A stretch of DNA of 35,823 bases, taken from positions 1 through 35,823 of the forward strand of contig JAQUME010000007.1 in NCBI GenBank assembly GCA_028718245.1, written 5' to 3'. Source of the DNA: Candidatus Omnitrophota bacterium (GTDB lineage: Bacteria; Omnitrophota; Gorgyraeia; Gygaellales; Profunditerraquicolaceae). The notes beneath the pieces are model-generated. The model ran no database searches, was not told where the DNA came from, and saw only the letters and a list, made by a program, of their open reading frames with translations. Of the stretch, positions 1 through 35,823 are shown in pieces; position 1 is the stretch's first letter, and every line of letters starts with the position of its first letter. The position numbers and the translations under genes are program-made.

Positions 1-2726
1 ATAAAGAAGAAGCCTATCTTGATTTCTACCGCAAGATGCGCCCCACCGAACCTGTAACCAAAGAGGCTGCCGAAGCTTTGTTTTACAGGTTATTTTTTGA
101 TCCGGCCAGATATGACCTGGAGAGGGCAGGCCGTTTCATCCTGAACCGTAAATTAGGAATGGATGTGTCCCTGGAAAAAAGGATACTCGATTCCGACACC
201 ATAATCAAGGTAATTGAATACCTGATCAAATTAAACGCCGGCACCGGAAAGATCGACGATATCGACCATTTAGGCAACCGCCGCGTGAAAAGCGTGGGTG
301 AACTGGTGCAGAACCAGGTGCGCATCGGGTTATCCCGCGTGGAGCGTTCCATCAGGGAGAGATTAAGCATCCTGGGCGAGTTTGATAATCTTAACGTGCA
401 TTACCTGGTCAACTCCAAACTTTTAAGCAACCAGATCCGTGATTTCTTCGGCCGCAGCCAGCTCTCCCAGTTCATGGACCAGATCAATCCTTTGGCCGAG
501 ATGACCCACAAGAGAAGGTTGAGCGCCCTTGGCCCCGGAGGTTTATCAAGAGAGAGAGCGGGTTTTGAAGTAAGGGATATCCATCCTTCGCATTACGGCC
601 GCGTCTGTCCTATTGAGACCCCCGAAGGCCCGAACATCGGCCTGATCGCTTCTTTAAGCTGTTTCGCGCGGATAAATTCTTTAGGCCTGATCGAGACCCC
701 TTACCGCAAGGTAGAGGATGGCCGCGTAACCAAGAAGATAGATTACCTCACCGCGGATATTGAAGAAGACAAGACTATTGCCCAGGCCGATGTCCCGTTA
801 GACAGTGAAGGCCGTTTCGTTGATAAGTTCGTTACCTGCCGCTATAAAGATGACTTCCCGAAAGTGCCGGCAAAAGAAGTGCAGTATATGGATGTCTCTG
901 CCAAGCAATTGGTTTCCGTTGCCGCTTCGATGATCCCTTTCCTTGAGCATGATGACGCCAACCGCGCTTTGATGGGCTCAAATATGCAAAGGCAGGCTGT
1001 GCCGCTGATGATCACCGAGCCGCCTTTAGTGGGAACTGAAATGGAAGCCAAGGTGGCACAAGATTCCGGCACAGTGGTTCTTGCCCGGGATTCCGGTAAA
1101 GTGACCAGCGTGGATGCTTCATCGATCACCGTTGGAAAAAATATCTATCACCTGAAGAAATTCCTGCGCACTAATGCCGACACCTCCCTTAATCAGAGGC
1201 CTTTAGTGGGATTAGGGGACCGCGTAGAGCAGGGCCAGGCCATCGCCGACGGCATCGCCACAAAAGAAGGTGAGCTGGCTTTAGGCAAGAATGTCCTGGT
1301 TGCTTTTATGCCCTGGAGAGGATATAACTTTGAAGACGCCATCCTGATCAGCGAAAGATTGATCAAAAAAGATACCTTTACCTCTATACACATAGAAGAG
1401 TTTGAGATCGAAGCTGCCGAAACCAGGCTGGGCAATGAAGAGATCACCCGCGATATCCCCAATGTCAGCGAAGAGGCGTTGAGGAACCTGGATGAAACCG
1501 GGATCATCCGCATCGGAGCTGAAGTAAGCGCCGGGGATATACTTGTGGGCAAGATCACTCCCAAGACCGATTCCGAGCCCAGCCCCGAGGAGAGATTGCT
1601 GCGGGCGATCTTCGGAGAAAAGGCCGGGGATGTGCGCGATACCTCATTGATCGTGCCTCCGGGTGTTGAAGGGATAGTCATCGACGTGCACGTGTTCCAG
1701 CGAAAGGACCGCGGCAGAAAATCAAAGGAAGAGAAAACCAAGGAATTAGCCAAGATCAGGGAGTTGAAGGCCTATTATAAGCAGGAGATCGAATTCCTGC
1801 AGACTGAAAAGACCGCCCGTCTTGCCCAGGTTTTGGGAATAGATAAGAAAAAGGTGGAGAAGTTCGATCTCAGCGATAACGAGGAGGCTAAGATCCTGGC
1901 TGCTTCTTTTGACGAGCAGATGCAGGAATTATTGGCCGAAGAAGAGCAGGAGATTGAAAAGGTCCGCCGCGGGGATGAACTGCCCGCCGGCATCCTGAAA
2001 AGGGTCGTGGTCTATATCGCCACCAAACGCAAGCTCTCCGAAGGTGATAAGCTTGCCGGAAGGCACGGTAACAAGGGCGTGGTCTCCCGGATCATCCCGG
2101 AGGAAAATATGCCTTATATGCCCGACGGCACTCCGGTGGATGTGGTTTTAAATCCCCTGGGTGTGCCTTCGCGTATGAACGTAGGCCAGATCCTGGAATG
2201 CCATTTGGGCTGGGCAGCCAAAGTCCTGAATTTAAATGTAAGCTGCCCTGTATTTGACGGAGCCAAAGAAGGGGAGATCAAAGAATTGCTTAAGAAAGCA
2301 GGCTTGCCCGAAGACGGCAAGATCACCCTTTACGACGGTTATACAGGAGAGCCCTTTGACCAGAAGGTCACCGTCGGATACATGTATATTTTGAAACTGA
2401 TCCATTTAGTTGATGAAAAGATCCACGCCCGCTCTATCGGGCCGTACTCCCTGGTTACTCAGCAGCCATTGGGCGGCAAAGCGCAATTCGGCGGTCAGAG
2501 GTTGGGAGAAATGGAAGTTTGGGCCCTTGAGGCATACGGGGCGGCATTCACTTTGCAGGAGATGCTCACCGTCAAGAGCGACGACGTAGCCGGAAGGACG
2601 CGCATTTACGAAGCGATCGTCAAAGGCGAACAGCGGCTGACTCACGGGACTCCGGAGTCATTTAATGTATTAATCAAAGAACTCCAAGGCTTAGGCCTTG
2701 ATATCAGGACAGAAAAGGCTAAATAA
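1..2726 (+). CDS. rpoB: DNA-directed RNA polymerase subunit beta, 5'-truncated by window edge
   Basis: Open frame runs to the left edge ([17 protein letters not shown] upstream of the listed Met); motifs [79 protein letters not shown]. Confidence 0.99.
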
Positions 2727-5700
2727 TGGAAGAGATCGTCTCATTTGATAGTATTTCGATAAAGATCGCCAGCCCCCAGATAATCAGATCCTGGTCTAAA
2801 GGCGAGGTGAAAAAAGCCGAAACCATTAATTACCGCACATTGAAGCCGGAAAAAGACGGGCTCTTCTGCGAGAAAATTTTCGGCCCGGTGCGCGACTGGG
2901 AATGCAACTGCGGGAAATATAAAGGCATAAAGTTCAAGGGGATCACCTGCGACCGTTGCGGTGTTACCGTTGACCGTTCAAGCGTCCGGCGCGAGCGCAT
3001 GGGTATCATCGACCTGGCTACCCCGGTTACGCATATCTGGTTCTTTAAAGCAGTGCCCAGCAGAATGAGCGCGCTTTTGGATATCGGCTTAAGGGACTTA
3101 GAGAGGATCATTTATTACGAAGAGTATGTTGTGGTCGATCCGGGCACCACTCCTTTAAAGAAGAAGGAGCTGCTTACCGATGAACAGTATCAGCAGGCAC
3201 TGAGCAAATACGGCGCGAGCTTCAAGGCCAGGATCGGCGCCGAAGCGATCAGGGACCTTTTAAAGGAGCTTGACCTGGATGTTGTCTGCCGTAAATTCAG
3301 GAAGGACCTGGAAAAATCAAAAGATGTGCTGAATAACCGCAAGGCGATCAAGAACCTGAAGATCGTGGAGGATTTTAAGAAAAGCGGGAACAAGCCGGAA
3401 TGGATGATATTGGAATCTCTGCCGGTGATCCCGCCTGACCTGCGGCCGCTGGTCCCTCTGGATGGCGGAAGGTTTGCCACCAGTGACCTTAATGATTTAT
3501 ATCGCCGGGTGATCAACCGGAATAACCGGCTTAAGAAACTGATGGATCTCTCCGCGCCGGAGATAATCATCCGCAACGAAAAACGCATGCTTCAGGAGGC
3601 GGTAGACGCACTGCTTGATAACGGCCGCCACGGCAAGCCGGTAAACGGGGCCAACAATCGGCCGTTGAAATCCCTTTCGGATATGCTTAAGGGCAAACAA
3701 GGCCGATTCCGCCAGAACCTCCTAGGTAAGCGCGTGGATTATTCGGGCCGTTCGGTTATCGTGGTCGGGCCGGAGTTAAAGCTCCACGAATGCGGCCTGC
3801 CTAAGCAAATGGCCTTGGAGTTATTTGAGCCGTTCATCATCAAAAAATTAAGAGAAAAAGGTTTTGTGCATACGATCAAGGGCGCCCGCAGAATGGTAGA
3901 ACGCGGCAAGATCGAGGTCTGGGATATCCTGGATGAAGTGATCAAGGACCATCCGGTAATGCTTAACCGCGCCCCAACCCTGCACCGTTTAGGCATACAG
4001 GCATTCCAGCCGCTGTTGATCGAAGGAAAATCCATCAAGATACATCCATTGGTTTGTACCGCTTTTAATGCCGACTTTGACGGCGACCAGATGGCTGTGC
4101 ATGTGCCTTTGTCATTGGAATCGCAGTTAGAGGCCAAGGTCCTGATGTTGGCTATTAATAACGTATTTTCTCCCGCTGACGGCAGGCCGGTAATTTCTCC
4201 CACCCAGGACATTATCCTGGGTGTTTCTTATTTGAGCAAGGAAAAGGCCGGGGCCTTAGGTGAGGGCAAGAGCTTTTCCAGTTTTGAGGAAGTTTTAACC
4301 GCTTATGACGATAAAGCGGTAGAGCTGCATGCCAAGATCAAAATACGGGTTGATGGGGTTTATGATTTTGACCAGAAGATGATTATCGGAGGCAAACAGC
4401 TGCTGGCTACTACCGTCGGCCGGGTATTATTTAACCAGGTCCTGCCTCCTGAATTCGGGTTTGTCAACCGGGAATTAAATAAAAGCAGGGTAAATGATAT
4501 AGTGGTAAGCGTGTATAAGAGGTTCGGCCACACCGCGACCATCAAGCTGCTTGACGATATCAAGCGCCTGGGTTTTGAGATGGGCACTTTGGGAGGCATC
4601 TCTATCGGCATCGATGATATGACCGTTCCGCTGGATAAGCCGCAGGTGCTGAAAGAATCAAAGGAAGAGGTGGCCAAGGTAGAAGACCAGTATCGTAAAG
4701 GTATCATTACCGACAGCGAACGCAAATCCAAGGTTATTGACATCTGGACCCACGCCACCGACAGGATATCCGACCTGTTATTCAAGGGGATGGATTCCTT
4801 TAATCCCATATTCATGATGGCTGATTCAGGGGCCCGAGGCTCCCGTTTACAGGTCAGGCAGTTAGCCGGCATGCGCGGGCTGATGGCCAAGCCCTCTGGA
4901 GAAATTATTGAGAACCCGATCACCGCTAATTTCCGCGAAGGGTTGAATGTTCTGGAATATTTTATCTCCACTCACGGCGCGCGCAAAGGTTTGGCAGATA
5001 CAGCGCTCAAGACCGCCGACGCCGGATACCTGACCCGCCGCCTGGTTGATGTTGCCCAGGAGGTAATTGCCTGCGAAGAGGACTGCGGCACATTGAACGG
5101 CATTACGGTTTCGGCGATCATCGAAGGGGATGAAGAGGTGGTCAGCCTTAAGGACCGGATCATCGGCAGAGTGGCTTTGGATAATGTGGTGGATATCATT
5201 ACCGATCAGGTTATAGTCCAGCAGGCTTCGGAGATCACCGAGGAAAAAGCCGACCAGATCGAAAAGCTGGGCATTGAAAAGATCCGTATCCGCAGCGTTC
5301 TGACCTGCGAATCAGGCAGGGGTGTATGCACCAAATGTTACGGACGCAACCTTTCCAGCGGCCGCCTGGTGGAATTGGGAGAGGCAGTCGGGGTTGTGGC
5401 AGCCCAGAGTATCGGGGAGCCCGGGACCCAGCTGACCATGAGGACCTTCCATATCGGAGGTACCGCCTCCAGGACCATCGAACAATCATTTATCAAATCC
5501 AAAAACAAGGGTTTGGTTAAATATCATAATTTAAGGGTAACCCTTAAAAATAAAGAAAATGTCGTTTTGAACCGCAACGGCGCCATCAGCGTCAATGACG
5601 CCCAGGGCCGCGAACTGGAAAGATATCCCGTTCCGCAGGGCGCCTTCATCAGTATTCTTGACGGGGAAGAGGTGAACAAAGGGATATCCTTTGTGCGCTG

Positions 5701-6778
5701 GGATCCCTATACGATCCCGGTCCTTACCGAGGTCGGCGGAGGCGTGCGTTTTGAAGACCTGCGTGAAAATGTCACTATGCGCGAAGAGATCAATCCGGTC
5801 ACCAAGCTTGCCGAGCGCGTGGTGGTTGAGCACAAGCCGGAGTATCATCCGCAGGTAGTCATATTAGATGAGAAAAAAGAGGTCCTGGGGATTTATCCTA
5901 TACCTATCGGCGCCCATATTATTGTCAGGGACGGCGAGAAGGTAGGAGGAGGCGATCTTCTGGCCAAGATCCCGCGCACCGTGGTCAAGACCCGCGATAT
6001 CACCGGAGGCCTTCCGCGCGTAGCCGAACTTTTTGAAGCCAGGCGGCCGAAGGACCCGGCAGTGATCAGCGAAATAGACGGGTTCGTGGAATTCGGCGAG
6101 ACCAAGAAAAACCAGAGGGTGATCATCGTCAAATCCACTACCGGTATGGCCAGGGAGTATGTTATTCCGCACGGCAAGCATCCCAATGTTTATAAAGGTG
6201 ATAAGGTTACCGCCGGCCAGCAGCTTACCGACGGCCCGGTGGTTTTGCAGGATATTTTGCGCGTCTGCGGGGACAAGGTTTTACAGGAGTACCTGGTCAA
6301 CGAAGTGCAGGAGGTTTACCGCCTGCAGGGCGTGCGGATCAATGACAAGCATATTGAGCTGATCATCCGCCAGATGCTCAAAAAAGTAAGGATCGAAGAT
6401 CCGGGCGATACGGATTTCCTGGCTACACAGCAGGTGGATAAGTGGGTCTTCCAGAAGGAAAATACCCGGGTGATCAAAAAAGGCGGCAAACCCGCGCAGG
6501 CAACACCTTTACTTTTAGGTATTACCAAGGCCTCCCTGACCACGGAGAGTTTCATCTCCGCGGCCAGTTTCCAGGAGACTACCCGCGTTCTGACCGAGGC
6601 TGCCACCAGCGGCAAGCGTGATGAACTGTTCGGGTTAAAGGAAAATGTCATCGTGGGCCACCTGATCCCGGCAGGGACCGGATTCAGGTCGCACCGCGAT
6701 ATTGAAGTAGTTAAAACCGGGGCCATAAAAGGTTTGGAAGAAAAATTAGAAGCTCAAAAAGAAAGTGTAAAGGAATAA
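2726..6778 (+). CDS. rpoC: DNA-directed RNA polymerase subunit beta'
   Basis: [16 protein letters not shown] catalytic motif; N-terminal zinc motif [38 protein letters not shown]. Confidence 0.99.
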
Positions 6779-6780
6779 TT

Positions 6781-7161
6781 ATGCCGACAATTGCCCAGCT
6801 GATCAGACACGGAAGAGTTTCCAAAAAGAAGAAGAGTAAATCACCGGCCCTAAAGGCCTGCCCGCAGAGAAGGGGTGTTTGCCTTCAGGTGCGCACCATG
6901 ACCCCTAAGAAACCCAACTCCGCTTTAAGAAAGATCGCCAGGGTCAGGCTTACCACGGGTATTGAAGTCACCGCCTATATTCCCGGCGAAGGGCATAACC
7001 TTCAGGAGCATTCCATCGTTCTGGTCAGGGGCGGCAGGGTAAAGGATCTTCCCGGCGTGAGATATCATATTGTCAGAGGCACATTGGATGCTTCGGGGGT
7101 TAATGCCCGCAGAAGGTCACGATCGAAATACGGGGCCAAGAGGCCAAAGGAAGGGAAATAA
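6781..7161 (+). CDS. rpsL: 30S ribosomal protein S12
   Basis: [43 protein letters not shown]. Confidence 0.99.
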
Positions 7162-7631
7162 TGAGAAGAAGAAAAGCGCAGGAAAAAAATATTTTAGCCG
7201 ATCCCAAATTTAACAGCAAGATCGTGGCAAAATTCATCAACATGGTGATGCTGGAAGGAAAGAAGTCCATTGCCGAGAGAATGGTTTACGGCGCTTTTGA
7301 TATCGTGCGGAAGAATCTGAATGAAGAGGATATTTTAAAGGTTTTTTATAAGGCCCTGGATAATGCCCGGCCGCGCCTTGAGGTCAAGCCCCGCAGGGTA
7401 GGCGGAGCAACATACCAGGTGCCGGTTGAAGTAAGGCAGGAGCGCGGCACCTCCATCGCCCTGCGCTGGATCAGGGATTTTTCCCAGAACAGGAAGGGAA
7501 AGCGCATGGAGGAAAAGCTGGCCGATGAGATCATCGCCGCTTACAAAGGGGAAGGATCGTCGATCAAGAAACGCGACGACACGCACAAGATGGCTGAAAG
7601 CAACAAAGCCTTCGCCCACTTCCGCTGGTAA
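7161..7631 (+). CDS. rpsG: 30S ribosomal protein S7
   Basis: 156 aa, [41 protein letters not shown]; located between rpsL and fusA. Confidence 0.98.
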   Translation: MRRRKAQEKNILADPKFNSKIVAKFINMVMLEGKKSIAERMVYGAFDIVRKNLNEEDILKVFYKALDNARPRLEVKPRRVGGATYQVPVEVRQERGTSIALRWIRDFSQNRKGKRMEEKLADEIIAAYKGEGSSIKKRDDTHKMAESNKAFAHFRW

Positions 7632-7635
7632 AAGC

Positions 7636-7680
7636 AGGGACGTCTTTGGATCCAAAGCGAAGGGTGTCCCCAGTAAGGGA
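7636..7680. repeat. Hairpin-forming sequence in rpsG-fusA spacer (perfect 14-bp palindrome CTTTGGATCCAAAG flanked by GGGAC...GTCCC)
   Basis: Palindrome at 7644-7657; outer complementary arms GGGAC 7637-7641 and GTCCC 7666-7670; AAGGGTGTCCCC (7660-7671) recurs at 33428-33439. Confidence 0.6.
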
Positions 7681-7718
7681 ATTTATATGATTAACTTGAG
7701 AAATGGCTATAGAAATAA

Positions 7719-9821
7719 ATGAGAAAAATACCGTTAGATAAAATCAGGAATATCGGGATCATCGCCCACATCGACGCCGGTAAAACCACTACCAGCGAGC
7801 GTGTGTTGTTCTATACCGGAAAGAATTACAAGCTGGGAGAGGTGCATGATGGGACCGCGACCATGGACTGGATGGTCCAGGAGCAGGAGAGGGGCATTAC
7901 TATTACCGCTGCCGCCACCACCTGCGTATGGAAGGATATCACCATCAATCTGATCGATACCCCCGGCCATGTGGATTTTACCATTGAAGTAGAAAGGTCA
8001 TTAAAGGTCTTAGACGGGGCAGTGGTTGTTTTCTGCGGGGTCGGCGGGGTTGAGCCGCAGTCAGAAACCGTCTGGCGCCAGGCTGACCGCTATAATGTCC
8101 CGCGCATCGCTTTTGTGAACAAGATGGACCGCACCGGCTCAAATTTCTTTGAAGTAATTGAGCAGATGAAGCAAAGATTAGGGGCTAATGTGGCGGCGAT
8201 CCAGCTGCCTGTCGGTAAGGAATCAGGTTTTTCGGGCCTGGTGGACCTGGTTGAAAAGAAACTTATCCACTATAATGATGACCTGGGCAAGGAATATGAA
8301 GTTAAAGATGTCCCCGAAGAGATGCTTGCGGATTTTGATAAATACCGCTTGATCCTGGTAGAAAAACTCGCCGAGGCGGATGACGCGATCATGGAGATCT
8401 ACCTGCAAGGCAAGGACGTAACCAACCAGCAGCTAAAAGAAACTATACGCAAGACAGTGATCGCCAATAAATTTGTGCCGGTGCTTTGCGGCTCGGCTTT
8501 TAAAAATAAAGGGGTACAGCTGGTGTTGGATGCTGTAAAGGATTATCTTCCTTCTCCCATAGATGTACCTCCGGTAAAAGGCACTAACCCCGATTCAGGG
8601 GAATTTGAAGAGGTTAAGGCCGATGATAAAGCCCCTTTTACCGCTTTATGTTTTAAAGTAGCTACCGATCCTTTTGTCGGTAAAATATATTTTATCAGGA
8701 TGTATTCCGGGACACTTACTTCAGGGACATATATTTACAATGCGACTAAAAGGGAGAGGGAGCGCGTTACCAAGATCGTTAAAATGCACGCTAACCGCCA
8801 GGAGATAGTGGAGAGTATTTCTACCGGCGATATTGCCGCCGCGGTAGGATTAAAAGACACTAAGACCGGCGACACCCTGTGCACGGAAAAAAATCCGATT
8901 CTTATTGAAGCAATGCGTTTTCCGGAGCCGGTCATCCAGCAGGCGATCGAACCAAAATCAAAAGACGCGCAGGAGAAGCTGGGCCTGGCTATGCATAAAC
9001 TGGAAGATGAGGACCCATCATTCAGGGTCACTTATAACCAGGAGACCGGACAGACACTTATTGCCGGCATGGGGCAATTGCATCTTGAAATTATCATCGA
9101 CAGAATTTTGCGCGAGTTCAACGTGGAGGCCCAGGTCGGCGCTCCCCAGGTTGCTTATAGAGAGACGATCAAGAAAAGCGTCTCCAGCGTCGGAAAATTC
9201 ATTTCTCAGTCCGGAGGCCGCGGCCAATACGGCCATTGCGTTATTGAGATGGCCCCGCAGGAAACCCCGGGCACCGGCATTACCTTTGATGACAAAATTA
9301 AAAGCGGCGCCATTCCGCGCGAATTTATCCCGGCGGTAAAACAGGGGATAATCGGCGCGGCTAAGAACGGTGTCCTGGCAGGTTACCCGGTCACCGATGT
9401 AGCGGTAGTTTTAGTGGACGGCTCATACCACGAGGTTGATTCCTCGGAGCTGGCATTTAAAATGGCAGGTTCCATCGCCTTCCAGGAGGGGATGAAAAAA
9501 GCCCATCCTGTTTTGTTGGAACCGATCATGGATATTGAAGTTATCGTGCCCGAAGAATTCATGGGCCAGATAATCGGCGACTTAAGCAGCCGCCGCGCCA
9601 AGATCATTGCCCTCGGGCAGAGGCTGAACCTGCGCACCATCCGGGCCAACGTTCCGCTCTCGGAAGTTTTTAATTACGCGACTATAACAAGGTCCTTGAC
9701 ACAAGGCCGTGCATCATATACAATGGAACCTTCCTTTTACAGCGAAGTTCCGGCACATGTAGCTGAAAAAATCGTTTCAGGGGCGCAAGCCACAGGCGCA
9801 GGCGCAAGAAAGACTTTTTAA
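7719..9821 (+). CDS. fusA: Elongation factor G
   Basis: [57 protein letters not shown]; 700 aa. Confidence 0.99.
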
Positions 9822-9833
9822 CAAGGAGGAAAA

Positions 9834-11036
9834 ATGGCTAAAGAAAAATTTGTAAGGAGTAAGCCTCACGTAAATATCGGGACCATCGGTCATATCGATC
9901 ACGGTAAAACCACCTTGACCGCGGCCATCACCCATGTATTGGCAAAGTTGGGAAAGGCCACTGAAAGGCAGTATGCCGATATCGCCAAGGGCGGTACCGT
10001 AAGGGATGAGACAAAGGTTGTTACCATCTCGGTTGCCCACGTGGAATATGAAACCGATGCCCGTCATTACGCGCACATCGACTGCCCGGGGCACGCCGAT
10101 TACATCAAGAATATGATCACCGGAGCAGCCCAGATGGACGGGGCGATCCTGGTGGTTTCGGCAGCTGACGGCCCTATGCCTCAGACAAGAGAGCATATCC
10201 TGTTGGCCCGTCAGGTTAACGTGCCTTCAATGGTCGTTTTCATGAACAAGGTTGACCTGGTGAATGATAAAGAACTGCTTGACCTGGTTGAAATGGAGAT
10301 CAGGGATCTTTTGACCAAGTACGGATATCCGGGAGACAAGACCCCGATCATCCGCGGTTCTTCAAATAAAGCTTTGACAGCCGCCGACGCCAATGGCGAA
10401 GATGCCAAGCCGATACTGGAATTAATGAAAGCAGTAGATGAGTTCATCCCCCTGCCTACCCGCGAATTAGACAAGCCCTTACTGATGGCGGTTGAAGATG
10501 TATTTAGCATCGAAGGAAGAGGCACTGTCGGCACCGGAAGGATCGAGCGCGGCAAGGTCAAGGTCGGCGAAGAAGTTGAGATCATCGGCCTTCGCCCTGA
10601 AATAAAGAGATCAGTGGTTACCGGAATAGAAATGTTCCGCAAACTTCTGGATGAAGGACAGGCCGGTGATAACGTCGGCCTGCTCTTAAGAGGTGTGGAA
10701 AAGAATGACATCGAGCGCGGCATGGTTATCGCTGCTCCCAAATCTATTACTCCTCATACCAAGTTCAAGGCCCAGGTTTATATCCTGACCAAAGAGGAAG
10801 GCGGCCGTCACACGCCGTTCTTCAAAGGTTACCGGCCGCAGTTCTATTTCCGCACCACCGACGTTACCGGTTCGGCAGATCTTCCGACCGGAGTGGAAAT
10901 GGTCATGCCCGGGGACAATGTTAACTTAGAGGTGGAATTGATCACCCCTATTGCCATGGAAAAAGAATCGCGTTTTGCCATCCGCGAAGGCGGACACACG
11001 GTAGGCGCGGGCGTAGTTACCGAGGTGATCGCCTAA
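9834..11036 (+). CDS. tuf: Elongation factor Tu with variant switch I
   Basis: [84 protein letters not shown]; strong SD (aaggaggaaaaATG). Confidence 0.98.
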
Positions 11037-11039
11037 TTC

Positions 11040-11345
11040 ATGGATACGCAAAAGATACGCATAAAATTAAAAGCATATGACCACCGGCTTCTGGATCAGG
11101 CGGTGATCGAGATCGTTGATACGGTGAAGCGTACCGGCGCCAAAATATCGGGGCCGGTACCACTTCCCACTAAACGTGAAATTTACACGGTATTGCGTTC
11201 TCCGCACGTTGACAAGAAATCGCGCGAGCAATTTGACCTATCCACGCACAAACGCCTTATTGACATCTTTGAGCCCACAGCCAAGACCATCGATTCATTA
11301 AGGAAATTGAACCTGCCCGCAGGAGTGGATGTAGAAATCAAATAA
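11040..11345 (+). CDS. rpsJ: 30S ribosomal protein S10
   Basis: [41 protein letters not shown]. Confidence 0.99.
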
Positions 11346-11346
11346 A

Positions 11347-12000
11347 ATGATAGGATTGATCGGTAAAAAAATCGGTATGACACAGGTTTATACGGCTGAC
11401 GGCTCGCAGGTAGGGGTTACCGCCATAGAGGCCGGCCCCTGTCCGGTGCTGGCGGTCAAGGATAAGAACATCCAGCTGGGTTTTGAAGCTGTATCCGAGA
11501 AGCACGTAAAGAAACCCCAACTGGGGATTTTTAAGAAGTTGAATATCCCGGCGCTTAAATTGATCAGGGAGGTTTCCAAAGAAGCCAATGTTGAATATAA
11601 AACCGGAGACCAGCTCAGGGTAGACCTTTTTAAGGAAGGGGATTTTGTAGATGTCAGCGGTGTTTCTATCGGCAAGGGTTTCCAGGGCGGTATGAAACGC
11701 TGGCATTGGAACGGCGGGCCGATGACCCATGGCTCGACCTCCCGCCGCAGGGTCGGTTCCATAGGTTCAAGCACTACTCCCGGAAGGGTTTTCAGGGGCC
11801 ACCATATGCCCGGGCATATGGGCGCAAAGAAAGTAACCGTGCAAAATCTGAAAGTTATCCGTGTAGACCTGGAAAATAATGTTTTGTTGGTAGAGGGTGC
11901 GGTTCCCGGATATAAGAACGGTTACATAATGGTGGCTAAAGCAAAGAAAATAAAGAAACCCGCTCCGGCAGGCTCAGGCGCGAAGAAGGCTAAGAAATAA
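11347..12000 (+). CDS. rplC: 50S ribosomal protein L3
   Basis: [45 protein letters not shown]; Lys-rich C-terminal tail. Confidence 0.98.
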
Positions 12001-12644
12001 TGTTTACTTTACCCGTATATAATAGCGAAGGCAAAGAGATCGATACCGTAAAGCTCAATCCATCTGTTTTCGACGGCACTGTGAATATGGAGTGCCTTTA
12101 TCAGGCGATCGGTTCTTACCGGGCTAACCAGAGAAAGGGATTGGCCGCGACTAAAACCCGCGGGGAGGTATCCGGCGGCGGCAAGAAACCGTGGAAGCAG
12201 AAGGGCACCGGACGCGCCCGCGTAGGTTCTACCCGCTCTCCGTTATGGAGGCACGGTGGAGTTGTCTTTGGCCCTCATCCGCGCGATTTTTCCTACGAGA
12301 TCCCCCAGAAGATCAAGGCGCTGGCTTTAAAAACCGGCCTGAACGCCAAATTAAAAGAGAATAATTTTATGATAGTTGATGAATTCAAGGTGGAGGAGCC
12401 CAAGACCAAGCTTGCATTAAAGATATTGTCTAGCCTTAAATTATCCTCCGCCGGACACAAGAAAGAAGAAAAGGTTTTGTTCTTAACGGATAAGGTGGAC
12501 GCTAAATTAAAAACCGCCTTAAAAAATATAAGTTTTATTACCGTTGACCTGGCGAAGGACTGCCATGCTTATGAAGTGATGAATAACCATAAGCTGCTGA
12601 TCACTAAGTCCGGCCTGGCAGACCTGACCGAAAGGCTTAAATAA
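12000..12644 (+). CDS. rplD: 50S ribosomal protein L4
   Basis: TKTRGEVSGGGKKPWKQKGTGRARVGSTRSPLWRHGGVVFGP. Confidence 0.98.
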   Translation: MFTLPVYNSEGKEIDTVKLNPSVFDGTVNMECLYQAIGSYRANQRKGLAATKTRGEVSGGGKKPWKQKGTGRARVGSTRSPLWRHGGVVFGPHPRDFSYEIPQKIKALALKTGLNAKLKENNFMIVDEFKVEEPKTKLALKILSSLKLSSAGHKKEEKVLFLTDKVDAKLKTALKNISFITVDLAKDCHAYEVMNNHKLLITKSGLADLTERLK

Positions 12645-12919
12645 TGGGCTCCGCGATGACGATCAAGGCGCTTTTGCAGACGGAGAAATCCAGCGCTTAC
12701 GGGGACAAAGGAAAATACCTTTTTCTGGTAGCCAATACCGCCAATAAGATCCAGATCAAAAAAGCGGTGGAGCAGGCCTATAAGGTCAAGGTCAAGAACG
12801 TTAATACCTTTGTTTCCCTGGGCAAGCTTAAAAGGGTCAGGCATCAATTAGGCAGGACAACCGATACCAAGAAAGCCGTGGTTACTTTAGCCGCCGGCCA
12901 GAAAATAGAGATCAAGTAG
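12644..12919 (+). CDS. rplW: 50S ribosomal protein L23
   Basis: LLQTEKSS..YLFLVANTANKIQIKKAVEQAYKVKVKNVNTF; position between rplD and rplB. Confidence 0.95.
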   Translation: MGSAMTIKALLQTEKSSAYGDKGKYLFLVANTANKIQIKKAVEQAYKVKVKNVNTFVSLGKLKRVRHQLGRTTDTKKAVVTLAAGQKIEIK

Positions 12920-12929
12920 GGAATAAAAA

Positions 12930-13766
12930 ATGGGACTGATAAAATTTAAACCGACCACACCTTCAAGAAGGCATATGAGCGGCCCGGATTTCTCCGAGAT
13001 CACCAAGCATAAGCCGGAGCGTTCATTGCTGCGCCCCTTGAAGAAAACCGGCGGAAGGAATGCCCACGGCCGCATAACTACCAGGCACATAGGAGGCGGG
13101 CATAAACAGATGATGCGCCTGATCGATTTCAAACGGGACATTTATGATCAGCCGGCAAAGGTCCTGGGTATTGAATATGATCCTAACCGTTCTGCCAGGA
13201 TCGCTTTGCTCGAGTATCCGGATAAACAGAAACGCTATATCATTGCTCCGGTAGGCCTGAATGTGGGCCAGACGGTTATTTCCAGCAGCCAGAAGGATAT
13301 TGATATCAACGCGGGCAATTGCCTGCCCTTACGTAATATCCCTTCCGGGACCCTGATCCACAATATTGAATTGTTCAAGGGCAAAGGCGGCCAGATCGTC
13401 CGCGGGGCAGGGACCAGCGCCCAGATCATGGCAAAAGAAGGTGAGTTCGCCCATGTCCGGCTGCCATCCGGAGAGGTGAGATTAGTAAGTTTGGACTGCC
13501 GCGCTACCATCGGGCAGATAGGAAATATTGACCATGAAGCGATCATTTTAGGCAAAGCGGGAAAGAGCCGCTGGCTTGGGATCAAGCCTACGGTAAGAGG
13601 ATCGGCAATGAATCCCTTTGATCATCCTCACGGCGGCGGCGAAGGTAAAGCCGGCCAGGGTAATCCCCATCCGGTCACTCCCTGGGGCAAGCCTACCAAG
13701 GGATACCGGACCAGGAACCGCACTAAATATTCCAACAAATTTATCGTTAAGAGAAGGAAGCCATAA
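12930..13766 (+). CDS. rplB: 50S ribosomal protein L2
   Basis: [68 protein letters not shown]. Confidence 0.99.
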
Positions 13767-13767
13767 T

Positions 13768-14055
13768 ATGCCGCGCTCACTGAAAAAAGGTCCTTACGTT
13801 GAGGAAAGTTTATTGAAAAAGGTTGCCAAGCAGACCAAAGCCGGATTGCGCCAGGCGATCAAAACCTGGAGCCGGCGCTCCACGGTGATCCCGGATTTCG
13901 TAGGGTTGACCTTCGCGGTCTATGACGGCAGGAGGCATGTGCCGGTTTTTATCACCGAGAATATGGTAGGCCATAAGTTAGGGGAGTTTGCCCCATCGAG
14001 GATATTCAGGAAGCACGGCGGTATCAAGGCCAAGAAGGCGCTGGAGAAGACGTAA
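13768..14055 (+). CDS. rpsS: 30S ribosomal protein S19
   Basis: [18 protein letters not shown]; Met at 13768 inside the longer listed ORF gives the canonical 95 aa. Confidence 0.98.
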
Positions 14056-14396
14056 TGATAGCCAAAGCCGAAGGAAAATTCTTAAGGTTATCTCCCAGCA
14101 AGGTCCGCCTAGTCATGGACCTGATCCGCTCAAAGCCTGCCCTTGAGGCAGAAGCGATCCTGCGCACCGTGGATAAAAGGCCAAAGGAATATTTGATAAA
14201 GATATTGAGGTCCGCTATCGCCAATGCCAAAGTCAAGGGCTTTAGCGCGGACAAATTATACGTTTCAAAGATCCTGGCCAATCCCGGGCCGGTCTGGAAG
14301 AGATTTAAGGCCGCCGCTTTCGGCAGGGCTGCTTCGATACGCAGGCGCACCGTGCATATAAAAGTTGAATTGGATCTGAAAGAGGGGAGAGAGTAA
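14055..14396 (+). CDS. rplV: 50S ribosomal protein L22
   Basis: SPSKVRLVMDLIRSKPALEAEAIL..RRTVHIKVEL; position rpsS-rplV-rpsC. Confidence 0.97.
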   Translation: MIAKAEGKFLRLSPSKVRLVMDLIRSKPALEAEAILRTVDKRPKEYLIKILRSAIANAKVKGFSADKLYVSKILANPGPVWKRFKAAAFGRAASIRRRTVHIKVELDLKEGRE

Positions 14397-14399
14397 TTC

Positions 14400-15128
14400 A
14401 TGGGTCATAAGGTAAGTCCTTTATTATTAAGGCTCGGTTTCATAAGGCAGTGGAATTCGCGCTGGTTCGCCAGGGGGAATGATTTCGCCCAGTTCATCCA
14501 GCAGGATTATAAGATCAGAAAATTCATCAAGAGCAAATTTAAACAGGCGGCGATCTCCAAGATCGTTATTGAGAGGCTCGCCCAGAAGGTCAGGATCCGC
14601 ATATTCTCCGCCAGGCCCGGGATCATTATCGGCAGGCACGGCTCGGATATCGAGCGGCTGCGTTCGGATCTAAACAGCCTGGTAAAGAGCGAGCTTTCCA
14701 TAGATATCCAGGAGGTGAACAATCCTGCCTGGGATGCCCAGCTGGTTGCCGAGAACATCGCTTTGCAGCAGGAAAAAAGAATAGCCTTTCGCCGCGCGGT
14801 AAAAAGGGCAATGGAGCAGTCCATCGCCTCGGGGGTCAAAGGAATACGGGTTTGTTGTTCAGGGAGGCTTAATGGCGCTGAGATGAGCCGCAAGGAAACC
14901 TATAAGATCGGCAAAGTCCCTTTACAGACCCTGCGTGCGGATATTGATTATGGTTTTGCCGAGGCGCTTACTACCTACGGCCTGATCGGGGTTAAGGTCT
15001 GGATTTACAAAGGTGATATTCTGGGTAAACAATTTGTCCAGGAGGAGTCAACTTCTTCTGGAGGCCGTCAGCAGCAGCCGAGAGAATCGTTTAAAGAGCA
15101 TGCTGCAGGATCAGGGAGAAATAAATAA
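14400..15128 (+). CDS. rpsC: 30S ribosomal protein S3
   Basis: [57 protein letters not shown]. Confidence 0.98.
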
Positions 15129-15544
15129 TGGTCTTGATGCCCAAGAGGGTTAAATATCGTAAACTCCAGAAGAGCCAGCGTCGGGGTATAGCGACAAGCG
15201 GGGCGACCCTGGCTTTCGGGGAATTTGGTTTAAAATCTTTGGAGAACGGGTGGATCAAGAATACCCAGATAGAATCAGTGCGCGTTATCCTGGCCCGCCA
15301 GCTGCACAAGGGCGGAAAATTATGGATAAGGATATTTCCGGATAAATCAATTACCAAAAAACCGGCTGAAGTGCGCATGGGAAAAGGCAAAGGTGACCTT
15401 GACCACTGGGTTGCCGTGGTAAAGAGAGGCCGCGTACTTTTTGAACTAGGGGGGGTGCCCCAGGAGTATGCCAAGGCATGTTTTCGCCTGGCAGCTTACA
15501 AGCTGCCGCTTCGCACAAAATTCGTGATGAGGACGCATAAATAA
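15128..15544 (+). CDS. rplP: 50S ribosomal protein L16
   Basis: [46 protein letters not shown]; start may be the internal ATG at 15137. Confidence 0.98.
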
Positions 15545-15545
15545 G

Positions 15546-15737
15546 ATGAAAGCGCGGGAATTAAGGAATTTATCCCAGGAGGAACTGCTGCAGAAGGAGA
15601 AAACCCTGCTTGAGGAGTTGTCGGTAATCAATATGCAGCGTTTTGCGGGTAGGGTGGAAAAACCGCATAAGTTCAAGCTGATCAGAAAGGATATCGCGCG
15701 CATCAGGACGATATTAAATAACAGGAAAGATAAATAA
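15546..15737 (+). CDS. rpmC: 50S ribosomal protein L29
   Basis: 63 aa, MKARELRNLSQEEL..IRKDIARIRTILNNR. Confidence 0.95.
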   Translation: MKARELRNLSQEELLQKEKTLLEELSVINMQRFAGRVEKPHKFKLIRKDIARIRTILNNRKDK

Positions 15738-15738
15738 T

Positions 15739-16020
15739 ATGGGTAAGCAGAAGAAATTTACCGGGGTTGTGGTTAGCGACAAGATGCAAAAGACCGTGGT
15801 GGTAAAGATCATGCATTTGAGCCGCCACGCCAAATACGCCAAGACCGTCAGGCGTTATAATAAATTCAAGGCGCATGATGAGAAGGGTATTGCCAAGCTC
15901 GGAGATACGGTAGCTATCGTTGAGACCAGGCCTTTATCAAAAGACAAGCGTTTCAGGGTCGAGCAGGTCGTCAAGAAGGCCGCCGGTACCCATGTATCTG
16001 CTCCAGAGGAGATCGTTTAA
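15739..16020 (+). CDS. rpsQ: 30S ribosomal protein S17
   Basis: KFTGVVVSDKMQKTVVVKIMHLSRHAKYAKTVRRYNKFKAHDE, ETRPLSKDKRFRV. Confidence 0.98.
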   Translation: MGKQKKFTGVVVSDKMQKTVVVKIMHLSRHAKYAKTVRRYNKFKAHDEKGIAKLGDTVAIVETRPLSKDKRFRVEQVVKKAAGTHVSAPEEIV

Positions 16021-16389
16021 ATGCTTCAGTTACGCTCTATTTTAGATGTTGCCGATAATACCGGGGCGCGCAAGGCCTCTCTAATCGGCGTCTTGAACAG
16101 GATGGGCACCTTGAACGCCGAGATCGGCGATGTCATAAATGTCAATATCAAGGAATCTGCTCCGGAGGCAACGGTAAAAAAAGGTGAGAAGTCCAGGGCG
16201 GTGATCGTGCGCACCAGGCATCCGATAAGAAGAGCCGACGGCTCGATACTGCGTTTTGACCGCAATGCCGTGGTGTTGATCGATAACCAGGATAATCCCA
16301 GGGGCACCCGTGTTTTCGGGCCGGTAGCCCGCGAGTTGAGGGACAAAAAATTCAATAAGATAATTTCTTTGGCTCCCGAGGTAATTTAA
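16021..16389 (+). CDS. rplN: 50S ribosomal protein L14
   Basis: LQLRSILDVADNTGARKASLIGV, RFDRNAVVLIDNQDNPRGTRVFGPVARELR. Confidence 0.99.
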   Translation: MLQLRSILDVADNTGARKASLIGVLNRMGTLNAEIGDVINVNIKESAPEATVKKGEKSRAVIVRTRHPIRRADGSILRFDRNAVVLIDNQDNPRGTRVFGPVARELRDKKFNKIISLAPEVI

Positions 16390-16700
16390 TGCAAAAGATC
16401 AAGAAGAACGACATAGTGCAGGTCATCAAAGGCAAGGATAAAGGCAAAAAAGGCAAGGTGCTCAATGTTATTGAAAGCAGCCGGCGCGTGCTGGTAGAGG
16501 GCCTGAACCTGGCCATCAAGCATAAGCGCCAGTCTAGCCAGGAGCAAAAGGGCGGGAGGATCTCCATAGAGATGCCGCTTTCTATATCCAACCTGATGGT
16601 TTTTTGCAAGAGCTGTTCCAAGCCGGCTAGGGTAGGTTTCGTGATTTCAAAGGATAAGACTAAGGTAAGAATTTGCAAGAGCTGTAAAGAGGCGCTATAA
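16389..16700 (+). CDS. rplX: 50S ribosomal protein L24, with CxxC...CxxC zinc ribbon
   Basis: [36 protein letters not shown]...[10 protein letters not shown]. Confidence 0.97.
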
Positions 16701-16701
16701 A

Positions 16702-17253
16702 ATGACACCGAGAATGCTGGAAAAATACCGCAATGAGATCGTCCCGAAATTAATGGAGGATTTCAAGCTCAAGAATAAAATGGCGGCACCCTGCGTGAGC
16801 AAGATCGTCGTGAATATGGGGGTCGGTGAAGGGGCCGCGGATATCAAGGTCCTGGATAAGGCCCTGGAGGAGCTCGCCGCTATTACGGGCCAGAAACCGG
16901 TTATCCGCCGGGCAAAGAAGGCCATAGCCAATTTCAAGATCAGGGCTAACCAGCCGATCGGCGCCAAGGTCACCCTTAGGAAGGCAATGATGTATGAGTT
17001 CATGGACCGCCTGCTTAATATCGCCCTGCCGCGTATCCGCGATTTCAGAGGTGTAAGCCGCGATTCATTCGATAGGGCGGGAAATTACACTTTAGGTTTA
17101 AGCGAGCAGATCATTTTCCCGGAGATAGAATACGACAGGATCACCCGCACCCAGGGCATGGATATAACTTTCGTGATCAAGAACGCTAAAAAAACCGAAC
17201 AGGCAAGGGCTTTGCTGAAATATTTCGGCATGCCTTTCAAGGAAAAGGAATAA
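16702..17253 (+). CDS. rplE: 50S ribosomal protein L5
   Basis: [81 protein letters not shown]. Confidence 0.98.
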
Positions 17254-17259
17254 GCCAAG

Positions 17260-17445
17260 ATGGCAAAGAATTCACAGATCGCCCGGTGGAAGAGGCCGGC
17301 AAAATTTTCTACACGCAAATATAACCGCTGCTCCATCTGCGGAAGGTCCAACGGTTATTTGAGAAGGTTCCAGCTCTGCCGTATCTGTTTCAGGGAGCTT
17401 GCCTGGCAGGGGCTTATCCCCGGTGTTAAAAAGGCCAGCTGGTAA
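17260..17445 (+). CDS. rpsN: 30S ribosomal protein S14, zinc-binding type Z
   Basis: 61 aa, [41 protein letters not shown]. Confidence 0.98.
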
Positions 17446-17469
17446 AATGGCCATAAGGAGAATAGAGTA

Positions 17470-17865
17470 ATGTCTAGAACTGATCTGATCGCGGATGTTT
17501 TTACGATAATGCGCAACGCCATAATGGTAAAAAAGCCTGCCGTTGACCTGCCGGCTTCCAACAGCATAAAGTCCATCATGGCGATCCTCAAAGAAAATGA
17601 TTATATTGATAATTTCAAATTGATTGAAGATAAAAAGCAGGGATTGGTCAGGGTATATTTAAAATACACCGCCGGGAAGCCTGCGATCCGCAATATCAAA
17701 CGCGTTTCCAGGCCGGGTTTAAGGGTATACTCCGGAGGCAAGAAGCTCCCGGTAGTTTTACGCGGCAGAGGTATAGCGATCGTTTCCACCTCCAAGGGCA
17801 TGCTTAGCGACAAAGCGGCCAGGGAGTTAGGCGTGGGTGGTGAGATCGTCGGTTATATCTGGTAA
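17470..17865 (+). CDS. rpsH: 30S ribosomal protein S8
   Basis: DLIADVFTIMRNAIMVKK..RGIAIVSTSKGMLSDKAARELGVGGEIVGYIW. Confidence 0.98.
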   Translation: MSRTDLIADVFTIMRNAIMVKKPAVDLPASNSIKSIMAILKENDYIDNFKLIEDKKQGLVRVYLKYTAGKPAIRNIKRVSRPGLRVYSGGKKLPVVLRGRGIAIVSTSKGMLSDKAARELGVGGEIVGYIW

Positions 17866-17895
17866 TTCACGATAAATTTAAGTGGGGGTTCATTA

Positions 17896-18441
17896 ATGTC
17901 CAGGATAGGCAATAAACCGGTAGCTGTTCCGAAAGATGTTAAGATCGAGGTCAAAGACGGAGAAGTTTTCGTTGAAGGCCCCAAGGGAAAACTCTCCCGC
18001 AGGCTTTCCGACCGGGTTAGCGTAGAGGTTAAAGAGGGAATACTGCTTGTAAAAAGAGCTGCCGATACCAAGCTGGATAAATCCATGCATGGCTTGTTCC
18101 GCGCGCTGATCGTAAATATGATCAAAGGAGTGACTGACGGTTACACCAAAGAGCTTGAGATCATCGGCGTGGGATTTAAGGCCGCCATCTCCGGGAATAA
18201 ACTCAACCTGGCTCTAGGCTTTTCTCACCCCGTCAATGTGACGATCCCCGAGGGGATCAAGATCGAAACGCCTAAGCCCACTCAGCTGGTCATAAAAGGC
18301 ATTGATAAGGAGTTGATCGGCAAGATCTCTACCGAGATCCGGGCGATCTATCCTCCTGAACCGTATAAAGGAAAAGGGATCCGTTTTGTCGGGGAACACG
18401 TCAAGAAGAAAGTAGGAAAGGCCCAGGCAACCGGTAAATAA
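17896..18441 (+). CDS. rplF: 50S ribosomal protein L6
   Basis: MSRIGNKPVAVPKDVKIEV, GFSHPVNVTIPEGI, YPPEPYKGKGIRF. Confidence 0.98.
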   Translation: MSRIGNKPVAVPKDVKIEVKDGEVFVEGPKGKLSRRLSDRVSVEVKEGILLVKRAADTKLDKSMHGLFRALIVNMIKGVTDGYTKELEIIGVGFKAAISGNKLNLALGFSHPVNVTIPEGIKIETPKPTQLVIKGIDKELIGKISTEIRAIYPPEPYKGKGIRFVGEHVKKKVGKAQATGK

Positions 18442-18442
18442 C

Positions 18443-18802
18443 ATGAGAAAAAAAGAAGAGTTAAGGCTTAAGAGGCACAAGAGAATAAGGATGAAGATGG
18501 CCGGCACTCCGGAGAAGCCGCGGCTGGTCGTGCACCGTTCATTAAAGAACCTTGAAGCCCAGGTATTGGATGATACGGCAGGCCTGGTACTGTTTTCTCT
18601 CTCCACCAAAGATAAGGGCTTAAAAGAAAAGTTTTCCTGCGCGGGAAATTTAAGATCATCCGTTCTTTTCGGAGAGCTCTTCGCGCAAAAAGCAAAGGAA
18701 AAAGGGATCAGCAAGGTTATTTTTGACCGGGCAGGTTATCTTTACCACGGCAGGATCAGGTCTTTTGCCGATGCGTTAAGAAAAGGCGGAATGGAGTTCT
18801 AA
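18443..18802 (+). CDS. rplR: 50S ribosomal protein L18
   Basis: RLKRHKRIRMKMAGTPEKPRLVVHRSLKNLEAQVLDD, VIFDRAGYLYHGRIRSFADALRKGGMEF. Confidence 0.98.
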   Translation: MRKKEELRLKRHKRIRMKMAGTPEKPRLVVHRSLKNLEAQVLDDTAGLVLFSLSTKDKGLKEKFSCAGNLRSSVLFGELFAQKAKEKGISKVIFDRAGYLYHGRIRSFADALRKGGMEF

Positions 18803-18805
18803 ATT

Positions 18806-19258
18806 ATGCGTGAATTGAGCATTGGGCAGCAGTCGGATCTAATCGAAAAAGTGATAAGTATAAACCGCGTTACCAAGGTGACCAAGGGCGGCAAAAAGCT
18901 GCATTTCAGCGCCTTGGTGGTTGTGGGTGATACTAAGGGGAGGGTGGGTTTTGCCCTGGATAAAGCCAATGAGGTCGCCGATGCCATCCGCAAATCCCTG
19001 ACCAAGGCAAAGAAGAGCCTGTTCAAGGTGCCGCTTGAGGGTTCCAGCATTCCTCATGAGATAATCGGCAAATTCGGAGCGGCCAGCGTTTTATTAAAAC
19101 CGGCTTCGGAAGGTACGGGCGTAATTGCCGCCGGTCCAGTGCGGGCGATCTGCGAGGCTGCCGGGATAAAGGATATACTTACCAAATGTTTGAAATCAAA
19201 TAACCCGATCAACGTCATCAAGGCTACTATGCAGGGGTTAAGGAACCTTAAAGCTTAA
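18806..19258 (+). CDS. rpsE: 30S ribosomal protein S5
   Basis: [82 protein letters not shown]. Confidence 0.98.
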
Positions 19259-19260
19259 AA

Positions 19261-19806
19261 ATGAAAGATAAAAAACCAGCGGTAAAACACACAACAGTGA
19301 AGAAGGCGCCGGTAAAGAAGCCGGTTTTGAAGAAAACCGAAGTTAAGCGGCCGCAGAGCCTGGTTTCTTTGCATAACCTTAAAGCCCCGTTCGGCGCTCA
19401 TAAGAAGAAAAAACTTTTGGGCCGGGGCCCGGGTTCCGGGCACGGCAAGACCTCGACGCGCGGCAGTAAGGGCCAGACCTCCCGCGCGGGGAGGCATTTT
19501 TACCTGGGTTTTGAGGGAGGGCAGTCCCCGCTTATCCGCAAGATGCCCAAGCGCGGATTTGTAAGTAATTTTAAGAAGAGCTATCAGATCGTCAACCTTG
19601 ATGAACTGAACAGGATAAAAGAAACCACGATAACCCCGCAGCTTTTAAGGGAAAAAGGTTTGATCCGCGATGAAGGCGCACTTATCAAGATACTGGGAGA
19701 TGGTACTATCAAGAATCCGGTTACCGTTCAGGCGCACGCTTTTTCAAAACGCGCCGCAAGCCAGATATCGGATGCCGGAGGCAAAGCGGAAATAATCAAT
19801 GTTTAG
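19261..19806 (+). CDS. rplO: 50S ribosomal protein L15 with ~35-aa Lys-rich N-terminal extension
   Basis: LHNLKAPFGAHKKKKLLGRGPGSGHGKTSTRGSKGQTSR, FEGGQSPLIRKMPKRGF; N-terminus MKDKKPAVKHTTVKKAPVKKPVLKKTEVKRP. Confidence 0.97.
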   Translation: MKDKKPAVKHTTVKKAPVKKPVLKKTEVKRPQSLVSLHNLKAPFGAHKKKKLLGRGPGSGHGKTSTRGSKGQTSRAGRHFYLGFEGGQSPLIRKMPKRGFVSNFKKSYQIVNLDELNRIKETTITPQLLREKGLIRDEGALIKILGDGTIKNPVTVQAHAFSKRAASQISDAGGKAEIINV

Positions 19807-21145
19807 CGCACTGGTTAACGCGTTTAAGATCCCGGACCTGAAAAGGCGGTTGATCATCACCGGGGCGCTTATCGCGGTTTACCGCGTAGGCTGTTATATC
19901 CCCACCCCCGGCATAGACGGGGCGGCACTTGCCGAGTTTTTTAACCGTATCGCCAAGACTCAAGGTGGCGCGCTCTTTGGCATAATCAATATGTTCTCCG
20001 GTGGCGCAATGGAGCGGCTGACCATATTTGCCCTGGGGATAATGCCGTATATCTCCTCATCCATCATCATGCAGCTCCTGACCGCGGTAGTCCCGGCTCT
20101 GGAGAAGATGGCTAAGGAGGGCAAGGCCGGATACGAGAAGATAAACCAGTTCACCCGCTACGGGACAGTCCTCTTGTCGTTGATCCAGTCCTATTTTATC
20201 GCGCTCTGGCTTGAGAATCCCGCGCGTTTCGAAGGCCTGCAGATCGTCATGAATCCCGGGTGGGGTTTTCGGATCCTGACGGTGCTTACCCTTACTACCG
20301 GCACGATCTTTATTATGTGGCTGGGAGAGCAGATCCAGGAGCGGGGCATCGGTAACGGGATATCGCTGGTAATTACCGCCGGTATCATTTCCAGGATCCC
20401 CACGGCATTCAATCAGCTTTTTGTTTTGATCTCACCTTTAGATGCCAGCCGCAGGCAGATCCAGCCGATCACTTTGCTGGTCATGGCGGTATTGCTTGCG
20501 GGGGTGGTCTTCGCAGTTATTATGATCACCCAGGGCATAAGAAAGATACCGGTGCAATATGCCCGGCGCATCGTGGGCCGCAAAATATACGGCGGGCAGA
20601 GCACTTATATACCGCTTAAGGTAGATACATCCGGGGTCATCGCCATCATCTTCGCGCAGTCGATCATTCTTTTTCCGGCGACCCTGGCATCTTTTATCCC
20701 GAACCCGGGATTTCAGCGCCTGGCCCAGGGATTGATCCGCGGCCATTTGCTTTACACGGCTATTTACGCTCTTTTGATAATTTTCTTTTGTTATTTTTAT
20801 ACGGCAATAGTTTTTAACCCCAATGACCTCTCCGAGAATATGAAGAAGTATGGAGGTTTTATCCCGGGGATAAGGCCGGGCAGGCCCACCGCGGAGTTCC
20901 TTGATTTCGTTATGACCAGGATCACCCTGGCGGGAGCAAGTTTTATCGCGGTGATCGCGATCCTGCCGGATTTTATCATGGCCTGGCTTAAGGTGCCGTA
21001 CCTGGTGGCATCCTTTTTCGGAGGCACGGGTATCCTGATCATCGTAGGCGTTATGCTGGACACCTTAAAGCAGGTTGAGTCGCATCTTTTGACCCACCAT
21101 TACGAAGGGTTCATCAAGAGCGGCCACATCAGGGGGAGAAGATAA
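19799..21145 (+). CDS. secY: Preprotein translocase subunit SecY
   Basis: Multispanning, PTPGIDGAALAEFF, MFSGGAMERLTIFALGIMPYISSSIIMQLL, GERGIGNGISL-like EQIQERGIGNGISLVI; overlaps rplO by 8 nt. Confidence 0.99.
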   Translation: MFSALVNAFKIPDLKRRLIITGALIAVYRVGCYIPTPGIDGAALAEFFNRIAKTQGGALFGIINMFSGGAMERLTIFALGIMPYISSSIIMQLLTAVVPALEKMAKEGKAGYEKINQFTRYGTVLLSLIQSYFIALWLENPARFEGLQIVMNPGWGFRILTVLTLTTGTIFIMWLGEQIQERGIGNGISLVITAGIISRIPTAFNQLFVLISPLDASRRQIQPITLLVMAVLLAGVVFAVIMITQGIRKIPVQYARRIVGRKIYGGQSTYIPLKVDTSGVIAIIFAQSIILFPATLASFIPNPGFQRLAQGLIRGHLLYTAIYALLIIFFCYFYTAIVFNPNDLSENMKKYGGFIPGIRPGRPTAEFLDFVMTRITLAGASFIAVIAILPDFIMAWLKVPYLVASFFGGTGILIIVGVMLDTLKQVESHLLTHHYEGFIKSGHIRGRR

Positions 21146-21786
21146 TGTACCTGGTACTTTTAGGCCCTCCTGGAGCAGGTAAAGGCACTCAGGCAAAGAG
21201 GCTTGCCGAAAAACTGGCCCTGCCGCATATTTCTACGGGAGATATCTTAAGGCAAAATGTTAAAGACGGCACGGAACTGGGTAAACAGGCCAAAGGCATT
21301 ATGGAAAAAGGCCTGCTTGTCCCGGATGAACTGGTCGCTTCAATGCTTGACCGGCGTTTTAATGAGCCGGACATAAAAAAAGGTTTCATATTAGACGGGT
21401 ATCCCAGGAACCTGGCTCAGGCCAGGACCCTGGATGAAGTTTTAAAGCGTAAAAATATCGGCGTAGACCTGGTGGTTTATCTTGATACAAGCGATCCTGT
21501 GGTCGTCAAACGCCTTACCGGCCGCCTGGTCTGCTCCAAGTGCGGGGCTAATTTTCATACGGTTAATATGCCCCCGAAGGCAAAAGGGGTATGCGATAAT
21601 TGCCAGGGGGCCTTGTATCAGCGTTCCGATGATAATGAAGGTACGGTGCTTAAGCGCCTCCAGGTTTATAAGAATGAAGTTGCTTCTTTGATAGATTATT
21701 ACAAGCAAGCCGGCAAACTGCGCACCTTGAACGCCGATCTGGATGCGCAGGTAGTTTTGGAGCAGATCATCGCGTTAACAGTTTAG
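21145..21786 (+). CDS. adk: Adenylate kinase, zinc-type LID
   Basis: LLGPPGAGKGTQAKRLAE, ILDGYPRNLAQA, CSKCGANFH..CDNCQGALYQRSDD. Confidence 0.99.
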   Translation: MYLVLLGPPGAGKGTQAKRLAEKLALPHISTGDILRQNVKDGTELGKQAKGIMEKGLLVPDELVASMLDRRFNEPDIKKGFILDGYPRNLAQARTLDEVLKRKNIGVDLVVYLDTSDPVVVKRLTGRLVCSKCGANFHTVNMPPKAKGVCDNCQGALYQRSDDNEGTVLKRLQVYKNEVASLIDYYKQAGKLRTLNADLDAQVVLEQIIALTV

Positions 21787-21793
21787 GGTTCAA

Positions 21794-22537
21794 ATGATCC
21801 CTTTAAAGTCGCAAAACGAACTGCAGATGCTGAGGCGCTCCGGGAGGATACTTAGCCTGGTTATGCGCAAGGTCGCCCGGATCGTAAAGCCGGGGATAAC
21901 CACTGCCGATATTGACAGCTTGAGCGAAGAGTTGATCCTTAAGCAAAAGGCAAGGCCGGCTTTTAAAGGGTATAAAGGTTTCCCGGCAACTGCCTGCGTT
22001 TCGGTAAATGAAGAGATCGTTCACGGTATTCCCGGGCCGAGGGTCCTTTTAGAGGGAGATATCGTCAGTATTGACCTGGGGGTAAATTACCAGGGTTATT
22101 TCTCAGACGCCGCTTTTACCTTAGCCGTAGGCAGGATAGAGGGAACAAAGCAGAAGTTGATCGCAGCGGCTAAACAGGCCCTTGACATAGGGATAAGCCG
22201 GGCAAGGCCGGGGAATAATTTGGGAGATATCTCCTGCGGTATCCAGGACTTTGTGGAAGGCCGCGGTTTCTCGGTGGTCAGGCAATTTGTCGGTCATGGC
22301 ATAGGGAGGGATTTGCATGAAGAGCCCGAGGTGCCGAATTTCGGACACGCCCATTCAGGAGCGCTGTTAAAAAGCGGGATGGTCCTGGCGATAGAGCCGA
22401 TGATCAACCTGGGCACCTGGGAGTGCCGGATCACCGGCAACGGCTGGACAGCGGTGACCTGCGACGGCGCCAGCTCCGCTCATTTTGAGCATACTGTAGC
22501 CATCACGGATAAAGGCCCGGAGGTACTGACTAGGTAA
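21794..22537 (+). CDS. map: Methionine aminopeptidase, type I
   Basis: [81 protein letters not shown]. Confidence 0.98.
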
Positions 22538-22539
22538 AT

Positions 22540-22758
22540 ATGCCTAAAGAAGATTTAATTGAAACTGAAGGAAAGATAATCGAGGCGCTGCCCAACGCCA
22601 TGTTTAAGGTAGAGTTGGAGAATGGCCACGTGGTTTTGGCGCATGTTTCAGGCAAGATGCGGATGAATTTTATCAGGATACTTCCGGGTGACAAGGTAAA
22701 ACTAGAGCTTTCTCCCTACGATCTGACTCGGGGGAGAATTACATTCAGGGTGAAATAA
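22540..22758 (+). CDS. infA: Translation initiation factor IF-1
   Basis: 72 aa, [64 protein letters not shown]. Confidence 0.99.
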
Positions 22759-22871
22759 TGAAAGTCAAAGCGTCGATCCGTAAGATCTGCGACAAATGCA
22801 AGATAATAAGAAGAAGGGGAATAGTGCGGGTGATCTGCGCTACCTCTAAACACAAACAGAGGCAGGGTTAA
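22758..22871 (+). CDS. rpmJ: 50S ribosomal protein L36 (not in supplied ORF track)
   Basis: Manual translation [37 protein letters not shown], 37 aa; ATG overlaps infA stop (TAATG). Confidence 0.98.
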
Positions 22872-22896
22872 GCGGTATACCATATAGGAGACAAGG

Positions 22897-23304
22897 ATGC
22901 CAAGGATTATCGGTGTAGATATACCCAAAGAAAAAAGGATCGAGATCGCCCTCACTTATTTGTACGGGATAGGCAGGGTCCTTTCCAATGTCGTGCTTAA
23001 AGAGGCGGGTATTAATCCGGATAAGCGGGCAAAGGACCTGACCGATGAGGAGGTCGCCCGGATCACCAATATCCTGCAAAAAGGGAATATGAAGGTGGAA
23101 GGGGACCTGCGCCGTGATATATCACAGAATATCAAACGGCTTATGGATATCGGTTCCTGGAGAGGGATGCGCCATAAAAAAGGCCTTCCCGTAAGAGGGC
23201 AGCGCACGCGCACCAACGCCCGCACCAGAAAAGGGAAGAAGAGACAGAATCTGGCGGTTGTCAGGAAAGTCGAACCGGCAAAGTCCGCGAAACCCGCTAA
23301 ATAG
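22897..23304 (+). CDS. rpsM: 30S ribosomal protein S13
   Basis: [56 protein letters not shown]. Confidence 0.99.
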
Positions 23305-23307
23305 AGG

Positions 23308-23335
23308 GCAGGTAGTAGATAGCAGTTAGTAGGCA
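23308..23335. repeat. Four degenerate 7-nt tandem units (GYAGNNA) in rpsM-rpsK spacer
   Basis: gcaggta gtagata gcagtta gtaggca read directly from sequence. Confidence 0.55.
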
Positions 23336-23367
23336 GGTTCTCTAAAAAGAAAGTTGAGGAAAAATTA

Positions 23368-23757
23368 ATGGCAACAAAAGAAAAGGCAAAGAAGAAAAAG
23401 ATCGCCAAAGGCGTAACCAGCGGGATCGCCCATATACAGGCAAGCTTTAATAATACGATCATTACCATAGCCGATAAGCAGGGCAATGTATTGGCCTGGA
23501 GCGCCCCCGGGATCGTCGGTTACTCCGGCTCCAAGAAATCTACGCCTTTTGCCGCACAGATAGCTGCGACCGACGCGGCCAGGAAGGCCAAAGAGGTCGG
23601 TTTGAAGGAGATCGAGGTGCACGTTAAGGGCCCGGGTTTTGGCAGGGAGTCGGCGATCCGCGCTCTTCAGGCAGCCGGATTGGTCGTGACCTTGATCAAG
23701 GATGTGACTCCTATTCCTCATAATGGTTGCCGTCCCAAGAAGAAAAGGAGAGTTTAA
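23368..23757 (+). CDS. rpsK: 30S ribosomal protein S11
   Basis: [64 protein letters not shown]. Confidence 0.99.
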
Positions 23758-23760
23758 TTT

Positions 23761-24390
23761 ATGGGCCGCTATATTGACGCAGTTTGCAGATTATGCCGCA
23801 GGCAGGGTGAAAAATTATTCCTGAAGGGGACCAAGTGCCAGACTGAAAAATGCCCGATCGCTAAAAGGGCTTATCCCCCGGGCCAGCACGGCCAGGGCAG
23901 GAGGCAGAAGCTTTCCAACTACGGCCTGCAGCTTAAAGAAAAACAGAAGGTCAAAAGGATCTACGGGGTTTTTGAAAAGCAATTCCGCAAATATTTCAAG
24001 ATCGCTTCAAAGACCAAAGGGGTAACCGGCAAGGTGCTTTTGCAGCTATTGGAGCGCAGGCTGGACAATGTGGTTTTCCGCATGGGCCTGGGTATTTCGC
24101 GCTCGCAGGCGCGCCAGATCGTCAGGCATAACATGGTCGCGGTCAATTCCCGCAGGGTGAATATCCCGTCATACCTGGTGGCCAAGGATGATGTGGTTGA
24201 AATTAAAACCAAGGATAAGGCCAAGATCAAGATCAAGGATAACCTGGAGCTTTCTAAAGACAGGACTGTTCCTTCCTGGCTTGAGTTTGCTCCCGGTGAA
24301 ATGAAGGGTAAGGTCTTAAGGCTTCCGGAGAAGAACGATATCCAGCAGCCGATTTCCGAACAGTTGATCGTCGAGTTGTACTCTAAATAA
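23761..24390 (+). CDS. rpsD: 30S ribosomal protein S4 (Cys-rich N-terminus)
   Basis: MGRYIDAVCRLCRRQGEKLFLKGTKCQTEKCPIAKRAYPPGQHG, RLDNVVFRMGLGISRSQARQIVRHNM. Confidence 0.99.
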   Translation: MGRYIDAVCRLCRRQGEKLFLKGTKCQTEKCPIAKRAYPPGQHGQGRRQKLSNYGLQLKEKQKVKRIYGVFEKQFRKYFKIASKTKGVTGKVLLQLLERRLDNVVFRMGLGISRSQARQIVRHNMVAVNSRRVNIPSYLVAKDDVVEIKTKDKAKIKIKDNLELSKDRTVPSWLEFAPGEMKGKVLRLPEKNDIQQPISEQLIVELYSK

Positions 24391-24432
24391 TTTTAGCCGG
24401 TATTTTATCAAATACAATCAGCGGGGGGAGAG

Positions 24433-25425
24433 ATGGGCATAAAATGGAGAGATTTTCAGTTTCCCAAGAAACTTGAATGTGATGAATCGGTATATACGGA
24501 TACATACGGGAAGTTCCAGGCCGCTCCTTTTGAAAGAGGCTATGGGGTAACCCTGGGCAACTCTTTAAGAAGGGTATTGCTTTCTTCTATTGAGGGAAGC
24601 GCGATCACCTCGGTCAAGATCGCCGGCGCCGCGCATGAATTTTCCACCATCCCCGGGGTCCTGGAGGATGTCCCGGAGATAATCTTGAATATCAAAAGCC
24701 TGGTTTTGAATTCCCATTCCAAGATCCCCAAGACCATTTATTTGAAGGCGGATAAGAAGGGCGAGGTCAGGGCCAAGGATATCGAGGCGGATGAGACGAT
24801 AGAGATAATCAATCCCGAGCTGCATATCGCCACCCTTACCAAGGATACCAAACTGAATATCGAGATGGAGGTTTGCCGCGGCAGAGGTTATGTTGCCGCT
24901 GAGCTGAATAAAAAAGAGGAGAAGGTTGCCGGGCTTATCTCGGTGGACTCCATCTTTACCCCCATAAAGAAGGTCAACTACTTCGTGGAGAATACCCGCG
25001 TCGGCCAGCGCACGGATTACGATAAGCTGATCCTGGAGATCTGGACCAACGGGAGCATTAACCCGAAGGATGCTTTGCTTTATGCCTCCAATATTTTACA
25101 GAGGCATCTGGATATCTTCGTGAATTTCGGCCAGTTACCGGAAGATATCATTGAAGAGGAGCCGGAGATGACCAAGGAGGAGGCAGCCCTTTATGAAAAG
25201 CTGAGGCTGCCGATCTCGGAGCTTGAGTTATCTGTCCGAAGCTCCAACTGTTTAAGGGAGGCAGGGATCAAGATCATTGCCGACCTGGTCAAGAAAACCG
25301 AAGATGAGATGCTTGCTTTTAAGAATTTCGGCAAGAAGTCCCTTACCGAGATCAAAGAGCTGCTTATGGGAATGGGGCTTACCTTGGGAATGCAGATCGA
25401 TCCCAAAAAGATTAAGAAGGGCTAA
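24433..25425 (+). CDS. rpoA: DNA-directed RNA polymerase subunit alpha
   Basis: ERGYGVTLGNSLRRVLLSSIEGSAITSVKI, RTDYDKLILEIWTNGSINPKDAL, alpha-CTD LELSVRSSNCLREAGIKIIADLV..KNFGKKSLTEIKE. Confidence 0.99.
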   Translation: MGIKWRDFQFPKKLECDESVYTDTYGKFQAAPFERGYGVTLGNSLRRVLLSSIEGSAITSVKIAGAAHEFSTIPGVLEDVPEIILNIKSLVLNSHSKIPKTIYLKADKKGEVRAKDIEADETIEIINPELHIATLTKDTKLNIEMEVCRGRGYVAAELNKKEEKVAGLISVDSIFTPIKKVNYFVENTRVGQRTDYDKLILEIWTNGSINPKDALLYASNILQRHLDIFVNFGQLPEDIIEEEPEMTKEEAALYEKLRLPISELELSVRSSNCLREAGIKIIADLVKKTEDEMLAFKNFGKKSLTEIKELLMGMGLTLGMQIDPKKIKKG

Positions 25426-25431
25426 AATAAT

Positions 25432-26004
25432 ATGAGACATGCGAAGAAGAGGCTGCAATTAAACCGTTTCACCAGCTGGCATGATGCTACAATTAACAGC
25501 CTGGCCAGGGCCATTATCCTTAACCAGAGCATTAAAACTACTTTGCACAGGGCCAAGGCATCCCGCCAGACGGTTGAACAACTTATTACCCTGGCAAAAA
25601 CGAATACCCTTTTTGCCCGCCGTCAGGCGCAAAAGCTCCTCGGTGAGCATAAGCTGGTAAACCTGCTTTTTAATGAGTTGGGCCCGCGTTTCTCAAAAAG
25701 GCAAAGCGGATTTACCAGGATCATCGGCATGGGGAAAAGGCGCGGGGACAATGCCGAGATGGTAATATTTGAGCTTACCGAAATAAAGAAAAAAGAGGCT
25801 AAACCGGTTAAGCATGCTAAAGAAACTAAGGCCATTCCTGCGCAAAACACAGAGGGCCAGGCCGAAGAAAAAACTATTGAAGAACCAAATAAGGCTGAGC
25901 CCAAGCCCGTAACTAAAGAGCATCCGGCTAAAGGCAAAAAACCACAAACCAAGTTTATCAGCGGTATAAGGAGCATTTTCAAGAAGAAAAGCGATTCTTT
26001 GTAA
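25432..26004 (+). CDS. rplQ: 50S ribosomal protein L17 with ~70-aa charged C-terminal extension
   Basis: MRHAKKRLQLNRFTSWHDATINSLARAIILNQSIKTTLHRAKASR, GFTRIIGMGKRRGDNAEMVIFEL, then K/E/P-rich tail. Confidence 0.97.
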   Translation: MRHAKKRLQLNRFTSWHDATINSLARAIILNQSIKTTLHRAKASRQTVEQLITLAKTNTLFARRQAQKLLGEHKLVNLLFNELGPRFSKRQSGFTRIIGMGKRRGDNAEMVIFELTEIKKKEAKPVKHAKETKAIPAQNTEGQAEEKTIEEPNKAEPKPVTKEHPAKGKKPQTKFISGIRSIFKKKSDSL

Positions 26005-26020
26005 ATAAAGAAGATCCTTC

Positions 26021-27196
26021 ATGAAAATAGATACAAGGCTTGCCGAGCGTCTAAAAAAGATACATCCTTCTTCAACCTTGGCGATAACCTCCAAAGCCAG
26101 GAAATTGAGATCTGAAGGAAAGGATATTGTCAGTTTTGCCGCCGGAGAACCGGATTTTGACACCCCGGATTTTGTAAAAGACGCAGGCATCGCGGCCATC
26201 AAGGCCGGATTTACCAAGTACACCCCCACCACAGGCATACCTGAATTAAAAAAGCTTATCTGCCAGAAATTCAAAAAGGATAACTCCCTGGAATACGCGC
26301 CTGATCAGATTATTGTCTCAAACGGCGCCAAGCACTCTATTTACAACGCCCTTATGGTGCTCTTGAACCAACATGATGAGGTGCTTATTCCGGTGCCTTA
26401 CTGGGTAAGTTACCCTGAAATGGTCCGCCTCTGCCAGGGGAGCCCGCGTTTTATCAAAACCAAGGCCGCGGATAATTTTAAGATAACCCTCAAAGATCTG
26501 CGTAAACATATCAGCCCCAAAACCAAAGTATTGATCCTCAACAGCCCGTCTAACCCGGCCGGGGCTGTCTATGACCGTTCTGAACTGCAGGAGATAGCCG
26601 ATCTCTGCGTGGAAAAGAATATTTTCGTGGTCAGCGATGAAATTTATGAAAAAATAATTTTTGACGGCCGCAAACATGAATCCATAGCCGGCTTCAACAA
26701 AAATATCTACGATCTGGCCATCACGGTCAACGGCTTATCCAAAAGTTATTCCATGACCGGCTGGCGTATCGGTTACCTGGGAGCGCCGCATGATGTAGCC
26801 GCGGCTATCTCAAACCTTCAGGACCACTCAACCTCAAACCCTAACTCTATCGCCCAGAAGGCCGCGGTGGCCGCCTTAAGCGCTCCCGAAGATTTTACGG
26901 CCGGTCTTTGCCTTGAGTTTCAAAAGAGAAGGGATTATCTGGCTGAAAGATTAAAAAATATCTCCAAGCTAAGCTTCAGGCTCCCGCAGGGAGCGTTTTA
27001 TATATTTTGTGATATATCCAGGACAGGGCTTGATTCCGCAAGTTTTTCCGGCCGGCTTTTGGAGGAGGAATATGTAAGTGTTATTCCGGGATCTGCTTTT
27101 GGCATGGATGATTTTATAAGGATAAGCTTCGCCACAAGCATGGAAGAATTAAAAAAAGGTATGGACAGGATAGAAAGGTGGGTATCTTCCCTGTGA
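26021..27196 (+). CDS. PLP-dependent class I aminotransferase, probable aspartate aminotransferase
   Basis: SFAAGEPDFDTPDFVKDAG, NSPSNPAGAVYDRSEL, VSDEIYEKIIFDG, NGLSKSYSMTGWRIGYLGAP (PLP lysine). Confidence 0.92.
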   Translation: MKIDTRLAERLKKIHPSSTLAITSKARKLRSEGKDIVSFAAGEPDFDTPDFVKDAGIAAIKAGFTKYTPTTGIPELKKLICQKFKKDNSLEYAPDQIIVSNGAKHSIYNALMVLLNQHDEVLIPVPYWVSYPEMVRLCQGSPRFIKTKAADNFKITLKDLRKHISPKTKVLILNSPSNPAGAVYDRSELQEIADLCVEKNIFVVSDEIYEKIIFDGRKHESIAGFNKNIYDLAITVNGLSKSYSMTGWRIGYLGAPHDVAAAISNLQDHSTSNPNSIAQKAAVAALSAPEDFTAGLCLEFQKRRDYLAERLKNISKLSFRLPQGAFYIFCDISRTGLDSASFSGRLLEEEYVSVIPGSAFGMDDFIRISFATSMEELKKGMDRIERWVSSL

Positions 27197-28449
27197 GCGG
27201 CCAGACCATTGCCGAAAAAATATTAAGCCGCCATTCGGGCAAAACCCTGGCTGCCGGTGATTTCGCGGTGTGCAAAGTGGATTTTGCTTTTGGCCAGGAC
27301 GGCACCTCATCCATTATTATCGACCGGATCAAGGAGATGGGGGTAAATAAACTGAAGACCGACTTTTGCATGGTCATTGACCACAGCGCCCCAAGCCCGA
27401 GTGAAGGGGTGTCGCGGGTGCATAAGAAGATGCGCGATTTTGCCCAAGCATTCGGCACGGAGATCTTTGATATCGGCTGCGGGATATGCCATCAGGTCAT
27501 CCCGGAGTCCGGAAAAGTCTTACCCGGAGACCTGGTGCTGGGAGCAGATTCTCACACCTGCACCTATGGTGCGATCGGCGCCTTCTCTACGGGGGTCGGC
27601 TCTACGGATCTAGCCATAACCCTGGCTACCGGTAAAAATTGGTTCAAGGTGCCGGCGACCATAAAGATAATCGTCAAAGGCAAGCCGGCCAAGGGGGTTT
27701 TTGCCAAGGATATTATCCTGCATATAATCGGCAGCCTGAAGGCAGACGGCGCTACCTATAAAGCAGTTGAATTTTACGGCCCGGTGATCGATAATATGGA
27801 TATGGACGGCCGTTTTACCGTATGCAATATGCTGGTTGAGATGGGCGCTAAATGCGGTTTCATGCCGGTAGATGAGAAAACCTTGGACTGGTTTAAGCCG
27901 AGGGTTAAAAAAGGAAAGCAGCTGAAGGGGATTACTGCCGACCCAGAGGCCATTTATGAAAATGTTTATGAATTTGATGTTTCCAAAGTCAAGCCCCAGG
28001 TTTCCATTCCGCACAGCGTGGATAATACGGCGGAGGCGGCATCTTTGGAGAAGGTAAAAATAAACCAGGCATTCCTGGGCACCTGCACCAACGGCCGGAT
28101 CAATGATTTCAAGATAGCGGCGAAAATCCTCAAAAATCGCAAGGTGCATCCGTTCGTAAGGATGATCATCGCCCCAAGCTCTAAAACCGTTTACCTGGAA
28201 GCGATAAAGCTGGGCCTGGTGGATATATTCATCAAGGCCGGAGCCGTGATCGTGGCCCCGGGCTGCGGCCCCTGCGTAGGCACGCATAACGGTGTCCCTT
28301 CAGACGGTGAAGTGGTCATCTCAACTGCCAACCGTAATTTCAAGGGCAGGATGGGGAACCCGGCGGCATTTATTTACCTGGCTTCCCCGGCGACAGTAGC
28401 GGCTTCTGCGGTTAAGGGCTATATAACCGACCCAAGGGGTTATTTATAA
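27193..28449 (+). CDS. LeuC/aconitase-family dehydratase large subunit (IPM dehydratase / homoaconitase / aconitase-like)
   Basis: GQTIAEKILSRHSGK, LGADSHTCTYGAIGAFSTGVGSTDLA, LGTCTNGRINDF, APGCGPCVGTHNG Fe-S ligands; GTG at 27193 overlaps aminotransferase stop and fits the family N-terminus better than GTG 27178. Confidence 0.93.
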   Translation: MSGQTIAEKILSRHSGKTLAAGDFAVCKVDFAFGQDGTSSIIIDRIKEMGVNKLKTDFCMVIDHSAPSPSEGVSRVHKKMRDFAQAFGTEIFDIGCGICHQVIPESGKVLPGDLVLGADSHTCTYGAIGAFSTGVGSTDLAITLATGKNWFKVPATIKIIVKGKPAKGVFAKDIILHIIGSLKADGATYKAVEFYGPVIDNMDMDGRFTVCNMLVEMGAKCGFMPVDEKTLDWFKPRVKKGKQLKGITADPEAIYENVYEFDVSKVKPQVSIPHSVDNTAEAASLEKVKINQAFLGTCTNGRINDFKIAAKILKNRKVHPFVRMIIAPSSKTVYLEAIKLGLVDIFIKAGAVIVAPGCGPCVGTHNGVPSDGEVVISTANRNFKGRMGNPAAFIYLASPATVAASAVKGYITDPRGYL

Positions 28450-28460
28450 GGAGGTTACCG

Positions 28461-29507
28461 ATGGAGATCCACGATCTGCTGTTAATGTGTATTCAAAAAG
28501 GCGCTTCTGATCTTCATGTTACGGATAATGAGCCGCCGATCCTGCGCATTGACGGAAGATTAATGCGCTCCGGCCTCGAGGTATTGCACAAAGACGATTT
28601 AAAGAAGATGATCTACAGCGTGCTCTCCAATAACCAGAAGGAGATCTTTGAGCGCGAGTTAGAGCTGGATTTTTCCCTGGCCCTTCCTGACCTTGATCGT
28701 TTCCGCGTAAATATTCATTTGCAGAAGGGCTCTGTTGAGGCGGCATTCCGCCGTATCCCCCTGGAGATCCCCGGCATCGATACCCTTGGCCTGCCAAAGA
28801 TAGCCGCCGAGCTGGCCCGCAGGCCAAACGGCCTGGTCCTGGTCACCGGCCCGACAGGGATGGGCAAGACCACGACCCTGGCCGCCATGGTCGATCTTAT
28901 CAATAACGAAAGGGAATGCATGATCATGTGCATTGAAGACCCGATCGAATTTGTCCATAGCAACAAGAAAAGCATAATTAAACAGCGGGAGGTTTATTCG
29001 GATACGCATTCTTTTGCCCAGGCCCTGCGCCATACTCTGCGCCAGGATCCCAATGTTATCGTAGTCGGGGAGATGCGTGACCTGGAAACCATCGCCACCG
29101 CCCTGACCGCGGCTGAGACCGGGCACCTTGTGTTAGCCACTTTGCATACGCCGGATGCACCGCAGACCGTTTCAAGGATCATTGATGTCTTTCCGCCGCA
29201 CCAGCAGCAGCAGATAAGGTTTCAGCTTTCCGACTGTCTCCAGGGGGTAATTTCGCAGCTTCTTCTGCCGCACGCATCAGGCAAGGGCAGGGTCCTGGCC
29301 ACGGAGGTAATGATCGCTACTTCGGGTATCCGCAATCTTATACGGGAGCAGGAGATCGAGCAGATCCCGACCCTTATGCAGACGGGTTCGCAGCACGGTA
29401 TGCACACGATGGATAAGTGCCTGAAAGAATTGTTCCAAAAACAATTGATCACCCTGGACATGGCCATGTCTAAGGTTAAGAACAGGGAGGAATTCAAACA
29501 GCTGTGA
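28461..29507 (+). CDS. pilT: PilT-type twitching motility / type IV pilus retraction ATPase
   Basis: GASDLHVTDNEPPILRIDGRL, Walker A GPTGMGKTTTLAAM, RQDPNVIVVGEMRDLETIATALTAAETGHLVLATLHT, IRNLIRE motif; SD aaggaggttaccgATG. Confidence 0.96.
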   Translation: MEIHDLLLMCIQKGASDLHVTDNEPPILRIDGRLMRSGLEVLHKDDLKKMIYSVLSNNQKEIFERELELDFSLALPDLDRFRVNIHLQKGSVEAAFRRIPLEIPGIDTLGLPKIAAELARRPNGLVLVTGPTGMGKTTTLAAMVDLINNERECMIMCIEDPIEFVHSNKKSIIKQREVYSDTHSFAQALRHTLRQDPNVIVVGEMRDLETIATALTAAETGHLVLATLHTPDAPQTVSRIIDVFPPHQQQQIRFQLSDCLQGVISQLLLPHASGKGRVLATEVMIATSGIRNLIREQEIEQIPTLMQTGSQHGMHTMDKCLKELFQKQLITLDMAMSKVKNREEFKQL

Positions 29508-30004
29508 TAATCGCCGGTGAAAGCATAAAATTAGGGGACAATATCAACACGGATTTCATCATCTCCGGAAGGTATAAGTTCGCTATCACCGATATGAAGG
29601 AGCTGGCCAAGCATATCATGGAGGATATTGACCCGAACTTCCCGGCTAAGATCACCCCGGGTAAATCCATAATCGTGGCGGGTAATAATTTCGGTATGGG
29701 CTCCAGCCGCGAACAAGCCCCCCTGGTGATCAAGGAGGCCGGGATCGCGGCGGTTTTGGCCAGTGAATTTGCGCGCATATTCTTCCGCAACGGATTTAAT
29801 ATCGGCCTGCCCTTGATCCAGACAGATACCTCCAGGATCGATGAGCATGATGCTTTGGAGATCGACCTGGATAAGGGAGTGGTAAAGAATATAACCAAGG
29901 GTATTGATCTTAAGATCAGGCCTTTGCCCAAATTCATGCAGGATCTTCTGTCTGAAGGCGGCATAATCAACTATTACAAAAAACACGGAGAACTGAAAGT
30001 CTAA
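29504..30004 (+). CDS. LeuD/aconitase-family dehydratase small subunit
   Basis: GDNINTDFIISGRYKF, AGNNFGMGSSREQAPLVIKEAGIAAVLASEFARIFFRNGFNIGLPL; GTG start overlaps pilT stop (GTGA). Confidence 0.94.
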   Translation: MIIAGESIKLGDNINTDFIISGRYKFAITDMKELAKHIMEDIDPNFPAKITPGKSIIVAGNNFGMGSSREQAPLVIKEAGIAAVLASEFARIFFRNGFNIGLPLIQTDTSRIDEHDALEIDLDKGVVKNITKGIDLKIRPLPKFMQDLLSEGGIINYYKKHGELKV

Positions 30005-31093
30005 ATGAAACATACGATAACCCTGATCCCCGGAGATGGCATAGGTTATGAGGTTTCCCTGGCTGCCAAGAGATGTGTTGATGCGACAGGAGTAAATATT
30101 GCCTGGGAAGAGGCCTTAGCCGGGGCTGATAGCCTGGAGAAAACAGGGGAGATCCTTCCGCAAGCAGCGCTGGATTCGATAAGAAAGAACAAAGTTTGCC
30201 TTAAAGGCCCGATCACTACACCTATAGGAACGGGTTTTCGTTCGGTGAATGTGGCGATCAGGCAGGTATTAGAGCTTTATGCCTGCGTGCGTCCGGCAAA
30301 GAGTTACCCGGGAATTAAAAGCCGTTTTAAGGATATTGACCTGGTTATTATCAGGGAGAATAGCGAAGACCTTTATTCAGGGATCGAATTTGAGGAGGGG
30401 GACCCTAAGACAAAAGCCCTGATCAGACGGATCGAGGAGGATACTGATAGAAAGATCCGGGCTGACTCCGGGATCACGATAAAACCGATATCTAAGTTTG
30501 CCTCTGAGCGGATCGCCAGGTTTGCTTTTCAATATGCCCTGGAAAATAACCGCAAGAAGATCACCTGCGTGCATAAGGCAAATATCATGAAGTTTACCGA
30601 CGGCTTATTCCTGAAGAGCTGCCGTGAGGTGGCGCGGGATTTTGAGGGAAAAATAAAATTTGAAGATACGATAGTTGATAATATGTCCATGCAGCTGGTG
30701 ACCAAACCCAATAATTATGATCTCCTGCTTTTGCCTAACCTCTACGGGGATATCATCTCTGACCTTTGCGCCGGGCTTATCGGCGGTTTGGGGGTTGCCC
30801 CGGGAGCGAATATCGGAAAAGACGCGGCGGTCTTTGAGGCGGTGCACGGATCTGCCCCAAAATACAAAGGGCAGAATAAGGTTAACCCCACGGCGATGAT
30901 CTTATCCGGGGTTTTGATGCTGCGCCACATCAAAGAGGAGGCAGCTGCCGCTAAACTCGAGAATGCCGTAAAGGAGATAATTTCAGAGGGAAAATTTGTT
31001 ACCTATGACCTAAAGGCAGATCCGCTTGATCCGTCAGCTGTCGGCACCAGTGAAATGGCCGACGCCATTATCAATAAACTAAAGAAAAGTTAG
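30005..31093 (+). CDS. Isocitrate dehydrogenase family (short, IDH3-like), candidate NADP-preferring
   Basis: ITLIPGDGIGYEVS, LKGPITTPIGTGFRSVNVAIRQVLELYACVRP, IRENSEDLYSGIEF, VHKANIMKFTDGLFL, LYGDIISDLCAGLIGGLGVAPGANIG, HGSAPKYKGQNKVNPTA. Confidence 0.9.
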   Translation: MKHTITLIPGDGIGYEVSLAAKRCVDATGVNIAWEEALAGADSLEKTGEILPQAALDSIRKNKVCLKGPITTPIGTGFRSVNVAIRQVLELYACVRPAKSYPGIKSRFKDIDLVIIRENSEDLYSGIEFEEGDPKTKALIRRIEEDTDRKIRADSGITIKPISKFASERIARFAFQYALENNRKKITCVHKANIMKFTDGLFLKSCREVARDFEGKIKFEDTIVDNMSMQLVTKPNNYDLLLLPNLYGDIISDLCAGLIGGLGVAPGANIGKDAAVFEAVHGSAPKYKGQNKVNPTAMILSGVLMLRHIKEEAAAAKLENAVKEIISEGKFVTYDLKADPLDPSAVGTSEMADAIINKLKKS

Positions 31094-31099
31094 GTTTCT

Positions 31100-32020
31100 A
31101 TGAAAATATCCGTTATCGGCGCCGGGAATGTGGGGAGTTTAACGGCTATGCGCATCGCCCAGGATGGTTTGGGCGATGTTTTGCTTATTGATGTAGTCAA
31201 AGGCAGGGCTGCGGGAAAGGCCATGGACTTAGAGGATGCCCGGCCCCTTTTAAAATTCAACTATCATATCAAAGGCAGCGATGATATAGGGGAGCTCAAG
31301 GATTCGGATATCGTGGTAGTTACCGCCGGGCTTGCCCGTACTCCCGGTATGACCCGGGAAGAGTTATTAGCCAGGAACGCGCAGATCTTAAAAGATGTCT
31401 GCCTGAACATAAAAAAACAGTCCCCCGGCGCCACAGTTATAATAGTGACCAATCCTCTTGATATTATGACCCTCTATGCTTTAAAGATAACCGGATTCAA
31501 GCCGAATAAACTTTTCGGCATGGGCTCAAGCCTTGATTCCGCAAGGTTTGCCAATCTTATCGCCCAGGAATTGAACCTTGCGGCTACGGATATTGAAGCG
31601 GTAGTTATCGGCGCTCATGGGGAAGGGATGCTTCCTTTGCCCAGATTTACCAAGGTCAAGGGGGTTTCCCTTGATGAGTTTTTAGAGGATAAAAAGATCG
31701 AAGCATTGGCCGGCCGGGCGGTCAACCGGGGCGCTGAGATCGTCAGCAGCCTTGGTACAGGCAGCGCTTTTTTTGCTCCCTCATCGGCGATCGCCGCCAT
31801 CGTTAAGACAATAGTGAAGGATGAGAAACGCACCATCGGCTTATGCAGTTATTTAAACGGGGAATACGGGATCAAAGGCGCATGCCTTGGCGTTCCCTGC
31901 CGCCTGGGTAAGCTAGGTATTGAGAAGGTTATTGAATTAGACCTTTCGCAGGAGGAAAGATCCAAGCTGGCTAAATCAGCGAGTCTTGTGGCTCAGGCCG
32001 CAGGGCTTTTGCCGGTTTGA
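31100..32020 (+). CDS. mdh: Malate dehydrogenase (LDH-like family, NAD-type)
   Basis: ISVIGAGNVGSLTAMRIAQDGLGDVLLIDVV, TAGLARTPGMTREELLARNAQI, VTNPLDIMT, LDSARF, GAHGEGMLPLPRF. Confidence 0.94.
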   Translation: MKISVIGAGNVGSLTAMRIAQDGLGDVLLIDVVKGRAAGKAMDLEDARPLLKFNYHIKGSDDIGELKDSDIVVVTAGLARTPGMTREELLARNAQILKDVCLNIKKQSPGATVIIVTNPLDIMTLYALKITGFKPNKLFGMGSSLDSARFANLIAQELNLAATDIEAVVIGAHGEGMLPLPRFTKVKGVSLDEFLEDKKIEALAGRAVNRGAEIVSSLGTGSAFFAPSSAIAAIVKTIVKDEKRTIGLCSYLNGEYGIKGACLGVPCRLGKLGIEKVIELDLSQEERSKLAKSASLVAQAAGLLPV

Positions 32021-32033
32021 TCCAGGCCTATCT

Positions 32034-33323
32034 ATGCATGATTATGATCTCTCTGTTATCGGAGGAGGCTGGGCGGGTTTTAACGCCTGCCTGAAAGCAA
32101 AGGAGGCAAAGCTTAAGGCCTGCCTTATTGAGGCCTCCCGGATCGGCGGGACCTGCCTTAACTCCGGCTGTATACCTACCAAAGCACTGATCCAATCCGC
32201 AAAAATATATTCACTCGTAAAAAAGTCATCCGGCTTTGGCATTGAGTTGGATAACCCCCGAGTTAACTTCGCTAAGATACAAGAGAGAAAAGAAAGGATC
32301 GTCGGACAGCTTGCTCAAGGCATGATATCCCGGCTTTCCGGTATTGATCTTGTCAATTCAGGCGCCCGGATAGTTTCGCCCAATGAAATAGAGGCAGGCT
32401 CCCGCCGGATCACAACCAAATTCATAATTATCGCTACCGGGAGCTCAGCCGTTGAATTGCCGGGTTTTAAGTTTGATCCCGAAAAAATTATCAACAGCGA
32501 TCAGGCTCTGCTCTTAGAGGAGGTACCGCAGTCCTTATTGATCATCGGCGGAGGGTTTATCGGCTGCGAATTTGCCGGGCTGTTCTCAACCTTAGGAAGC
32601 CGGGTAAGTATCGTAGAAAAATGCCCGCAGCTTTTGCCGGGCGCGGATAAAGAGGTTGCCAAAAAAATAGAGATAATTTTTAAGAAGAAAGGCATCAAGG
32701 TCAATACGGATACCGATGCCTCCGCGTTGAATTTAAATGATTATTCCAAGATCCTGGTTTGCGTAGGCAGAGTACCCAATACCCGCGCTCTTGGTTTGGT
32801 GGAAGCAGGAATAAAGACAGAGAAGGACCGCATTGTCGTCAATGATTACCTTCAGAGCAATATCCCCAACATATACGCGGCCGGAGACTGCGCCTCTTCC
32901 GTCATGCTGGCGCATTACGCGGCTTACCAGGGAAGGTTGGCGGTTGACAATATAGTTAAAGAGCTCAGCCATAAGGCGGATAACCGGGTAATTCCCTCCT
33001 GTATATTTACCGATCCTGAGATCTCCAGGGTCGGCATAAATGAAGATGAGGCTAAAGCCGGCGGCCTGGAGGTCAATGTGCACAGGTTTGATTTCCTCGG
33101 CTCCGGGATGGCGCGCCTCATTGATGAGACGGAGGGGTTCATTAAGATCATCAGCGACGCCGCCAGCGGCCGGATACTCGGAGCCTCTATCATCGGGCCG
33201 AAGGCCTCGGAATTGATCGCCATTTTCACCGTAGCTGTATCCGCCCAACTGAAAGTAAGCCAGATGCGCGAAATGATCTTCGCGCATCCCACGCTTGCGG
33301 AATCTGTGCACGAAGCACTTTGA
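32034..33323 (+). CDS. lpdA: Dihydrolipoamide dehydrogenase, compact (429 aa)
   Basis: SVIGGGWAGFNACLKAKEAKLKACLIEASRIGGTCLNSGCIPTKAL redox disulfide, LLIIGGGFIGCEFA, NIYAAGDC, FAHPTLAESVHEAL; ATG 32034 preferred over upstream TTG 31986. Confidence 0.93.
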   Translation: MHDYDLSVIGGGWAGFNACLKAKEAKLKACLIEASRIGGTCLNSGCIPTKALIQSAKIYSLVKKSSGFGIELDNPRVNFAKIQERKERIVGQLAQGMISRLSGIDLVNSGARIVSPNEIEAGSRRITTKFIIIATGSSAVELPGFKFDPEKIINSDQALLLEEVPQSLLIIGGGFIGCEFAGLFSTLGSRVSIVEKCPQLLPGADKEVAKKIEIIFKKKGIKVNTDTDASALNLNDYSKILVCVGRVPNTRALGLVEAGIKTEKDRIVVNDYLQSNIPNIYAAGDCASSVMLAHYAAYQGRLAVDNIVKELSHKADNRVIPSCIFTDPEISRVGINEDEAKAGGLEVNVHRFDFLGSGMARLIDETEGFIKIISDAASGRILGASIIGPKASELIAIFTVAVSAQLKVSQMREMIFAHPTLAESVHEAL

Positions 33324-33348
33324 TCCGTTGCAAGCGCTTTGATATTTG

Positions 33349-33456
33349 TAGGGGACGTTCCCCCAGGTACCATCCTTTGTATTTTTAACTCTTTGTAAAT
33401 CAGTAAATTACAATAAGGTATTATAAAAAGGGTGTCCCCTTAGGGAACGTCCCCTA
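33349..33456. repeat. ~108-bp intergenic element bounded by exact 14-bp inverted repeats (REP/MITE-like)
   Basis: TAGGGGACGTTCCC (33349-33362) and its exact reverse complement GGGAACGTCCCCTA (33443-33456); nested AAGGGTGTCCCCTT hairpin 33428-33441. Confidence 0.75.
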
Positions 33457-33485
33457 TTTCTTAAGACAGGCGCCTGGAGGTAGAA

Positions 33486-34121
33486 ATGAAATTAGAGGTT
33501 ATTGATCTTGGCCTGGTGGATTATCTGGAGGCCTGGGATGTACAAAAGGATACGCTGGCAAAGGTGATCAACAATGACCTGGATTCCGCGCTGATACTCT
33601 GCCGGCATTACCCTGTCGTCACTTTGGGTAGGGCTGCGTCACGGAAAAGCCTTAGGTTAGGGGAAGAATTGATCCGGGAGAAGGGGATTAAGCTTTACAA
33701 TATCGAGCGCGGCGGGGATGCGACCTACCATGGCCCCGGTCAGCTGACGGTTTATCCGGTCTTAAACCTGGGTTATTTCAAAAAAGATATTCATTGGTTC
33801 TTAAGAGAGCTTGAATCCCTGATCATCTCTTCCCTGGCAGATCTTAACCTGCCTGTTTCAAGAGTAGAGGGTTTTACCGGCGCCTGGATAGGGAATAAGA
33901 AGATCGCCTCCATCGGCATTGCCATAAAACATTGGGTAACTTATCACGGGCTCAGTATAAATATAAAAAAAGATGACCTGGCTAACTTTGGCCTGATCAG
34001 GCCTTGCGGTATGGATATCAAAGTTACCAGCCTTGAAGAGGAATTGGGAAGGCAGGTAAGCGTAGAAGAGGTAAGGTCAAGCTTATTGAACAAATTTTCT
34101 GGAAGATTGGGGAATAATTAG
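33486..34121 (+). CDS. lipB: Lipoyl(octanoyl) transferase
   Basis: ERGGDATYHGPGQLTVYPVLNL, GAWIGNKKIASIGIAIKHWVTYHGLSINI, LIRPCGM (catalytic Lys and Cys motifs). Confidence 0.96.
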   Translation: MKLEVIDLGLVDYLEAWDVQKDTLAKVINNDLDSALILCRHYPVVTLGRAASRKSLRLGEELIREKGIKLYNIERGGDATYHGPGQLTVYPVLNLGYFKKDIHWFLRELESLIISSLADLNLPVSRVEGFTGAWIGNKKIASIGIAIKHWVTYHGLSINIKKDDLANFGLIRPCGMDIKVTSLEEELGRQVSVEEVRSSLLNKFSGRLGNN

Positions 34122-34129
34122 GAGGGGCT

Positions 34130-34366
34130 ATGGTAAATGTCATTCTGCCGGAATTAGGAGAAGGGATCACAAAGGCAACGGTTTCCTACTGGTTTTTTAA
34201 GGTTGGCGAAAAGGTCAAGGAAAAAGATGACCTGGTTGAGCTGACTACCGACAAGGCCACCTTTAACCTGCCCAGCCCCTGTTCCGGGGTGCTTTCCGAA
34301 ATATTGCACAGCGAAGGGGAGAGCGTAGAGGTAGGCCAGGTATTGGCACTTATTGACAATACCTGA
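34130..34366 (+). CDS. Stand-alone lipoyl/biotinyl-domain protein (78 aa), E2-type lipoyl domain
   Basis: VILPELGEGITKATVSYWFFKVGEKVKEKDDLVELTTDKATFNLPSPCSGVLSEIL..VGQVLALID; lipoyl-lysine motif TDKA (K42); SD aggagggg. Confidence 0.93.
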   Translation: MVNVILPELGEGITKATVSYWFFKVGEKVKEKDDLVELTTDKATFNLPSPCSGVLSEILHSEGESVEVGQVLALIDNT

Positions 34367-34388
34367 TTTCTCTAGTAATATAAACAAC

Positions 34389-35555
34389 ATGGCGATCGAT
34401 TATAAAAAAGAACTCCAGAACGCGGCCAGGAACATGATCTTCACGCACGACACCGATCTCCTGATCAAGATGATCGTGCGCATGGCTGTCAATAAGGCAA
34501 AGATCACCCACGCTAGTTTCTTCCTGTACAGCGAGGAGAGGCAGGGTTACCTGCTCACCGTCTCCAAGGGGTCCCTGGGTAAAAAGGTGCCCCTGAGCAT
34601 GGTCTGTATCGATAAGGATGATGTGCTGGTCCGTTTTTTCAGGGAGCATAAGAACAGTTTTACTTTTGGCAGAGAGGCCCTTATTTACGAGGAGGCCAAA
34701 GAAGCGCTCTCAGGAACCAAGATTAAACAGGAAGCCAGGCAGCAGCTGGCCCAGGTTTTATATCAGATGGAGCTTCTGGAAACAACGGTCTGCGTTCCCA
34801 GTTATTTCCGCGATAAGCTGCTGGGGCTTTTATTGCTGGGCAGGAAGGAGAACGGCAGGAAATTCCTGGATGAAGAGCTGGATTTCTTTGCCGCCCTTAA
34901 TTCCAACGTAGCTATGGCCATCCGCAACGCCCAGCTGTTCAAGGAGCTGGAGTATGAATTGGACCGCAAGCGCCAGATGTTTTTACGCACTACCATCGCG
35001 TTGGCTGCAGCCATCGAAGCCAAAGACCATTATACGCACGGGCATACCACCAGGGTAACCAGTTTCAGCCTTGAGATAGCCAAAAAAATGCACCATAGCG
35101 CCAAGAAGTCAATTAACGATAAGTTCCTGGAGGACCTGCATGTAGCCAGCCTCCTGCATGATATCGGCAAGATCGGGGTGCCTGAACATATCCTGAATAA
35201 AAGAAGCGAGCTTACTGTTGGAGAGCGCAATCGCATCAAGGAGCATCCTATGATCGGGGTGAATATCTTAAAGCCGATCAAGGAGCTGGAGGGCCCGATG
35301 CTCGGGGTAAGGTACCATCACGAGCGCTTTGACGGCAAGGGTTATCCCGAAGGATTAGCGGGGAAACAGATCCCGCTGGTTGCCTCCATAATTTCCGTTG
35401 CAGATTCTTTTGACGCCATGACTACCGACCGGCCATACCGGCAGGCCTTGATCAAAGAGAGGGCCATTCATGAGATCAGGTATTTGAGCGGCCGCCAGTT
35501 TTGTCCGTCGGTGACAGATGCTTTTCTGGAGCTCTGCCGGGAAGGCGGGATCTAG
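34389..35555 (+). CDS. GAF domain + HD-GYP domain signalling protein (putative c-di-GMP phosphodiesterase)
   Basis: N-terminal GAF-like region (ASFFLYSEERQGYLLTVS..LLGLLLLGRKE), HGHTTRVTSFSLEIAKKM, LLHDIGKIGVPEHIL, HHERFDGKGYPEGLAG, ADSFDAMTTDRPYR; start could also be 34353. Confidence 0.9.
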   Translation: MAIDYKKELQNAARNMIFTHDTDLLIKMIVRMAVNKAKITHASFFLYSEERQGYLLTVSKGSLGKKVPLSMVCIDKDDVLVRFFREHKNSFTFGREALIYEEAKEALSGTKIKQEARQQLAQVLYQMELLETTVCVPSYFRDKLLGLLLLGRKENGRKFLDEELDFFAALNSNVAMAIRNAQLFKELEYELDRKRQMFLRTTIALAAAIEAKDHYTHGHTTRVTSFSLEIAKKMHHSAKKSINDKFLEDLHVASLLHDIGKIGVPEHILNKRSELTVGERNRIKEHPMIGVNILKPIKELEGPMLGVRYHHERFDGKGYPEGLAGKQIPLVASIISVADSFDAMTTDRPYRQALIKERAIHEIRYLSGRQFCPSVTDAFLELCREGGI

Positions 35556-35561
35556 CCGGCC

Positions 35562-35823
35562 ATGCCTGCCAAACGCGTGATCCTGATGTACATCTCGGAG
35601 GTTTCCGGCCATCGCAGCGCTACCCTGGCCATTGAGAAGGCGATCAGGCAACTTGCGCCAAAGACCGAGATACTCAATATTAATGCCTTCAATTATACCA
35701 ACCCCATATCGGAAAAGGTGGTTAACCGGATCTATATGGAGGTGATCAAACGCACCCCTAAGCTTTGGGATTACCTTTATGATAACCCCGAGGTAGTCAA
35801 GGCGCTGGATAAGATCAAGAAGA
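35562..35823 (+). CDS. MGDG synthase / diacylglycerol glycosyltransferase-like protein, 3'-truncated by window edge
   Basis: MPAKRVILMYISEVSGHRSATLAIEKAIRQLAPKTEILNINAFNYTNPISEKVVNRIYMEVIKRTPKLWDYLYDNPEV resembles N-terminal MGDG_synth domain; frame open to end. Confidence 0.75.
   Translation, partial: MPAKRVILMYISEVSGHRSATLAIEKAIRQLAPKTEILNINAFNYTNPISEKVVNRIYMEVIKRTPKLWDYLYDNPEVVKALDKIKK

Follow-up and report, generated by a model that had tools for sequence, protein, structure and literature searches.

A putative orphan lipoyl carrier and its lipoylation genes in Omnitrophota genomes without a detectable E2 catalytic domain

Gene content of the locus

The window (the whole 35,823-nucleotide stretch of DNA analysed here, from a Candidatus Omnitrophota bacterium) encodes three lipoate-linked proteins: a dihydrolipoamide dehydrogenase (LPD, or E3), the octanoyltransferase LipB, and a protein made of a single lipoyl domain, hereafter the carrier. 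Their clustering on the forward strand, proposed in the original prediction, is borne out by equivalog scores for the two enzymes and a PF00364 match for the carrier. Homologues of aconitase, isocitrate dehydrogenase (IDH), and malate dehydrogenase (MDH) lie upstream in the same direction. Thus, the module is part of a longer conserved gene row:

27178..28449, + strand: aconitase/LeuC-type large subunit (NF001614, over cut-off)
29504..30004, + strand: aconitase/LeuD-type small subunit (TIGR02087, over cut-off)
30005..31093, + strand: isocitrate dehydrogenase homologue (PF00180, 340 bits)
31100..32020, + strand: malate dehydrogenase homologue (NF004863, over cut-off)
32034..33323, + strand: LPD/E3, dihydrolipoamide dehydrogenase, 429 aa (TIGR01350, over cut-off)
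33349..33456, no strand assigned: lpd-lipB intergenic 34-nt imperfect inverted repeat (AGGGGACGTTCCC)
33486..34121, + strand: LipB octanoyltransferase, 211 aa (TIGR00214, over cut-off)
34130..34366, + strand: free E2-type lipoyl carrier, 78 aa (PF00364), with the predicted lipoyl lysine K42 in TTDKATFNLPSP

The carrier gene starts 8 nt past the LipB stop codon and has a strong ribosome-binding site (AGGAGG). In a profile search, PF00364 matches residues 4-75 of the protein with 72.3 bits (cut-off 22.1), and SucB is the top NCBIfam model for its lipoyl domain. The AlphaFold model has a pLDDT of 96.9, displays a complete lipoyl domain fold, and superposes on the best-matching E2 lipoyl domains with TM scores of 0.8-0.97. 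The ORF stops at 78 aa, with neither a peripheral-subunit-binding domain nor a PF00198 acyltransferase domain after the lipoyl domain. A complete E2-type lipoyl domain with a clean stop, as first described, is therefore present. The carrier has the DKA-lysine lipoyl domain characteristic of 2-oxoacid dehydrogenase E2, and K42 is predicted to be lipoylated. Biotin_lipoyl is its sole match; similarity to PF01597 (GCV_H) is absent, which sets it apart from GcvH-like proteins such as GcvH and LbpA.

The two enzymes display the hallmarks of their families. LPD scores 436.7 bits against TIGR01350 (cut-off 408.8), contains the redox pair CLNSGC (Cys41/Cys46, the CxxxxC motif) and a C-terminal HPTLAE with the His-Glu dyad, and has bacterial E3s as its closest solved relatives. 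LipB scores 141.9 bits against TIGR00214 (cut-off 83.55) and contains the motifs GGDATYHGPGQ, KIASIG, and PCG, with the catalytic Lys and Cys in place. The window itself encodes no E1, E2, GcvH/P/T, or subunit-binding domain, in agreement with the original prediction. LipA, also listed there as missing, has no copy in the window but is encoded elsewhere in the genome, on contig C14 (profile search), and has the cluster and RSSY motifs.

Conservation of the carrier

All of the evidence consists of sequences of metagenome-assembled genomes. Conservation was followed in 77 Omnitrophota genomes, comprising the window's genome and relatives from its genus, family, order, and class. By sequence search, the carrier is encoded separately in 64 of the 77, with a length of 75-82 aa after trimming to starts (approximately 78-109 codons untrimmed), and never within an E2 in these 64 genomes. 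W21, D34, E37, T40, K42, and F45 are invariant in all 64 sequences, and N46 is found in 63. The motif adjoining the carrier lysine, TDKATFNLPSP, is family-specific; FNLPSP marks the carrier family because the E2 lipoyl domains in the alignment carry Glu or Gly in place of N46. Where calculable, pairwise dN/dS is 0-0.13, and the carrier is, as judged from its coding sequences, under strong purifying selection. Conservation among 79 loci retrieved with exact peptide patterns was set aside because the patterns include TDKATFNL and are biased; the 64-sequence set was used instead. The named carrier-bearing contigs from that pattern search all belong to Omnitrophota, except two titled just 'bacterium'. 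A decaying E2 fragment, named at the outset as a finding that would overturn the proposal, is ruled out by the free-standing conservation, the invariant K42, and the low dN/dS.

The carrier shares PF00364, the fold, the TDKA lysine hairpin, the LPELGEG loop, and an LPD partner with the lipoyl domain of 2-oxoacid dehydrogenase E2 (SucB/AceF). Unlike SucB and AceF, it is a single 78-aa protein with no subunit-binding or catalytic domain, in a set of genomes with no E2. Additionally, A16 and F45-N46 beside the lysine are specific to the carrier family.

Search for E1, E2, and glycine cleavage enzymes

A profile search places the E2 catalytic domain (PF00198) over cut-off in 0 of the 77 genomes, against 10 of the 14 control genomes. 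Forty of the 77 are at least 90% complete with at most 5% contamination, and the domain is also absent from the order-level relative G051, which is assembled in two contigs. E1 and GcvH families were searched in the window's genome, which is 92.25% complete in 99 contigs. E1 is absent there, the PF02779 matches over cut-off being DXS and two transketolase-type pairs. Thus, the suggestion that the carrier serves an E1/E2 encoded elsewhere is not supported for the window's genome, and no complete PDH or OGDH complex was found. Omnitrophota genomes from Ace Lake have a horseshoe-type TCA cycle that ends at 2-oxoglutarate, without OGOR and succinyl-CoA synthetase (PMC8542988), and a horseshoe-type cycle in Omnitrophota is mentioned elsewhere as well (PMC10066038). 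These reports agree with the missing E1/E2 complex.

Glycine cleavage is likewise not recognizable in the window's genome. The PF01597 search for GcvH returned only AccB, below cut-off, and GcvP is absent. Among the 77 genomes, 35 encode GcvP.

Gene order and lipoylation enzymes in relatives

Among 56 related loci that extend far enough upstream, the carrier is preceded by LPD in 53, MDH in 51, IDH in 48, LipB in 34, and LipA in 2. The co-occurrence of lpd, lipB, and the lipoyl gene in relatives, which the original prediction had put forward as a check, thus holds for LPD in most loci and for LipB in more than half. The loci without LipB are mostly from the window's own genus. In one member with such a locus (L156), the glycine cleavage cluster reads gcvT-gcvH-gcvPA-gcvPB-lplA-lipA. 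The LplA-type enzyme may load both carriers, as lplA-lipA sits in the glycine cleavage cluster of members whose carrier locus lacks LipB. LplA-type enzymes of relatives were identified from the loci read.

In deep lineages, the TCA genes are gone while LPD-LipB-LipA-carrier is kept (G073), and LipB-carrier is kept without LPD nearby in G067 and G076. The core of the module is therefore the lipoylation set, since TCA genes drop out in these lineages while lipoylation genes stay; the TCA genes are possibly just inherited neighbours.

LipA is kept in 30 of 35 genomes with the carrier and without GcvP, compared with 3 of 7 genomes that have neither, and LipA is missing from the two of these seven with a completeness of at least 90% (Fisher p = 0.028, uncorrected for kinship and small numbers). 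G012 and G019, two genomes of the same genus that are 95% complete, encode the carrier and LPD, with LipA and GcvP undetected. The row pta-ackA-panD-def-lipA occurs in the window's genome and in G051. The sequence read from G018 has def-lipA-trxB, and trxB follows lipA in both G018 and the window's genome (L168, L169, and L171 for the three lipA loci).

A putative redox carrier

The known clients of lipoate are limited to 2-oxoacid dehydrogenases, glycine cleavage, and a small number of special carriers. Literature searches on lipoyl in Omnitrophota or on free lipoyl-domain proteins returned no description of the module. The carrier, LPD, LipB, and LipA appear to form a lipoylation/redox module, dedicated and conserved, whose carrier is an orphan; the module is regarded as dedicated because the window's species, without glycine cleavage, still keeps LipA, LipB, and LPD. 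The chance is slightly better than even that this Omnitrophota system is class-wide and that its independent E2-type lipoylated carrier, with its dedicated E3, LipB, and LipA and no 2-oxoacid dehydrogenase complex, takes part in a previously undescribed reaction that depends on lipoate. If a large uncultured group without E2 conserves such a free carrier, the list of processes that require lipoate would grow by one. The finding also cautions against predicting PDH or OGDH in a metagenome-assembled genome from a lipoyl domain or from lpd, lipA, or lipB. The module is small and therefore easily tested in E. coli.

The carrier probably moves electrons or groups for a partner outside 2-oxoacid dehydrogenase complexes. 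We tentatively favour a redox carrier, with a probability of roughly 0.4. LipB would attach octanoate to the carrier's K42, LipA would insert the sulfurs, and LPD would use NAD(H) to switch the lipoyl arm between its disulfide and dithiol forms. Electrons could then pass from NADH through LPD and the dihydrolipoyl carrier to a disulfide or peroxide reductase, although the direction of flow and the target are inferred. Redox cycling by LPD is the simplest remaining chemistry, as LipB, LipA, LPD, and the carrier are present without E1/E2, and LPD is the most constant neighbour of the carrier. The retention of LipA in 30 of the 35 carrier genomes without GcvP also speaks for this reading. With no E2 catalytic domain in the 77 genomes and no E1 in the window's genome, no enzymes for reductive acylation or CoA transfer are visible. 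The original proposal, in which a freestanding lipoylated carrier and its own E3 have a non-canonical role, is thus supported by the breadth of conservation, purifying selection, and the missing PF00198.

Three known systems resemble this arrangement. LbpA of Hdr-like sulfur oxidation is also a lipoyl domain that stands alone as a protein; it has a dedicated loading enzyme and a suggested redox link to NAD via LPD (PMC6067878). However, LbpA is GcvH-like, whereas the carrier is E2-type, has LipB and LipA as its likely loaders, and lies in a row of TCA genes. No sHdr gene cluster was noticed in the loci that were read. GcvH-L of the LplA2/SirTM operon is likewise a lipoyl carrier with a role other than glycine cleavage, and it has both a loading enzyme of its own and an oxidoreductase partner (PMC4518038). 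Unlike the carrier, GcvH-L is GcvH-like and depends on lipoate salvage, and its operon contains ADP-ribosylation enzymes; none of these features is seen in the carrier's gene row. Both LbpA and GcvH-L are tied to redox or sulfur chemistry (PMC6067878; PMC4518038). Finally, the preferred reductant of Corynebacterium Ohr is Lpd with lipoylated SucB, which is also reported for Xylella and Mycobacterium, and the same pair serves OsmC and AhpC (PMC4486171). There, as may be the case here, LPD and a lipoylated domain supply electrons to cysteine peroxidases; however, the SucB lipoyl domain is part of a working E2, whereas the carrier is free and dedicated.

An OsmC-family protein with two cysteines is encoded on contig C49 of the window's genome and is one candidate in the window's species; other relatives need another, as OsmC occurs in 36 of the 64 carrier genomes. 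This incomplete co-occurrence argues against OsmC as the general partner. AhpD is not a general partner either: AhpD-type proteins (PF02627) over cut-off are absent from the window's genome and the rest of its family and occur in 11 of the 77 genomes overall, which rules out a system like the mycobacterial Lpd/lipoyl/AhpD/AhpC peroxidase. In the related loci, the carrier gene lacks a consistently linked thiol enzyme. Two further points weigh against a redox carrier. The central-carbon neighbours could suggest that the role is metabolic and not defensive, and G012 and G019, without detectable LipA, count against it.

Alternative functions

The strongest rival, although unlikely, is an acyl carrier whose arm is loaded by an unrecognised thiamine enzyme (e.g., a 2-oxoacid:ferredoxin oxidoreductase), unloaded by an unrecognised transferase, and reoxidised by LPD. 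The E2-type sequence with its LPELGEG loop and the gene row that lipA shares with pta and ackA are consistent with this role. In the distant relative G069, contig C9 (L174:3189-6173) encodes E1 alpha and E1 beta beside a 360-aa protein that joins an N-terminal lipoyl domain with PglD_N and hexapeptide acyltransferase domains, without PF00198. The setting looks like a NeuB-type sugar locus, and a route from E1 to a sugar acetyltransferase that bypasses E2 and acetyl-CoA is possible there. This fusion locus raises the possibility that the phylum has enzymes other than E2 that accept acyl groups from lipoyl. However, the window's genome has no E1. It does have a VorB-type oxidoreductase, but this class is ferredoxin-dependent and uses CoA directly. 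The end of the TCA cycle at 2-oxoglutarate in the Ace Lake genomes also argues against acyl transfer.

It is quite improbable that the carrier regulates or chaperones the adjacent aconitase, IDH, and MDH under redox control, with no electron transfer to a separate enzyme. The frequency of MDH and IDH before the carrier gene would fit such a role. However, the TCA linkage is lost in G073 and G050 while LPD-LipB-(LipA)-carrier persists, LipB-carrier outlasts even LPD in G067 and G076, and the conserved order behind rpoA-rplQ may be mere inheritance.

A substitute for GcvH in glycine cleavage is very improbable. GcvP occurs in approximately half of the relatives, and LPD could serve both systems, but the glycine cleavage clusters read in relatives hold a true GcvH, their own LplA-type enzyme, and lipA. 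Moreover, several genomes with glycine cleavage lack the carrier (G030, G070, and G072), and the window's species, which retains the carrier, LPD, LipB, and LipA in the absence of both GcvP and GcvH, contradicts this role directly.

Least probable is a classical complex, either undetected, with its E2 core and E1 in the missing 8% of this fragmented genome, or lost, with the ORF as a relic of OGDH; the SucB match and adjoining TCA genes would suit it, but PF00198 is missing throughout the set, including the high-quality genomes and G051, and the low dN/dS with an invariant K42 strongly opposes decay. Beyond the redox carrier, acyl transfer, and regulation, the remaining weight falls on other roles.

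Other features of the locus

A PilT-type ATPase gene (28461-29507) separates the two aconitase-type subunit genes, as in most relatives. In the carrier-less G030, G033, and G045, a search near accB did not locate the module's operon. In three class-level relatives (L231, L233, and L236), a class I/II aminotransferase gene directly follows the carrier gene. In the window, the downstream gene was described as GAF-HD-GYP; the HD-GYP domain is confirmed, but the GAF match is sub-threshold (26.3 versus 27). Its ORF is listed from TTG 34353, and the likely start is ATG 34389. The inverted repeat between lpd and lipB is probably a short mobile element outside the module's function, and its core recurs on contig C49 (L247:3275-3378) with an identical 92-nt spacing.
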